Source: Brachionus manjavacas (taxonomy: Eukaryota > Rotifera > Eurotatoria > Ploima > Brachionidae). From it: a stretch of 64,000 nt of DNA. The stretch spans positions 154,001-218,000 of the forward strand of contig JAHQIY010000019.1 in the NCBI GenBank assembly GCA_019054805.1. Reading direction: 5' to 3'. The notes below the pieces were generated by a model. That model made no database searches. It worked only from the letters and a program-made list of their open reading frames with translations, and was not told the origin of the DNA. Of this stretch, positions 1-64,000 are shown in pieces (position 1 is the stretch's first letter; each line of letters opens with the position of its first letter). Made by a program: the position numbers and the translations under genes.

Positions 1-40
1 GAATTGAAATGATCGAATTGAAGCAAACTTGAGCAACCCC
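1..40. mobile_element. Terminal inverted repeat end of a MITE (copy A)
   Basis: The first 40 bases match the right terminus of the complete MITE at 44788-45131: the run 'ctgaattgaaatgatcgaa' is shared and both end in CAACCCC. The rest of this copy lies left of the window. It sits inside a CLASP intron. Its 9-bp target duplication cannot be tested because the other end is missing. Confidence 0.75.
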
Positions 41-499
41 ACTTTTGCGGTAAGTGAAAAAAAAGTTGTTTCAGTTGTATCTACATTTACAGAAAACCTT
101 TTGACCAGTAGATCAAAATAATTTATAATTAGTTTCCTTTTTATTAGTATTGTAAATATTTAAATTTCACATTTCACAAAAAAATAAAAATCCTTTAATC
201 CTAATATTAAGATTGAGTGAAATTCATGATTCAATAAATTAGTTTTAACAAGATTTACATTTTTTTTAATTTAATGTTTTTAATTGATTTAATTAAGAAA
301 TTTTTAAAATTTTAAAAAAAGTTAATTTTATATTTTTTCAATTTTTTTTGTAAATCGAAATAAAACTAAATTTTAATTTTAATTTTAATTCTTTAACAAC
401 CCTGGCTATTATTTAGGTAATTGAAAAAAAAATTATAATAAAATATAAAATAAAACATGCATATTAGTATATTAGATTAAATATAACACTCACTCTTAC

Positions 500-3400
500 T
501 TCTGTTACTCTATTGCCGCCAATCGATGACGAAAAAGAACGCTCCGAACAAAGACTAGATGTTTCGGACGCTTCATCGGACATGTCATCCCATTTTCGAT
601 TGCGTATCTTCATGTACTAAGACAAAAATTGAAAAATCTTGTAAAAAAAAAGCATTAATATTAAAATATAATTACACTGTATTTGCTTGTAATGCTATGA
701 GCCATTACCGATTCGCCCTCTTGACTATTGCTGAGAGTGCGCACACCAAACCGCTTGCTAGGCGTTTTGCTCGCACTGGCACGTCTCTCACTGCCATAAT
801 CTTAATTAAATAAAAAACAAATCAAACAAACAAAAAAAACAAAAACTTAATTTCTCAGAAAAATACTTGATCTTCTGCCTGGACTTGACTCACGGCTTGA
901 ATTTCGACTGCTAGTCGGTATTCTGGATTTGGCAGATCCGCCCGAATTAGACAAGCCGGAGTTTACTTTGCTCTTGACATGAGCGTAATTGTTGGGCGGC
1001 GGTGTCGATGCTAATTCAGACAAATTATTTAATATTGAATTGGTGATCAGAGGTGATGTGTGGCCATTAGAGTATGAGCTATTTAGGTTATTTGTTATAT
1101 AGTTATATTTTGGAGATGGCGAGGTGGAGCGCGAGCCCGGCTGGGACTGTACTATGCGAGAAGTTGATTTACTAGGAGTTGGTACTGCTATCCGACTATT
1201 CACTACTGGTATGCGAGCAGCTATTAAAAGCTTGTTTAGAACTAATCTATTCTAGTTAAATTAAAAGGAGAAGATATTTTACCTGGCTCGGTCGAGTTGG
1301 GCATTGGTATGCGCGAACCTTGGAAGAGAAAAAAAATTGTTTTTTAATTATTTTCTAATATATTTTTAAAATTGACAAAAAGCATTTAAGCAGAAGGAAC
1401 ACAACACCAACAACAAAAAAATACAAAAGAGCCAAGCAATATTTTTAAAACAGTAAATGGTAATTTAAATTACCAGGTCTTAATTTCTGGACTGGTCTAG
1501 CACTTTTTATTTGTGTGAATAAGGACGACCTAGATGCTAAATCGAAGCTAAAATCATCACATTTTAACAAGTCGGTGTTCTCGAGCTCATTTGCGGCAAG
1601 TATTTCGCTTGCCTCTATTGACGAATTATTTAAATAGTTAACTAAATAAAAAATTCAAATAGTAATAGTTTAGTCTAAAAAAATCATGTTTTTCTGTGAC
1701 CATTTCACTTGGAACAAAAAAGCTGCACGATATCCTATTTATCTAAAGATTTTTTATTTTAAGCACTGTAATCACTTCTAGTAACATTTTTTGTTGTTGT
1801 AACAATCATTCTAAATGCTCAACTTAATAAAAATAATCTCAAATAAAGGCTGGCTACCGTAATAAAAAACACTTTTCTTTTTCTTCTTTAATTTAATTTT
1901 TTTTCTTTAATTTGAAGTAGCTGAAGCAAAAAAAAATGATTAAATGTAATTAACTATTAGAATATATCTATTTTTTAATTCTCTTTAACATTTTTTTAAA
2001 CTTTTTTTACTTTATTTTGCCCCAAAAAATTATGTAATTTTTTTTTAATTAAAAAAAAAAAAAAATAATAAATAAATTTGTCTTTTTAAAAGGTAATTTA
2101 GTTTTCAATTATTGGTATTTTTATTTGCATTATTATTAGATTATTGAAAAAGCAAATTTTTATCTTCAAAATTGTACAAATATTTTCTAGCCAGAAAAAA
2201 GTTGGTCCAAAAGATCTAGATAATAGTCAAGATTCTATTTAATTCAATATCTAATTTAATAAGTCGAAGTAAAATAGTCAATTTTAGCTCTTTAAAATAT
2301 CCCAGTGAAAAAAATAATTACTTAAAATTCGAACAAAATTTTAATAGATGTTTATTGAAAAATATGAAATTGAAGTTCGATTGATATTTTAATACTCTTT
2401 TGAATTCGATTTGAAAATCTCATAGTGTCTCTTAGGCTTTCCAGCGTTTAAATCATGATCGAATGATTAAATCATTTTCTATTTTTTTTGACGCGTTTAT
2501 TATATTTTAAGATTAAACATGATTTTTGTAAATTTTTTCCTATGGGTTTGAGTATTAAATATTAAACCTCCGCTAGTAACAATGCATTGAGTTACTTTCT
2601 TAAATTATGATTAATCTTTATTTTTTTATTAGTTATACAATATCTTGGTAGTTAAAAAAAGTAAACTAATTTTCTTTCTTTATTAAGGTAAATGAACATT
2701 TTATTTGTAATTTTTAATAAGGCTATCAGTATGAAATTTAATTAAAAAAATGATGAAAAAATATTTTTTTTAAACCTTTTTCAATTAAACACAAAATGTT
2801 TATTATCTCAATTAAATAAAAAAATATTTTTTTTCCCAAATCGATCTTTATTTGATATTTATAAAATATTTATTTGTAAATTTTAAAGACAAATTTGAAA
2901 TCCTCATTTAAGCAGCCAACATCCAAATTAAAGCTTTAAATGATTTTTTAGCATCAATTAAAATATATTACAGCGAAAAAAAGTAAAATGTTGTATTGAA
3001 AAATTTTAAAATATTTATTTTGATTTTATTTTATTTAAGACAAAAATTCATATAATTTTCTTCTTAATTAAATATTAAACAAATCATGTTTAATAAAGTT
3101 TAAAAATTTTATATTTAAAAAATTGATAAAAAATGCTTTCTTTTAAATAAAAATTAAAAATTTTAATTTCAAATTTACTTTTGATCATAAACTTGAATTT
3201 GCCTAAAAGATTCTAATATTTTTGAAATTAATGCCAAAAAAGTTTTTAATCGTAAATGTTTTTTTTTTCTAATAAAAATAAATGTCAAAACTCATTAAAG
3301 CAATTACTCAATTTTTTTAAACTTTATTCTTTTAAATTCTGTTCTATGATGGCGTTTCGCATTTCGCAATTAATAACAAAAAATTAAAAATGAACTATTT

Positions 3401-6400
3401 TGAATTTTGGTAAATTCTTCTTTTTTTTTTGATAATGTAATTCTCAAATTCGAGAAAAAAATTAATCTTTCTTCAATTACAATTTCATTTAAGTGAATTG
3501 TTAAAATTGTTTGATTTTTATCGAATTTTCTTAACTTTTATTTTTCTATTTTTTTGTCTTAGAGTAAAACCTTATAGAAATGGTTTGCATGTTGCTCTAA
3601 ATGACTACAGTGTGATCAATTAAATTTAGCTCAAATAAAAATTTTGGATTTTTTTGGTTGATTTATTTAGCGCGATTACTACATTAAAAAAAAATAAAAA
3701 ATTTCTAAAAAAATTTTTTTGTTCATGGTCATCCCAAAACATGTATAAACACAAATTTAAGTAATTAGTGGAAAAAAAAAAAAGAAAAAAACGTAAAAAA
3801 AATGAAAAAAAAATAGACAAAAAATCGGTCAACACTTACTTAACGATGAATTAGATCGCGGATTTTTGATGTCAACAGCACTAGTCGATCGTTTAATTTT
3901 AGAATTGACTGGAGCAGTTAAACGACCGTCGGTGTTGTCGCACGCATTTACTAAGCTTTTCACCGAACCATTCTGACCCTGTGCGCCATTGCCGAGCAAA
4001 TTTTTGACTTTTTTTTCAAAAGAGTTAAACAATGCATCGGCTTGAGACGGAAAGTGGTTGTGAAAGCTCCAGAAGGCTTTGCGTGCCAAAACTCTGGCAT
4101 CGGCATCGGCGTCCAGCACGCCCTTTTTGATGGCATTCGACAAAATTTGCACAGACCGTTCCAAATAGTGCGTGTCCCATGTCTGCAGCATTTGGTGCAG
4201 GTATTCGCAGCAAGCGCGTCTAATCTCTTTGGAGCGTGACTCTAGACCGTTGGTAATAAACGGTATCAATTTGGCCGAGTGCACATTTTCGATAATGAAT
4301 CGTAGCGCAATCAAACTGCTTGTGGCCATTATTTTGGCGCTGTTCTGCAGCAAATTGATCAAATTGGCCATTTGAACTTCCATGAATATGTCCAGTTTGT
4401 TGCCGAACGTCTGCGCCAAATAGGCCAGTGTGATGCATGCCTCGCGCACTACCTGTGAGCGCAGGTCTTTGGTCTGGGAGGTGAATTGGGCCGCTGTTTT
4501 TCTAATCACTTCGTACACTTCGGACTCGTAGTTTTCTCGCGATGCAATGACCAGACCGCGCACCCGTTTCAAAGCGTTCATTCGACCTGCCCAATCTTCT
4601 GCGTTGCCCAGCGCCTCGCATATTTGATTTATGTGCTGATCGACGTCTCTTGAACTGTACACCTTTTAACAAATGTTTTTAGTTAAAATGGATCTTTTTT
4701 TTGTCCTATTTAGTAATTTAATTACGTTTATTGACGGCGCTTTGTCGAACTCCGACAAAAACACGTTTTCGTCCACGGCTCCAGCGCCTCCTTAAAAAAA
4801 CAACAATACAATTTTGTTTCCATTCATTCACACAAACACACACACACACACATTAAATATAATTTGGATAATAATATTTTTTTCTAATAATTAAGAAACA
4901 AAAAATGAGTAAAATGAGTAATATTCTATTTATGCCAAAAAAATAAAAACAAAAAAAATCTAAAGTAGAAGCCGCATTAAATTCGGTTTGAATTAATCAT
5001 AAACAATAGCAAATAAATATATTTTTTCTAATGCAATTGCTAATCTGAATGCCCTAAGCGAGCATTTAATCCAATTCAATTAGCCTAAACAAGGTTCCAA
5101 AGACTAAAGACAAAAAAACGGTCGCTTTCAAACAATGGGACAACAAAAAATAAACTCTTAGACACAAACAGATAGAGTACTACTACCTTTGGAACTAGTG
5201 CAACATCTAGTCAAAGACACTGACCGAACTGAATAATTTAATTAGAAACAAATAAAAAAGAAAAAAAACAATTATTGAATATTGATAGTTTACCTGCTGA
5301 TGAAGAGGCTGCACGCGGTGGCACTGATGATTTGGACAGAGCTATTTTAGAATGTGGCCTTTGCATTGTTTTGGTTGTTGTCGACGATAAAACACTGCTG
5401 GTGCTTGTATCAGCTATACAAGTTGATCCGCTACTCGTCTCTAAAGTCGAATTTTTGTTCAATGAAATCGACGAAGAGCTTTTTACTTTAAAAATGAAAA
5501 AAAAATATATATATAAATTTTGTTAATAACAACAACAAAAATTATTATTGATTTATTTATGTTAAGACGAAATGCGTTGAAAATATGAGCTATTTAGTAT
5601 ACGCGTTTCGTAAGAAAAGAGAGAACGAAAGAGAAAGAGAGAGAGAGAGAGAAAGAGAGAGTATAATCAAAGCTCGTAGAAGATTCACTCACTTAACTCT
5701 AATGCAAATAAAAATTAATGTTTGTCGCGGCCAAATCTAAATAGATAATTTTAATTATTTGCACTAGGACTGGGTTACTATAGAAATATGCGACTGACCT
5801 TTATCATTCACACAAATCGATTTTAAAAACGCCAATAAATTAAAACAAAAATACTAAAAAAAAAATTTTTTTTCTTCTCCTAATTACAAATTTAATCTCT
5901 AATTTAAGACCATTTTAATCCATTACACACACACACAAACACAAGCACACACCAATGTTTGCTTATTTTTTCAAAGTGACATAATTTTAAAGAAATTTTC
6001 TTTTGCTACTTCAAAGGCTTGCTAAACAAACCAGTGAAGTTTTAAATGGAATTTATATGTTATTGTTTTGAATAAATTAATAAATTAGCATAATGGTGTA
6101 GTAGTGACCATTGAGAGGATTACCATCGGTGTCGGTGGGCGGATCGTCGAGCAGGTCTATGGTGCGGTCGGGGTCGGAGCCGGAGTCGCTGCTGCCGGAC
6201 TGCAGCGGCTCGTCGTGGTGGAAAAATTTTGTGTAACTGGAGCGCATGATGGCCGTGCTCTTGTTGTTTATGTACGAGCTGCTGATTATGTCCGGGTTTT
6301 TGAGTTGAGTGCGTTGCGAGCTGAAAACATTGCGTTTGGTGATGAGACACGTTTTTTTGTCGATAGGCGTCGCTACCACATTTAGCTCGTTTTGGTTGAA

Positions 6401-9400
6401 ACAAAAAAATTGGGTCGATGGACCCAAAAATTGTTCCATTAGGTTCGGATTCATGTCAGTCAAAGAGTCAAACTCGAATCATATAGAAAACTCTGTGTCT
6501 AGATTGAATTAAATATTTTTTATTTAGTTAAAAAGAAAAAAGACACAAAAAGAGGGGAGAAACAAAAAAAAAGTTCATCGAAAAGGTCACTGATCGTGTC
6601 ATTTTAAAGGCAGACATTAAATTCTACATTTTCGACTTTGTTGCTATGCAGACTGGATGTCCATCAAACAACTAGAACGCGTTCAATCAATGCAATATTA
6701 GAGAGAGAGAGAGAGAGAGAATGAAAAAAAATGACAAAATATTTTCGAATCTAGTTAAAATAGCTAGGAAAATATACGAACCAGAAACCGAATAAGTTCA
6801 GTGGACTATTATTGTTGTTGTCAGAATAAAAGAATGGTAAATATTTATTCTATGACAAAAACAACCCCAAAATTACATAACTAAGATATCCGCGCCTATT
6901 TCATTCATTGGATTAGTTAAACTATGTCCACATAAGCACACACACACGGCAACTTAGAAAAAGCTAAACAGATGACTTAATCCAGAATTATACGAATCGG
7001 ACGTTTACGCTTCAACTAGAACAACATCATAAATTAGGACACCAACAACTCAACGAGTTTATATTTGAAAAAAAAAGACTCGACATAAATAGCCCTAATC
7101 CAAATCTCTTTTTTTTATATATATATCAATAAAATTTTGTTGTTATTGTTTTTTGTTTGTCTTTGTAGAACAATTTATTTATATGAGAGTAAATTTCCGA
7201 AAGCAAAAGAAAAAAAAAGTCTAATTGTCTTCCAATTTATCTTTTTCTCACAACCACACAGACCAAATTGTTTTTTGCTTGCAGAAGTGAAATTGTTAAA
7301 ATCAAATCTGTAGCCGGGCCGAGTACAAAAAAAAACAAAGAAAGAAAGAAGAAGAAAAAAAAGTAACCCGAATCCGTTACTATCAAATGGTTGTGCAATA
7401 TTTGAATGAGATTACAATTTAGTGATAACTAACTTTGACAATATAATTTATCTCTATTGTATTTCAAGCAAATGAGAAAAAAAACAAGCCCAAACAAAAC
7501 CAAAAGCAAATTAGTAATAAAATTAAAGCCAAGAATAGTTAGGTTTTATTGTTATTTGCAAAACTAGCTAGTAATAATAGCAATAGTATTATTTGTAGTA
7601 CTAGTAGTAGTAGTGGTTGTGGTGGTAGTGGTGGTGGTGGTGGTGGTGATCGTGGAGGTAGAGGCTCGTTTATTTTTGTTTTTTTAGAAGAAAAAAAATT
7701 TCAGGTCGTGGTCTCTAGTTGATGAAAAAATCAACCGACACAAAAAATAAAAAACACTTGAAACAAATAGCTTTTCTTTCCAAATCTAGTCAAGTTAATT
7801 TAATTTCTCATTTGAATAAATAGCCACTGAACGCTAGTGCAAACAATGCCACTTAATTCTCTCAAACACACACTCAACCCCTATCAGCAGCATCTATTCT
7901 TAATTAAGCACAAAAAGCATTCAGAACATTTTTAATTAAAATTCATCATTTTAGCCAACTTTAAAAGCTTGTTAGCCAAGTAAGCTCGACAAATATTAAA
8001 CTTATCCCAAAAGCGCTCGGCACGAAATCTGTCATTTCTGAAAAACAATCTCTAACTGTTCTCACTAGTCTGACCTCTTTCTAAGAACAATGCTGCGCTT
8101 CAACTATCAAAAGATCATTCGTTTATCTCATTTATCCGATATGCTGCTCTTCCAATTCTCTAAGGTCTTCTCATTTCATACATTAACATTTGCAAAGGTT
8201 ACTTCTCCTCGTGTTTATCTTTACGCCCGAATTAACTCTTAAAATTTTTTTTCTCTACTCAAATATTTCTCTAAAGCATTTTAAATAAAAACGAAAAAAA
8301 AAATTCAGACTAAAAATTACACATTAGGCTCTTCTAGTATGTAATGAGAATACTTAGTTTTTTTTATTCCGACTAATCGATCGAATTTTAGGCCTTAAAA
8401 TTTAAAACAATGCAAAGTGAGCATGAAAGCTTTAAAATTGTCTTAAAATCTTGAAAAAATTTATTTTGTTTATAAATTTTAAATATAATAAAATTTAAGT
8501 TGAGGTTTAAAGTGCTCTGATTCATTATGAAAATAAAATAGAGCCAAGTCTAAAAATTAAAAAATCTATTCTTTTATTATTATGTTTTTCTTTTGACCAA
8601 AAAAGATCTGTGCCAAAATAATTAAATTAATTGCTAGACAGCTTTTTAGAGAATTAAATTTGAAAAGATCGCAAATTTTTTTCAATTTATTGCACAATTG
8701 TGAGCAAAAACCAAGCAATAAAACCTCTGGGTGCTAAAAGAGCATTTAATGGTCTATGGAGACTAGTGCGATTAAATACTATCAAACAAATTTGTGACTT
8801 TTTCTGTTATTAAATTTGTTGAATTTATTGCGAAATTTTTTTGTAAACGCTCTTGTCCTTGAGAGTGCCTTGTGCTTGTGTTATCAAGTGTCTGGTGTAG
8901 TTCGAAGCAAAGAAAAGACTTTATATTAAATCCGAATCGGACTAAAAAAGTTTAAAAACAAACAAATTTGATTTTCCAAGAAATTAAATTAAAAGGGAAT
9001 TATAAAAATAAACTTTAAAAAAAAAAAAATTTCTAAATTTTCATACAACAATAAAACACTCATTTGTGTAACTTGGCGAAAATTTAATTTTTTTTTTTCT
9101 TTTTTATTAGAAAAATTTTAGGCTTTCGTATCGGTTTTCTTAAATTTTTTATTAAAATCTGTCATTATTTCAAGACTTATCAATTAAATATAAAAAGACC
9201 GTCTGACAAATGAGAAAATCTAATTTTACTTATGCTCAGTTAAATAAAGTATTCGACTTTATCAGCACTAGCGAAAATCAACACCATTAGAAACTTGATC
9301 CCAAATTGTATCTAAACACAATTATAAAAATTACAAAAATAAAAGTTTAATCCCAACTCTTGATCACTTAATCTATTAAATTAAAGTTATCAAAAAAGAT

Positions 9401-10719
9401 TAAAAAAAAATTGCTACTCTCATTTTTTAATTTAAATTAAAATACTAGCAAAATTCATTCATAAGTCTAATTGACGTAATCATCAATTTAGCAACAAAAA
9501 GTAAAACAAAGGTTGTTGTCTAAAAAAAAATTATCTAATCTTAAATTTTTCAAAAAATTCGGTAAAATGGTTGCAAAATTTTCCAAGACTGTTTGTATTG
9601 ATTGAAAAAATAAAAAAACAAATATTAATTATCTATTTTAGTAAGTGAGTGAGTGAGTGAGTGAATGACAACTAGAAAAAAAATATCTAAATGATTCTAA
9701 AAGTATCTTGAAGTAAATAATAGTTTTTGAATTTTTGTACAAATTTTCGAATTGCATAATCATTAACGAAAAATACACTTAAGTGTAAATTTAATCTTTT
9801 TAAATATTTGAAATATTTCTTGAACAAAATGTCATCTATTCGATGACATAAAAAAAGTAGCCTTTTAAATTACCTGGCTTGGGCAAACCATTGGACGACT
9901 CTTTCATTTTACCATGCTTCAAGACGTCATCAAATTTTGAAAATATTAATTTCACTCTAATGATTTTAAAATTTAGCAATAAATAATTACAATCACACAA
10001 CTAATTACTTTTCCTCTGGCAATTGCTTTTTTTTCAACTCATTACGCAATCTATCACCGACTGTTTTGTACACTTCAACTAGACACACAAGCGCTTTTTC
10101 TCTCACAAATTGATTTTGATCGGTCATCAATTTCACCACAAATGTGACCATTTTTCCCAAGTGCATGCTTGTAGCGCCAAATTTGTCAAAAGCCTCGATC
10201 AACAAATCGAGTGTTTCTTCCCTAATTTTGGCAATTTTGTGATTGAAACCCGCATTCAGTCGGTCCCAAATGAACTATTATTTTTTAATGTTATTACATT
10301 TCATTAATAAAGTTTAGATGGAAATTTTTTTCAATTATTTTTACCGAGGGACCATAAGTGGCCATCATGAACAGAAGTATATTTTTGGATGCAGCTCTCA
10401 CTTGTTCCTTCGAATCGCCTAGTCTGTCAACAATATGCACAATGATATCAATGCAGTAATTCTGCAATTTTTCATGCATGTGCTCAATAAGCAGTTGGAT
10501 AATGGTCAGGCCGTTGATTGATATTTTGAAATTACTGCTGCTAACCCACGCCATTATTGAGTTGCAGAACGAGTTCAAGTCAGTGCAATGCAGGCTGCAG
10601 TGCGGCTGTTTGAGGAACCATTCGAGCTGGATGTAAACCTCAAGTCTCACATTGGTGTCTTTGGACGAAATTATTTCTGAAAAGTCGTCCAAAGATCGAA
10701 AAGCGCATTCCGAATCCAT
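500..10719 (-). CDS. CLASP: CLASP (CLIP-associating protein), N-terminal half, runs off the left edge
   Basis: This is a microtubule plus-end-tracking protein that promotes rescue and tubulin incorporation. Exons I can support, 5' to 3': 10719-10345 (start codon), 10274-10009, 9956-9874, 6472-6124, 5485-5294, 4790-4726, 4662-3840, 1641-1474, 1318-1283, 1220-867, 800-709, 616-500. The first two exons encode TOG1 (for example LDLLIEAFDKFGA, RLGDSKEQVRAA). Exon 4662-3840 is TOG2, with the family hallmarks KDLRSQVVREACIT and DADADARVLARK. The linker is Ser-rich and has SRIP sequences (SRIPMP at 1318-1283; KSRIPTS in 1220-867) of the SxIP type that binds EB1, then the typical RNSSRESSP and SETSSLCSERS blocks. 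Reading phase is consistent from 6472 leftwards. Exon 9956-9874 ends in phase 1 while 6472 opens in phase 0, so at least one exon in that 3.4-kb intron is unresolved. The C-terminal TOG domains are outside the window. Confidence 0.93.
1642..3839. other. CLASP intron, no gene seen
   Basis: This is a 2.2-kb intron between the TOG2 exon and the Ser-rich linker exon. It is composed of A/T homopolymer runs. I see no coding signal, element terminus or structured repeat in it. Confidence 0.7.
5618..5661. repeat. GA microsatellite
   Basis: An interrupted (GA)n tract in a CLASP intron. Similar GA tracts lie at 6701-6720, near 41897-41927 and near 43513-43545, the last two flanking the first Sox gene. 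Confidence 0.9.
6473..9873. other. Large CLASP intron with microsatellites; a missing exon likely
   Basis: This 3.4-kb intron separates TOG1 from the first linker exon. It holds a GA tract (6701-6720), a GTA/GTG tract (7602-7662) and a GTGA tract (about 9646-9666). The stretch around 7850-8250 is less AT-rich than the rest but has no open frame. The phase mismatch between flanking exons implies a further small exon here that I could not place. Confidence 0.6.
7602..7662. repeat. GTA/GTG trinucleotide tract
   Basis: A run of GTA then GTG triplets in the large CLASP intron. On the minus strand one frame reads as poly-Thr between an AG and a GT, but its phases do not fit the neighbouring CLASP exons, so it is treated as a simple repeat. 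Confidence 0.8.
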
Positions 10720-13630
10720 TCAGAATATCTAAATGCAAAAACAAGCTGAAAATTAGCTTATTATTAGCTTAAACACTTCAACAGCCTGTCTATTATAACA
10801 TTTATTAATCAATGCCGAGGATTTACAAATTTTATGATAAAAAATTTGAATAATAATCTCGCTAATAATCACATCATAAATGTAAACTAACAAATGTAGA
10901 ATTTATGGTTAAAAGAAAATTTAGCTGTCATGACCAAACGATCCAATGTGTGTTGCTTTTTTTTGATACCAATTATAATAAAAAAATTAATCCTCTTAAT
11001 TTATTTAATTTATTACTTTTTAAAAAATCTATCGAATACATAGATTGAACTCAAAGCTAGTTGAATGAAGGTATTCAATTAATAAAAAAATAATTTGGCC
11101 TTATTAAGATAGCTTATCTGGCAATTGACCGAAAAGTTCAATAGTACGAGTCTATTCCAACAAAAAAAAAGACAAGATTTTTTTTGTTTGATCGGTCAAT
11201 AAATTTAAAAAAAATGAGAAATATTGCCTCTTTAATAATAGAGACATATTTAAGATTTTTTTTTAATTGGTTCCAATTAGAGTATTTGAGTATGTATACG
11301 ATTCATATATTATAATTAAAGAAAAATTCATTAGTTGAAGCTGATTTTTTTTAAAATAATTTCTTTAGAATAATTTTCGGGAGTTTTTTTTCTTTATAAT
11401 CAAAAAGAGATTTCAACTATTTTTCTAATTGGTTTTTGGATAATTAATTTTTTCTAGATTCTTGAATAGTCTGGTGATCAAGATTCGCTCGGACTCAATT
11501 TTGTTTTTCTTTCAAACTATTTCAAAATGTCATTAGCAAATATTTTGACAAACTTTTTTTAACTAGAGTTAAGACCGAAGCCAATGTTGATTTAAGGTAT
11601 TAGAATAAACTAAATTATAATTGTCAAATAGATAGAAAATATTTTTTTGAAAATTTAAATTTAGATTAGCTAATTTTTTATTTAATGGTTTGTTTATTTT
11701 TTGTACTTAAAAATCTTTTTTACACTTATAAAAAAAAATAAAAAAATAAAGCCGATGAATAAGATTCGATGTTTACAACACTTCATTTAACTTTGAAAAA
11801 AATTTAATCAAAAACAAAAATATTTTTCTTAATAAAATTTAATATTAAACTAGGTGTTTTTGCATATGAATTTTTAATTTGAACCAAAATATGTAATGTT
11901 TGTTTTTTCGTTTATGAATGCGACTTTCTTGAGATTTAAAGCAATTTCGACAAGCTTTAATATTGCTCATTTTTGTATTTTTTTGACACTATTGAAAGTT
12001 TTCAACATTTAATTATTCTATTGACAAATAAATTATAACTTGACAAATTAATACTCTCATTCTAATTAATTGATTTTAAAAATTTTGAAAAGAATAAAGT
12101 TTTTTTAAAAATTTCTTTATTTTTACCTGTTTAGTTAAAACTACAAAAAAATATTATACTTTTAATTATTTACGGAAGATAATGAAGGAATATTGAAATG
12201 TAAAGTATGATCGAATTAAAGCTTGAAAAATTCTAGCTTTTTTATGCTAAGATAAATTCTTATTTCATATAAACAAAGACAATAGGCTTCGAAATTTTTA
12301 ATTCATACAATATATGCAATAATTATGGTTTTGGATTGATGGGAAATTCTACAGCTAAGATAAAAAAGACTAAATAACTTTTAACCTTTAAAAAATAAAT
12401 CAGATTTTTAAATTATTAAGCGACCATATTACCAAAGAAAACCTAAAAAAAAATAAAAGAGAAAGACTTAAAAATCAGCTTAAATCATCAATTGGATTTT
12501 GAGTCCATTAAAAAGTGTCTACAAAATTTAAAACTTAAGCCACAGAAAAGAACATTTAAAATTTTTATTAAAATCTATTTACCTGGATCTCGAACCGAAA
12601 TAGAACTGGAATAGTTGGAAATTAAAAATAATTTTAACTATCGTTTATAAAACTGATCGATTGAATTAATCAAATCCTAAATACAAAATATTAAATGAAA
12701 CACAATATTACAATAAAACTTTGTAAATTAAATTTTAACTTTGGGTGAATCTTGTATCTATTTTCTTTTTATTTTTTTAGTTTAATTTTAAGTTTCTGTG
12801 GTAATTATGCATAATAAAATATCTTTTTTTATACTCTGTAATTTATATATTTATATTTTATTTCTTTTAACTTTTAAAACAAAAACTTAACAAAACTTTT
12901 TTTTTCAACATCGCCGAATCTGGTGTAATATTCATGAATAAATCAAATTTAATTAATAATTTTTATAATAGATATATGGTTTGGATTAAAATAACTAAAA
13001 TTTATTTATTGTTTTTTTTTTTTAATTCTTATCATATCGTTCCGAAAATTTGTCATAAGTAAATAAGAAATAGAATCATTTAATCAGAAAATTATATTTA
13101 CTGACGAATCTTTATTTTATACAAATAAAGTAATGAAAAAATTGAATTTGGTCAGTTAGAGTGCTACTTTTTTGTGAAAAATACTCATGGTTAAAAGAAT
13201 TTAAATAAAAACTAATTTAGTACAAAATTCCAATAAAAAATAAGGAATGAAATTAGTCATTCATAAAATACGTGCAATCATTTTTTAATATGTAAAAGAT
13301 AATTAAATCCAAATTTTTGAATTAGCAAAAAAAATTTTTGTCAAATTTAAAATGCATTTTAAAGAATAAGTCAATAATTTTATGTACAGCGTGTTGAAAA
13401 TATAAATTATCTTTAAACTTTAAAAAAAAGTTCAAAACTTATGACTATTAAAAAAACCACATAAATAAGTACTCAAATAAATTGACCGAAATTGAGTTTA
13501 TTGAGTAAATAGAACAAGTTTTAGCTTTATTCAGCAATTCAAGATAATTTTCATAAATAAAAAGTTTAAAGTCCAATTTTATTTATTCAATATAAATTTT
13601 AATGTAAAATAATTTTTATTTAAATTCAAA
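10720..13630. other. Intergenic region between CLASP and HSDL2 (divergent)
   Basis: The two genes are transcribed away from each other. An AG acceptor-like site (10730-10729 on the minus strand) lies 9 bases before the CLASP start, so the CLASP mRNA probably has an upstream noncoding exon or a trans-spliced leader. An exon-shaped 23-base segment at 12605-12583 (minus; preceded by TATTCCAG, followed by GTAAAT) could be such a 5' exon. The rest is low-complexity AT sequence. Confidence 0.5.
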
Positions 13631-14907
13631 ATGATTAAGTAAGCCTACATTCTTAATATTTAATTATTAAAATAAACCAACTCACTATTTAATAATAAAG
13701 AAATTTAGCTGGAAAAACAATATTCATTACAGGTGCATCACGAGGCATTGGCAAAGCTATCGCTCTTCGTTGTGCTCGTGACGGTGCTAATGTGATCATA
13801 GCTGCCAAAACTGCAGAACCACATCCCAAGTTACCCGGAACAATTTACACCGCAGCCAAAGAAATCGAGGAAGTAGGCGGACAAGCCTTGCCATGCATTG
13901 TCGATGTCAGATTTGAAGATCAAGTGGCCAAAGCGCTCGAAGACGGCGCCAAAAAATTCGGTGGCATCGATATTTTGGTCAACAACGCATCAGCAATTAG
14001 TCTCACTGGTACTATGGACACAACAATGAAAAAATATGACCTAATGAATCAGGTAAATGCTAGAGGTACATTTTTGTGCTCAAAAATGGCCATACCATAC
14101 TTGCGCAGGAGTTCCAATCCACACATTTTAAATCTTTCACCGCCTCTCAATCTCAACCCCAAATGGTTCAAAAATAACTTGGCATACACAATGGCCAAGT
14201 ATGGTATGAGTTTTTGTGTGCTCGGAATGAGCGAGGAGCTCAAAGAAGACGGCATTGCTGTGAATGCTTTGTGGCCGCGCACTGCCATCGCCACCGATGC
14301 CATTGATCTGATCGGATCAGTCGAAATGAGAAAGCAGTCGCGGACCACCGAAATTATGGCCGATGCTGCCTATCAAATTTTGATCAAGGAGTCAAAGACT
14401 TTTAGTGGAAAGTTTTTAATTGATGAAGATGTGTTAAAAAATGACTTGGGAATGACTGATTTTGACAAGTATGCTGTCGAGTCTGGTAATTCGCTTTTGA
14501 TGGACTTTTTTTTGGATGATGTCGAAGGACAAGAAACTTTGGGCCTTGGAACAAATGAGCCATCGTCGGATACTGACGTATCGGCCTCGATGAATGCCCT
14601 GAGAAAACTTCTATCACCAGAGTTAGTTCAGAAAATAAATGGAGTCTATGCTTTTAAGATAACCGATTCCAAAACAGCAGATTGGTATCTTGATTTGAAG
14701 AATGGTGGCGGTAAAATTGACTCGGGTGTTTACAATGGTCAAGTGAATTGCACCATGACAATGAACTCGGATGTTTTTAACAAAATGACATCTGGAGCAT
14801 TGAAACCAACAATGGCCTTTATGAGCGGAAAGCTTAAAATCAAAGGTGAAATGGGTCTGGCCATGAAATTGGAAAAATTGATGTCAAGTCTTAAATCAAA
14901 GCTTTGA
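13631..14907 (+). CDS. HSDL2: Hydroxysteroid dehydrogenase-like protein 2 (SDR + SCP2)
   Basis: This peroxisomal or mitochondrial protein joins a short-chain dehydrogenase to a sterol-carrier-protein-2 lipid-binding domain. Its physiological substrate is not settled in the family. Exons are 13631-13638 and 13701-14907, giving 404 residues (human about 418). The 8-base first exon (Met-Ile-AA) spliced over a 62-nt intron restores the expected N-terminus MIKNLAGKTIFITGASRGIG. The Rossmann motif TGASRGIG is at 13-20, NNAS at 97-100, the catalytic Ser near 149 in LNLSPPLN, and YTMAK at 165-169. The SCP2 domain spans about 297-404 and ends KPTMAFMSGKLKIKGEM. A further AG at 13707-13708 lies inside exon 2 but would break the frame. 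The protein ends SKL-like (LKSKL), so its last three residues S-K-L form a C-terminal PTS1-like signal only if read as lys-SKL minus nothing; the literal final three residues are S-K-L, supporting peroxisomal import. Confidence 0.95.
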
Positions 14908-14948
14908 AATTTTTAGGAATTATTTTTTTATTTTAAATTAACTTTATC

Positions 14949-14954
14949 AATAAA
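14949..14954 (+). promoter_or_regulatory. Polyadenylation signal of HSDL2
   Basis: AATAAA lies 41 bases after the HSDL2 stop codon. In this AT-rich DNA the hexamer is common, so position is the main support. Confidence 0.55.
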
Positions 14955-16294
14955 TTTTATTTGAATTATTAATGAGAAAAAGGTGTTTTCTGTTTATTTT
15001 AATGAATTTATGATGAATTCTTTATTTCGCATTTCAAATAAGTGGTGTAACAAAGCAAACTTGAGAACAAAACGCCAACTAAGAGAATACAGCATTAAGG
15101 AAAACAGATTGAAGATCAACATTTGGGAATTTTACCGCAATGATAAAAAAAATCATTTAAATAAGAAATTTTCCGAATTGAAGATCAATTAAAATGATAA
15201 AAAATATGAAAAATCTTTTTTTGCGAAGTTTTACCATTTTTTTTTCATTTTACCAAAATTATTACAGTACAGTAAGAGTTTCACTTAATTTAGCATAAAT
15301 GATTAAATTTAAGTTTATTATTTTTTATTTTTCATTTTAAAATTTCATGAGTAAATAAAGACCCATTGCTTCATTGTTTAAATTAATAATTTTAAAGTTT
15401 TTTACTTCTTTAAATTAAAAATTAAAATTGATAAATATTCGCTTGTATTTCTATGTTTGAAAGACAGAATTATTCAATTAATTAAAGTAAAAAATAAATG
15501 ATCAGAGTTTTTTTTAATATAATTATGGTATTATTCTTATATAATTATTCTCAAAAGCATTTCTGCATGGCTCCGATCACAATTTTTTCCGAAAAATGAA
15601 AAAAGACTGAATGAAAAGATAAAAAAAAGATAAAATCATAAAAAAAAATTTTTTATTTATATTTATTTTGTTAATTAAATTTTTAATATTTAGTCTGAAA
15701 TTTTTTTTTATCACCTAAATCAAGATATTAGAACTTGATAAGAAAAGTGTCCAAAAAATGTTCCTAGACACAAAAAAGCCAACAAAAGTGAGAACCTATT
15801 GCAAAGAATTTAGAAAGCGAAAAAATTAACAAATTTTGCATAGTTAATTAATCCATAATAAATCTGGCTTGGTAACACCCTTTTTTCTAAATCACGTGAA
15901 AAATATTCTCAAAATCGCAATTTAGCTGTAAAATATTTACTTTATACAAAAAAAAAGAAAAAATTTTAAATTTTTAGCGTGTGCTTTTAATTTGACCAAA
16001 AAATGGCATACATAAGCTTAGTAGCGACCAAAAAGCACATTCAAATCACTCAGAATGCATTCTTTTTTCCAGACACGCCTTTTCCAGTATTTATCCACGC
16101 TAAACCATTTTCAAAAGCATAAATCTTATCTTCTTTGAACTAGAGACAACAAGCATCTGCAACATTTGTAAATTTACTCAAAAAAAAAATTTTTAATTTA
16201 AAAAAAAAAAAAAACTAAATTCCAAATATTTTTTTTTTATTTATTTGAAGAAAAATTAAAATTCCGAGCACTAAAAAGATAAAAAAGCACCAAA
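14955..16294. other. Intergenic region HSDL2-AASS
   Basis: About 1.3 kb of AT-rich sequence with no supported gene. A short open frame near 14983-15192 has no recognisable content. An AG acceptor-like site at 16249-16250 follows a T-rich tract 45 bases before the AASS start codon. Confidence 0.6.
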
Positions 16295-19200
16295 ATGATG
16301 CGAAATGTAAATCAATTTGTCAAGCACAAGTACAAACAGTTGTGTCAAAGAGGCATGCATACAAATAAAGTGATTGCCATACGTCGAGAGGATCAGAGCA
16401 TTTGGGAGCGTCGAGCGCCTCTCTCGCCCAACCATGTGCGCAAACTGGTCATGAAAGATGGATTCAAAGTGCTTGTTCAGCCGTCGAATAGACGAGCTTT
16501 TCCTTCGCCGGAATACATTCAGGCTGGAGCAGTGATACAAGAAGACTTGAGTGAGGCAAGTCTTATACTTGGCGTTAAGCAAGTGCCGGCCGATTTGCTT
16601 ATACCCAACAAGACTTATGCTTTTTTTAGTCACACAATCAAAGCTCAAGAGGCCAACATGCCTTTGCTAGATGCCATCCTCGAAAAGAACATACTTTTGA
16701 TCGACTATGAAAAAATGGTCGATTCAAATGGACAGAGAGTGGTTGCTTTTGGAAAGTATGCCGGCGTTGTTGGCATGATTGATATTATGCATGGTCTAGG
16801 CCTTCGTTTTATTGCTCTGGGACACCATACGCCATTTATGCACATCGGGCCGGCTCACAACTATCGATGCAGTGAAATGGCTCGACAGGCTGTTAGAGAT
16901 GCCGGATACGAAATTGCTTTGGGTTTAATGCCTAAATCAATTGGACCATTGACGTTTGTGTTCACTGGAAGTGGCAATGTGTCCCAAGGCGCTCAAGAAG
17001 TATTCAGAGAACTTCCGTATGAGTATGTTCATCCGAGCCAGTTGAAAAAAGTAGCTGAACATGGCGCAACAAATAAAGTATACGCTTGCAAAGTGTCCAG
17101 AAAAGATCACCTCATTAATAAAGAGACAGGAAAGTTTGACCCACATGAATATGAAGAACATCCACAGAGGTATATATCATCTATTATTAATTTTTTCAAA
17201 TTGTCTTTTAATAGATACATTTTTGCATAAGACATTTTTTAACTCAAACTTTTTGATAAAAATAATAATAGAAAAAATGATTCAAGCAGGTGGTTGAGAC
17301 CGACTCTTTGCTCCTGGAACTTGACTGCTTCCTTTCAGTCTCAGTTTTGGCTTGGTTCTTTATTTAAAGTTAAAACTGAGGATAAGAATTGAAAAAATAT
17401 TTTAAGATTTAGTTCAGGTTTATTTTTAGAAACGCTTTTAACTTTTAATTTTTTTCACAATCAAGGTTGTTAACTAAAAAATTGAAATATTCAAATTTAC
17501 TCTATAAGCCTACTCATAAGACTCTTTTGAAATTTATGTATTGCTAACTATAATAGAGCTAAAAAGGACCTTTTTTTGCATTTTTATATGTTTTGTTTTT
17601 AAATGTAAATTTAAAAAAAAAATAAATTTTATGATATGGATATGCGTTATCCTTTAAGTAAAATAAGTTTTAAGATTTTTAAATTTCAAATTTTTATTTT
17701 CAAATTTACATTTTAGTTATTTTTTCTTTTTTCAAGTAAATACAAAAACTTGTTGTATAATGAGTGATATTGATCAAAATGAGGACTCAAATAAAAATAT
17801 TATTCTTTATGATTTAAAAAAATAAAACATATTAAAAGCCAAACCAAAAATATAAAATTTTATTGTAAAAATCAAAAAAAAATAAATTCTACTAAAACAT
17901 TAGAAAAGTGTCATTTTGATTTAAAAAACAAAAGAAAAAAAAAATTAAGTTCGACCTCAGAATTAACTTAGGTCTTAAATATACACTCGAGTTTTTGTCT
18001 CATTTTTGATTTTTTATATTTTATTTATTTTTTCAAAGATTCAAAATCAAAAACTATAATTGTTCTTTTTATTTTTTAGATTCTCATTTTAAATTTTTTC
18101 TTCATTCTTTTCCAAATAAGATTTATTTTAACTCTTTTATAAAAAGAAACAATCAAATTTCTAGAAAGAAGAGTCTTAAGAGTTAGCTTAAAGAAGAAGT
18201 AATTTTACACAAAAAATTAATATTTTTCTAAAAATTTTAATTCCTATTTTTGCGAAATTAAGTCACCAACAATTAAGATCAGACCTATATGAATTTAACT
18301 TGTTAGATGAAACTTTAAACGCTAAGTTTACTTCGCTCTACTTAGACTTCAAATCAATAGTTTCTACATAAAAATCTATTAACTAAAAACCATAAACTTA
18401 TTTTATTTTATTAGAAAAATTTTCATTTAACTCATTTTATTTACTAACGCTGGGCTAAAAAGAAGGACTAAGTTCCATTCTGAGTAGCCTGAGGTCCTCC
18501 TCGAATTTATTTAGAAAATAAATAAATAAATAAATATTTTTGCGAAATATATGATAAAACTTACTAAAAATTAATATCAACAGGCACTTTTTCTCTTTCT
18601 TATCATGATGTACTATATCTTAACATTTATCTTAGATGGTTTTATTCCTTAATTTAAAGGGTAATAAGAAAAAAACTTGGATAAAATAAAAAGTCAGAGA
18701 AATTAAAAAAATGAAGTAAAATAAATAAATCGAAAAAAAGTTAGAGTTTAATTAACTTAATATTATCTTTAAATTAATAGAAAACTCTGTTTTAACCATC
18801 AATACTTTCAAGACCCATACAGTTGGAGGTCATGTCATAATTCAATTAAATAAATTCTTCATATTTAAAATTTTATTTTAAATCAATACAAATGAAATGA
18901 AGTTTTCTATCAAATTAAAAAAGAAAAGAATTAATTAATAAATGGTGCATATTTTGTCTTAAAGTAAAAATTTTCACAAAATTCTGAAAAAGCATGACAA
19001 AAAGGTGATGTTTTAAGTTTATTTTTTTTAATAAATAAAAGTTACTTTTTCAATGTTGATACAGTCTGTTCTCGATTTTGTGACATAAAATGTCACAAAC
19101 AAAAAAAATTATTTTCAGTTTATTTTACATGAATAAAAATTATTCTAATTAAAAACTAATCTCTTTTGAACCATCTTTGTTTTTCTATCAAAAATTTCAT

Positions 19201-22200
19201 TTTCTAGGCTTCTGATAATTTTTAATTCTTTTCATTTCAATGATACCATCTTGAGAAACAACTTGGGTCTGGGCATAAAATTTATTTATTTTCTCAGATT
19301 CAATACCATTTCTTCGAATTCTAAATTACTTGATTCATCAACTTGATTTAAATTGTCAGATACTAATTCACTTAGCGAATCACTGGTGTATAAATTTTTA
19401 TTCACTTTGATAAATTCTTCTAAATCATATCCATTTAAGTTTACTTATTTTTTACTTAAAACAGAGAATTTATTTTGGCTCAAATCTTCAGGCTTATTGT
19501 GTTCTGTTGGTTCTTTTGAATACTTTGCCTTGAAAAACCCAAAATGTCTGAATACTCGTAAATTTTACTATCGAAAAAATACCTGATTTTTTTAATTTTA
19601 ATATTCTTTATTCTTTTCTCTAGTTTACAATTTAAAATGGTATCCTTAAAAAACACCCGGTGTGAAACAAAAAATTTTCATATAAAAATATTTTTTTATT
19701 GATACATTCATTTTATGCCACTTGATTTTTATGAAATGTCCTTTTTCATTTATACATAAAGCCTCCATCATTTAATCAAGTGTTTTTTTTGCTAGTAAAC
19801 AATCATGAATTAAAATATTAAATATTAAAATAGCGCCTTCTATTAAAAAACTTCTGCTATTTTATAAGCATTCCATGGTTTATTTAGAACAAAAAAGCTT
19901 TTTACCAAAAAAATCTATTATGATAGTTATTCACCCCCTGAGTCCTTTATTTTTAAAAAGACAATTTAATTTTTTTACTTAAAGAAATAAATTTAAAATT
20001 TAATAACAAATTGTCTATAAAAAAAAAAGGTACAAGTCAACGTTTGCTCGTGACATAGCACCGTATTCAAGTGTTATAATAAATGGCATATACTGGGCAC
20101 CAAATTCGCCCAAGTTAATTCGAATACCAGATGCAAAAAAGTTGCTTCAGCCAGCTCATCAGCCGTGGTTGCCATCAAGTCCCGGCTGTCCGTCTTTGCC
20201 GCATCGCCTGGTCGCCTTATGCGACATTTCGGCGGACCCGGGCGGCTCCATTGAGTTCATGAAAGAATGCACCACAATCGACCATCCATTTTGTTTGTAC
20301 GATGCCGAAAATCACACGAACAAAGAGAGCTTTGGCGGCAACGGCGTTCTCGTTTGCTCAATAGACAACATGCCAACACAATTGCCGCGCGAAGCAAGCG
20401 AGTACTTTGGCGATTTGCTGGTGCCGCACATTCACGAAATGGCCAAGTGCGACGCTCTAAAAGAGTTCGGTCAGCAACACATTGGCGACGTGGTCAAAAA
20501 TGCAGTGATCACGGCCAACAGCAAGCTAACGTCCAACTACGAGTACATAGCAGCACTGCGCGAAAAACAACGCACTCAGCGTGTCGTCGCGTCATCGAGC
20601 AAAAAAGTACTGGTGCTGGGCGCCGGCTATGTCAGCGACCCTGTGATTGAATATTTGTCACGTGACCAAAATTTGTCAGTGACTGTTGTTTCGGCGCTGA
20701 AAAAAGAAGCGGACAAAATAGCGTCGAAGTACGCGTCGGCCAATCCTCTTGTGCTGGACGTGCAACGCAGCGAAGGCGAGTTGTCCAAGCTGATCAAAGA
20801 TCACGACATAGTCATTTCGCTGCTGCCCTACATCTACCATCCGTCGATAGCCGAAAAGTGCATCAAACACAAAATAAACATGGTCACTGCCAGCTACTTG
20901 AGCAAAGAAATGAAAAGTCTGCACGACTCGGCCGTTGGCCAAGGGGTCACCATTGTGAACGAGGTGGGCCTTGATCCGGGCATTGACCACATGCTGGCCA
21001 TGCAGTGCTTTGACGAAATAAAAGAGTATGGCGGAGTGGTGGAAAAATTTCACTCGTATTGCGGCGGACTGCCGGCGCCCGAGTCCGCCAACAACTCGCT
21101 CCGCTACAAATTCAACTGGTCGCCTAGAGCAGTCCTGTTGAACACAATATCAGGCGCTCGGTACCTTAAGAATGGCAAAATAGTTGAGATTGCGGGCAAT
21201 GGTGCTTTGTTAGAACAAGGATCGCGCTCTGTCTCCTTTCTGCCCGGTTTCAGCCTCGAAACTTTTCCCAATCGAGACTCGATCGCCTACATAGACCAGT
21301 ACAACATAGACACAGTGAGCTCGATTCTGCGAGGCACTCTCAGATACAAGGGCTTTAGTCAAAATGCGCTTGGCCTCATTAGACTCGGTCTAATAAGTCT
21401 CAAAGATCACACTAGTTTGCACACTGCTGGACCCGATATAACATGGGTAATTAATCACATAGCATTATTTTTTCTATTTCTGATAAGGCCCGAAAAAAGT
21501 GTTAACAGGCTTTTACATGTTTGTAGGTCCTTGTAAAATTTAATCGAAAAATTAATTTTCTTTCAATTATTTATTTATTGCAAAATGACATAAATACAAA
21601 ATATATATACAATAAAAATACTAATAATAATAATACATTCAGGTCACCTATGGTAGCTCCTTGCACAAAACACATAGAAAAGTACTGAAAAAAGAAATAC
21701 TGTTTGAATTTTAGGTCAATATAAGAGCTAAGATTACAGATAGAAAAAGCTGTAAAAGAAAAATTTTATAAACAAAAAATTACATTTACAAAAAATTTAT
21801 TTTTATTAAAATTAAATAAACATGCTTGTTAATTCAACGCTTAAAAAAAGCAAGCTCCAACTGAAGATCATCTAGAAGAAATTTATCGATGAGCTTGGAA
21901 ATGTTTTTTCATTGTAATCAGTGAATTTTCTTTTGGAGGTAACAAATTTAAATTTAAATTTTTTAGATCATTAAATTTCTTATTACAAAATATAGAAAAA
22001 TTTAATCAAAATGAATATTGAAAAGTAATGAGAAGGATTAGTTGTTACAGCATGTATCAAATCTTTATAACATACTGAATTCTTAACATTTTAATCATTT
22101 TTTTAGGCAATAAAAATTAACACAATTCAAATTTAGTGTCCAAAGTCAACCAAGCTTTTCAAAAAAATATACTAAAATCAAAATTTTAGTCAATTACTAT

Positions 22201-23881
22201 TTTTAATAACTAATTTCATAATTATAATTTAGTTAAAATACTTCTTAGACTTTCAAAGCAATTGTTTGAATTAAAGTACTCGTCCGTTGATAATTTTGAT
22301 ACGAATTGTATTCATCAATAAATATGTTCTGCAAATAGTTAATACTATTAATAACTAATAACTAAATACCGATGACTTAAATTTATATTAAAATCATTTA
22401 AATATGCATATTAAAATTTAATATTATTTCCAAAAAAAGGGAAATAAAATTTTCAAATTGATTTATTTTTCAAAAAAAATTATGATAAGATTAAAGAAAA
22501 AGGCTTTTTAATGCCTAGATCTTAAAATTATTAAATTTTGGAAAAAAAAATATTGAAATTTAGTTTTTGATTTTTTTTATATTCTTTTCAAAGATTTTTG
22601 CTAAATTTATTTTTTATTACAAATCTGCATACCTTTTTTATTCTATTTTTTTCCGAACTAACATTCATCTTATTCAAGAAAAAAATTTAATTTTTCAAAG
22701 TTAATTTTAATTTAAAAATTTTATTTATAAAAAATGCAAGTATATTTATAAGAAACTAATATGTTTTGATTAAAATATTGTTTGATAAAATGGCCCAATT
22801 TCATTTGAATGTCATTAATTTTTTTTTTTCTTTTTTGAGAATTGTTAATTTTAGTACATAATTACTCAATTGCTTTTTTAAAGTGGTTCTAAATGGCTTT
22901 CGTAAGTTTTTTCAGCTGAATAATTCAATTTAATTCTTACAACTTCTGAAAATGTATTTATTTTTTGCAGAGATATAACTAGGTAATACATTATTAGAAA
23001 CAAAATTTACAAAAACTATTTAGGACTTTAGGTTCTTTTACTTTTTAATTCAAAAATGCACAGTATTAAATTAATTTCATTTTTAATACGGCATAAAGAT
23101 AATTAATATTGACAAATATTAATATTGAAAAAAAATAAATAAAATATTTCATCATAAAATTTAAAAAAATAAAATTTTATTAGAATAAGAACAAAAATAA
23201 TCACTTATTTTCAAAATTGTCAATAAATTTAAAAAAAAATTTCTATTTTTGTTTAATCTAAGCGTCAATTTATGTGTGATCTGCTAAGTATTGATCGCGA
23301 TACTTACTATGAGAATGTAAAGAGTGCCATTTATGATAAGCTAAATCATGATGCCGATTTGACTAATGCTGTGGAGCAATTGGGACTTTTGTCCGATGAT
23401 TTGGTTGAGAAACTGGGAAATCCACTAGACTCTTTGGCCAAGCACTTGTCAGTCCGTTTAGCCTATGGTAAAAATGAGATCATTTTTTGTTTGGATAAAA
23501 TATTAATTGAGCTAAAAATTTAAGATGAAGGCGAACGCGATATAATCATAATGCATCATGAAGTTGGCTATAAACTGTCTAATGGACAAAACGAGTCTAA
23601 AACTATTGATTTTATTCATTATGGGGAAATAAATGGTCAAACAGCTATGGCCAAGACTGTCGGGCTGCCAGCTGCTATTGCGGCAAAAATGGTTCTAGAA
23701 AGTGAGCGTTTTTTCTCTCTCTAAATTATCAACTCTTTTTTTTTTATAAAATTTTTCATTTGTAGAAGAGATACAAACAACAGGAATGGTTTTGCCATTG
23801 TCTAAAGATATTTACAAGCCAATATTAAGTAGATTGCAGTCCGAGGGTTTACACTGGACCGAAACAATTAAAAAATTTTAA
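16295..23881 (+). CDS. AASS: Alpha-aminoadipic semialdehyde synthase (LKR/SDH)
   Basis: This bifunctional mitochondrial enzyme carries out the first two steps of lysine breakdown: lysine plus 2-oxoglutarate to saccharopine, then to glutamate and aminoadipic semialdehyde. Exons are 16295-17169, 20030-21446, 23263-23467, 23525-23701 and 23766-23881. All phases agree and the product is 929 residues (human 926). The N-terminus is basic and lacks acids for about 26 residues, as expected for mitochondrial targeting. The lysine-ketoglutarate reductase half starts at [19 protein letters not shown] and includes [14 protein letters not shown]. The saccharopine dehydrogenase half begins near residue 485 with [13 protein letters not shown], followed by [15 protein letters not shown] and the C-terminal [15 protein letters not shown]. 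The introns are 2.86 kb, 1.8 kb, 57 nt and 64 nt. I see no broken or missing conserved block. Confidence 0.97.
17170..20029. other. AASS intron 1 with degraded repeat material
   Basis: This 2.86-kb intron contains a plus-strand segment at about 18445-18535 that looks like the 3' end of a LINE: a GC-richer stretch with GAGGTCCTCCTCG followed by (AAAT)n. On the minus strand about 19560-19290 reads as a decayed frame with a few stops (for example [20 protein letters not shown]), possibly a dead transposon ORF of unknown family. The rest is AT-rich with nothing seen. Confidence 0.45.
18445..18536 (+). mobile_element. Putative LINE 3' tail
   Basis: A GC-richer segment (CTGAGTAGCCTGAGGTCCTC) ends in about five ATAA/AAAT units. 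A simple tail after a non-AT-rich segment is typical of a severely 5'-truncated non-LTR retrotransposon insertion. No coding sequence remains. Confidence 0.4.
21447..23262. other. AASS intron 2, no gene seen
   Basis: A 1.8-kb AT-rich intron. I found no open frame with coding character and no clear element termini. Confidence 0.65.
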
Positions 23882-24985
23882 TCGTGTTTTAGTTGAATTT
23901 TATTCAAAAAAATTTTTATGTAAATAAAGTTAAAACTTTTAATTTTTTGTTTTAATTGATTAAAACACATACCAAAACCAAAAAACGCTGCAAAACATAA
24001 ACATGTTTATATATTTTTAATCTAATAAGATAATTTATTTTGTTTTTTAATTTAAAAATTTTTTTTAAAAGACTAAGCTAATTTCAAATCTTGATCAATC
24101 AATTTTTTAACTTAAAAAAATGAATTATGTTTTTATAATCGATCAAAAAGGCCTTTTAGATAGATTTTTGAATGATCTTTACAATAAAAAAATTAAATTG
24201 TTAATTTAACAACGAAAGTTTTTTTTTGGTTTAAATTTTTATCATAAAATTTACTTATAGAAAAAGATTACTGTATTGATCTTAAAGGACACGAGATTTT
24301 AGATTTTATTAATTTTAAACTAAGAGATTTTAAATTTTCTTTAACTTTCTCTATAGTCCAATACTGCTACCAATTTTTACATTGATATTTCTTTACTGGT
24401 ACTTTAGTTTACTGTTTGTTTTTTTTAAGACTGGACCGAAGCAATTAAAAAATTTTAATCGTGTTTTAGTTGAGACTGTGCCCATTTTAATGAATTTTTT
24501 TTCCACAAATAAATTTTCTCAAAATTTTATTTTATTATTTACTTTTAACTTCTCAAATTAAATGATGACTACTGTATCAAATTTGTACAAATAAGGTTAC
24601 ATTCACCGTGTGAAAACAGTCATTTGAAGACAATTTTGAAGGCCAAGCAAAATTTTAATGCCATTAAATTTTCAAATTTTTTTTTTTTAAATTCAAATGA
24701 TCAACTAATTTGAAAAAAATAAATATAATTTTTGAGTCTAAAAAATAGACTCACTAAGAGAAAAAGTGAACAAAAAAGCTTCGATAAATCCATTCCAGGC
24801 AACTACAAAGCCAATTTTTCAACAGCAACAAAAAAAAGCATGCTTCCCAAAACTTGCATCAATTTTTCATAGCATGGTGTCTTAACTAATCATCGGCTTT
24901 ACAATTAAACTAAAATTAAATTTAAGATTTAGTCATTTTTTAAAAATTCAATTCTTTTTTTCTTTTGGCTTAAGCAACAAAAAAA
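23882..24985. other. Intergenic region AASS-Gln-rich gene, with a duplicated AASS 3' fragment
   Basis: The stretch includes a second, near-identical copy of the AASS stop-codon region (see 24431-24475). An AG acceptor-like site at 24973-24974 lies 11 bases before the next start codon. Otherwise it is AT-rich without supported genes. Confidence 0.6.
24431..24475 (+). repeat. Duplicate of the last coding bases and 3'UTR start of AASS
   Basis: About 45 bases repeat the segment at 23855-23899 (ending of the last AASS exon, stop codon and first UTR bases) with one obvious A-to-G difference. The duplicate is about 575 bases downstream and in the same orientation. It carries no gene of its own. Confidence 0.85.
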
Positions 24986-26281
24986 ATGAGCAACAAAAAA
25001 CAAGTGTTCGATAATTCAACTCCAATTAAGGCCGGTCGCAGCCACAGAACCAAATTTCAAAAGCTCAACAATTCAGATGAACTGACCGAGAGCGAAATTG
25101 CCGAAAAGAACGCCCAAGTGCCAGTATTGAGCTGCGAAACCGGTCAGCCAATAGTGCCCAACTCTTCAGCTGAACACTCCATAGACGAGTCACTGGAGGA
25201 CTCGGCAATGACCAACGAAGCCTCCTATCCACCCTACCAAGAGATAAATGTGAACACAAACGGTGTTTACGACTACCAAAATGGAGCTGTGCCTGTTCAA
25301 ATTGGTTCACCTTATTACGTCTATCAGTCACCATACACTCAGCCAGAATACCAGCTAATGAACACTCCGCAGCAAAATTGCAGTCTTTACCAGGCGTACG
25401 TGTACGACCCGAACCTCGGCGCGTACACTCTCAACACCTATTCTCCAATGCAGCAGCAGCAGCAGCAACCACAGCAGTTGTCATCGCCGCAGCAGCAAAC
25501 TTCACTGCTTGGCTCCTACCAGACTCCGCGTCAGCCACAAAATTTGTACAACATGGTCAACTCATGCATGTCACCAATGGACTCCACTGTTCCGACTTCG
25601 AATGAGAGCGCGGCTAATTCGCCATGCCAGTACCAGTACGTGATGTATCCGACTCAAAACGCCTATTTGTCACCGATGGCTGCACCACAGACCTACATGA
25701 TGTATCAGCCTGCACCAGCCCAGCAACAAACTCCCACTAGTGTGCCCACCGAAAAGACCAAGGGCAGAAAGAGCAACAAAAAAAGCGCCAAGAACCAAAT
25801 GACCAGTGTGGAGAGCACGCCCGCATTTCCCACTTGTGATCAGAACCAAAGCATCTACCAGTCGAACAGTGCCAGTCCGATAAGCAGCCAAGATCAGCAC
25901 ATCGATGAACAGAACTCTCAAGGCATGTACATGACACAGCCGATTGAGACAATGTATCCATCGCCAGTGTCCATGTGCTCGCCAGCTGGCTCGGAGAACC
26001 CGTATGCGTTCTGCGATCCGAATGGCATGTTCAATATGCAAAACTACTATGACTATGTCAACGGAGGTATCCAGAGCTTCGGAGATGATGAAGAAGAGGA
26101 GGAAGAAGACCTGGACCAGGAAAATGAGCAGTTGGCGTGCTACACTTGTCGCGGCAGACGCATGTGCTTCTGCTACTTTCTTAAAGTAAGATACTACAAG
26201 TTTCCATCTTTTCTGGACCTAGTCGATCATCAATACAAAAAATGGAGACAAAATATGATGAAAGCCAAAAAGTCAAACTAA
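24986..26281 (+). CDS. Gln/Tyr/Pro-rich protein with Cys-containing basic C-terminus, function unknown
   Basis: An intronless 431-residue frame. Residues about 80-350 are low complexity, rich in Gln, Tyr, Pro, Ser, Asn and Met (Q6 near 156-161), like prion-like disordered regions of RNA-associated or transcription factors. A Lys-rich patch lies at 257-269 and an acidic run (DDEEEEEE) at 367-374. The C-terminal 47 residues look folded: CYTCRGRRMCFC gives Cys at 385, 388, 394 and 396, then KVRYYKFPSFLDLVDHQY and a basic end. The four Cys could bind one metal ion. I do not recognise the family. Third codon positions are GC-richer than the flanks, supporting a real gene. The start is the first ATG after the acceptor-like site at 24973-24974. 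Confidence 0.8.
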   Translation: MSNKKQVFDNSTPIKAGRSHRTKFQKLNNSDELTESEIAEKNAQVPVLSCETGQPIVPNSSAEHSIDESLEDSAMTNEASYPPYQEINVNTNGVYDYQNGAVPVQIGSPYYVYQSPYTQPEYQLMNTPQQNCSLYQAYVYDPNLGAYTLNTYSPMQQQQQQPQQLSSPQQQTSLLGSYQTPRQPQNLYNMVNSCMSPMDSTVPTSNESAANSPCQYQYVMYPTQNAYLSPMAAPQTYMMYQPAPAQQQTPTSVPTEKTKGRKSNKKSAKNQMTSVESTPAFPTCDQNQSIYQSNSASPISSQDQHIDEQNSQGMYMTQPIETMYPSPVSMCSPAGSENPYAFCDPNGMFNMQNYYDYVNGGIQSFGDDEEEEEEDLDQENEQLACYTCRGRRMCFCYFLKVRYYKFPSFLDLVDHQYKKWRQNMMKAKKSN

Positions 26282-27394
26282 CTCATTTTTGATGTGAGTG
26301 TTGTTATATAGTTTCTTAAAAAAAAAATTATTTTTCCTCTTTTTTTTTAGTACTAATTAAATTTTGTTTTTTAAAAATATCCAATGCTAATTGTAAAAAA
26401 AAATTAAAATTTCGAATGTCTTAATTATTCAAATTATTAAAATCAAAATATTCCGATTTCGATTTATTTTAGTGATTTTAGTCTAAAGAATTTTTTGTCT
26501 TCTTTTCCCTATTTTTTTTGTGTGTGTATTTAAAATTTAAAATTTAGGACAAAAATTGTTTTTGATTTAATTTAAGAATTTATTTAACTAATTAAATAAT
26601 TCAAAATTGTTTTTTTTCAGCGATTTTCACTTAGCTTTTCAATTTTTTTTAAAATGTAATAAGCATTTAAAATTAAACATTGATTAAATTTTAGTTCATT
26701 TAATTAATTCAAATAATAAAGTTTATTTAAAGGTTTAATTTATTTTTATTTAATTGATCAATAGTGATATCGAGCCAAGTCTAATTGAAATTTGAGTAAA
26801 GCTTTTCTTTATTTAGCGATATATAGAAATGATTAAAATTTTAATAAAAAAAAAAAAATGTTTAATTTTTTTTAAGCTAAAATTGTCTAATTCAATTTTC
26901 ACAATAACACCTTGCACTAGTCAAAAAGCTTAAAAATTCTTGATCGAATATTATATCGTTTTAAAACTTTAAAACCCGATTTCAAAATAACTAGGGTCTT
27001 TTATTATAATCAAAATATCTCGAAAACTATACTTCCAGGAGAAAATCTAGACATATTTTTAGAAAGCTCATTAAATTTTCTTCAAGAAAAATGGGGGTCA
27101 GTAGGGGGTCAGGTTTTTAAAAATTTAAAAATACTCAATTTTCACAAAAAATAATAATTTTGGAGAAAAAATAATTTGATTTTCAAATAATAGAAAAAAA
27201 TTCAAACTAAATGATAAATAAAAACTTTTGAAAATATTTTTGTTTTGCAAAAAAACTGGGGGTTAGTGTTTTAGTAGGACCCATGTAATTTGCATCTAGA
27301 CAAATGTCTCAAGAAAAAATTTAATTTAATTCGATAGGTTCGCAGTATTTTTTTACTATTATTGATAAGAAAATTTTATTTTAAAAGCTCTAGC
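26282..27394. other. Intergenic region before the LINE, no gene seen
   Basis: Mostly AT-rich. The segment 27005-27310 is less simple (ATCTCGAAAACTATAC, GGGGGTCAGTAGGGGGTCAGG) and may be an uncharacterised dispersed repeat, but I found no termini or frame. Confidence 0.5.
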
Positions 27395-29085
27395 TAGTAG
27401 TAGTAGTAGTTCTTGCTGCGACACCTAACATGTAGATTGTCTAAGCCCATCACCGCCAATTGGCCGTGTAGAGCTGTAGCAGCCGATTCCATTGAACTTA
27501 TCTAAAGCCATTTTAAAATTAGCGGTTGACTTGGATTTCATCACGTTTTCTGGCAACCTATTCCAATGCGGAACTACTCTGTTTGAGAAAAATACATGTT
27601 TGGCATTTACTGCAGCCGCAAAATCGTTTCTAATTTTAGCTCGGAAACTTTCTCTTTGGACTCTGATGCTATTTCCTCTTAACGCCCCGGCTGGTCCCTT
27701 GTTTTCTGATTTATTCACTAGATTCTTGACCAAGCTTACCTTTTCTATTCCATTCACTAGTTTGTACATTTCAATCAAGTCCCCTCTCACTCTTCTTTCA
27801 CTCAGCTTTGTCAGTCCTAATTTTGTCAGCCTCTTTTCATGTTTCTTACAGACAAAGGTATTTTTGTTGCCCTCTCTTGCACCTTTTCCAACGCATTCAC
27901 GTCCATTTTCATACTTGGATTCCAAACCTGCACTGCGTAATCTAGGTGGGGTCTCACCATGGATATATACAATCTTACCCACAGTCTTTCCTCTCTACTT
28001 GTAAACGTTCGCTTTAGCATTCCAAACACACTACTCGCTTTCGCACAAGCACTTTTCACTTGGCTGGTCCACTTCAAATCTGATGAAACCATCACTCCAA
28101 GATCCCTTTCACAATCTGTGGTCGCTAGTATAACATTCCTGTTGCTTTTTTGTGTTTATTTATGCCTTTTATTTAGTCTGCCGAAATGCATTACTTTACA
28201 TTTGTTAGCACAAAGTCCCATACGCCAAACCTCTATCCATTGACATACTGCATCCAGATCTTTCTGTAACATCGCTCTCTCATAAACATTATTAACTATA
28301 CCGAGTATTTTTGAGTCATCTGCATACAATTCCATTTTATTTGAAACGCAGTCAGGTAGGTCATTTATGTACAAAACAAATAGCAGGGGTCCAAGTACAG
28401 ATCCTTGCGGAACTCCACTCAGTACCTCTGACCATCTAGAAACTCCATCTCCAAGTACAACTCGCTGAGTTCTCATACTCAAAAAGTCTTCGAGCCAACT
28501 TACTATTTTCTTACCTAGTCCATAACCACGTAGTTTATGAAGAAGTCGTTGATGCGGTACCGTATCAAAAGCCTTTGAAAAGTCTAATAGTATTTCATCC
28601 ACACTGTTACCTTTGGCCAACTCAGTCGTGATCATATCAAGCGTTTCAAGTAGATTCGTTACACAACCTTTCTTTGGAACAAATCTATGTTGACTTCCAA
28701 TTATTAGATTATTCTCTTGAAGGTAGAACATTATTCGGTCCCTGACAATACCTTCCGGAACTTTACAAGCGACAGACGTCAGTGATACGGGTCGATAATT
28801 AGCTGGCTCTAATTTACTTCCTTTTTTGTAGATCGGAGACACGTTTGCTCTTTTCCACTCTTTTGGGATTTTTCCTGTCTCTAATGATTTTTCGAAAATT
28901 ATCTTCAATGGAACTGACATCGTTTTTGCGCAGTTTTTCAGTATCAGTGGATGTACTTGGTCTGTGCCCATCGATTTGTTGCCATTTAATTTCTCTAGTC
29001 TCCGTTCAATCAGATCCTCGTTTAGCTCCTGCATGACATTCTCAATATCGAAAGTAGAGGAAGTACGTAAAGGAAAAAAAGGCAA
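27395..29085 (-). mobile_element. 5'-truncated CR1/jockey-type LINE with microsatellite tail
   Basis: The element reads on the minus strand. It starts just before the reverse transcriptase domain, so the endonuclease is missing, and runs to a stop at 27430-27432, then a short UTR and a (CTA)n tail at 27409-27395. Microsatellite-like 3' tails are typical of the CR1/L2 group rather than poly(A) LINEs. The 5' edge is approximate because no target duplication was identified. Confidence 0.85.
27430..29085 (-). pseudogene. Reverse transcriptase ORF relic (RT domain, one nonsense codon, one frameshift)
   Basis: Reading down from 29085: NGNKSMGTDQVHPLILKNC, then ANYRPVSLTSVACK, DFSKAFDTVPHQRL, SGVPQGSVLGPLL and the catalytic LYADDSK. 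An in-frame TAA sits at 28158-28156 and the same frame then continues to about 27840 (SSDLKWTSQV, VRPHLDYAVQVWN). There the frame shifts and carries on as KHEKRLTKLGL to the stop (SNRVVPHWNRLPENV). With two breaks and no endonuclease it cannot move by itself. Family assignment rests on RT and C-terminal motifs remembered from CR1/jockey elements. Confidence 0.88.
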
Positions 29086-29325
29086 ATTAATTAATTCATT
29101 TATTATTTATTTATTAATTCAATTCTAGCTAATTCATTTATTTATTTTTTTCTTTTTCTTTTTATCTATTTTTTTATAGATCGCTTTTAATTTTTTTAGA
29201 GATCAATAATTACTAAGAGTTAATTACAATTATTTGACCACAAATTAATTTAGGAGACATTTTAATTCATTTTTAAATTTTTCTCTTCAATTTTGCTCAG
29301 TTCCAAAAATTTTTTGTACGATATA
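29086..29325. other. AT-rich spacer between two mobile elements
   Basis: Runs of ATTT/ATTC and no recognisable feature. It may include the decayed 5' junction of the LINE. Confidence 0.5.
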
Positions 29326-29660
29326 CAGTGGTGATTTGACACTAGGGTTTTTACATTTTTTACGTAAAATTACGTAAATTTACCACTTTTTACGTAAATT
29401 TTGGTAATTTTACACTTGTAAGGACTGGTAAATTTACGTAAATTTACGCAATTTTACGAAACTTTACGATAATTTTCGAAAAAACTGGTAAAAACAAAAG
29501 GGCCAAAAAAAAGCCTATTTCAAGCAATTTCTTAGAATTTTTGGAAAATTTCAAAAAAACAAAAAAATTTATAAAAAAAAAATTTTACATTATTTTACGT
29601 AAATTTACGTAAAATCCGAATTTTTTAATTGTAAAATTTTGTAAAAAATTGTAAAGTACA
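29326..29660 (+). repeat. Left TIR of the Tc1-like element
   Basis: Matches the reverse complement of 31210-31545 with scattered substitutions and small indels. It contains at least six ACGTAAA/TTTACGT motifs, which could be transposase-binding repeats or simply the family's composition. Confidence 0.88.
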
Positions 29661-29767
29661 GTAAATATTTTTATTTTAATAAATCAGACTATTTTAAATG
29701 GAAAAAATTAATGATTTGACCAGTCTCCATTATTTTGAATCACAATTGGGATAACCTAAATAAATAA

Positions 29768-30664
29768 TTAATTTTGTTTTGAGTCAAATTTTTTTTTTAA
29801 TAATACCTTTTTTAAATGACTTATATATGATAAACATTTTTTAGGTGTTAAAATTTTTTGGAACTTAAATATAGTCTCAATGACCTCATCTTCATTTTTT
29901 CCTTCTTGAGATAAAATCAACTTTTTTAATTCGTTCCAAACCATCTCGATCGGATTTAAGTCTGGCGATTGAGGAGGGGATTTAGCCTTTTTTAATTTAG
30001 AAAATATTTTAAATTAGAATTTTTTTATAAAGAAAAAAATACCCAAATAATTTGATTTTTTTTCAAAAAATCATTACAGATGGAAGAGGTATGTTTCGGG
30101 TCATTGTCCTGATGTAACATGAAATCAAAATCAAAATTTTTAAAAGCGAAAGGAATAAGATATTCTGCCAAAATATCTCTGTATAGAACCGAATTCATGT
30201 TTTGTTTAAAAATCTTTATATTAAAATTTTTTTTATTTTGAAATTAGTCTTATACAGTACCGATTTGACAAGTGGATTTCTGGTAATTTTACGTAAATAT
30301 TACGTAAAATTCTGAAATTCAGTTAAAAGAGGTGATTTTTTAAGTCGTCTAAGGCGAAATCCTTAAAGTAAATTTTGTGTTAAAAACTAAATTTTATAAT
30401 TTTGGGAAAAGAATACCCTGTTTGAATCTATATTTTCGAATTACACTTGCACTAATTTTTTTACCAAACTTTTTGTGAATTTTTTTACTCAACTTTTTAG
30501 AAGACTCTAGACCGTTTAATTTAAGTGTTCGAGCCTAAAATTAAAAAAATTTATAAATTTAAATTCAAAGCATTCATATTCTAATTACATAAATATAATC
30601 TACAATAGAACTTGCTAAAGCGCGATGATTTTTTTTTTGGACTTTTTTTACCAGAACTTCCCAT
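29768..30664 (-). pseudogene. Tc1-type transposase relic with two short introns and deleted centre
   Basis: From 30664 down: a basic N-terminus (MGSSGKKSPKKK), a helix-turn-helix-like stretch (KKLSKKIHKKFGKKISAS), then SPLLTEFQ, as in Tc1 transposases. The frame is kept if introns 30416-30362 (55 nt) and 30042-29987 (56 nt) are removed, each with GT/AG. The C-terminal half has MNSVLYRDILAEYLIPFAF, HQDNDPKHTSS (second catalytic Asp) and SPPQSPDLNPIEMVW (catalytic Glu). The part expected to carry the first catalytic Asp is absent between about 30310 and 30200, where a short TIR-like segment lies instead. The protein ends at the stop 29770-29768. The first exon junction near 30620 is uncertain. 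Confidence 0.8.
30254..30312 (+). repeat. TIR-like segment inside the transposase relic
   Basis: CAGTACCGATTTGACAAGTGG followed by TAATTTTACGTAAA resembles the tips of the surrounding Tc1 element and of the small MITE at 35237-35347. It occupies the place of the deleted catalytic core. Confidence 0.6.
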
Positions 30665-31209
30665 TAATTTCTTTATATTCTTAAATTAAATGAATACTTA
30701 AGTAAAAAAAATTGTATAACTTTTTTATATACTCTAATAGATGGTAAGGAGTTTTTTGAATAAGACTTTTTTAAAACACCTCTAATTTTCTTTGCACTTA
30801 GATTTTTTTTTCTGCTCAAGTACAGAATTTGCTTTAAAAAAATCTCTTTTTTAGGTAAACTTAAAAGTCTTTTTGTTCATATTTAAGAAAATAATTTTTT
30901 TTAAATTTAGAACGCTTAACAAAATTTGTTCCTAGTGGGTAACTTTTGAAAAGGCATTTGAAAAAGCTAGAAATACGTTGAAAACACAGCGTTCAGTAAA
31001 TTTAAAAGCTAGAAAAACATAAAACTAATAATCAATTTTTGAACGAATTATTCAATAAATTTTTGAAATGACTTTTTTTTTGTTTATTTAAGTAAAGTTT
31101 AATGGACTAAAAGATAAAGATTTAATTATATATTGAAAAAAAAATTTTTCCTTTTTATTCTTACAAAATAAAATTAACAACACTTTTTTTGATTTAAAGC
31201 GATATTACA

Positions 31210-31545
31210 TGAATCTACCATATTTTACAATTTTTTACAAAATTTTACAATTAAAAAATTCGGATTTTACGTAAATTTACGTAAAATAATGTAAATTTTT
31301 TTTTTTTTAAATTTTTTTGTTTTTTTGAAATTTTCCAAAAATTGTAAGAAATTGCTTGAAAATTGGCTTTTTTTTGGCCCTTTTGTTTTTACCAGTTTTT
31401 TCGAAAATTATCGTAAAATTTCGTAAAATTGCGTAAATTTACCAGTCCTTACAAGTGTAAAATTACGAAAATTTACGTAAAAAGTGGTAAATTTACGTAA
31501 TTTTACGTAAAAAAAGGTAAAAACCCTAGCGTCAACTCACCACTG
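31210..31545 (-). repeat. Right TIR of the Tc1-like element
   Basis: The inverted partner of 29326-29660. Shared landmarks in order from the tip include GGACTGGTAAATTTACG, AAAACAAAAGGGCC and CGTAAAATCCGAATTTTTTA. Confidence 0.88.
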
Positions 31546-31547
31546 TA

Positions 31548-32762
31548 TATTATATATCACTAAAGAATTTAGTCTTTAGTCGTTTGGGCAATGTCTTTAT
31601 AAGAGAAATTTAATGAGTTTTGAGAATTTTTTTTAATAAAAATTAATACAGTTTCTTAATTTCTTTTCATAGTTTACATAATTAGATGTGAATTTTTGGA
31701 TTGTTGGGATAGCTTACAACAAGCTTTCGTTAATCATGAGTAAGTTATTCAATGAAAATTTAAACAGATGAATTGATTTTAGAATACTCCGATTAATTTA
31801 TGATCAAATTTTAGGCAGATTAATTCAGCAATTGAAAATTAAATCAGATTATCATCTAATAAAATTACTTTTGAGAAACTTAAAAATAAAAAAAATAAAG
31901 AGAAATTTCCGTGAAATTTTGAAAACTCAACAAAATAACATCTTTGATGATTAGAGTATTAAAAACAATGCTAAGAGCAGTCAAATTTGTTGTCATAACT
32001 CCTAGAAGCTTGACTCGAAAGAATTGCAGATACTGAATTTAATCAAGCAAAAAATCCAAGCAGGTTTAGATCTAAATACACTATAACTCTGCCGTAAGCC
32101 GGTCCCAAGCCCTGGATGAAAAAAGAGGAGGGTGGTGGCAGTCACGCAGTGTGGTCTTCTACGAATCTGAAGAAGAGCTGTATTACGGGTACATAGATCT
32201 ACGGGTCTTTGTCCTAGTCTTGTCGTATGAGGGTGCCGCTGGCTTCGACCAACACCCAGTATAGAATCTTAGCAGAGCAAGAACTTGTTTTACAGCTGAC
32301 CCTCTTTGGATAGCCGTAACTTTGGAAGCGCTAAAGTTAAGACATTCTCTCTTAGAGAGATGTCGCTTGGTTTGTGGTTCCAAGCTAGTCTAAATAGTTG
32401 TCGAGTTCGCAGCCCTTTAGTGCTCGGATGAGTGGCGCTGTTTATGATGAACGTCCCACGTGCTTCTTAGGGGAAGGCGCCGTCATAACTATGCCGTTTG
32501 CCGGTCCCAAGCCCGGATGAAAAAATAGGAGGGTGACTTAATTCAAAGGATTGCTTTAACATTTCTAAGATGGTGTCTAAAATTATTTCACTAAATTTAT
32601 CTTTATGATATAACAAAAAAATGTCATCTTGTGTACCAACATCAACAAGAGATTTTTTTTATCAGAAAAATATTAAACTTATTATTGAAATTGAGAAAAT
32701 TCTATTTTTATTTTTTTTCAAAAACCTCTAACAAATCAAGACAAGAAATTTATAATTTTAGA
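31548..32762. other. Spacer between Tc1 element and the macro-RING-DTC gene
   Basis: 31548-32080 is AT-rich without features. 32083-32535 is the GC-richer repeat unit described separately. 32536-32762 is the probable 5' flank of the next gene, ending in an AG acceptor-like site at 32760-32761 right before its start codon. Confidence 0.55.
32083..32535 (+). repeat. GC-richer repeat bounded by two direct copies of a 45-bp motif
   Basis: The motif GCCGGTCCCAAGCCC(T)GGATGAAAAA(A/T)(G)AGGAGGGT occurs at about 32090-32132 and again at about 32490-32535, bounding about 400 bp with clearly higher GC than its surroundings. A frame on the minus strand at 32383-32183 has no recognised domain. The shape suggests the 3' noncoding part of a retroelement present twice in tandem. 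I could not assign a family. Confidence 0.6.
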
Positions 32763-33890
32763 ATGTCAAATTACTTTGAAAAAGAGGAATTCAAAAATTT
32801 GAATAATAAAAATATTCACTTGATTGTTTTAAAAGCTGACATAGCTCTTTTGGCCAACATCGACTGTATTGTAAATTGTACTGGACCGAGATTTGATCAC
32901 CAAAGTGGAGTTGCCAAAGCGATAACCTTGGCAGCTGGAAGCAATTTAGAAATAGAATTTCAAGATTACCTTAGCAATAATCAATTTTTAAGAGAAAATG
33001 ATGTCGTAATTACGCCATCTTTTAATCTAACTCAACACAAACACATTTTGCACGTGCGATCGCCTCATGACCCAAACTCATTACGATCTATCTATGATCA
33101 ATTATTTAGAACTTGCTTCGATCAGCTCAATTATAACTCCATAGCTGTACCCATTATTGGCAGTGGTAATCGAGGGTTGACTATAGAAGCAAGTGTCAAA
33201 CCAATCATTGATTCTTTAAACAATATTTGTGTATCAGAAAATGTCCAAGTCATCATAGTAAACAATGTCAATGATCAGTATTCAAAATGTGTACAAACAA
33301 TTCGAAAATTGATGAGTGCCAAAAATGTCCATGATGATCAGCAATGTCCAGTTTGTTTGGAAAATATTCAAAATCCAAAATTATTAGACATATGTGGGCA
33401 TGCATTTTGTCAAGCATGTATAGATCAATGCTTCAGAATTAGAAAGCAATGTCCATTATGCAAACAATTATATGGATTACAAATTGGCAATCAACCACAT
33501 GGTAGCATGAAAAGCAAAAGATTAGACATCAATTTACCCGGATTTGATCCATCAATCAAAACAATCGAAATAGAATACAGCTTTCCAGGAGGAATTCAAG
33601 GTCCAGAACATCCGAATCCCGGTTTGCCTTATTCAGGTACAACTCGCATTGCCTATTTGCCAGATAACTCCCAAGGCAGACATGTTCTGTGCCTTTTGGA
33701 GAGAGCTTTTCAGCAGAAATTAATTTTCACTATTGGCCAGTCGAGAACAAATGGACTAGATAATGTGATCACTTGGCACGATATTCATCACAAGACTAAT
33801 ATTAGAGGCGGACCGACACACTTTGGCTATCCGGACCCGACTTATATTCAACGAGTTACTTATGAACTCGCCAGCAAAGGCATCAAATAA
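32763..33890 (+). CDS. Macro domain-RING-Deltex C-terminal (DTC) protein, DTX3L-like
   Basis: An intronless 375-residue protein, reading from the ATG after an AG acceptor-like site at 32760-32761; the frame is open further upstream but that part is AT-rich and non-conserved. Residues about 16-186 form a macro domain (IDCIVNCTGPRFD, AVPIIGSGNRG), a fold that binds ADP-ribose. A C3HC4 RING follows at about 195-233 (CPVCLEN, CGHAFCQAC, CPLC). The DTC domain fills about 237-371 (YGLQIGNQPHGSM, NPGLPYSGTTRIAYLPD, TWHDIHHKT, GYPDPTYIQRV) and is closest to DTX3/DTX3L in my memory. RING plus DTC recruit E2-ubiquitin and NAD+ and can ADP-ribosylate ubiquitin. A ubiquitin ligase that reads ADP-ribose marks with its own macro domain is the likely role. 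The exact function is inferred. Confidence 0.9.
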   Translation: MSNYFEKEEFKNLNNKNIHLIVLKADIALLANIDCIVNCTGPRFDHQSGVAKAITLAAGSNLEIEFQDYLSNNQFLRENDVVITPSFNLTQHKHILHVRSPHDPNSLRSIYDQLFRTCFDQLNYNSIAVPIIGSGNRGLTIEASVKPIIDSLNNICVSENVQVIIVNNVNDQYSKCVQTIRKLMSAKNVHDDQQCPVCLENIQNPKLLDICGHAFCQACIDQCFRIRKQCPLCKQLYGLQIGNQPHGSMKSKRLDINLPGFDPSIKTIEIEYSFPGGIQGPEHPNPGLPYSGTTRIAYLPDNSQGRHVLCLLERAFQQKLIFTIGQSRTNGLDNVITWHDIHHKTNIRGGPTHFGYPDPTYIQRVTYELASKGIK

Positions 33891-34083
33891 AAATGTTAAT
33901 TTATTTTAGACAGTTTTTTTTATTTATTATAAAATAAAAGCTTTCAATTTTAGTTTATATGTGGATAAAAATATGATTTTTTTATTTTTTAATAATTTTT
34001 TTTTTCAAAAAATAAACTGAGTTCAGTAATTTGATTCAGTAAAATGAAGTAAAATTTTTTTTTTATTTTTCATTTAAGAGAAA

Positions 34084-34732
34084 ATGAGAAATCCGTTCGA
34101 GTTTATTACCGATTTGTACGACTATCATTTTCAATATTATCGGTGGTTTTTTCATCGAAGATTGATATTTAGCGAGATATCGCCTGAGTCCTTAAAAAAT
34201 GACTTAAAATTTAACATTTTTGAGAATAATGATAGTGAAAATGTGGGAAAATTGGTCAAGCAGACAGCATTGAGTGGCTTCTCGTTCGGTCTGGGCGTAG
34301 CACCCATAAAGGTCATCATGATGCAAGAATTTCAGAAGAAAACTTTCAGACAGGCTTTGCCGGCTGCCATTGGAGTAGTGGCATTGGGCAGTAATTAACA
34401 ATTTAAAAATTCTATTTTCTTTATTTCTAAGTTTTTTTCAAGCCGGAATTGGCTTGGCTTACGGAGCAATTGTTAACGCAACTTCGAACTTTAGAGGACA
34501 AAAAAACGACGCTACCAACCATGTCGTAGCTGCTTTGGCGACTTTTCCGGCCATGGGAGTCTATGCCAGAAGCAATAAGATACAATGGGGCATTTTAAAC
34601 TCCTTTGTAATTGCTGGCTTTATGGCCTATTTGAAGTATTCGTATTCGGGAAATTTTGTCGGTATCAACCCAAACAATCAATTTTCCAGTTTGACCACCA
34701 GCACAAATCCATCTCATTATAAAATCAATTAA
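34084..34732 (+). CDS. NDUFA11: NDUFA11-like complex I accessory subunit (Tim17/22 family)
   Basis: Exons 34084-34390 and 34443-34732 join across a 52-nt intron in phase 1 and give 198 residues. The protein has hydrophobic, Gly/Ala-rich segments (LSGFSFGLGVAPIKVIM, ALPAAIGVVALGTGIGLAYGA, VVAALATFPAMGVYA, GILNSFVIAGFMAYL), consistent with the four membrane spans of the Tim17/22 fold. The spacing RGQKNDATNHVVAAL resembles the loop of NDUFA11 (REKPDDPLNYF in mammals). It would sit in the membrane arm of mitochondrial complex I. The N-terminus (DLYDYHFQYYRWFFHRR) is longer than in mammals. Another Tim17/22-family member remains possible. An AG acceptor-like site lies 5 bases before the start. Confidence 0.65.
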
Positions 34733-35236
34733 AAAAATTTGAAAATTTAAAGAAATTTAAAAGATTCAATAAATTTAGAATAAAAAATCTACTAATTGCT
34801 GTTTCTCACTTTTTCAAAATAAAAGAGATTTCTAAATAGATTTATCCTGTCATTTTGATTATTTTATTTATTATTTTATAATATTTAAACAAAACAATTT
34901 TTGAGGTTTTTGTAGGCTTTTTTGAGTTTGTTTTTATAGAAAAAGCTCTCGTGAACTCAACTTGAATTTTGAATCGAAATCAATTTAAAAAATAAAAATT
35001 ATGATAGAAATAAGAAGGGAAAATCAGATCCAAAAAGACGAAAGATTACATTTTTATTTACTCACCTTTTTTTACATTAAATTACGCTAAATGTAACAAA
35101 ATTTTATAAAAAATTCGATACTTGAAAATTAAAATTAATTTCAAAATTTTAACAATTCCTTTTCAATTTTTTTTATTGTAAATTTTTTAATTTTCTTTTT
35201 AATTTTTATTTTAAAGGCTGATTCATTTTATCCGTC

Positions 35237-35347
35237 AACACAGTATTAATTTGACATGATGATCATTACTTTGGTACTGTAGGCACAATGGTTACGAAAT
35301 TTTACGTAAAATTACCGTCGATAATCATGTCAAATCAATACTGTGTT
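35237..35347. mobile_element. Small Tc1-related MITE (about 111 bp)
   Basis: The ends are inverted repeats: AACACAGTATTAATTTGACAT on the left against AACACAGTATTGATTTGACAT read from the right. The interior has TTTTACGTAAAATTACC, as in the 29326-31545 TIRs, which links it to the same Tc1 family. A clean TA target duplication is not obvious at the CAG/CTG boundary. Confidence 0.75.
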
Positions 35348-35682
35348 TAAATTCAATTTGAGTTTAATTGGGGTTCTGGAGCTTTTTCCAATATATTAGA
35401 AATAATTTGGATCTATACTTTTTCCAGAAATAATTTAAATATTTAATTTAATTTATTTATTTTAAAAAAAAATTTAAGCCTCATAGCCAAGTTGAAAAAG
35501 AAACACAAAAATACAAATTAAAATTTTATCAAGAAAATCAAAAAATCAAAAAAAAATCTGATTTAAATCACATTAAGTTTCATAAATAATTAATCCATTT
35601 ATTAAATTTTATAAAAATTTAAATGTCAGATTACACCAAAGAGGAGTAAAAAGAGAAAATAATTAAGTTTTTGTTTAGTTTT

Positions 35683-35897
35683 TTTAAATGCTTAATGTTT
35701 AAGCAACTTTGCTTAATTCGAAAATATGTGCCTGCGAAAATTCTGCTAAACTTAGGGTACTTTTTGATGCGGTGCCAAATGCAGAAAATTGCAGAGTTTT
35801 TTGCATTCTAAATAACTAAATTATCTCTTTTAGTAAAAATGTTATTCAAGTTTTTCTGAATTGAAATGATCGAATTGAAACAAAATTCTCAAGCCCC
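35683..35897. mobile_element. MITE copy B, one terminus intact
   Basis: The right end (TATCTCTTTTAGTAAAAAT..., CTGAATTGAAATGATCGAA, ...AAGCCCC) matches the complete MITE at 44788-45131. The interior (TTAAGCAACTTTGCTTAA, CTTTTTGATGCGGTGC) matches the interior of that copy in inverted order. The outer part of the other TIR is missing or too diverged to place. Confidence 0.75.
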
Positions 35898-36070
35898 GTT
35901 TATATTATCAAAGCTGTAATAAAAAAAAGGTAAATAGTAAAATCATCCCGTTTTTTTTTTTAAACCGGAATCATTTTTAAACATAACATATCCTGATTAA
36001 AAAAATAAGAATTTATTTTAAACTACTAATTAACAAAAAAAAATTATTTTGAAAATAAAATTTAGTCTAA

Positions 36071-37144
36071 TTAAGCCGGATGTACAGCTGCCACAGCATA
36101 TTTTCTACTACAACATTGAAATTTACAACATTCTTTTAGAACAAAATAGTCATACTCTTCAGCCGGATGCTCATGTTCCAGTTGAATAGTCAATGAATGA
36201 ATTCTATAATCGTGTAAAATCTTTTTGACACTTTCAAATATAGATCTATCATTAATGTCATTAACCCTAACATGCACTGTTCCAACAAAGCAATCAGAAT
36301 TCAGAGTCCAAACATGAAAATGATGAATGTCCAAAACGCCTTCGATTTTGTTCAGCTCTCTCTTGGCCTCTTTCAAATCAACACCGACCGGAACGGTCTG
36401 CAATAAAATAAGACTTGACTCTTTGAGTAAAGGTATAGTACTAAAAACAATCAATATAGCTATAATTAAGCTCAAACATGGATCGACATAAAGCTTCCAG
36501 CTGAAAGTGTCCCCATCGGGAACATATTTAATTAACAAAGTGCTTATGATAATTGCTAATGAGCCCAAGGCATCGGCTAGAACATGAAGAAAAACACCGC
36601 GAATGTTTAATGAGCCCGATTGTTTATTTTCATTAATGAAATGTTGTTTTTTTTTCAATTTTTTGGCATGAGAGTGTAAGTGATGACCGCCAAGTTGACC
36701 AAAAATAAATAGTCCAAATAGGTTTATTGCCAGGCCGATTGCGCCCACAATTAAGATAAGATTTATTTGTTCTAAATTTTGCGGTTCAAAAAATCGCTTT
36801 ATCGATTCGATTATAATCGATAGGCAAAGAGATAGAAGAAACACAGCATTGATTAGCGAGCCTAGAACTTCGGCTCGCACCCATCCGTATGTATTTCGCT
36901 CTGGATTGGTCAAGTGTGAGATTTTGATGGCAACTAGAGCTACTATGAATGAGACCAGATCGCTGAGCATGTGAAACGAGTCGGCCACTAGAGAATTCGA
37001 ATTAGAAATGTTGCCTATTACTAGTTCGACTAGGAAAAATGATAAGTTTAGTACTATCATTGTTGCCAAGGCTCCAACTCGGCCAACTTCTAGATTAATT
37101 CCATGTGAATGTTCATGATTTGTTTTTTTAATAGTAGAAGCCAT
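36071..37144 (-). CDS. Zinc transporter, CDF/SLC30 family, ZnT1/ZnT10-like
   Basis: An intronless 357-residue cation diffusion facilitator that exports zinc from the cytosol in exchange for protons. Six hydrophobic segments are visible. The two metal-binding pairs expected in transmembrane helices 2 and 5 are present: DSFHMLSD (Asp55, His58, Asp62) and HVLAD (His187, Asp191). NTYGWVRAEVLGSLINAVFL in helix 3 and the flanking residues point to the SLC30A1/A10 branch. The His-rich cytosolic loop is short (GGHHLHSHAKK, 152-161), against a long one in vertebrate ZnT1. The cytosolic C-terminal domain has HHFHVWTLNSDCFVGTVHV. The tail has a Cys cluster (KECCKFQCC, 338-346). It converges on the NDUFA11-like gene and diverges from HDAC8. 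Confidence 0.93.
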   Translation of the reverse strand: MASTIKKTNHEHSHGINLEVGRVGALATMIVLNLSFFLVELVIGNISNSNSLVADSFHMLSDLVSFIVALVAIKISHLTNPERNTYGWVRAEVLGSLINAVFLLSLCLSIIIESIKRFFEPQNLEQINLILIVGAIGLAINLFGLFIFGQLGGHHLHSHAKKLKKKQHFINENKQSGSLNIRGVFLHVLADALGSLAIIISTLLIKYVPDGDTFSWKLYVDPCLSLIIAILIVFSTIPLLKESSLILLQTVPVGVDLKEAKRELNKIEGVLDIHHFHVWTLNSDCFVGTVHVRVNDINDRSIFESVKKILHDYRIHSLTIQLEHEHPAEEYDYFVLKECCKFQCCSRKYAVAAVHPA

Positions 37145-38015
37145 TATTTTGAATTTTATTTTTATTAAAAGAAGATTTTTATAGCTTTTTTATTTGTTAA
37201 GATTAGATAATTTATTTTTAAAGATAATGTCAAAAAAAGGTTTTGTTTTATGTTGCGAATAAAATAAAGATAACCAAAGAATTTTCGAATCTTATTGTCT
37301 GGGATCAGATGTTCATAATTTTGGGGCTTCACTTTAATAAATGATAGTTAGGATTGATTTTATTTTAATTTTTTAAATAAAATTTTATTGAATAACTTTT
37401 TTTAATTTAAACTGTCAATAGGTTTCATAAAATTAAGAAAAAAAAATCGAATATGAAATTTTTTTAGGACTTAATGAGTAGTTAATGAACAAATTCTAAT
37501 GATTATAATTTGGCGTCGTTAATTTCAAATGAAAATTGAGCGAAAATTTTTCCTTTTTTTGAAAATTTAAATACAATCTTTATTTTCTTCCTTTTTATAA
37601 TAAATCAAATCAATAATCGATTTATTGATATTTTTTTTATTTACTCGAGAAGAATTGATTTAGATAGAAAAAGGTGCAACTAAATATGTTGCTGCATTTT
37701 GAAATATTTTTTATGTTCTTTAATTTTAATTTATTAAAAAGGAAGAATTTTTTTCAGTTTGTATTTGAATTTCACAATTTGAATATCGATTATTTTGAAA
37801 ATTAATTTAAAAATTTTATTTATTTAAATTTTGATGTTTTTTTTTCTAATTTATGGCCATGATAATAAAAAAAACTGACCATAAACATTTTTTTAATTTA
37901 AATTTTGTCGGGCTGGAATTAAATAAACAAAAGTTAATTTTGATCTAATTCCGTTTATTTAAAAAATTTTTTTACAAACAAAATTTAAATTTTTTTTTAT
38001 TATGACAAACCTAAA
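37145..38015. other. Divergent intergenic region ZnT1-like / HDAC8
   Basis: 870 bp of AT-rich DNA that must contain both promoters. No TATA-type element or other motif stands out from the background composition. Confidence 0.5.
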
Positions 38016-39235
38016 ATGTCTGTCGGATTTATTTATTCGGAAAATTTAATTCATGAATTGGATAAAATTGTCAAAATTGAAGGAAGAGTAAATAATAATT
38101 TTATTTTTTTGTAACTTATTTTTAAATGAAAAATGCTTATTTTCAAAGAGTGAAATGGTTTTCTCACTAATAAAATCGTATGGATTGTTTGAGAATAAAA
38201 ATTTAAAGTAAAAGAAAAAAAATATTTTATTTAGATCCTTTAAAATTATTTGTGTATAGATTGATAAATCCGGTCAAATCGGATGACAAACATTTGAAGC
38301 TATTTCATTCTCAAGAATACATTGATTATTTAAAGTCATGTCAAATAGAGTATGTAGAGAGCGAAGATGATTTTGGTATCGGCTATGATTGTCCATACAT
38401 TGAAAACATTCACGACTATGTGTCAACAGTTGCCGGAGCTTCGCTAACAGCAGCCCATTTGATAAATCAGAACATGTTTAAGTATGTGATCAATTGGTAT
38501 GGAGGATGGCATCATGCAAAACGCGACAAAGCAAGTGGCTTCTGCTATGTGAACGATATAGTCTTGTGCATTATGAAATTGAGGCAAAAATTCTCAAGAA
38601 TTTTGTATATTGACTTGGACCAGCACCATGGGGATGGAGTTCAAGAAGCGTTCGAATTCACAAACAAGGTTTTGACTTTATCTTTTCACAAATACATGCC
38701 GGGTTTTTTTCCGGGCACTGGTTCTTTAGATGACATAGGCAAAGGAATTGGCAAATTCTGTTCAGTCAATGTGCCTCTGAAGACGGGCATTGATGACAAA
38801 AATTTCTTCATGATGTTTTCGTCAATTTTTTCCAAAGTGCTCAGTGTTTACAAGCCAGAAACTATAGTGGTTCAATGTGGCGCTGATTCATTGACCGGAG
38901 ACCCGATTGACATTTCCAATCCGTTTAACTTGACTCTAGAAGGTTACACAAAATGCATCGAAATGGTCATTCATACTCGATTGCCAACTGTGTTTCTGGG
39001 CGGAGGTGGGTACCATTTGGCCAATTCGTCAAGACTTTGGTGCCACTTGACCGCTTTGATTATGGGTGAAAAGCTAAAAAATGATATACCGGAACATGAA
39101 ATGTTTTTGAGGTATGCACCTGATTACGAACTTTGGATAGAGGCCGGCAAGGTTCGTGACAAAAATAGCCTTGAATATTTGGATAAAACTTTGAATTCTG
39201 TTTTAAATAATTTAAATAATATAAAAATTGATTGA
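38016..39235 (+). CDS. HDAC8: Histone deacetylase 8 (class I HDAC)
   Basis: A zinc-dependent lysine deacetylase. Exons 38016-38087, 38149-38207 and 38260-39235 keep phase and give 368 residues (human HDAC8 377). The acceptor for exon 3 is GTGTATAG at 38252-38259. The alternative ATTTAG upstream runs into a stop. Catalytic features: GGWHHAKRD (His128-His129), DLDQHHGDG (Asp164 and His166 as zinc ligands), QCGADSLTGDP (Asp253, third ligand) and GGGGYHLAN (Tyr295). The short N-terminus, lack of a long C-terminal tail and the GLGYDCP-type motif (GIGYDCPYIENI) fit HDAC8 rather than HDAC1/2/3. In vertebrates HDAC8 deacetylates the cohesin subunit SMC3. Confidence 0.93.
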
Positions 39236-40601
39236 TGTATTAATATTAGCTTTATGAATTAATTTTTTTTTACAAGCACATAAATAAATATTTTTATTAG
39301 AAGACAAATTTTTGAAGAAAAATAAAAACAAATGACCTTTAGATTTTATTTATTTTTGGTTAAAGTTTTATATGGTTTGTTTAAGATGAGTTGAAGAAGA
39401 CCGCAAAAATGTAAAGATTGTTTCAAGTACTCTTAAAGAAATAATAATTAAAATAAATTGACTTGTAAGTAATCTTTAATTGAAATCTTGTAGGTTTTTA
39501 TCGCTTTTTTTTTAATTTTAAAAACTTATTCTAAAATTAAGAGCCAAATAAAAATGTCAATTTTGTGATTAGATATATTAATTAGAAATTTAAGCTTTAC
39601 AAAGAATTAATTTGTTTTTTTTTTTTGATATTTTATTTAAAGGAAGCTCTTTTAGCTCAAACGGAAATACAAATAAAAAATAATTATTTTGTTTATTTGA
39701 AATAAATTTGTTTTCTATTCGACTTAGAATGTGTGTTATATAATTAAACACTAGAAAAATTTCTTGCGAAAAAAAGGGTTAAATAAATACTACTTTTGGA
39801 CAAATATTTGACATACTAAATTTAGAATGTGAGCATTTTGAATAAATATTTTCTACAGTCGATAGCTAAAACCTGCTAAATTAAAAGTATTGGATTGTCT
39901 CTTAATTAAAGTTGTATTATTTTAAATTTAAAAAACAACGAGTTTATCAAATATTAAAACCAGTTTAAAATTGAAAAGTTCCGCATCTACAAACATATCA
40001 ATTGAGATTTGAGAATAAATGAACTTTTCTAGTCTCCGGCATGATTTGTTATTTGAGTCTCTTGCTTTTGTATGTAAAAATAAAAATAGTTTTGAAAAAT
40101 TCGTCTAATGAAAATAAGATAAAAAGAGGCATTTTTTTAATTCCTAGGAGAAAAGACAATTTTTTAATTTCACGATATGTTCTTTGTATAAAAATATAGT
40201 CCATAGGTCTTAAAATTAATCTAAATAAACAAATATATTATTTTACAAGAGAAAATTTTTTGCTTTGTCCGATCAAATCAATTAAAAAAGGATTATGAAG
40301 ATTAAGCGTTTTAAAAGTGAACATTTTCCATAATTAAATTTTAAAATATTTAACAATCTTTTGGTTATTTTTTCTAAAGTCCAGTTAATATCTAATAAAT
40401 GCACTGCTTTCAAAAAAAAAATTTCCTCGAGCTTGATCGCCTTAAAACCAAAGACAAATGAATGCATCAAACGCAAATTAACGGCATTTTGAATTTCGGT
40501 ACAAAACACAATATCTAAAAATACCAAAGCTTAAGTTATGAAGGACCAAATTATGTTCTGTAAATTTTAGCAACTGATACATCCTTTGTACCACCAAAAT
40601 A

Positions 40602-40865
40602 CTGATTTTGCAAAATTCTGCAAAATTCTGCAAAATTCTGCAAAATCAAGAACATAGTAAATTGTAATACAAAAGACAAAAACAAAATTTAAAAAACGCT
40701 AAAGCATTAATTCGACCTGAGCAAAACATGTTCGGTAAATTGAAGCAACTGATACATCCTGTGTTCTATCACTTAAAGATTAGTTGGATTTTTGATATAA
40801 TATAATAACCCAAATTCACAATTTTCTGAATTTTGCAGATTTATTGTAGACTTTTGTAAAATCAG
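40602..40865. mobile_element. MITE-like element with imperfect TIRs and TA flanks
   Basis: The left end CTGATTTTGCAAAATTCTGC pairs with CTGATTTTACAAAAGTCTAC read from the right end, and both inner parts contain TGCAAAATTC. TA flanks each side. The left TIR is expanded by about four tandem copies of the 10-mer TGCAAAATTC (40609-40647). Confidence 0.55.
40609..40647 (+). repeat. 10-bp tandem repeat TGCAAAATTC
   Basis: Just under four exact copies in tandem, inside the left arm of the MITE-like element. Confidence 0.9.
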
Positions 40866-40926
40866 TATATTTGTATTTGTATATTTATAATATCTTGTTT
40901 TTTTTCTTTTTTGTACCAAAATTCAC

Positions 40927-40972
40927 TCAGTTAACTCAATCGGTAGAGCATGAAACTTTGAAGCTCAATTAA
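40927..40972 (+). pseudogene. tRNA-Lys 5'-half-like sequence, copy 1
   Basis: TAACTCAATCGGTAGAGCAT matches a tRNA D-arm and A box, followed by GAAACTTTGAAGCTC where an anticodon arm would be. The T-arm and acceptor 3' side are absent. It is a tRNA fragment or a SINE head, not a working tRNA. Confidence 0.55.
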
Positions 40973-41426
40973 ATAATAGCTTTAAAACGTGCATTCGTGA
41001 TTCATTTAAACTGTATGTTTTTAATGAAGAGTGATTTAAAATTTTTTGAAATGAGTGTTTTTTCTTTAAATTAAACCAAATCTGAATAAACAAATAAATA
41101 AATTGATCACTTGACATTTTAGAAAAGGACAATTTTTTGTGCATTGCTTGATCAAAGAAATTAAAATAAGAAGATTAAAAATGGATTTTATGTGTTTTCC
41201 TCGCTCTTAGCAACGAAAAATTTCCTCAATTAAGTTTTTAAATTTAATAGTTTGTTATTAGCAATCTAAAAATGTATGAGCCTTTGCTACACAAGAATCG
41301 AATAAGGAAAAAAATCTAAGAATAAAAATTCAATGAAACATGAAATTTAATTTTGAAGTTACATAAATTTAGAAGGAAAGATTTTTTGGTTCGATTTTGG
41401 TACAAATAGATAAATAAATTAAACAA

Positions 41427-41474
41427 GTCCGGTTAACTCAGTCGGTAGAGTATGAGACTTTTGATCTCGATTAA
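41427..41474 (+). pseudogene. tRNA-Lys 5'-half-like sequence, copy 2
   Basis: GTCCGGTTAACTCAGTCGGT then AGAGTATGAGACTTTTGATC resembles the 5' half of tRNA-Lys(UUU), with loop CTTTTGA giving a TTT anticodon. After the anticodon stem the match stops. No B box follows. It is a better match than copy 1, 500 bp upstream. Confidence 0.6.
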
Positions 41475-41933
41475 ATGTGACTATGAAAGCTTGAATAAAT
41501 AAACCACTTGAACATGCAAGTGAGAAGAAAATTTTTCAAAATTTGACTTTTTTTTATTAGAATAAAGCTTTTTTTAAAAAAATTAAATTTATTTAAATAA
41601 ACAATCTTAAAAATTCGTCGTATAAAATCTGAATCAAAATGAATAAAAACAAACAAAACAAAAAACAAAAAAAAAACTCAAAAATTAATAATCTCAAAGC
41701 AAATACAACAAAAAACACAAACAAAAAATTCTTATTCAACAAAATCGCATAAGCCTAGAAATAATTTATCTATTTTTAACGGTGTCCTACACGATGCTAG
41801 ATGCTTAGCGCCTAAACAACAAATTTACATAACGGCATCGGCCCATTCAAATGACTAGTTTTTCCTTTCACATTTTCCTTTTCATTTTATGTACAAAGAG
41901 AGAGAGAGAGAGAAAGAGAGTGAAGAGAAGCGT

Positions 41934-43316
41934 TTAGAATACACTTCCGATCAAATCGACTAGGTTCAAATTGGCATTGAACATAGAGGAGGTGTCGAGG
42001 AAGTCGAAGGCGGCGTCGGCCGACGATATCACCGGCTGCGAACTGAACTGATTCGAGTTTAGTATGTTGTCGAGTATTTCAATGGTCGAGTTCTCGATGA
42101 AGTACGGCGCAGTGTCATTACCATGACAACCGTGGTTTATCGTTTCGTGCACACTCTCCCTAGCTGTTTTGTTCTGTTGGCCGAGTGGCTTAAAGAGTTG
42201 CTCAAACGAGTCAGTCAACTTCCAGTCATCGCTCAAATCCAGCTGGTCGTAGTCGAGCTCGTATTTTTGGCTGACATCGGGCCGCTCTTGTTTACTCTTG
42301 ATCAATTGCTTTAGAATACTATCCAACACGGTGCTATTAATGGAGTTCAAAACCGACTGTGACTGCTGACTACTCTGGCTTATGATGGAAAAATTGACGC
42401 CCTTGGCCTTGGCATTGGCAGTGAACACCAGCGGCACTAGGAACATGTTTTCTTTCTTGTTCTTTTTCTCTTCGATTAGACGAGTGTGTCGAATTTTGAG
42501 CAGCTTTTTTTCGCCTTGTATGGGCACTAGCTTGAGAGCGGTAACATTGACGGGCATGGATTTAGTTCGAGATGGAGCGTTTGGTTGTTTTGTGCTGGTA
42601 GAGGGCGAGTGGGCCGGCGTCAATACTAAACAAGCGGGCGGTTGGCGTACTGTTTTGTCTTTGATCAATTTGATGAAATATTTTTTAGGATTGAGCGGCT
42701 GTTCGTTGGAGATGAGGGTCTTGAGCGCTTCGTCGTTCACTTTGAACTTGGAGCTGTAGGAACAAGCCGAATGGACGGAGTCGGGCGGAGTCATGGGCAC
42801 GGACGGGTCGAGCAGCTCGTCCAGAGTCCTCGAGTCGGTGGAGAGGAGAGTTTTTTTTTGCTTTTTTTTCGGCCGGTACTTGTAGTCCGGATACTCTTTG
42901 AAGTGAATTTGTCTGAGACGGTTGGCCTCATGGACGTAGGGCTGGCGCTGCTCGTGGCTCATTTGTTTCCATTTGGCGCCGAGGTTCTTGCTGATCTCGG
43001 CGTTGTGGACGTCGGGCGCTTGCTCGCTGATCCGCCGTCGCTCCATCTGCGACCAGACCATGAACGCGTTCATCGGCCGCTTGATGTGCTGCGCCGGTCT
43101 TCTGTCGTCCAGCTCGGCCAGGTCGGCCAGCGAGCCCTCGTCCTCGTCGTCGTGCATGCCGAAGCTGTGCGACGACTCGCTACGCGTCCGCTTACTGCCC
43201 TTGCCGCTCATCTCGTCCACACTGGGCTCCTCGTGCATCAAAAAGTCAATGTCGAACAATTGAGTTGAGGACGGCGCCTCGAATCGCTGGCTTAGAAACG
43301 AACATGCATTCAACAT
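41934..43316 (-). CDS. SoxC-like HMG-box transcription factor, paralogue 1
   Basis: An intronless 460-residue protein. The HMG box spans about 77-155: [36 protein letters not shown] and [12 protein letters not shown]. The intact RPMNAFMVW signature places it in the Sox family, and HNAEISK with [11 protein letters not shown] is most like the SoxC group, though parts of helix 2-3 ([20 protein letters not shown]) diverge from vertebrate Sox4/11. Outside the box are an acidic N-terminal stretch (50-72), [10 protein letters not shown], a block [19 protein letters not shown], and a C-terminal acidic/hydrophobic motif [20 protein letters not shown] that is probably transactivating. The last two blocks recur in the paralogue at 53903-55186. 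The box-coding part is much richer in GC than its surroundings. Confidence 0.92.
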
Positions 43317-44265
43317 TTTACTCTTGTCGATAACATCAATATAAATAATAAATAGTCTAGAAAATCAACGTAAGTAAAGGGTTAGTGGTTATTATGTAAA
43401 GTGGATAAAGTGGGGAAGATGGAACAAATGGAAAAAATGGACGACGATCATGATGATCATGGCTGTATTTATTTATTGGGAAAAATGAAATAGGAAAACA
43501 AGAGATGAAAAAACAAGAGAGAGAGAGAGAGAGAAAGAGAGAAAGAGGAAAAAACGAATATATTTGGATTAGTGCGGGAGATATTTTAGAAAATATTTTC
43601 AATGGGCTGGACTTGTGCACACGGCCAATCGTGTGTGTAGATTAGATGTAGAAATCGATTGGATCAATAGAGGTCTGTTCGACGATAAAATCTAGCTTGA
43701 AGCAAAATTGGAGGGGGAAAATGAAAATAGAAAAAAAAAATAAAAAAGAAGAAGTAGAAGAAAAAGAGCTAATATTTGGACGATTGCCATTAACAGAAAT
43801 TTAATTAAAAAAATTTATTCAAGCCTAACATTTCCATGTGAATAACACATTACAAGTAATTCAATACATAGTTAACAATAAACAGCTGTTTTAATGCGCA
43901 AACAGCATGAACAGGATATTAGTTGAATAACACTTTTAGCAGATTGAATGTGTGATATCACTAATCCAATCGGCGGCTTCATTTTCCTAGCCTCAAATGT
44001 GCTAATAAAAAGATATGGACTTGATATTTAATGTTTGCCGGTACGGTCTTTGCATCATCCTTATCAAATTATCTGCTCATTCGACTGTCATACATTCATA
44101 CACACTAACGATCGCATCTACTATTTATTTGACCATATAATATTTTTATTATAATAGAAAAATAAATTTTTTTTTAATATAAGAAAAAAAATAAATTTAA
44201 TTTTTAACATATCTATTTATCTTTTCATTAATCTTTTTTTTATTTTTTATTTTTTTTAAATTCTG
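43317..44265. other. 5' flank of Sox paralogue 1
   Basis: Contains a GA tract (about 43513-43545) and, at 43850-44110, sequence of normal complexity without repeats or a reading frame. That lies 0.5-0.8 kb upstream of the start codon and is the most likely place for promoter or enhancer elements. No specific sites are claimed. Confidence 0.45.
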
Positions 44266-44680
44266 AGCGAGCTCACGCTCGGTACAGAAAACAAAATAAA
44301 TAAAATTTTTATTTAAGGCCTTGAATCAAGATTTATCGAATATCCAACTCCATTGTGTAATTGCTAGCAAACAATTTCTTCTTTTTTTCCTCATCTATCA
44401 AATATTTAATATGTCTAATCTCTAGCTATTTCAACTGAACGTTTTTAATTTTTTTTCTCATTATTTAATACTTTTTTTTTTATATATTTTATCTTATTTT
44501 TATTTTTCATTTAATATATTATTTTTATTATGAAGAAGCATTAGCTGATTTACTGATTTACAAATAAATAAATTTTTAGTCATTTTCAGTAATTAGTCCA
44601 CTTCTTTTTAGCATATTTATAAATGACATACCAAAAAGGAATATCGAATATCAAACTCTATTGTGTAATTAATAATTATC
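44266..44680 (+). mobile_element. LINE 3'-end relics (two ends and the start of a third)
   Basis: 44266-44305 is a 3' terminus: GAGCGAGCTCACGCTCGG hairpin then (AAAT)n. 44325-44580 is another end with TTATCGAATATCCAACTCC, reading as the degraded peptide FIEYPTP, then AGCATTAGCTGA and ATAAATAAAT. 44640-44680 begins a third, ATCGAATATCAAACTCTATT, interrupted by a SINE. All are plus strand and lack RT sequence. Confidence 0.7.
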
Positions 44681-44778
44681 CCTATTCTATCCTAATGGAT
44701 AATGGGGAGGCGCTCATCTCCTTTTCAAGTATCTTTTTTGAGCAACGGCTCCGATCTGACACAGAGGCTACTGCATCG

Positions 44779-44787
44779 AGTTGATCA
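44779..44787 (+). repeat. Left 9-bp target duplication of the MITE
   Basis: AGTTGATCA immediately precedes the MITE. The same nine bases follow it at 45132-45140. Confidence 0.92.
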
Positions 44788-45131
44788 GGGGTTGTGAAGT
44801 TCGTTTCAATTCGATCATTTCAATTCAGAAAAACTTGAATAACTATTTTACTAAAAGAGATAATTCAGTTCTGTAAAATGCTTAGTTATAAGCAAATTTG
44901 CTTAATGCAGAAAAATAAGTCTGCAAAATACTTTGCAATTTTCTCCATTTTGCACGCCATTAAAAAGTATTCCAATTACATTGCAGAGTTTTTGCAGACA
45001 AATATTTTTGGATTAAGCAAAGTTGCTTAACCATCAAGCATTTTACAGAACTGAATTATCTCTTTTAGTAAAAAAGTTATTTAAGTTTTTCTGAATTGAA
45101 ACGATCGAATTGAAATGAACTTCACAACCCC
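44788..45131. mobile_element. Complete MITE with long TIRs (copy C), 9-bp target duplication
   Basis: A 344-bp element starting GGGGTTGTGAAGTTCGTTTC and ending with its inverted form CTTCACAACCCC. The two arms pair for well over 100 bp, including TTACTAAAAGAGATAATTCA and a nested ATAAGCAAATTTGCTTAAT palindrome. It has no coding sequence. Long TIRs with an exact 9-bp duplication (AGTTGATCA) point to the Mutator (MULE) group, where 9-11 bp duplications are usual. It sits inside a SINE. Related copies are at 1-40 and 35683-35897. Confidence 0.92.
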
Positions 45132-45140
45132 AGTTGATCA
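45132..45140 (+). repeat. Right 9-bp target duplication of the MITE
   Basis: AGTTGATCA, identical to 44779-44787. Confidence 0.92.
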
Positions 45141-45318
45141 TCTACACCGCAATTATTACCCAGTCGAAACTGGTCCCCCTATTTTTATGATGAAAGAGGT
45201 TTAAGTATTCACCCCGTATTGCAAAGATATTTTGAAGATTTTTTCACCCTCAGCGGGTTTTGAACCCTCGATCCTCTGCTTGCAAGACTAACACGCAAGC
45301 CATTCGACAATACGGGCT

Positions 45319-46350
45319 CTATATTGTATAATTGCTACCTAGTAATTTTTTCTTTTTCTCTGAAATTATTAAATATTTATTATGTATAACCTTTAGTTAT
45401 CTCAATTTATAGTTTTTAATTTTTTTTACCATTTTCTTTTATTTTCTATTTTATTTTCTAACATTGAACTTGATTTTAATTTACTTTAATTTATTTTTGT
45501 ATACTCTGAAAGTAGGTAAGATAAACAATTAAATAAAGAAATAAAACAAGCAGCCTTTATTCACTTTTTTTTGCAGATGATTTGGCTTTTTTATTTTTAA
45601 AAAGTTAAGAAATTTTGTGAACATGACAACTAAGTACATAAAAGAAATTGAGAGATGGCTTATCAAGTGGAAAATGATTTTAAATTCTTAGGCATCACAT
45701 TGCACTCAAAACTTGCCTTTGGTCCAAGGATAGATGAATTAAAAGAACGCTGTAATAATAAAATATTTCTCAAATAGAAAATGGAGTGTAAAATCAAAAA
45801 CATTGGATAATCATGACAAATCTTTGATGGGATCAATCTTGGATTATACTTTTCCTTGTTTAAATTCATTCTAAGGAACTAACATCAAAAAAATAAAGTT
45901 TTTTAAAAATCAAAAATTCGATCTATTTGAGGCTGAAATATGATACTCCGTCCAATATTATACACGAATAGGCTTTCAATAAACTTAAACTACTAAGAGT
46001 CTCAAATTGACTTTTTGAGTTGAATGAGAGACATGTCAGGGCAGGATTGAGTCATTCAGTTCTAGTGGTAACCAGGCTTATTGGGGAGGACAAAAAATGT
46101 TTCGAATCAAGATATATAGAATATTCAACTCTATTCTATAATCACTACCTTACAATTTCCTCTTTTTTTCTAGAACACATAATTATTTAATTAGGAATAA
46201 AAAGTTTAGTTAAGATTAATTTTTTTATATTTCATTTTTAAAGATTAAGTTAACAAAAAAAATAATTAAATTTTTATTTGAAATTTTGACTTATTTTATT
46301 TTTTCTCTAACCTGAATGAGCTTCAGCTCGTCACATACAAACAAATAAAC
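45319..46350 (+). mobile_element. LINE relics: rest of third 3' end, then an RT C-terminal fragment with 3' end
   Basis: 45319-45550 resumes the LINE end cut by the SINE (TGCTACCTAGTAATTTTTTC, then AAATAAAG tail). 45560-46350 is a longer relic. Translating across several breaks gives FFADDLAF (catalytic FADD), KEIERWLIKWKM, FKFLGITLHSKLAFGP, MGSILDYTFPC, YDTPSNIIHE and NERHVRAGLSHSV, a jockey/I-like RT C-terminus. It ends with GAGCTTCAGCTC and ACAAATAAACAA. Multiple stops and shifts make it dead. Confidence 0.78.
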
Positions 46351-46979
46351 AATAACTCCTTAAAAAAATATTCATGCTACCTTACAAATTCTATTCAATT
46401 TATCTATCTCAATTTTCTTCTTTTATTTAACTCTCTTTCTTGTTAATTCTTTTTACTTTACTTAGGATAATCTGGAACAAACAAAAATATTTTTTAAATT
46501 AAAAAATTCATTAAATTTTATTAAAGATATCTGTGCATACAAGATGAGCATCATAATACGATTTTTTAATTTTATTAACTTAATATTTAATTCCTTCTTC
46601 TCTTCTTTTCTTATTGAATAATACCTTAAACAAACAAAAGCAACATAGGCTTTATTTTGTTAGCTGGCAGCTGCCTTTGACAGATTTTTTAACCTCGCTA
46701 CTTACGTCCTTCAACAGCATTAATTTTTAGTCCTATTGGCTCTCGAATATCTGAAGTAAATTAGATTTTATTCAAATTTAATAAAAAAAAAATCATTATT
46801 ATTTATTTAAGCTTTTCAGTAACTTATCGATAAAATTTTGAAATTTTTAAAATTTAATTTTCATTTAGATCTAAAAATCGAGGAAATAATTCAAGTTTCT
46901 TAATTCAATTTAAATAAACTTTTACTTCATTTTTCAATTTTTTAAAGATGGTAAAAAATAAATCAATATAGTCAAATCG

Positions 46980-47335
46980 ATCAGTTTATTGTTTAGTTTT
47001 TGGCAAAAAAGTAAAGTAAAGCACAACGCTGACACTGTTTTTAACAGCTCTAGGAAAAGTGTTTTTATTCTTCTTGTTTATAGAATGGTGGGAGAATACA
47101 AATTTAGAAATGAATCAAAATTTATCGAATATCCGACTTTATCACATAATTGCGACCTTGTTATTTTTCTTTTTTCTTTGAACGGTGCAGTAAACAAACA
47201 TGTAGTATCTGTCATCCCTAATTTTAAATTGTCACATTTAACTCACTTTTGCATTCTAATTTTAGCATTTTTTAATTATGAAGGAGCATTAGCTCGCTGC
47301 AAATAAACTAATAAATAAAATAAATAAAAATAAAA
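46980..47335 (+). mobile_element. LINE 3'-end relic
   Basis: The reading frame 46989-47306 includes NESKFIEYPTLSHNC, the same C-terminal signature as the LINE relic at 45560-46350. It ends at GGAGCATTAGCTCGC followed by ATAAATAAAATAAATAAA. Confidence 0.75.
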
Positions 47336-47439
47336 TCATTTTTACTTTATTTAATCCGAGGCAGTTAAAGTTAGACACAATTTACAAACAAATAACTAAA
47401 ATTGTAAATACATAATATAAATAAATAATTGTCTCATCC

Positions 47440-47545
47440 TAACCAATACAGGAAAATAGGTGACGGCTTCCGTCTGACATAGACTTTAGTGGCTATCAAG
47501 TTGGCCATCTATGCAGAAATTATTATACAACCGATTGCCGTTTTT
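47440..47545 (-). mobile_element. Diverged SINE fragment without the MITE
   Basis: Aligns with 44690-44787 joined directly to 45141-45165: CCTAACCAATACAGG, GACGGCTTCCGTCTGACATA and AAGTTGGCCATCTATGCAG. The last corresponds to AGTTGATCATCTACACCG, which in the other copy is split by the MITE. The tRNA-like head is not preserved. Confidence 0.7.
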
Positions 47546-47549
47546 TGAT

Positions 47550-47740
47550 CAGCCTATATCTTTTCCTTGAACTCGACTCTATTCTTTACTTATATTCACA
47601 TATTGTCTTATTTGTATTACTTTAAAAAATAGTATTTATTTATTTTTCAATTTTTTTAATATATTTTGGTTGTGAAATCGTAAATTTTTTTTTCAAATCA
47701 TAAAGAGCTTTAGCCCGAAACTAATATACAAATAATTATC
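47550..47740 (+). mobile_element. LINE 3'-end relic
   Basis: Another degraded end in the same orientation: CTTGAACTCGACTCTATTC, then AAAGAGCTTTAGCCCGAAAC and a short ATAC/AAAT tail. Confidence 0.5.
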
Positions 47741-50167
47741 ATTTTTGTTTTTAAAACTTATAGATTGATGGCTCATTTTCGGTTTTTTTGTAGTACAATT
47801 TAAAACAAAATATTCTTAATTTTACTTTTTTTTCTTAAACTCAAATTATAACCTTATTAAGGGTAAAACTCTGCATATAAAGGAAAATTTAAATTTTTAT
47901 TAAATGGTTGAATTCGCAGAATTTTCGCACATTATTAGTAAACATAACTATTAATGTTGCAAAAATTTGTAAATAAATTAATTAATTTATTTAAAATTGT
48001 TAATTTTTTGAATGTGACAAAAATTGAGTACAAAAAAAAAAATAAAAACACTAAATTGCATAATCTTTTTTTTCTTCAACTTGATGTATCACACTCGACA
48101 TAAAAATATAATTAACTTTTAAATATTTATAATCATTAAACTTACTTTAAAAATTAAAAATCCTCATTTATTGCAAAGAAAAAAAATTCTCATTAAAATC
48201 AAAAATCATTAATATTTTGTAAAAAAGAAAAATAACTTGCTTGTCTATTAATTTAAAAAATTACTCATAAATGAACATTTTTTAGGGTTTTGCAACTAAA
48301 GCTTATGGTTATAAAATTGCTATTTTTAAGTTTCAATTCATCACCTCTAATTGTTCTTGCTATAGCTTTGATTTGCCTTTAAAGCATATTTTTACTAAAT
48401 GGCATAAAAAAGGTAAGTTACCTTTTATTTGAACAAATTAAAATTATTAAATTGAGGAGCCTCAGGACCAACAATTAACTTGCAACAAAAACCAACGCTT
48501 TAACATTTCATTTGGTTATTTAACTTAAAGTACAATGAAAATTACAAAATCATTAATAGCTTTTTTCTGAGTTATTTACAGCAAATCCTAGTCAAATCGA
48601 AAATTATTTGACTATTAAAATTAATAAAACTAGCACCATTCAACGCTTAAAAGTATATTTTAACCTTTTTTGACTCATCTCAAAGACCAACTGCTATATC
48701 AGTGAGATCTAAGGCGAAATTCAATTAATTCGAGACCTATTAATTAAAAAAAAACGTTTTTATAATTAGTTTGTTGGGCATTATTCGATATTAGACTACG
48801 CATAGCTTTTAAATCTGATAAATCCAAATGAATAACAGTCGCATCTCATTAAGCTCGAATGCCTTAGAGGCATTTTTAACAAATTCTGTAATTATTTGTA
48901 TCACACTTATTATTACTTTAACACTTGAATTTAACAAATCTAGAAAAAAATTTCAAAAAATACAAAAATTTTGTTAAATATTTTTATTTTTTCTATCTTT
49001 TTTTTTCTACTCAATAAACAAATATAGACTTCCATAAATTGGTTTCCAAAATTCAAAAAATTTTTTCAATCCTATTGTCGTCTCTATTGCGCAACAATTC
49101 TAGATTTGTATTCAAAAAAGCAAAAGACAATTTACAAGACATCTTGGAACAACAAAACATAACACCCAAATCTTATGCATTCGAATTAATTTCTATTTTC
49201 AGGATTCTGTCATACGTTATTAAAAATAAAATTTTTTAAAATTCAATTCCTCTTCTAATTAAAAAAGAAACAATATTGAAATAAATATTTTCAAATAAAC
49301 CTGAATTTATTTTTTTGAATCGAACTCGAACTCGACTAAGTCTGAACAAAAAAAGAATACAAGTTTTGTTTAATTGTTGAAAATAATTTAGATAAATTTC
49401 AATCTGAATAAAAAATGTTGAAATGATACCGAGGGTGATTGAGAGTAGTTTATAACTGGAATTTTAACTCAGATGCCCGATGAATAAACGATTCTTTCCA
49501 AGAGAGAGTATAAGAGGCAATCTTGACCTGTTTTTGAGCCTTAACTAATTAAGAAAAAATGCCTTGTCCTATCACTCGCTAGATTACTGACTATTAACCT
49601 AAAAATTAATGGAACTAAAATTCAATAAAGGCTTCCTCTTAGAAAATGTGATTTTTTTTGGTTTAATTACTGTTTTTGGTAATGAAAATTTTCCATTTGA
49701 ATAGTCAAAGAAACGAGCTAAAGCCACAGGGGTTTCGTAGTTGATTAAATACGACCTTAAATTAGTAGTGATTCGGAATACTTAACAATTTTGAAATACT
49801 TAATACTAGCCCTCTCATATACTCTAGAAAAAACAACTAAAAGAAACTTAATATGTTTAAATAGAAGACTAACAAATACTATAATGCTAATGTTTGTTTT
49901 ACGATTTTACGTAAATCCCGTATTGTATAAAAGAGTTTTGTGTAAACATGATGATGGGAATAGTTGTCACAACAAAATTTGCTATTTGTTTTCTTTTCTT
50001 TTTTTGTGGGCCATTTTAGCCGAACACTTAAACAGCAGTTTGATTTTTAAATCACCTGTATAATTATACTTAATGATATACTTGAATTGCATGTCATGAA
50101 CCCCGTTGAGACTTGGAAATAATAAATGTGTGTTTAAATTACGTGATTTTAACGTTTGTGTGAGGTT

Positions 50168-50630
50168 TTATTGATTTTTGATGATTGTTGTCGAGAAATT
50201 CCTATCACGTTTTAACGTTCTACCCCCCCCCCCCCCCCCAACAAATCTAAATTAAAATCAGTTTAGGTATTTCTAGAATGCACTTATGGGTTCAATAATT
50301 GATTTTCCATCCCTATCCGTAAGACACTTCTCCGGACACCTCTTTTTGATGTTTCTATATGATTTTAAATCTGATTACAAACTGTGTCAACTTTTTTGTC
50401 TTATTTCCTTTTTATGTTTTGCTGTTTGCCTCAAACTGAATTTAAAAAAAAACTTGAAAATCTGGAAAAAAAATGGTACTCGAAAATGTCCAAAATTTAA
50501 AACAAAAACTTTAAAAAATTGTATTTGCAATTGAATTGATTGTTGAAGATTGTTGTTTAGAAATTCCAATGAGGTGTCAATGTCCCCTCCGACCAGACCT
50601 AAATTAAGATCAAATATTTGCCATACGGAT
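50168..50630 (+). repeat. Two direct copies of a roughly 95-bp segment, one with poly-C
   Basis: Copy 1 (about 50168-50275) and copy 2 (about 50533-50630) share GATTGTTGTCGAGAAATTCC / GATTGTTGTTTAGAAATTCC and TCTAAATTAAAATCA / CCTAAATTAAGATCA. Where copy 2 has TGTCCCCTCCGACC, copy 1 has 17 consecutive C. Confidence 0.7.
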
Positions 50631-52967
50631 TATCGTATAAACAAATTGATTGATGATCGATTGTTTAGATTAGCATTAGCTATTTTAATAAACGGTCGGT
50701 TTTATTAGTTACACAGATTATTTGAGCTTGGATTCAAGAGTCAGCTATGAGCTGATCCGAGCTGGATGAGAGATAAACAAGTTTTAAATTTCAACAATTA
50801 GTTCACCGTTTTTTAACAAAATAGTTTTGTATCGAATTTTAAATCAACACTCGTTCAGATACAAAGTTAAAATGTTTTTTAATCTAGAATGCAGACAGCT
50901 TATTAAGAGTCCCTTAGCTATGACTGTCCGATTAGTGGACCCAGTCCCATTTAGATTTTATCTATTCACACATCACAGTATTCTCAATTGATATAATCGA
51001 TTTATTCATGCAATTATCTAGCCATCGTATCGTAAATAATTAATTAGCTAAGGCTCTTGACTATCTGGTTTCGTTGTTGTTTATCATTCTAATTATGTTA
51101 TCTCGCATGCATCATGCTCTACTACTTGCTTCAATTTTTGATAAAATTTTTTTTCAAGTTTATTATTAAGCACGTGTGTCCTGTCATAAAGATAAATTAT
51201 TTTAGACATCAATATCCCAATGGCCATTGTCATCACAAATAAACCCATTATTTAAATTATCTTTTGATTTAGAATTATTTCTTTTCCTAAGCCTGTCTCA
51301 ACTCATTCACAGAAACTAATATTTTTTTTCTATTTTTTACAATTGAATGAGATAATTAATTTTTCTTTTATTTTTAACAAAACTCTACTTTTATTAAACT
51401 AATAAAAAAAAAATTTTCCCAGCAAACACTACCTGGCTTATGACATATTTAGAAAATAGACTTAAAAAAACGTTTTTTCTTTTATTACTTTTTTTTTAAA
51501 GCTCTAAATCATGTGACTGGTAAACAGAAATTAAATATAAAATAATTATATTGAATTTTTCAAATTAAAATATGAATTAATTTTATGAGATCTCATTGAG
51601 AATATATTATTGCATTTTTGTTCTCTAGAATGCCTTTTTAATAAAAGATTTATAATTTTCTTTTCGCTTTTATCAAATTCGAACTTTTAAATTTTTTTCT
51701 ATTATACTATTCTAAATGATCGATAATTTTTTAAAACATAGATAATTATTCAAACCGAGAAATTTGATCTAATCTAAAAATCAAACGGACACTCGCTCAG
51801 AATTCTTTTAACAAGACAAAAAATTTGCAGGATGTGATCAAGATTGAATCATTTGATTGTCCGACTGATGGTCAAGCTTTTAAATAAGTTTCAGATCTTT
51901 TATCTATCAAGCCCCCAAAACTATATTTCAAATTAAAATTTTAATTAATCATTAAATTAATAAAAAGCTCAAAAGAAGATCATCTTATTTTCTTTAAATA
52001 GATAAAATAGTCTATCATAAAATTTAAATTCATAAAGATAGATAAAGTTTGAAAAATTAAATTTACTTTTAACTTTTATAAAGTGTACTTTATCGGAGTT
52101 TCTAGTCTTATCGGTATTACGTATCTTGATGCTTTTAATAGTAGCATATTCTTTAATTTTTAATTGAAATATTAAATTTTTTGAAATAAATTTAGAAAAA
52201 TATACTGCCACTTTATTAAAAAATATTTTTTTTTAAGCTATTATGAAAATTCATACAAAGTTTTCAATGCAATTTCAAAGAGAAACAATATTGTAAGATT
52301 TCCTCAGTTATTTACTGAAAAATTTCACATTTTCACATTTTCATAAAATAAAAAATTTGAGTAAAAAAAAAATTTATTTATTTTGAATAAATTCTTACTC
52401 AAGAGAAAAAATTCTTAATTTTAAATCCATAAAATTAAAAAGCAAAAATTGACTCAAATATTCTGTTAATTTTTAAATTTAACTTAGTCTTGTTTGATAT
52501 TTTTCCTAAAAATAAAACCTTTCTATCAAAGCTTGCCAAGGCTCTCCATAAACTATTTTAATAACTATTTGTCCCATTATAACAATAAGATAATCTTAAA
52601 CAGTAAAACAAAAAAAAATTTTTTACAATTTATCTAACAAGAAAATGATTTAGTCTGCAAAATGCCCACTTTTGTTTTAATAAATTTCAAAAAAAAAACA
52701 ATTATTTTTGATATAACTTTATTTTTCTTTTAAATGAGAAAAGAAATTTTAATTAAACTCAAAGAGTAACATGCATTATAAGAAAAATGAACATTTACCA
52801 ATTCGGAAATATCTTAGTTTACTAGGAACAACATATGAAAAATATAACTGAATATGTCATTGAATATAGGATAGAAAATTAATCACTGCCTAAAAAGTCA
52901 GCTGAATTCTAGTTGTGGATATCTTTTTGTTGATTAACTTAACTTTTCTTTTATCTTTTTTATTCTT

Positions 52968-53018
52968 TATGTTCATATTTTGATAGATTTAATCAAAAAC
53001 CATCAAAATATGAACATA
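52968..53018. repeat. Perfect 17-bp inverted repeat (hairpin)
   Basis: TATGTTCATATTTTGAT pairs exactly with ATCAAAATATGAACATA across a 17-base loop. It is AT-rich and short for a microRNA precursor. It could be a small MITE tip or just a fold. Confidence 0.75.
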
Positions 53019-53902
53019 TTAAAAAATATTGTAGCCGAGAGAATTTACCAAACAAATGAACAATTCATTTAGAAGTTTTTTAGGCGCTCCAGGTAACAAT
53101 TATTCCCAGTGTAATTTCCACTTGCATTAACGCATAAACTAATGGTATTTAAATTCAGTCATGCATTTCTAATTCGACTGTAATTCTAGATTAAAGCTGA
53201 TATAAATTTGAATTTAAATATTTTGCTAAGGTCTGGATTATAATTTGGTAAAAGTGAATCTAATTTAGGATTTAGTAGATCAAACAGTAACAATGAGAAA
53301 AAAGGAGACACATTAAAAATGGTCATTTGTAAAATATTTAATTGTCTAAAATGTTGAAATTTAAATTTAGCAATGGGTCAACAAATATTTGAATTTTTTT
53401 AGAATAAAATTTTATAGCTCTTGAATTATAATAGCTGTAAAATTAAAATTGGCTATAAAAAAAAGAATTGATCTTTCATTCAAAGTTGTGGAAATTAGAT
53501 TTAAGAGCTCGGCGAGAGGTATTGTAAACATAAACAAATTGACTTGAACACATTAGCAGCATGAATGCTATTAATCTTCAACTAACATATTAAATTTCTA
53601 TAGAATTAAAAACTAAGCCAATTAATTATATAATAATAATTTTGAATCGGTAATCTTTGAAAACTAATCCGATTGTAAATAATCAAATTTCTTTATAGAT
53701 TTAACATTAGCAAAAAAAAACACAATTATTTTCTGAACAAATATTTTATTTTTAATTAAAAATATAAAAAATAAATTCTCAATTAGATTTTTGATTACAA
53801 AATTTTACAATTAATAAATACTAAATTAAGAAAAAAAATTTATCCTTCAAACAAGAAGACATATTTTTTTGATTGAGAATTTTTACAAAATCAAAACAAA
53901 AA

Positions 53903-55186
53903 TTAATATTCTATTAAAAAATCAAATAAATTTGTGTCTATGGTATCCATGTTTAAAAAGTCATCCATTGTTGGATTAAGCGTGGTCCGTTGTTCGAATG
54001 AATCAGTCAACTTCCAGTCAACACTTAAATCAAGCTGTTCGTAGTCAACCTGACTGCACGCGTATTCATTTGGCTTATTAATGGATCTAATGATACTGTT
54101 CAAATGAGCTCTGTCCTGGCTGTGATGGGTCCGAATGCTAAGCTTTCGACTGCCAGGCTCAAAGCTTAGAACCACTGGCACATAAATGAGATTATTTTTT
54201 TTTCTCTTCATCACTTCACTTCGCACTTTGAGCATTGATTTGTCTCCTTGAATCGGCATCAGATTCAAACTGGTCACTTTAAGTGACAATTTTTTCGAGC
54301 TGGAAATTTTTTTCCCCCTCTCTGCAGCCAAAGGACTATTGAGCATAATTGGCCTATTGATTATTTTGATCAGTTTTGGCTGTGGCTTCATACTTTCACT
54401 TAGTATCAAATTTCTCAGTGAATTGTCGACTATGTGAAACTTTTGGACGGTGACCGGCTGAGCGGCCTGAGGATGCTCGGGAGGCGTCAATGGCTGGTAG
54501 TTTTGCAGCAAGTCCTGGTCGTGTTGAATTTCGTAGATTTTTTTCTGCTTTTTTTTCGGACGAAACTTGTAGTCCGGGTATTCTTTGAAGTGAATTTGTC
54601 TAAGGCGATTGGCTTCTTGGACAAAGGGCTGACGCTGCTCTTGGCTCATTTGTTTCCATTTGATGCCCAAGTGCTTGCTTATTTCGGCATTGTGTAGGTC
54701 AGGCGCGATTTCTTTTATGCGACGTCTTTCGATTTGTGACCAAACCATGAAAGGGTTCATTGGTCGTTTTATGTGAGACTCGGGTTTTTTTGCGGCATTC
54801 GCTTCAAATGTCTGAAAGTCGTTCAAGTTAAGGGTGGTGTCGGTCAAGTCAGCATCATAGTCCGTCAAATCTGTGAACGACAAAGTCAAATCCTCTTCAT
54901 TAGGCTGATTGGTCTCGCTCTTGGGAGTCTGTGAATCTACCGAGTTCGAAGTGAATGAACAAATGCTTAATTCCGAGTTGGCTGAAGATATTCGCCGTTT
55001 GGCTGACATTTTGCTACCATCATTTGGCTCCGATTTAAACAGTGAGAAGAAAAAATTTTCATCATTTGGATTGTTGGCACTGGGCTGAAAAAGTGATAAA
55101 TCGATGTCGAATGCCGACTCTGAATTGTACTGATCATTGTGGACTGGGTCCGATGTTAAATCGATTATGTCACATGTATTTTGCAT
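53903..55186 (-). CDS. SoxC-like HMG-box transcription factor, paralogue 2
   Basis: An intronless 427-residue protein. The HMG box spans about 138-216 ([51 protein letters not shown]). It has Pro where the Sox signature usually has Ala (RPMNPFMVW). The N-terminal 130 residues are acidic and Ser/Thr-rich, with repeated hydrophobic-acidic patches ([24 protein letters not shown]). C-terminal blocks [19 protein letters not shown] and [18 protein letters not shown] match paralogue 1, 10.6 kb away on the same strand. Shared blocks beyond the DNA-binding domain show a tandem duplication within this lineage. Expected to bind DNA in the nucleus and activate transcription. Targets unknown. Confidence 0.9.
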
Positions 55187-57329
55187 TTCGGATTTTTGAA
55201 ATTTTAAAAATTAAACTAAATTAATAAATTGCAGTTCTTTCAAAACTTTCATCTTTAGCTCTCGCTATTTTTTAATCATCATTTTTAATTTTTTTTAAAT
55301 TTATTAATTTTTTTTTTAAAAAACATTTGCTTAAATTTTATTTTATTAAATACAAAAAATTAATTGTGAAAATTTAACATTTTGTTAGACCAGAAACAAG
55401 GACAGTCTGGTCTCTTAAAGTTCAAATCAGTGTAAACGCCGAAATTAGCATTTGAAAAATAGCGAAAATTTTATTTTATTTAGGTTCAAAGCTAATTGAA
55501 TTGTCCTCTGGTCTAGTACTTAAATTTCCATCTACCATCCATGAATGTCAAAATTATTGTTAATAATAAGATACAATCTACAAAAGCCTGGTGAAAAAAT
55601 TTAATTATGTTTAATTTTTTAAATTCTAAAGAAGATTCAAAATTTACTTTTGATAAGATATTACATAAAATTCAATTAATTTTATCTTTAAATTAGTTTT
55701 ATCTTTAAATAATAAATTTAATTTTTTATGTTATTTTATGTTATTTTTATGTTATTTTTTGGTCTTCACTAAAACCGGAATCCGGATTTCCTCAGGCAAA
55801 AACACGGATTTTTTTAGATGGTTTTTAAATGAATTATTATACGGACTTTGAACATGATAAATTTTTTTTTTTTTTTAAATTTAAATAATATTTAAATTTT
55901 TTTTAAATCTATAAAATTAATTTTTTATTTTTTATCCAGCACCAAAAATTAAGTTGAGATTTTATGATATTTAGACTTATACAAATCATAAGCTTCACAA
56001 TCTAAAAAATCTTTAAATAAAAAAAAAATATCAAAAGATATGAAATTAAAAATTTAAATAAAATCTAAAAGAGAGCTAAAATAGTTAAATAGAAATAATG
56101 GATATTTTTACTTGGGGTCTCCCACGTTACGTGATCAAAATCACTTTGCTCTGTTGGTTACTAGCACTGGTCGCTATTTGGTGACCAAGGAAAAATATGA
56201 CTAATTTTGCTCACATAAAAAGGACACTAGTCACTTAATAAAATTTAAAAAAAAAAAACGAAATCAAATACTATCATTCATTGAATCCAATTCAGACAAA
56301 ATGGACAATTTAAATATTAATAATGTTGATTGAAACAATGTTTAATTAGCCCTAAAAAAATATTATTTTTTTATACTGGTCTAAAAAAAAATGAGTAGTA
56401 GAAAATTTAATTAATTTTATCAAATATGTATTTCTTTGTATCAAAGGATACAATCAGAAAAATTATACAGTATGTCTAAAAAATTTAGAACATTTTTTTT
56501 TTAATTTATGTAATATCATCTAATTGAAAAATATACTATTAGATGATATAGTTTGTATTATATGATATTCGATTTTTGTTTCAAAATTTCACTTATAAAT
56601 TTTCTAGACATACTGTAGTAATAAAAAAGTCATTCAATTTTAATAAAATTTAAGAAAATTATTTGAAAAAATAGAAATTGGCTTATTTTTGGCAATGCAA
56701 TGTTCTGAGCATAATTTGAACTGGGAGGTTGGCAATTTTTATTTAGATTTAAACTTTAAAAATTGAAGTATTGATGCTTTGAATGTTCCTTAACCCATTT
56801 TCCATTTTTTTCTGCAAAAATATATTTATCTTTGTTTCATTCAAATTTTGATTCAAATGTTCGAAAAATAAATTAATAAAATAATAAAATAAATTTTTAT
56901 TTTAATTTAGCATTAAAATTCTTGTATCTAACTATTAGCTGCTGAAAACAAGCTGAAAATTTAAACTTACACGAAGATGATGAATTAGTTGAAGATGAAC
57001 CGAAAAACAAGTTCATTTTACCTCAATTAATTTTTTTTTAATAAAAAAGTGTGACTATTCAAAATATATTTTTGATTATTAATTTTAGTTAAAAATGGAA
57101 AAAATAAATAATTATTTATTTTTTATATTAAATTTAAACACAAATACAAAATTCCTTGGTTTTAAATTAGATCCAAAAATCAATTATAAAGAACAATTGA
57201 AAATTATTAATTCAAAACAAATTTCAAAAAATTAACCTGGTCAGAATAAATAAAAGTTTTTAGTGGGGAATCCTCTTTTAAAATCAATAGAATTCTAATG
57301 TTCTATAATACTTCAATCAGGTACTCAAA
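55187..57329. other. 5' flank of Sox paralogue 2; MITE and unassigned repeat
   Basis: Contains a 148-bp TA-flanked MITE (56468-56615). At 56115-56240 a GC-richer stretch (CCCACGTTACGTGATC, GGTCGCTATTTGGTGACC) looks like an element fragment but has no matching partner here. The rest is AT-rich with no gene seen. Confidence 0.55.
56468..56615. mobile_element. Mariner-type MITE (148 bp)
   Basis: The left end CAGTATGTCTAAAAAATTTA pairs with CAGTATGTCTAGAAAATTTA read from the right. TA flanks both sides (56466-56467, 56616-56617). An inner inverted repeat (ATATCATCTAAT / ATTAGATGATAT) adds to the hairpin. No coding sequence. Confidence 0.85.
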
Positions 57330-57778
57330 AAACAAAAGCCGATCTAAAAAAAATGCAAAACCGGGTTTTGAGAATCATCAAATATTTTTCACTAAAGACA
57401 AGTATCAAAACAAATCACAAAGAGCTAAGAACCGATTTGATCGATTACAGAGCTAACAATCTTATCACTACCAAGCGAAACCATGAATTAAAAGACAACC
57501 AGATCCAGGACATTCTGCTCCAAAGCTCGTACAGAAACAATAAAAAGTACAAAATCCCCTTTGATTCAATCTTAAACACACCGAACTCTTAGCAGAATTT
57601 CAATTTAACAATGTAAATACAAAACAAGTATTTATTTTCTACTTTAATTTTACACATTCATTTATTATATAACTTTTTCTATCATTTTTGCAACCATGAG
57701 GGCTGAAAAGGAGGCGCCACCATTCGCGACTGCCCTGGAAGAATTTTTCCTAAATTATTTTAAAATAAATAAATTGTT
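57330..57778 (+). mobile_element. LINE 3'-end relic with ORF tail
   Basis: An open frame ending at 57592 reads KKMQNRVLRIIKYFSL, typical of the region after the RT domain in jockey/CR1-like LINEs (QNRALRII-type motif). The 3' part has a GC-richer stretch (GAAAAGGAGGCGCCACCATT) and an (AAAT)n-like tail near 57763. The 5' edge is approximate. Confidence 0.6.
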
Positions 57779-57878
57779 TAATTTGTGAGAATTTTAGATT
57801 TTCTCATCAGTCAGTGATTATTTAAAAAAAGGAAAAATTAATTAAAGATTTTATTAGGAAATTTTAAAAAAGTTAAAT

Positions 57879-58418
57879 TTAAATTTTTATACCGCGTCTC
57901 ATTAGAGTTAAGTGTGGCAGTTTTTTCAATAGATTTACATAATTCAATATAAAAACATTATCGGCATATTTTTCCACAAACGCATCCATAATTTCATGTA
58001 AGTCGTGAATTTTTTTTTTAACCTTGTCAAGTGAAATGAGCTGATTGTCAAGCTCTTTGAGGCCAAGAAGAAAAGATTTTTTTGTATACTTGATAATCCT
58101 CACATACTTGGAGTCATATTCGGAATCCGATGTTTCTTTTAACTTTCGCAAATAGTTATAAAACAACATTTTGCTGCTCTTGTGACACAAATAGTCCAAC
58201 ACAGTTATGTAATCCTCCAGTAATTTGAGATAAAATTTCTCTTTTTGTTTTTTGGTCGACTCGATTTGGAAGCGAATTTGAATCAATAACTCAAATGACA
58301 AAACACCATACGGCTTGTCTACACATGTGTAGTTTATATGTGACTTTTTTTCGCTGTCAACAGTCGAAGGCATTAGGTAGCTCATAATCAAACTAACCAG
58401 ACTCCTCAGACAGTCCAT
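57879..58418 (-). CDS. Unknown 179-residue protein
   Basis: The start is the first ATG (58418-58416), giving MDCLRSLVSLIMSYLMPSTV at the N-terminus. The middle is Lys/Glu/Leu-rich and probably helical (LLIQIRFQIESTKKQKEKFY, LKELDNQLISLDKVKKKIHD), ending MRRGIKI. The N-terminal hydrophobic stretch is short and followed by MPST, so it is not a clear signal peptide. I do not recognise a family. It lies 131 bp downstream of the RPL34 stop on the same strand, in tandem with RPL34 and RPS13. Confidence 0.7.
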   Translation of the reverse strand: MDCLRSLVSLIMSYLMPSTVDSEKKSHINYTCVDKPYGVLSFELLIQIRFQIESTKKQKEKFYLKLLEDYITVLDYLCHKSSKMLFYNYLRKLKETSDSEYDSKYVRIIKYTKKSFLLGLKELDNQLISLDKVKKKIHDLHEIMDAFVEKYADNVFILNYVNLLKKLPHLTLMRRGIKI

Positions 58419-58549
58419 ACCAAATATCAAAATGATCGAAAATAATTAATTTTGTTTTTTAATAAAATAAAATTTAGCACTTAATTGAGAAGAAAATTTT
58501 TTTTTTTTATAACATATTTTATTCAAATTAAAATAAAATTGTTATCAAT

Positions 58550-58915
58550 TTATTTTTGTTTAGCGGCGGCGACTTGAGCTTGTTGTTGAGCCTTCAAGAC
58601 CTTGGTAACAATTTTTTGTTCTTCGATCAAAAAAGCTCGAACAACTCTGTTACGTACACACAAAGCGCATCTGGAACCACCGTATGGTCTGTTGACAGTC
58701 TTCAAACGTCTTGACATTCTTGACCATTCTCTTGGTCGGGCACGGGCAACGCCGCTCAATTTTATGTTACAGCTCGGATCACCGCATACCGGCACGGTAC
58801 CTTTTTTTTTTAAATACTGATAGGTCAAGCGACCACCAGGGGTCTTGACTACTCTTCTTTTGTTTGAGTTTGTGTTGTAAGACAATCGTCTTCTTAATGT
58901 CAATCGTTGGGCCAT
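58550..58915 (-). CDS. RPL34: Ribosomal protein L34 (eL34)
   Basis: A 121-residue protein of the large cytosolic ribosomal subunit. The whole chain aligns with eL34: RLTLRRRLSYNTNSNK at the N-terminus, YGGSRCALCVRNRVVRAFLI with two of the zinc-type Cys, and IVTKVLKAQQQAQ at the end. The upstream Cys pair is in VCGDPSC. It is intronless in the coding part. An AG acceptor-like site lies 1-2 bases before the ATG (58918-58917), so the 5'UTR is probably spliced. AATAAA follows about 25 bases after the stop. It is 144 bp downstream of RPS13. Confidence 0.97.
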   Translation of the reverse strand: MAQRLTLRRRLSYNTNSNKRRVVKTPGGRLTYQYLKKKGTVPVCGDPSCNIKLSGVARARPREWSRMSRRLKTVNRPYGGSRCALCVRNRVVRAFLIEEQKIVTKVLKAQQQAQVAAAKQK

Positions 58916-59059
58916 TCTTGACCTTTAAAATAAGTTAAGACACTTTTAATTGTCAATTGACGCATGGAAGAGAGTCATCACTTCCAATTTAAAAAAAAGA
59001 ATTAAAAAAAAAATGCGCGGAAAATTATTTTATTAGGTTATTTTAAAAAATAAAGTTCC

Positions 59060-59912
<853 letters not shown>

Positions 59913-60147
59913 TTTCTATTTCTTGGTTTATCTTTTTTTTTCAACACAAAAGAGAGAAAGAGAGAATTTTTCTTTGAAAGTGTGGAAATTTTTCAACTGC
60001 AAGCACGTTAGAGTGTATTTTGCGCTAAACTGCAGCTTGACAATAAGTCAAGTTTATTTCTCTAAAATAAATGCATCTCTAGGAGTCTTTTCATTTTAAT
60101 TTGGATCTAAAACTAAACAAGCTTTACAAAAAAACCAAGTAACTAAA
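59913..60147. promoter_or_regulatory. 235-bp divergent promoter region RPS13 / OTU gene
   Basis: The only DNA between two start codons pointing apart. It has a pyrimidine-rich tract next to RPS13 (TTTCTCTCTTTCTCTC on the minus strand), as common near ribosomal-protein promoters. No TATA-type box stands out from the background. Confidence 0.55.
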
Positions 60148-61444
60148 ATGAACTTTGCCAATGGAAAAAAAATTTGTCTAAATGATTTGAAAAAATTTTG
60201 CCATAATCAAGCCGAGTACAGTTCAATAGATGTTCTAATCAATGGTAAGGCACGCTACTTGGTCAATGTGCCAGCAGACGGATGGTGTTTTTTGTACTCA
60301 TTCATAGCTTCGTACAATGCTGGTCCTGGGCCAAAGGTTTCCATTAGTGACCTATGCATGGCTATTCTGCGCCAATTTCAGCTCAAATGCCAGACCAAAA
60401 GCTTGCCATATGAATTCCTAAGCCTTGATGAGGACTGTGAATCTCTAATCACCAGTCAAAATGAATCAATTGAAGAAATTTTTAAATTTTTTTTGATCAG
60501 ATACCTTAAAGATAAATACTTTGAAACATTTGTGCTTGACTATTTACCTCAGCTGATAGCAGACTATTTTGAGTGCGACATAACCATACATACTTTTACC
60601 TCTGGTGCCCTGAACTTGTTCAACGAGTTTAAAAGTGAGCGAGATAATCATCGCAATGTGGAGATTCTATTTTGTCCAGACTTGAGCCATTTTATGGCCT
60701 TGTCTGCATCGGACAAAATTAACCATAATTATCACACAGAAAACTTTGAGTTAAGCCTAAATAATCAATTTTATAAGCAAATATTTTCTTATTATGATAA
60801 AAGTAAATTTTGAATAAATTTTGAAAAAAAATTAATTTAAATTTTTTAAAGATTTAAGACTATTAAACAAGACTGTTGAGTATTACAAGGCAAGCTATCA
60901 GCTAGAGTCTAAAATTTACGCCTACGAGCTCAGAAAACATAAATTAATCGAACAATTCCAGATTTATGTTTTCGAGCGAGATGATCTCAAGGCCAGATAT
61001 GAAGAAAAATTTTTGAACAATTTAGATAATTTTGTTAAAAATTGTGCCATTTATTCAAAAGAGATAAAAAAAATTCAAAGTTTTATAAACTATTTACTTG
61101 AGTATTTTTCGCTAGATGCAAAAGTAGCAAGTTTTTTGGCTTTGTTGCTAAAACTTGGTTCACTAAAAGGAATGTATGCTCAGATCCAACTGGTTCTTAG
61201 GTTGAGTCAAGGATGCTATTTGGTAAAAATTCCAAATTTTGGTGTTCTTGTTGACAGGCTCCCTGTAAGAATAAAACTAATAATTCATTCTTTGAATAAT
61301 AAAGACTTTTTGTTCTGTTTCTTGGACAGTTTGAGCCAAGTGCTTGACCCGGATCTAGATTTGATCGGACCAAAGTCAACTTTGGACGAGTTAGATAAAA
61401 AAGATAATTTAAGCAAAAATTTCAGTCAATTAACTTTAAATTAA
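60148..61444 (+). CDS. OTU-family cysteine protease with helical C-terminus
   Basis: Exons 60148-60802 and 60852-61444 join in phase 1 over a 49-nt intron and give 415 residues. Residues about 36-190 form an OTU domain: VPADGWCFLYSF carries Asp44 and the nucleophile Cys47, and LFCPDLSHFMAL carries the catalytic His181. OTU enzymes remove or edit ubiquitin chains. The usual DG-N-C signature is DG-W-C here. The C-terminal 220 residues are Lys/Leu-rich and likely helical (EYYKASYQLESKIYAYELRK) with no domain I recognise. It does not look like OTUB, A20 or OTUD subfamilies by any insert I know. It is transcribed away from RPS13. Confidence 0.8.
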
Positions 61445-62713
61445 AAGATTAACTTATCAAAAAAACATTTAATTTAAATAAAATATATATTTCTCTATAT
61501 AAGGCCATTTTTTTTTTTAATTTTTAACCAGTTTTTCTTAATTCAATTTTTTTAAATAAAAATTAATTAGCAGCTAATTTAAAATGATTGAGCCGATTTA
61601 AAAAAACGTCTGGATAATTTCAAAAGTGATTTAAATTTTTTTTTTGTTCTCAAAAACTTATTACTGTATTATTTTTAATTCTTTCAAATTTTGTTTAATT
61701 TTTTCAAAGCCTAAATAAATTTATTTAATTTTCGTCTTAAAAAAATGAATTTTTTAATTATTCATAGTTAAAACAATACTAAATTTCAGAAATAGAATTT
61801 TAATTATAAAACAAAAAACTCGCGGTAAAGGAAAAGTCTATGAAAAATATGAAATTATGGTCATTTGGTTTTACTAAATATACTAAAGAGGTATACAAGT
61901 GGTTCTAAAAGTGCTCTACAAGTGAACAAATCAACATTCAAGCCATTTTTATACATCTTTATTCATATTGATTCGGAAAATGCATCGATTTTTATTTCAA
62001 CTGAAAAACATAATCATGATATCGATGAAGCAGAAATATCTTTTTGAATAAAAAGTTAAACAAAAGAACTCAACTCTGAATAATAAAAGTAAAAACAATT
62101 AATTTAGGTAGAATGTTTTTTTTGCTAATAAAAAAATTAGCTAATGAAAAGAAATACTGCTTTATAATGTGCTGTTTTGAAATTTAAATGCGAGTTTGTT
62201 TGTTTGTTCCAAAATTTTTGCTTTAGAAAAAAAAAGAAAAAAGTTTTAGAAAAATAAGCTACACAAATTAAAATTTTGAAATTTTATTTTTCTTTTAAAA
62301 TAAGTTAATCTTTGATAAATTTTATAAATTTTGTTTAAACATTTCATAATTGACACCGAAAAAAATTCTCTTAAGCTTAAACTTAAAATATGCTTGTGGA
62401 ATAACATTTATTAAGCTTAAATTTCAAAATAAAATAGAATTTCTTGAGTTAAAAAGTAGTTTAAAAATTAAGTAAAAGCTTTTCTATGTATCAGTAAAAA
62501 TATTTAATTACATTAAACGCAATAAAATAAAGTCTAAAATTAAAAATTCTCTATAAATTAAACAAATTTTCATTTTGAATTTAAAAATGAAGTTTTTAAA
62601 CTTTATTATTTTTTCTCTATTAATATTAATTCTAATAAATAAAGTAATTATTTTATAATAATGATAGTTTTATTTTTAAAATCATTTAATTTTTTTGAGA
62701 GCTTTGCAAAATT
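61445..62713. other. Intergenic region with a possible decayed zinc-finger ORF
   Basis: AT-rich. Around 61800-62050 broken frames read GKVYEKYEIMVIW and FISTEKHNHDIDEAEI. The HNHDID ending after a basic stretch resembles FLYWCH-type fingers found in Mutator-like transposases, but the Cys residues are not evident, so this is weak. Confidence 0.35.
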
Positions 62714-62958
62714 ATGCCCATATTGGGAAAAGTACTGGGATATTTACTTGGTTGGTGAATTTGAAAAGAAAGAATATAAAGAGTACATTTTCTTGAAAAA
62801 AATCTGTGAATAAATCTAAAATTTAAGATATTTTGTCAATTTTTAGCTGCCCTGAAGATTGCTGTGAATTCGGTTGGTACATAACAAGAGATAATGCGTG
62901 CTGTTCTTATGGTCACAAATCAGTTTATCAATCAATTAGTTTGTGTGTAATAATTTAG
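62714..62958 (+). CDS. Small Cys-rich protein, 50 residues (candidate gene)
   Basis: Exons 62714-62754 and 62847-62958 join over a 92-nt intron (GT..AG, phase 2). The product starts MPILGKVLGYLLG, then has CCPEDCCEFGWYITRDNACC, with seven Cys in the first 45 residues or so and a short tail ending in VII. The second exon is much less AT-rich than its surroundings. The N-terminal stretch is amphipathic or weakly hydrophobic rather than a clear signal peptide. I do not recognise the family with confidence. It is transcribed toward the CRELD gene, 350 bp away. Confidence 0.5.
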
Positions 62959-63310
62959 AAGGATAGAGAGCGCTAGAAATGCCTTCTGTAATAAAAAAAT
63001 TTTAAAAAAAGAAATTAAAAATAAAAATTCTTTTTCTCTTTTTTCAATAAATAAAAATGATTTTTTTACATTGCACTTCTGATTTATCAATTGCTCAAGC
63101 GGTTTCTCAATTTTTTTAATTAATTTTTTTTTCATTTTTCAAAAATTTAGATGGTTAAAGGAGTTATAAAATTAAAATTTAGCAATTATTAAAAATCTAT
63201 CAAAAAAATATTTTATTTAAAAAAAATCAAAGTTCATCATTTTTTTTATCGTCATCAGGTGTTTCTTTATTCAATTCTTTAATAAAAATAAAAATTAAAT
63301 TAAAGAGTAT
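62959..63310. other. Convergent spacer between small Cys-rich gene and CRELD
   Basis: AT-rich. It would contain the 3'UTRs of both convergent genes. No other feature seen. Confidence 0.5.
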
Positions 63311-64000
63311 CTAATTTAAAAGGAATAAAATTAATGATCCGAATAGAAAAGTTAGTGCGGTAAGAAAATACTGTTTTGTAAAATAGCTACTAAGCATACA
63401 TAAAATCATAACACCGATTATAAAACTGCGCTTAATCAACAGATCATTAGTTTGTTTTTTATTATTTTTATTTTTGTCTGTTATGGCTAAACAAAAATAA
63501 AAGTAATTTTCAAAAGCTTTGTTTTTATTTTAATTACCTTGACATTGGTATGAGCCCGGCTTGTTGACACATTCACCACTAGAGCATGGATTTGTGTCTT
63601 GTTCACATTCGTTGACGTCAACACATGAATCTGAGATTTTCTCGTAGCCTTTGGAGCATTGGCCAGTGCATTTGTCAGCCCCGGGTCCAGAACATTCTTG
63701 GCATGCCGCATCACACTTTTGACACACATAAGATCCTTGGGTATTTTCGCAAAATTCAGCTTTAGAACATTTTTTGTCTTCCAAACACTCGTCAACATCC
63801 TCGCATAAATTTGTTTCTGAGTTAAACTTCCATCCATTTTTGCAAGATAGGCAAGAATTTTGCTCAGGACCAGAACAAGTCAAGCATGACCTATAGCACT
63901 CAGCACATTCGGTATTGGTATCGTTTTCGTTCTTTTGATAGAAGCCATTATTGCATGAAGAGCACAGTTCTCCTGCATATCCCCTGTTGCATTTGCATTT
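63311..64000 (-). CDS. CRELD1-like EGF protein, 3' end of gene (5' part beyond right edge)
   Basis: Exons 64000-63538 (open at the edge) and 63486-63311 join over a 49-51-nt intron in phase 1. The order is a laminin/EGF-like module (CKCNRGYAGELCSSCNNGFY), a furin-like Cys repeat (CYRSCLTCSGPEQNSCLSCK), a calcium-binding EGF module (DVDECLEDKKCSKAEFC), a second Cys repeat (CDAACQECSGPGADKC) and another cbEGF (DVNECEQDTNPC). This is the CRELD layout. The last exon adds a short basic stretch and two hydrophobic segments (SFIIGVMILCMLSSYF and FLTALTFLFGSLILFLL), matching the two C-terminal membrane spans of CRELD1 rather than secreted CRELD2. CRELD proteins act in the ER and affect folding and signalling, for example of calcineurin or acetylcholine receptors. 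The WE domain and signal peptide lie outside the window. Confidence 0.9.

Follow-up and report, generated by a model that had tools for sequence, protein, structure and literature searches.

The window analyzed here, a stretch of 64,000 nucleotides from a contig of the rotifer Brachionus manjavacas, contains at 32763–33890 of its forward strand an intronless frame of 375 codons that runs to a stop codon without an internal stop. Pfam matches the translation in three places, each above the curated cut-off: a Macro domain at residues 37–145 (E 3.9e-13), a RING of the C3HC4_2 type at residues 194–233 (E 2.2e-9), and a DTC domain at residues 242–374 (E 1.1e-56). These are the only Pfam matches in the frame, which has none to ART/PARP, RRM/KH, or WWE domains. 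An earlier note on this DNA had claimed that macro, RING, and DTC domains share one intronless chain of 375 residues, and translation and domain search bear this out, down to the two macro motifs that it had singled out (VNCTGP, from residue 37, and GSGNRG, from residue 133).

The first ATG of the frame is the one at 32763, although the frame is open upstream to 32595. An AG lies immediately 5′ of this ATG (32760–32761, forward strand) and, judged by its position, could be a 3′ splice acceptor; trans-splicing, or a further exon upstream, may occur. The spliced-leader pattern of bdelloid rotifers gave no exact match, and according to PMC1925144 such a leader is absent from a monogonont rotifer. 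Past the stop codon, by 43 bases, there is an AATAAA polyadenylation-type signal (33933–33938, forward strand), and AATAAA also occurs at 33886, spanning the stop, and at 34011. Just 5′ of the gene, between 32090 and 32540, two similar stretches (gccggtcccaagccc...ggatgaaaaa...aggagggtg) can be recognized by eye ~400 bases apart; they may be the ends of a small mobile element.

Six of nine other frames of the window that were scanned with Pfam gave a match and three gave none. The matched frames are one with CLASP_N, one with short-chain dehydrogenase and SCP2 domains, two HMG-box proteins, and two that are apparently parts of one lysine-degradation enzyme. The stretch has the look of nuclear DNA from an animal. 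The HMG-box genes, which may be Sox-like, lie on the same strand ~10.6 kb apart (41937–43316 and 53906–55186, both reverse). Farther upstream of the macro-RING-DTC gene are sequences whose motifs suggest a frame for a reverse transcriptase and remnants of Tc1-like transposases (28156–29085 and 29768–30243, both reverse). Such neighbors, together with the single exon here versus five (by our own reading) in a paralogue described below, would suit a decaying or unexpressed retro-copy, that is, a functionless intronless copy amid transposon remnants. We regard this as very unlikely. The frame is intact over all 375 codons, none of its zinc ligands and neither of its catalytic residues is lost, its DTC domain is 59% identical to that of human DTX3L, and its GC content at codon positions 1, 2, and 3 is 0.44, 0.35, and 0.30; the GC content of the whole gene is 36%, versus 29% for the window.

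The macrodomain, which in Pfam covers only part of the N-terminal half, extends over residues 4–186 in the structural model (32772–33320, forward strand). This model, of residues 1–188, was built from a macro-only alignment of 32 rows, mostly macrodomains from phage contigs, and is a macro fold with a pLDDT of 93.3 and a pTM of 0.89; residues 16–186, which the earlier note had required to adopt such a fold, do so as far as a model can show, with TM scores of ~0.8 to solved macrodomains. A full-length AlphaFold2 model made from three rows was discarded (pLDDT 36.9), and a 45-row full-length alignment, in which the C-terminal halves of the macro domains were misaligned, was set aside in favor of the macro-only one. 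Foldseek found 261 PDB matches to the macro model at E ≤ 0.001, led by PARP14 macrodomain 1 (3q6z, TM 0.80), with PARP14 macrodomain 3 (4abl) at TM 0.79. The best 50 of the 261, identified mostly by title and molecule name, are without exception macrodomains, chains containing a macrodomain, or chains derived from one. By sequence, the top PDB chain is a two-domain construct of PARP14 macrodomains 1-2 (57.4 bits in total, 33.9 and 21.5 for the two domains), and the closest single domain is PARP14 macrodomain 3 (46.9 bits), to which the identity is 37% in one alignment and 33% over 123 columns of the tree alignment. In a macro tree of 16 rows, the window domain falls, with weak support (80/83), among reader macrodomains, namely those of macroH2A, one from PARP9, and macrodomains 2 and 3 of PARP14.

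Whether such a domain would read or remove ADP-ribose can be judged from two loops. According to PMC10221186, hydrolytic macrodomains have Asn or Ser plus Gly in loop 1 and a hydrophobic followed by an aromatic residue in loop 2. In the window macrodomain, Gly41 occupies the position of the hydrolase Asn, and Asn136-Arg137 stands in place of the hydrophobic-aromatic pair, so that neither part of the signature typical of MACROD and PARP14 macrodomain 1 is present. Because the residues for hydrolysis are missing, we predict that the domain is an ADP-ribose reader. Its fold and its retained Asp26 and Asn38 are compatible with ADP-ribose binding; with most of the loop 1 glycines gone (His46-Gln47-Ser48-Gly49), its affinity could be low. 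PARP14 macrodomain 3, its closest single-domain match, is listed among binding macrodomains (PMC13224862), and structure 4abk, by its title, has ADP-ribose bound to that domain. The opposite assignment would make the protein an eraser as well as a ligase, with the macrodomain hydrolyzing ADP-ribose or ADP-ribosyl-ubiquitin and the protein editing its own mark. There is precedent in macrodomain 1 of PARP9, which removes Glu-ADPr-Ub (PMC13061329), and the top fold match of the window domain, PARP14 macrodomain 1, is hydrolytic. Nevertheless, with Gly41 in loop 1 and Asn-Arg in loop 2 departing from both features given in PMC10221186, we consider hydrolysis by this domain quite improbable and retain the prediction of a reader.

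The RING that follows (C195 to C233, 33345–33461, forward strand) has all eight zinc ligands, C195, C198, C211, H213, C216, C219, C230, and C233, in C3HC4 order within 39 residues; together with the Pfam match, they substantiate the C3HC4 RING of the earlier note. Lys234 is at the linchpin position, where DTX1/2/4 also have Lys (PMC7615817). In a partial alignment this RING is five residues shorter than that of DTX2, and it appears to lack the insertions of DTX1/2/4. The DTC domain comes next (residues 242–374, 33486–33884, forward strand) and closes the chain, which thus has the Deltex family layout of RING and then DTC at the C terminus. Its sequence identity is 59% with human DTX3L and falls to 51% with DTX2 and 47% with DTX1. 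In the alignment, His342 (33786–33788, forward strand) is equivalent to the catalytic His582 of DTX2 and His707 of DTX3L, and Glu368 (33864–33866, forward strand) to the catalytic Glu608 of DTX2 and Glu733 of DTX3L. These His and Glu residues are described as strictly conserved catalytic residues of DTC domains (PMC10810221), and substitutions at their positions in DTX2 impair NAD+ ubiquitylation (PMC7615817). The AR motif, which DTX1/2/4 possess and the RING-DTC of DTX3 and DTX3L lacks (PMC11460948), is absent from the window DTC, which has the same two-residue gap relative to DTX1 and DTX2 in the alignment as DTX3L does. The identity to DTX3L, the retained His and Glu, and the absent AR motif therefore assign the protein to the DTX3/DTX3L class, as the earlier note's label of a DTX3L-type DTC had implied, and support a RING-DTC that is complete and catalytically plausible. 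In a DTC tree of 18 rows, the window row has no supported place.

DTX3 and DTX3L, with which the window protein shares the absence of the AR motif, ubiquitylate ssDNA (PMC11460948), and this likeness opens the way to another substrate: the protein could ubiquitylate 3′ ends of ssDNA or RNA, as DTX3L does, with the macrodomain serving only for localization. However, at the position of DTX2 His594 and DTX3L Tyr719, residues that contact the ligand, the window protein has Phe354 (33822–33824, forward strand), and the Y719A mutant of DTX3L is defective on ssDNA (PMC11460948). The frame also has no Pfam match to RRM or KH domains. On balance, we think such an activity unlikely; it is in any case not exclusive of the combination of ADP-ribose reader and ligase that we favor below.

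The window gene has relatives in its own genome. The 114 Mb in 61 contigs were searched in six frames without intron handling, and, because introns are thus ignored, the counts that follow are lower bounds: at least three places for DTC, nine for macro, 12 for PARP, and four for WWE. The same searches were positive in none of 14 control genomes for DTC and in eight of 14 for macro. All three DTC places are genes with a macro domain ahead of the DTC domain, namely the window gene and two paralogues on contig C6. Paralogue 2 encodes 482 residues in five exons, with a Macro match of 27.5 bits over residues 59–153, two RINGs, and a DTC match of 159.9 bits, and it retains the catalytic His and Glu. 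One of its exons begins within the macro domain, includes the whole second half of that domain and both RINGs, and reaches into the DTC domain; because this single exon spans both domain types, their join is hardly an annotation artifact. Paralogue 3 (L003:118-1884, contig positions ~545291–547057) encodes 588 residues in one frame, with Macro at 31.9 bits, DTC at 82.5 bits, and no Pfam match to a RING; its catalytic His is replaced by Met and its Glu by Lys. KH domains were considered for its N-terminal part and dropped, there being no Pfam match and the best match to a solved structure having an E value of 0.072 (MCM21). Its GC content at third codon positions is 0.73, versus 0.30 in the window gene and 0.22 in paralogue 2, in a genome that is AT-rich. 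The macro domains of the three genes are highly divergent, those of paralogues 2 and 3 lie on long, unresolved branches, and one origin for all three is without support in the 16-row macro tree.

The paralogues also help to weigh a more conventional mode of action, in which the protein would be an ordinary RING ligase aimed at ADP-ribosylated proteins, with ubiquitin passed to lysines and the DTC domain acting only as a second ADP-ribose reader. The intact RING with its Lys linchpin speaks for it, but the window DTC keeps both catalytic residues, and it is paralogue 3, without a RING match, that has lost both. We judge this mode of action to be improbable, and the DTC domain of the window protein is better read as a candidate catalytic domain.

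No macro-PARP was found in the genome by these six-frame searches, since the macro places (contigs C6, C11, C15, C16, and C19) and the PARP places (C1, C2, C3, C4, and C27) have no contig in common. Frames at six of the 12 PARP places were scanned with Pfam, including one (L028) that is truncated where its locus ends. The WGR type accounts for two of them and the VIT type for one, and three have the PARP domain alone, with a macro match in none of the six. Nor was a WWE-Deltex found by the six-frame search, none of the four WWE places being near any of the three DTC places. A fourth gene, on contig C11 (L016:1274-2202), encodes in two exons, as read by eye, a macro domain like those of MACROD and PARP14 macrodomain 1, with the hydrolase signature. 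It continues into a Cys-rich tail that looks like a degenerate RING and has no Pfam match, and the DTC search of the genome found nothing at this gene. This gene, with its hydrolase-type macro domain and Cys-rich tail, counts in favor of the eraser possibility discussed above.

How does the window protein compare with known systems? DTX3L has a RING-DTC of the same class, with a C3HC4 RING, the His/Glu pair, no AR motif, and the DTC identity given above. It is, however, a protein of 740 residues that begins with RRM and KH-like domains and has no macrodomain (PMC13224862, PMC11460948), whereas the window protein has a macrodomain directly before its RING and no RRM/KH match in its 375 residues. 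PARP9 has a related macrodomain (chain 32hb, 39.3 bits), but its ART domain, hydrolytic macrodomain, and KH domains are missing from the window frame. The same is true of the general layout of the macro-PARPs (PARP9/14/15), macrodomains with a C-terminal ART, as the frame has no PARP domain. PARP14 macrodomain 3, whose loops likewise lack the hydrolase signature, belongs to a transferase of 1801 residues, and the window macrodomain to a putative ligase. Finally, the WWE-Deltex proteins (Drosophila Deltex and DTX1/2/4) share the RING-DTC and the catalytic pair but have two WWE domains, the AR motif, a RING-H2 with insertions, and no macrodomain (PMC8424196, PMC11460948). PMC13224862 and PMC12687431, which place macrodomains on PARP9 and PARP14 and the RING-DTC on DTX3L, are in line with the vertebrate background of the earlier note. 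Its idea of a single-chain version of the PARP9/DTX3L pair holds in part: a macrodomain whose sequence is of the reader type does share one chain with a RING-DTC. A literal fusion of PARP9 and DTX3L does not hold, because the hydrolase macrodomain, the ART domain, and the RRM/KH domains are all missing from the frame, and "single-chain analogue" fits better.

The domain architecture, the modeled macro fold, the zinc ligands, the catalytic pair, the absence of a hydrolase signature, and the two further macro-DTC genes lead us to think that the protein is probably an ADP-ribose reader and an ADP-ribose-ubiquitin E3 ligase on one chain. This reading presupposes expression, a biological role, ADP-ribose binding, ligase activity, and cooperation of the two sites. 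The macrodomain would bind ADP-ribose on a target, or a neighboring unit there, and leave it in place. By analogy with DTX2 and DTX3L, the compact RING would recruit E2~ubiquitin, and the DTC domain would hold ADP-ribose so that His342 and Glu368 could activate its adenine-proximal 3′ hydroxyl. Ubiquitin would then be transferred to this hydroxyl, producing the ADP-ribosyl-ubiquitin mark. Candidate writers of the ADP-ribose are the PARP genes of the same genome, the two WGR-type genes among them.

Macro and DTC domains are also joined in bacteria. Of 32 candidate stretches that the DTC alignment picked out in a prokaryote collection, one was confirmed as a relative, in Endozoicomonas cretensis; searching prokaryote genomes with the whole protein yielded none. 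In the family of E. cretensis, 12 of 37 genomes have DTC matches above the cut-off, at 14 places. By Pfam, the 14 frames comprise six with macro and DTC (L042 and L063–L067), three with RING and DTC (L058, L059, and L061, the RING of L059 being under the cut-off), and five with DTC alone (L057, L060, L062, L068, and L069, the last slightly under the cut-off). They represent few independent cases because the DTC tree shows close kinship among five of the six macro-DTC frames and near identity of L058 and L059. All six macro-DTC frames, which have no RING match, keep the catalytic His and Glu, and all three RING-DTC frames have lost both; among the DTC-only frames, two of the three that were aligned (of five) keep both. 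The bacterial macro-DTC proteins thus resemble the window protein in domain order and catalytic pair, but they differ in having no Pfam RING, in their longer frames (774–1291 residues), and in their macrodomains. By eye, all six of these show NAAN, GG, and Ile-Phe in loop 2, hydrolase-like loops that lend further weight to the eraser possibility. They also form a branch apart from the animal macrodomains (100/100 in the 16-row macro tree), and macro and DTC were therefore probably paired on more than one occasion. The DTC domain of L042, which is 57% identical to that of human DTX3L, suggests gene exchange with animals. Elsewhere, plasmids scanned for DTC gave no match, and phages gave a weak match to macro alone, in two records of Bacillus phage G. 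In viral contigs, neither the whole protein nor the DTC alignment led to a confirmed relative; both scans are seeded by short peptide patterns, so that distant viral kin can escape them.

InterPro may contain invertebrate entries with the macro-RING-DTC order. Within the coverage of our literature search, which included PMC11251020 and PMC11251048, no macro-RING-DTC or macro-DTC protein is described; the Deltex proteins described there have WWE or RRM/KH domains at the N terminus, and the macrodomains belong to partner PARPs (PMC8424196, PMC12687431, PMC13224862). We place the window protein, on its sequence, in the Deltex family and the DTX3/DTX3L class, as a putative member with another reader in front. 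More tentatively, and with the balance tipping slightly against it in our own estimate, macro and DTC in cis could be a recurring general one-chain device, which in this animal would substitute for macro-PARP/DTX3L and WWE-Deltex and in animal-associated bacteria would be a separate assembly. If true, the reading (or erasing) of ADP-ribose and ADP-ribose ubiquitylation on a single chain would be a general device, and the bacterial proteins suggest that some animal-associated microbes also handle the ADP-ribosyl-ubiquitin mark. The large size of the PARP9/DTX3L/PARP14 complex comes with an ADP-ribosyl-ubiquitin mark that is difficult to investigate in cells. A reader and ligase of 375 residues would permit a direct test of whether ADP-ribose reading in cis directs or enhances the transfer of ubiquitin to ADP-ribose; in the host animal, neither a macro-PARP nor a WWE-Deltex turned up in the searches.

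Two pairs of places in the genome searches were also noted. Macro places with equal scores lie ~26 kb apart on contig C6 (2321012 and 2346946), and PARP places with nearly equal scores lie ~9 kb apart on contig C1 (3449213 and 3458623). Both pairs look like recent local duplications.
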